Shown here: piece by piece, positions 1 to 5,904 of the stretch | Position numbering within the stretch: position 1 is the stretch's first letter | How the letters are laid out: each line of letters starts with the position of its first letter | Assembly (NCBI GenBank): GCA_946481475.1 | Contig: CAMLOB010000279.1 | Coordinates: 1 to 5,904, forward strand | Length of the DNA: 5,904 nt | Direction of reading: 5' to 3' | Source: an uncultured Chlorobiota bacterium | GTDB taxonomy: Bacteria > Bacteroidota > Kapaibacteriia > OLB7 | Program-made: the position numbers and the translations under genes | The notes under the pieces: generated by a model | Seen by the model: the letters and a program-made list of their open reading frames with translations, nothing else | What the model was told of the DNA's origin: nothing | Database searches by the model: none

Positions 1-1
1 C

Positions 2-511
2 CACTTGCTTCCCTGGATGCCGTGGGCCAAAGGCGAACCGCAAACGCTCGAGGAGAAAGTTGAACTGCTCAGGATGTTCCGGGGCAAGTTCGACCTCGGT
101 CAGGATTTTATCCTCGGTATTTTCAACCGGGATGAGACCGAAGTGCTTGGTGGAACCGGATTTCATCCCCGTCGGGGGGTGAACGAGCGGGAGATCGGAT
201 ACTGGGTGCGGGCCGACAGAGCCAATCAGGGTATTATCACCGAATCGACCTCCGCACTCGTGAAGGTCGGGTTCGAGAAGGAGGAATTCCATCGGTTGGA
301 GATTCGTTGCGATCCGGAGAACGGAGCCAGCGTGGCGGTTCCGCGCAAGCTCGGCTTCCGCCACGAGGCTACGTTCCATCGGCACATGCTTCCGGGGCAC
401 GACGAGCCGGGGGATGTGATGATCTGGTCGCTTCTTCGGGAGGAGTATCCCGGGACGATATCGGCGGCGGTCGGAGTCAGGGCGTATGATGTGACGGGGA
501 AAGAGGTGTAG
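2..511 (+). CDS. GNAT N-acetyltransferase, RimJ/RimL type (5' end cut by window)
   Basis: This is the C-terminal part of a cytoplasmic acetyl-CoA-dependent N-acetyltransferase of the Acetyltransf_3 (RimJ/RimL-like) group. The substrate cannot be told; relatives acetylate protein N-termini or small amines. Visible family marks are the HLLPWMPWA segment at the window edge, VLGGTGFHPRRG, REIGYWV, then EIRCDPENGAS and PRKLGFRHEA, and finally MIWSLLREEYP with a short tail (AYDVTGKEV) that is also seen in relatives. The frame is open to the edge, and the family normally has roughly 30-40 residues before the PWMPWA segment, so the real start lies outside the window. The TTG at 5 is not a credible start. 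The acetyl-CoA loop is unusual: it reads RANQGIITES, with Ile where R/Q-x-x-G-x-G/A has its last small residue. The stop is TAG at 509-511. The Rid gene follows 110 bp later on the same strand; co-transcription is possible but not shown. Confidence 0.9.
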   Translation, partial: HLLPWMPWAKGEPQTLEEKVELLRMFRGKFDLGQDFILGIFNRDETEVLGGTGFHPRRGVNEREIGYWVRADRANQGIITESTSALVKVGFEKEEFHRLEIRCDPENGASVAVPRKLGFRHEATFHRHMLPGHDEPGDVMIWSLLREEYPGTISAAVGVRAYDVTGKEV

Positions 512-621
512 AGGATTTCCGAGCGTCGATTTTCGAATGGCGAAGTATCGGATGGAACGGTTGCAGTCCGGCCCTTTTTTTATCGAACGCTCATCATCGA
601 TAGAGCTGGAGTTATTGACAG
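512..621. other. Intergenic gap between the GNAT and Rid genes
   Basis: This 110-bp gap holds no convincing gene. It contains a run of seven T (575-581) after a GC-rich stretch. The only stem I can draw in front of it is four base pairs (CGGA at 549-552 with TCCG at 567-570), too weak to call a terminator. A GGAG at 608-611, ten bases before the ATG at 622, is a plausible ribosome binding site for the Rid gene. Confidence 0.5.
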
Positions 622-1050
622 ATGTCTGTTATAAACAATGGAGATGCTCGCGCGCGCAGAACGATTTCTTCCGGCAGTCCGTGGGAGTCTCTTGTCGGCT
701 ATTCGCGTGCCGTCCGGATCGGGAATCTGATCTGCGTGGCGGGAACCACTGCCGTCGATGATGAAGGGCAAGTGGTGGCAGAGGGGGACGCGGCGGAACA
801 GACCCGATACATCATCGGGAAAATAGAGAGTGCGTTGAACCGGGCGGGGGGAAGTCTGCAGGATGTTGTCCGGACCCGTATGTATGTGACCGATATTGAT
901 CGCTGGGAAGAGATCGGTCGCGTTCACGGCGAGTTCTTCGGAGATATCCGTCCGGTCGCCACGATGGTGGAAGTTCGTCGGTTGATCGATCCTGCTCTGC
1001 TCGTCGAGATCGAAGCGGATGCCGTGCTGGCGGACGAAGCAATGGAGTAA
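622..1050 (+). CDS. Rid (YjgF/YER057c/UK114) family protein lacking the RidA catalytic arginine
   Basis: A small cytoplasmic protein of 142 residues with the Rid fold, a family that normally forms trimers with ligand sites between subunits. Recognisable segments are SSGSPWESLVGYSRAV (16-31), the GNLICVAGTTA strand (34-44), DVVRTRMYVTDI (81-92) and the C-terminal PVATMVEVRRLIDP (111-124) followed by VEIEADAV. In Escherichia coli RidA, the enamine/imine deaminase, Arg105 lies in PARSCVEV. The aligned position here is Ala113 (PVATMVEV). The glutamate matching RidA Glu120 is kept (Glu129). True RidA deaminase activity is therefore unlikely, and the protein fits the arginine-less Rid subfamilies, whose reactions are mostly unknown. 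The ATG at 622 has a GGAG at 608-611 and gives the usual family length with a short extra N-terminus. It converges with the RDD gene, with 47 bp between them. Confidence 0.92.
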   Translation: MSVINNGDARARRTISSGSPWESLVGYSRAVRIGNLICVAGTTAVDDEGQVVAEGDAAEQTRYIIGKIESALNRAGGSLQDVVRTRMYVTDIDRWEEIGRVHGEFFGDIRPVATMVEVRRLIDPALLVEIEADAVLADEAME

Positions 1051-1097
1051 TCGAAGAGAAGCTCCCGTTCGCTCCATGCTCCACTTCCCTCTCTTCT

Positions 1098-1835
1098 TCA
1101 GACTTGACCCGCCATATAGTGATAGTCGTTGAGGATTGTTTTCAGGAACAACTCGGTGGTTCCTACTTTCGATCGTTCGATCTCAAGAACATCGGCGATC
1201 TTGTAGGCGATCTTCGAGAGGATCTCCGGCTCGGCCCCCTTGCCGACCGCTTCAAATCCCTGACGGATCACCGCCATATCACTGTCGTTCAGCCGGACAG
1301 CCTGCGGCCAGACCGGTGTGTAGTCGGCTCCGAGAGGAAGGAAGAGCGTTTCCTCCACTTCGTCCCCGGTTGTCATCCTGACCACAGTAGTTCCGGCAGC
1401 AAGGTCGCCGACACGCTGTCCGTAGCGGGTGGCGACAATCGAGATGACGGCGATACTTCCCAGACCGACAACCGCTGTAATCGGATTTGCCTCGACGATC
1501 CAGAAGAGCCAGCGCAACAGATAGGATCCGACCGTCGGCTGTGATCCGTCTGTCCGGACCACCTTCAGCTTCATTGCCCGCTTGCCGACGGTTTGTCCGT
1601 CCATGAATACCTCACAGACCAGAGGATAGAAAAGCAGAGGAAGAGGGGGCAGCAGGAAGACGTAGATCATCCATTCGGGCAAGTCGAAATCTGCGGTGAT
1701 TGCCAGCAGAAACCAGAAGGCGTAGTAACCGGCGAAGATTGCCAGGTCGATCAGGGCGGCGATAAACCGATAGCCGATACCGGCTACCTCGTATTCGAGG
1801 TCTACGTTCTGCGTGGTATGGATGCGAATCTTCAT
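1098..1835 (-). CDS. RDD family inner-membrane protein
   Basis: A 245-residue membrane protein with an N-terminal RDD domain (about 1-153) and a soluble C-terminal tail of about 90 residues. The domain opens with IRIHTTQNVDLEYEVAGIGYRFIAALID, in which Arg23 and Asp30 are the family's charged residues at the first helix. Membrane segments lie near 24-48, 54-76 and 116-136. The family loop GQTVGKRAMKLKVVRTDG spans 80-97, and GQRVGDLAAGTTVVR (139-153) closes the domain. RDD proteins have been proposed as transporters or membrane accessory factors; the activity of this one is unknown. The ATG at 1835 places the family N-terminus correctly, although no strong Shine-Dalgarno is visible, as is common in Bacteroidota-like genomes. 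It is transcribed divergently from the SpoIIM-family gene. RDD and SpoIIM genes often sit together in this lineage, which suggests a shared membrane role (inference). Confidence 0.93.
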   Translation of the reverse strand: MKIRIHTTQNVDLEYEVAGIGYRFIAALIDLAIFAGYYAFWFLLAITADFDLPEWMIYVFLLPPLPLLFYPLVCEVFMDGQTVGKRAMKLKVVRTDGSQPTVGSYLLRWLFWIVEANPITAVVGLGSIAVISIVATRYGQRVGDLAAGTTVVRMTTGDEVEETLFLPLGADYTPVWPQAVRLNDSDMAVIRQGFEAVGKGAEPEILSKIAYKIADVLEIERSKVGTTELFLKTILNDYHYMAGQV

Positions 1836-2089
1836 GGACTGATAGTTGTTGTGTGAAGCCGGGGTTACGGCATGGACCTGTATGTATGATGTATTTGTGG
1901 TAATGGGTGGTGAGCTTTGAGAAATGAGCTATGAGCAGTCAGCTATCAGCAATTGGTCAACCATGAGCAATGGACCGGACATCTGCAGTCTCACACTCTA
2001 CGAACTCTTCTCTCTCCAAACTTTTCTATCTTGCGGGGCAAATTTCGCTTCTCTACGATGAACTTCCAAACAATAGAGATCACTTCCGG
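1836..2089. promoter_or_regulatory. Divergent intergenic region between the RDD and SpoIIM genes
   Basis: This gap must hold the promoters for both outward-facing membrane-protein genes unless transcripts enter from further away. I cannot point to a convincing -10/-35 or a Bacteroidota TAnnTTTG box. The middle contains a degenerate short repeat (about 1911-1974, listed separately). The reading frame of the SpoIIM gene stays open back to an ATG at 1970, but the 40 extra residues it would add are serine-rich and not part of the family, so this stretch is treated as non-coding. Confidence 0.5.
1911..1974. repeat. Degenerate TGAGC/ATGAGC short tandem repeat
   Basis: Variants of a 6-8 bp unit recur: TGAGCT at 1911 and 1925, ATGAGC at 1931, AGCTATCAGC just after, and ATGAGCAATGG near 1963. 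The copies are imperfect and unevenly spaced. It looks like a decayed microsatellite in the divergent promoter region of the RDD and SpoIIM genes. It differs in unit from the perfect heptamer array downstream of the SpoIIM gene. Confidence 0.55.
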
Positions 2090-3055
2090 ATGAAAGAGGC
2101 TCTGTTCGTCAAACGAAATGCGGATCGGTGGAAGGAGTTCGAGTCGATGCTTGAACGGCAAAGCCGGGAGCATGACCCGGACAAGCTGGCTGCGCTCTTC
2201 GTGCAGTTGACCGATGATCTGTCCTACGCCCGCACATTCTATCCGCGGACGAAGACCGCCACGTATCTGAACGGCCTGGCCACAAAAGCTCACCAGGCGA
2301 TTTACAGGAGAAAACGTGAACGGGGGGATCGCTTCAGAGAGTTCTGGCTGCGGGAAGTTCCGATGGAGATGTACGGTGCGAGGAAGGAGTTCCTCCTCTC
2401 CTTTGTTGTGTTTGCCGTTGCCGTCCTGATTGCCGTGGTCTCCACCGCCAACGATCCCTCGTTCCCCGGCTCGATCCTCGGCGACAGATATGTGGACATG
2501 ACGATGGACAACATCGCTCAGGGAGATCCGATGGGGGTCTACAAGTCGGACTCGCAGATCAATATGTTCCTGCGCATTACCGCCAACAACATTCTGGTCT
2601 CTTTCTATGCCTTTATTCTCGGCGCGCTCTTTTCATTCGGTACAGTCTGGCTGTTGATCAAAAACGGAATGATGCTCGGGGTCTTCCACACGTTTCTGCA
2701 TGATCAGGGCTATCTCTTCACGTCGCTTCTGACGGTCTACATTCACGGCACCATCGAGATATCGGCGATTATCGTCGCCGGAGCGGCCGGTCTTGTCATG
2801 GGGAACAGCCTTCTCTTTCCGGGGACCTACTCCAGGAAAGTTGCCTTTACCAGAGGGGCGCTTCGGGGATTGAAGATCGTCATCGGCCTCATCCCCTTCT
2901 TCATCGTTGCCGGATTCCTGGAATCCTTCGTCACCCGCTACACCGACATGCCGGTCGTCGCCAACCTCGGCATCATCGGTCTTTCCCTGGCCCTTATCGT
3001 CGGCTACTTCATTCTCTGGCCCTCGGTAACGGCCCGGCGGATGAGGGAGATGTAA
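2090..3055 (+). CDS. Stage II sporulation protein M (SpoIIM/DUF95) family membrane protein
   Basis: A 321-residue polytopic inner-membrane protein. The N-terminal cytoplasmic part (1-100) has the family sequence MKEALFVKRNADRW and TDDLSYARTFYP (41-52). Membrane segments lie near 101-120, 168-190, 222-243, 261-280 and 290-310. Family marks include PMGVYKSDSQINMFLRIT (147-164), NNILVSFYAFILG, IHGTIEIS (218-225), LLFPGTYSR (241-249) and ESFVTRYTDMP (278-288). In endospore formers SpoIIM belongs to the DMP peptidoglycan hydrolase complex, but many non-sporulating bacteria carry this paralogous family beside RDD, MoxR-type ATPase or DUF58 genes, where its role is unknown. The frame is open upstream to an ATG at 1970, which would give 361 residues. 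I prefer the ATG at 2090 because homology begins exactly there; an AGAG at 2075-2078 is only a weak ribosome binding site. There is no reason to infer sporulation. Confidence 0.93.
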   Translation: MKEALFVKRNADRWKEFESMLERQSREHDPDKLAALFVQLTDDLSYARTFYPRTKTATYLNGLATKAHQAIYRRKRERGDRFREFWLREVPMEMYGARKEFLLSFVVFAVAVLIAVVSTANDPSFPGSILGDRYVDMTMDNIAQGDPMGVYKSDSQINMFLRITANNILVSFYAFILGALFSFGTVWLLIKNGMMLGVFHTFLHDQGYLFTSLLTVYIHGTIEISAIIVAGAAGLVMGNSLLFPGTYSRKVAFTRGALRGLKIVIGLIPFFIVAGFLESFVTRYTDMPVVANLGIIGLSLALIVGYFILWPSVTARRMREM

Positions 3056-3159
3056 GACCGTACAAGAGAAACCTTCAATATCGGATTCCCAATGCCGGAC
3101 TTCGTTCATTCGCCGATTGTCAATCCTGTCCGGCACGTTCGAAGTAGAAGATTATTCCC

Positions 3160-3196
3160 AATAAAAGCCCGGCAACGAACCACCAATGCCGGGCTT
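3160..3196 (-). terminator. Second rho-independent terminator-like hairpin (minus strand)
   Basis: A perfect 10-bp inverted repeat, AAGCCCGGCA (3165-3174) with TGCCGGGCTT (3187-3196), has a 12-base loop. Read on the minus strand, the GC-rich stem runs straight into CTTTTATT, as in an intrinsic terminator. The plus strand has no T-tract after the stem. It lies about 130 bp beyond the first terminator and serves no nearer minus-strand gene, so it is either a backup or a duplicated relic. Confidence 0.7.
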
Positions 3197-3203
3197 CATA
3201 TAT

Positions 3204-3271
3204 TCGCCAATCGCCAATCGCCAATCGCCAATCGCCAATCGCCAATCGCCAATCGCCAATCGCCAATCGCC
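3204..3271. repeat. Heptanucleotide tandem repeat TCGCCAA, about 9.7 copies
   Basis: Nine perfect head-to-tail copies of TCGCCAA (3204-3266) are followed by a partial TCGCC (3267-3271). The neighbouring modules have only one or two matching units at the same place (ATTCGCCGATTG near 3108 and ATTCGCCAATTG near 3356). The array therefore looks like an expansion of a short motif already present in the module. Perfect copies suggest recent slippage. Three units make 21 bases, which produces a spurious repetitive frame (GDWRLAI) on the minus strand; I do not regard it as a gene. Confidence 0.95.
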
Positions 3272-3316
3272 TTTTGTCAATCCATCCTGAACACATCCGA
3301 AGTAAAAGCTCTCCTC

Positions 3317-3354
3317 AATAAAAAGCCCGGCGTCGGATTCCCAACGCCGGGCTT
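3317..3354 (-). terminator. Rho-independent terminator of the sigma/T9SS-domain operon
   Basis: A perfect 11-bp inverted repeat, AAGCCCGGCGT (3323-3333) with ACGCCGGGCTT (3344-3354), encloses a 10-base loop. On the minus strand the stem is followed at once by a T-rich tract (complement of AATAAAAA, 3317-3324). It begins 33 bp after the stop codon of the minus-strand gene at 3388, the expected place for the operon terminator. The plus strand lacks a T-tract, so it would not be a classic terminator for the SpoIIM gene. Confidence 0.88.
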
Positions 3355-3387
3355 CATTCGCCAATTGTCAATCGCGCTTCGTCAATC

Positions 3388-5205
3388 CTACCTGACCACC
3401 TGCATCTTCTTCGAGAAGACCTGCTCTCCGTCCGAAGTCTGGATCGTCAGATGGTAGAGATAGGTTCCGGTCTGCAGGTCGGCCACATCAAGCTGTGCCG
3501 AGTGGTCTCCTGCGCCGACCGATCCGAGGTCGATCCGGCGGACTTCGCTTCCGGTTGCGTCAAAGAGGCGGAGCGTTGTCGCCGGGCTTGCCTCCTGCAG
3601 CGTGAAGTCGATCGTCGCCTTGCTCCCTGCCGGGTTCGGGTAGCTCTGCTTCAGCGTGGAGTTCGCCTCCAGCGTGATGCCGGCCACCGGTTCGGCGATC
3701 GTGCTGGAGAGGACATCGCTGATATCAGAGCCGTTGTAGAGCATGATCATCGGTTCGAAGATCACCTCGTAGAGAGGCTCCACCGACTTCATGAACTCCC
3801 CGGATTCGAACATCCGGTCGGCGTTCTCGGCTTTGTCGGCCAGTAGGTGGCGCATCTCCTCCGGGACTTCGTCGCCGTGCTGCTCAACGATGTCGACAAG
3901 TCTTTCCCGAACCATCGAGACGAAGTTGTCGATGTCCTTCTTCAACGTGACTTTCAGTTCATCCATTGCCTCCCGGTTCCGTTCGGCGATTCCCCACGTG
4001 CCGACGAGAATCCGGGACGACTCGCTCCCCTCGGCTTCGATCATCGACTTGATCATACCGACCATCGGCTGCAGATGAATCTCTCCGTCATTGACTTCGA
4101 TCTTCATGCTCTTCGCTTCCGCATTCTCGATCACGATCTTCTCTTCCTCCACTTCCTCGGAGTCATTGTTCAATCTCTTGATCCTGATCTCCTTGCGGAC
4201 GGTCTGCTTGCTGCCGTCGGATACTTCCGGTCCTTCCGGATCGACCTCTGCACTCTGCGCTCCCTCCATAATGATGACCCGGTTCTTGACTTTGGTCTCT
4301 TGTCCTTCGTCCCCCTCAATGCTGACTTCGCTGTCGGCATTGAACCGCATGATGAGATTACCGTTCCCGTCGGAGGTTGCGATTTCCATTGCGTTGTTGC
4401 CGTCCGAGTCGGCATGGAGTGAGACGTCGGCTGATCCGTGCTTCTTCCTTTTCATCGCCAGCCCGGCATTCAGAGCGGCATCGGTTCCGTCGTTTGTCCG
4501 GGCGTGCATCCCCATGCCGAGACCGAAGTTCAGGCTCGATTCGTCATCTTTATCCAGCACATTCCAGCGGACGCGGAAGCGGTCCAGCTCCGTCCGGTCG
4601 CTCGCGGAGATCGAGCGGTCGATAAAACGCTTGTACTCGTTGATCTTGTCCACCCAGTAGTTCTCGATGAGCTTGTGAAGCTCCTCGGAAATCTTCCGGC
4701 CGGTCTCGTCGTCGGAGTCGTCGGTATCGATAACGATTCCGTTCTTTTCCTTGTCCCGTCCGGCGATCTGCTCTTCGGTCGCAGGCCGGAAGGTTCCGCT
4801 CAACGTCGTTCCCTCCGCAGGTGTCGTCGCCGGTCCCGCTGCAAGGGGAGCCGCTTCCGGTGCGGTCGACCTGATCGTCGGGGATTCCGGCAGGATGGTC
4901 ATTACCGGTCCCTGCTGAAGGTTCACTTCACTCTTCGGACTCGTAAAGAACGTCCCGACGCCGATGAGTCCACCTATCATCAATACTGCTATGCTTCCCA
5001 TAATGGTAGTTCGTGTTGTTCTTGAAAGTTGGTTCTGTCCGGTCTTCCCGGGCTTCTCGTCGGTGATGCGCTGCCGGCCGTGCAGGTCCGCCCGATCGAG
5101 AAGTGTGTTGATCTCGTCCTCCGATACCACCGGAGTCTCACGTCGCGCCTCGGCGAACATGTCGTTGAGATATGGTTTCTGCGTGCCCATGGGTCTATGC
5201 TGCAT
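3388..5205 (-). CDS. Putative anti-sigma-like single-pass membrane protein with C-terminal T9SS sorting domain
   Basis: A 605-residue protein directly downstream of an ECF sigma gene. Residues 1-66 are hydrophilic and probably cytoplasmic (YLNDMFAEARRETP, then SEDEINTLLDRAD). One transmembrane helix spans about 67-88. A Pro/Ala/Thr linker (about 98-140) follows. A helical segment near 172-218 (KINEYKRFIDRSISASDR) vaguely recalls CpxP/Spy-like periplasmic helices. Next come a charged Asp/Glu/Lys-rich region (220-375) and a second helical part (408-490). The end (about 514-605) matches the T9SS type A sorting domain: YPNP (522-525), LRLFDATGSEVRRIDL, LQTGTYLYHL and KKMQVVR. No cysteine is visible, so it is not a zinc-binding anti-sigma factor. 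Gene order and topology suggest an anti-sigma factor (inference); the alternative is a T9SS cargo protein with a long signal anchor. The ATG at 5205 overlaps the sigma gene by 11 bp; the ATG at 5190, four bases after the sigma stop codon, is equally possible. No clear Shine-Dalgarno separates them. Confidence 0.8.
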   Translation of the reverse strand: MQHRPMGTQKPYLNDMFAEARRETPVVSEDEINTLLDRADLHGRQRITDEKPGKTGQNQLSRTTRTTIMGSIAVLMIGGLIGVGTFFTSPKSEVNLQQGPVMTILPESPTIRSTAPEAAPLAAGPATTPAEGTTLSGTFRPATEEQIAGRDKEKNGIVIDTDDSDDETGRKISEELHKLIENYWVDKINEYKRFIDRSISASDRTELDRFRVRWNVLDKDDESSLNFGLGMGMHARTNDGTDAALNAGLAMKRKKHGSADVSLHADSDGNNAMEIATSDGNGNLIMRFNADSEVSIEGDEGQETKVKNRVIIMEGAQSAEVDPEGPEVSDGSKQTVRKEIRIKRLNNDSEEVEEEKIVIENAEAKSMKIEVNDGEIHLQPMVGMIKSMIEAEGSESSRILVGTWGIAERNREAMDELKVTLKKDIDNFVSMVRERLVDIVEQHGDEVPEEMRHLLADKAENADRMFESGEFMKSVEPLYEVIFEPMIMLYNGSDISDVLSSTIAEPVAGITLEANSTLKQSYPNPAGSKATIDFTLQEASPATTLRLFDATGSEVRRIDLGSVGAGDHSAQLDVADLQTGTYLYHLTIQTSDGEQVFSKKMQVVR

Positions 5206-5782
5206 TCATGTATAAAAGATTCTTCGGTGGTTCCTGGGAGGCCTGTTCGTCGGAGGTCGGTTCTTCTCCTTCATCGATTGCTCCCAGAAGCTGTGCCAGT
5301 CTTCTCCGTCCGCGCGTTACACGTGACTTTGCGCCGGAGAGGGTCGTCCCCTGAATTGTGCAGATCTCCTTCAGCGGAATGTCGGCGATCTCGAAAAGGA
5401 TTACCGCCTCGCGTTGTTCCGGGGGGAGCTTTTCAAGGGCGGCATGGAGGAGAGCAACGTCGGCGGACACCTCTGGTGACGTTCCCGCGTCGGGCATCCG
5501 CCGGACCTGCTCTTCGTGATATTCTCCGTGATATTTCTCGCGGATACCCCGTTTCCTGTAGAGACGACCGGCGATGGTAAAGAGCCAGGAGAGGAAGGCC
5601 CGTTCATCCCGCAGATCGTCGAACCCTTCGTAGGCGGCCAGCGTTGTCTCGGCAACCAGGTCCCGGGCCTCTTCCCGGTCGTTGGTCATGGCTGCGGCAA
5701 ATCGTGCCAGCCTCGGACGAAGCGGTTCATACAATCGCATGAACCGTTCAGTTCGTTCCTTTCTGTTCGTCCCGTTCGGCAT
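5195..5782 (-). CDS. ECF-type RNA polymerase sigma factor (sigma-70 family)
   Basis: A 195-residue alternative sigma factor containing only regions 2 and 4, typical of the extracytoplasmic function group. Region 2 lies at about 14-80: the helix with AMTNDREEARDLVAETTLAAYEGF (DLVAET at 41-46) and AFLSWLFTIAGRLYRKRG. Region 4 lies at about 110-168: LEKLPPEQREAVILFEIADIPLKEI, then the helix-turn-helix with GTTLSGAKSRVTRGRRRLAQLL. The last 27 residues are a hydrophilic tail outside the fold. It is the first gene of a minus-strand operon; the next gene overlaps it by 11 bp or starts four bases after its TAG (5195-5197). The linked membrane protein suggests control by release from an inner-membrane anti-sigma factor in response to an envelope signal (inference). 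The ATG at 5782 has GAGG only two bases upstream, closer than usual. The next in-frame ATG, at residue 15, would cut into region 2. A candidate ECF promoter lies just upstream. Confidence 0.95.
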   Translation of the reverse strand: MPNGTNRKERTERFMRLYEPLRPRLARFAAAMTNDREEARDLVAETTLAAYEGFDDLRDERAFLSWLFTIAGRLYRKRGIREKYHGEYHEEQVRRMPDAGTSPEVSADVALLHAALEKLPPEQREAVILFEIADIPLKEICTIQGTTLSGAKSRVTRGRRRLAQLLGAIDEGEEPTSDEQASQEPPKNLLYMNAA

Positions 5783-5810
5783 ATCCTCAGGCTCAGTCTG
5801 CTCGGATTCT

Positions 5811-5839
5811 TGTATAGCTGCTTTCGATGGGTAGGTTCC
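5811..5839 (-). promoter_or_regulatory. Candidate ECF-type promoter of the sigma operon
   Basis: On the minus strand, GGAACC (5839-5834) is followed after 17 bases by TATACA (5816-5811), about 28 bases before the sigma ATG. A GGAAC -35 element is typical of many ECF sigma factors, which often activate their own operon. The -10 part looks more like a housekeeping box than the usual ECF one. This is a motif match by eye only. Confidence 0.3.
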
Positions 5840-5871
5840 GTAGTGTCGAAGAAAAGTTGCAGTGCCGGCAA

Positions 5872-5890
5872 GATCGGATGCAATCCGATC
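5872..5890. promoter_or_regulatory. Perfect inverted repeat upstream of the sigma operon (possible operator)
   Basis: GATCGGAT (5872-5879) and ATCCGATC (5883-5890) form a perfect 8-bp inverted repeat around a GCA spacer, 90-108 bp upstream of the sigma ATG. No T-run follows on either strand, so it does not look like a terminator. Its size and symmetry suit a dimeric regulator site, but a neighbouring gene beyond the window could own it, and chance cannot be excluded. Confidence 0.4.
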
Positions 5891-5904
5891 AAAAACCGGG
5901 GAGG

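Follow-up and report, generated by a model that had tools for sequence, protein, structure and literature searches.

The window, a stretch of 5,904 nucleotides from an uncultured Chlorobiota bacterium, was found to carry two adjoining genes on the reverse strand, one for an ECF sigma factor and one for a membrane protein resembling an anti-sigma factor, and both open reading frames of this pair, which had been claimed in an earlier sequence-only reading, are present (Table 1). The first product is identified as an ECF sigma factor by its sigma2 and sigma4 regions, both of which scored above the curated Pfam cut-offs (Sigma70_r2, E = 1.5e-11, 44.3 bits, cut-off 24; Sigma70_r4_2, E = 2.5e-12, 46.7 bits, cut-off 25.7), and by a match to the NCBIfam model TIGR02937 (66.6 bits, cut-off 42.9). 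The top NCBIfam match, SigE_fam_strep, fell short of the cut-off set for that model (83.7 vs 141.55), and for that reason no named sigma subfamily is claimed. For the membrane protein, ATG 5190 (MGTQKPYL, 600 aa) was considered a likelier start than 5205, which opens the longest reading frame (3388-5205, 605 aa), because four of the five family members bearing an N-terminus, the window's own record included, start there; the fifth, P0002, has its predicted start upstream, at MQHR. A purine-rich ribosome site was absent by eye before both ATG 5190 and the downstream Met64, so that ribosome sites favour neither start. With ATG 5190 the two genes lie 4 nt apart and thus abut, as had been reported, whereas the overlap reported as the other option arises only with the start at 5205, and then measures 11 nt. 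The hairpin downstream of the membrane gene has a folding energy of -30.2 kcal/mol (z = -5.98), and none of 200 shuffles was as stable; a pattern scan for terminators returned two sites against 3.0 expected, the hairpin not being among the two. The candidate promoter upstream of the sigma gene was matched with a pattern picked after this first site had been seen, and a second match inside the 3' end of the sigma gene (0.22 expected; two or more in 6 of 200 shuffles) adds a weak indication. The pattern scan of the window for sigma-70 promoters found none, with 1.0 expected, and no Rfam match was obtained.

Table 1. Features of the gene pair and its surroundings, with positions in the window; residue numbers are those of the 600-residue membrane protein, except for the sigma regions.
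Feature	Positions	Strand	Basis or remark
ECF sigma factor gene, 195 aa	5195..5782	-	sigma2 at residues ~17-75, sigma4 at residues ~111-162
Membrane anti-sigma-like protein gene, 600 aa	3388..5190	-	likely start ATG 5190
Putative cytoplasmic sigma-binding domain, residues 1-40	5071..5190	-	conservation and likeness to Aureispira P0128
Single membrane helix, residues 63-81	4948..5004	-	hydropathy
Conserved helical segment, NYWVDKINEYK..LDRFRVRW, residues 162-214	4549..4707	-	conservation and structure model
Helical domain, residues 374-484	3739..4071	-	conservation and structure models
Most conserved stretch, YNGSDI..STIAEPVAG..LEANSTLKQS, residues 486-516	3643..3735	-	conservation; no confident structure predicted
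Ig-like T9SS type A sorting domain, residues 517-600	3391..3642	-	Pfam/NCBIfam models and structure model
Clade-conserved end of the sigma factor, LLYMNAA (codons), possible degron	5198..5218	-	ends of relatives
Weak candidate for an autoregulated ECF promoter upstream of the sigma gene, GGAACC-17 nt-TATACA	5811..5839	-	pattern match
Possible intrinsic terminator downstream of the membrane gene, hairpin of 15 pairs with T-rich end (GGGCTTTTTATT)	3322..3355	-	folding energy

At least seven homologues of the membrane protein, the window's own included, were found in a protein search that scored the approximately 8,000 candidates with most words in common. A further protein, P0129, was added by a profile search and then dropped from the family and the counts (12% of the query matched, E = 8.7e-4). 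Mean pairwise identities over the seven-member family, with the near-duplicate pair P0006-P0007 left out, were found to rise and fall along the protein: 67% at residues 1-40 (10 pairs, 18 of 40 columns invariant), 14% at residues 41-61, 47% in the helix, 19% in the tether 85-166, 56% in the helical segment (here 167-212), 21% at residues 213-378, 46% in the helical domain (here 379-486), 82% at residues 486-516 (22 of 31 columns invariant) and, close to the value of the N-terminus, 66% in the sorting domain 517-600. Conserved ends with drifting tethers between them would be expected were both ends to bind partners. The structure model had a mean pLDDT of 44.9, with low confidence over residues 1-161 and 213-373 and values below 50 at residues 487-521; as low pLDDT also covers the conserved N-terminus and the helix, it does not by itself prove that the tethers are disordered.

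Residues 1-40 are probably the sigma-binding part, because the N-terminus resembles that of P0128, the product of a gene that shares 4 nt with the ECF sigma gene next to it on a plasmid of Aureispira. P0128 was located via its sigma neighbour, not via the N-terminal motif, and its residues 1-33 align without gaps to residues 1-33 of the window's protein with a score of 48, a value reached by none of 5000 shuffles (best shuffle, 43); the best score among 118 other 50-residue pieces of P0128 was 28. When compared with P0128, the family members P0002, P0003 and P0004 gave scores that were reached by 1, 0 and 0 of 5000 shuffles, respectively, and P0005, which does not stand out, a score that was reached by 311 of 5000. 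P0128 is otherwise unlike the window's membrane protein and, in this single case, the ECF partner lacks a sorting domain: at E <= 10 it gave no Pfam match, and the seven PF18962 matches of the plasmid all lie elsewhere. The N-terminal likeness supports the notion of a Bacteroidota anti-sigma N-terminus. Residues 1-62 gave no Pfam match at E <= 10, and no Pfam or NCBIfam anti-sigma model was among the matches listed for them. The earlier view of the N-terminus (there residues 1-66) as a distinct element fits both the conservation of residues 1-40 and their resemblance to the start of another ECF-abutting protein.

The single membrane helix was assigned from hydropathy (residues 63-81, mean Kyte-Doolittle value of 2.05; next-best segment, 0.91), and the topology was derived from hydropathy together with positive residues. 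In the 605-residue numbering of the earlier reading, which had placed one helix at 67-88, the strong segment corresponds to 68-86. In the window's protein 62 residues precede the helix, and the five of the seven members that have the conserved preceding stretch carry an Arg or Lys immediately ahead of it. No signal-peptidase motif (AxA) common to the members was seen by eye, AGA being present in P0002 only. Residue 64, a Met within the helix, is invariant in all seven members and is the predicted start of P0006 and P0007, which hence come without the N-terminus. It had been recognised earlier that the helix might instead be a signal peptide that is cleaved from an otherwise simple secreted protein; by inspection this is unlikely, given the pre-helix stretch, the Arg or Lys and the unshared AxA. 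As judged from its sequence, the protein has the layout of a membrane anti-sigma factor, that is, an ECF-adjacent gene, a short, putatively cytoplasmic N-terminus and one helix. Membrane anti-sigma factors of the RseA/RsiW type consist of a cytoplasmic sigma-binding end, one helix and an exported sensor end. The window's protein follows the same three-part order, with sigma binding predicted, and differs from them in having no anti-sigma model among the matches listed and a sorting domain as its outer end. It is very likely that the two genes form a pair of ECF sigma factor and cognate membrane anti-sigma factor, for which sigma binding is predicted.

At the opposite end, the Por/T9SS-type domain that had been claimed was recovered with two models above their curated cut-offs in the window's protein, PF18962 (E = 4e-9, 37 vs cut-off 27 bits) and TIGR04183 (30.3 bits, cut-off 23), and the motifs YPNP, TGTYLY and KKMQVVR stand where they had been placed in the 605-residue numbering. 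The overlapping FlgD_ig model (PF13860) scored equally with PF18962 (37 vs cut-off 27 bits), and PF18962, FlgD_ig and TIGR04183 each matched all seven members, the window's own included, when judged at E-values of 0.1 and 0.01 (the comparison with cut-offs covering the first member). The sorting-domain matches are above chance level, and in a control PF18962 was above cut-off in none of 14 well-known genomes. Residues 521-600 were modelled as a confident Ig-like beta-sandwich (pLDDT of 70-87 per ten-residue block), and the fold comparison of this tail brought up many Ig-like folds, those of FlgD and of T9SS C-terminal domains included. Cargo of T9SS type A bears YPNP, G-x-Y and a basic end at its extreme C-terminus. 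Recognition of the tail by T9SS is predicted, not proven, with FlgD_ig scoring equally.

The sequence-only reading had asked whether sigma factor, helix and sorting domain stay together across genomes. The tail did so in all seven members; linkage to a sigma gene was obtained, indirectly, for two of the six members other than the window's own, from matching longest contig sizes (P0004 and sigma P0012, 2976 bases; P0006 and sigma P0014, 16226 bases). P0002 is a suggestive third sigma-linked member, since its start at MQHR fits a next-frame reading of a sigma gene end of the form ...NAA-stop, as in the window. Of the two linked members P0006 is the one without a predicted N-terminus, and the absence of this part from P0006 and P0007 may be an artefact or a real loss. 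Against the seven or more membrane homologues found, there are at least 24 close sigma relatives (P0008-P0031, at least 59% identity) among the best 120 of 144 matches, and none of the seven membrane homologues has the 1.07-Mb longest contig of sigma P0010; sigma factors of this kind may have partners elsewhere that are without this architecture, or such partners may have been missed by the search. The only named membrane homologue belongs to 'Candidatus Kapaibacterium sp.', a lineage placed by taxonomy within Bacteroidota, and the sigma relative P0010 to 'Ignavibacteriae bacterium'. Scans of genome contigs and viral contigs gave no relative, and the plasmid searches (24 of 24, the best 60 of 156, 1, and the best 30 of 547 records) had one Bacteroidota record among the matches listed, that of Aureispira.

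The sorting domain is likely to be periplasmic and still joined to an uncleaved anchor in the inner membrane. In the proposed mechanism, residues 1-40 would tie the sigma factor to the inner membrane, where helix 63-81 would anchor the protein, and the variable tethers and helical segments, about 435 residues together, could span the periplasm. Some 280 residues of the ectodomain are variable tethers or belong to the low-confidence stretch 486-516, so that, by arithmetic, the chain would be long enough for its outer end to extend to the outer membrane from a helix embedded in the inner one. The Ig-like sorting domain would form this outer end and would be recognised by T9SS components in the periplasm or at the outer membrane (PorV/PorU, by analogy) or, alternatively, would be held at the outer membrane. 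The protein would thereby work in the manner of the Dma anti-sigma factors described below, with a T9SS sorting domain replacing the beta-barrel. The trigger would be found at the outer end, the sorting domain being unengaged, engaged and pulled, or cut off within residues 486-516, and any of the three could be the 'on' state; the change would cause the inner end to be released or proteolysed, and the sigma factor would be freed. It is put forward tentatively that T9SS or the outer membrane reads the outer end, and the reading as a whole, in which the anti-sigma factor spans the envelope and has an outer end that is T9SS-read or held at the outer membrane, has a real though less than even claim to be right. 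The observation made from the sequence is confirmed, and the interpretation then attached to it is plausible and partly supported. More doubtful, if still conceivable, is a Kapaibacterium-type class of anti-sigma factors in which the T9SS sorting domain serves as sensor, a leashed decoy substrate that needs no two-component system. If this is true, engagement or cutting of the decoy by the secretion machine would report the status of T9SS or the outer membrane directly to the ECF sigma factor.

Other explanations were weighed against this reading. The protein could be an ordinary membrane anti-sigma factor whose Ig-like tail merely folds or binds a periplasmic ligand, with T9SS uninvolved and the likeness to FlgD_ig and Por_Secre_tail reflecting a common fold and ancestry; this would agree with the equal scores of PF13860 and PF18962 (37 bits each) with the best Foldseek matches, which are FlgD Ig domains, and with the ties among many unrelated Ig-like folds in a further fold comparison. 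It is nevertheless considered unlikely, in view of the TIGR04183 match (above cut-off in the window's protein and present in all seven members), the location of the tail at the very end of the protein, where it shows the YPNP, G-x-Y and basic terminus of type A cargo, and the rank of the tail among the most conserved parts of the protein. The ectodomain bears on a second alternative, that of shed cargo, in which a protease frees the ectodomain, the sigma factor is released by regulated proteolysis and T9SS then exports the fragment, making the switch irreversible. A single helix followed by a variable juxtamembrane tether is the usual layout of regulated-proteolysis substrates, a sorting domain cannot leave the cell on an uncut inner-membrane anchor, and residues 486-516, conserved but modelled with low confidence, could serve for processing; however, the tether 85-166 next to the helix has one invariant column of 82, so that no conserved cut site is seen near the membrane, and shedding is held to be improbable. 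It is highly improbable that the protein is secreted T9SS cargo that merely sits in the sigma operon, without being an anti-sigma factor, and truly starts at the helix Met, the invariant residue from which P0006 and P0007 are predicted, as residues 1-40 are conserved at the protein level in five members and are similar to the start of an otherwise different ECF-abutting protein, no positively charged n-region follows from Met64 and the post-helix signal-peptidase motif is confined, by eye, to the AGA of P0002.

The envelope-spanning anti-sigma factor favoured here can be compared with the dual membrane-spanning anti-sigma (Dma) family of Bacteroides thetaiotaomicron, which adjoins ECF21 sigma factors (Das) and is described, in the portion of the source consulted, as having an N-terminal anti-sigma domain, a helix, a disordered tether and a C-terminal outer-membrane beta-barrel (PMC13088901). 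On the layout given in that description, the window's protein shares the adjoining ECF sigma factor, the N-terminal (here putative) anti-sigma domain, the one helix, the long tether, the occurrence in Bacteroidota and a C-terminal domain able to sit at the outer membrane; it differs in that the C-terminus is an Ig-like T9SS sorting domain, no barrel being modelled, and in the helical segments of its ectodomain. The window's protein is not a Dma member, yet by analogy it plausibly works like one. PorA of Porphyromonas gingivalis is also a T9SS sorting-domain protein and acts upstream of an ECF sigma factor, in the PorXY-SigP pathway, but as far as the consulted part of the source describes it, PorA is a surface protein that acts via a two-component system, is not an anti-sigma factor and is without an inner-membrane anchor (PMC7712824). 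The same part reports that the activator of PorY is undetermined and that direct contact between PorA and PorY was undetected in preliminary experiments (PMC7712824). The sequence-only reading had mentioned neither Dma nor PorA. How T9SS cells sense working secretion is an open question; an anti-sigma factor that carries a sorting domain on a tether would sense it directly. In the portions of the open-access literature searched, no anti-sigma factor was found described as bearing a T9SS sorting domain. If the proposal is true, the concept of envelope-spanning anti-sigma factors would no longer be limited to proteins with beta-barrels, and a one-gene reporter of T9SS engagement would become available.

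The C-terminal end of the sigma factor was also found to be conserved. The pattern [IL]L[YF][MI]NAA forms the end of 23 of the 24 close sigma relatives, some of which are near-duplicates, so that they do not amount to 23 independent cases; the remaining one is a 126-aa fragment. The last seven residues are 82% identical vs 20% over the preceding twenty, as calculated for the window's protein and 22 relatives with the fragment and the 99%-identical P0008 left out. Among the other 96 sigma proteins listed (P0032-P0127, within the best 120 of 144 matches), four have an AA end. By analogy, the conserved -NAA end is a possible ClpXP degron, and a sigma factor freed from the membrane might then be short-lived or cleared fast. 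In sigma-AntA, an ECF sigma factor of Streptomyces that likewise ends in Ala-Ala, this end makes the protein a ClpXP substrate, according to the part of the source consulted; there, sigma-AntA is described as being without an anti-sigma partner, and the degron of the window's sigma factor is, by comparison, putative (PMC7142297). Alternatively, the conserved peptide may bind the anti-sigma factor. The conservation could also stem from a DNA-level constraint imposed by an overlapping downstream start or promoter, and an overlapping start could indeed explain NAA; it leaves unexplained the hydrophobic residues ahead of NAA, and the variation between YMNAA and FINAA points to a constraint at the peptide level.

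The sigma factor was found to end in a conserved LLYMNAA stretch, preceded by a variable linker; of 24 close relatives, 23 keep this stretch and the remaining one is a fragment. This end may possibly act as a ClpXP degron or as an anti-sigma contact. GGAACC...TATACA, a pattern chosen once the first site had been seen, occurred twice; the copy upstream of the sigma gene is a weak candidate for an autoregulated ECF promoter.

Features of the operon and its surroundings
Feature	Position	Strand	Remark
RDD-family membrane protein gene	1098-1835	-	PF06271, E = 3e-18
SpoIIM-family membrane protein gene	1970-3055	+	PF01944, E = 1e-35
GCCCGGC hairpin	3165-3196
TCGCCAA tandem repeat	3204-3271		perfect 7-bp unit, 9.7 copies
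GCCCGGC hairpin	3322-3355
LLYMNAA codons	5198-5218	-	sigma C-terminus
GGAACC...TATACA	5209-5234	-	sigma gene 3' end, ahead of membrane gene; spacer 14 nt
GGAACC...TATACA	5811-5839	-	upstream of sigma gene; spacer 17 nt

For P0006 and P0007, two near-identical homologues of the membrane protein that come from different sources, the predicted start is the Met in the membrane helix, reflecting either a real loss of the N-terminus or a gene-calling artefact. On the Aureispira anguillae plasmid pAUEa (L002:938-3561), an ECF sigma gene overlaps by 4 nt a gene for a 699-aa 'hypothetical protein', which presented an N-terminus of the same type as that of the window's membrane protein and is likely an anti-sigma factor lacking a sorting domain.

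The RDD-family and SpoIIM-family genes form a divergent pair adjoining the operon. The hairpins flank the tandem repeat, and degenerate TCGCCAA units extend to about 3399.
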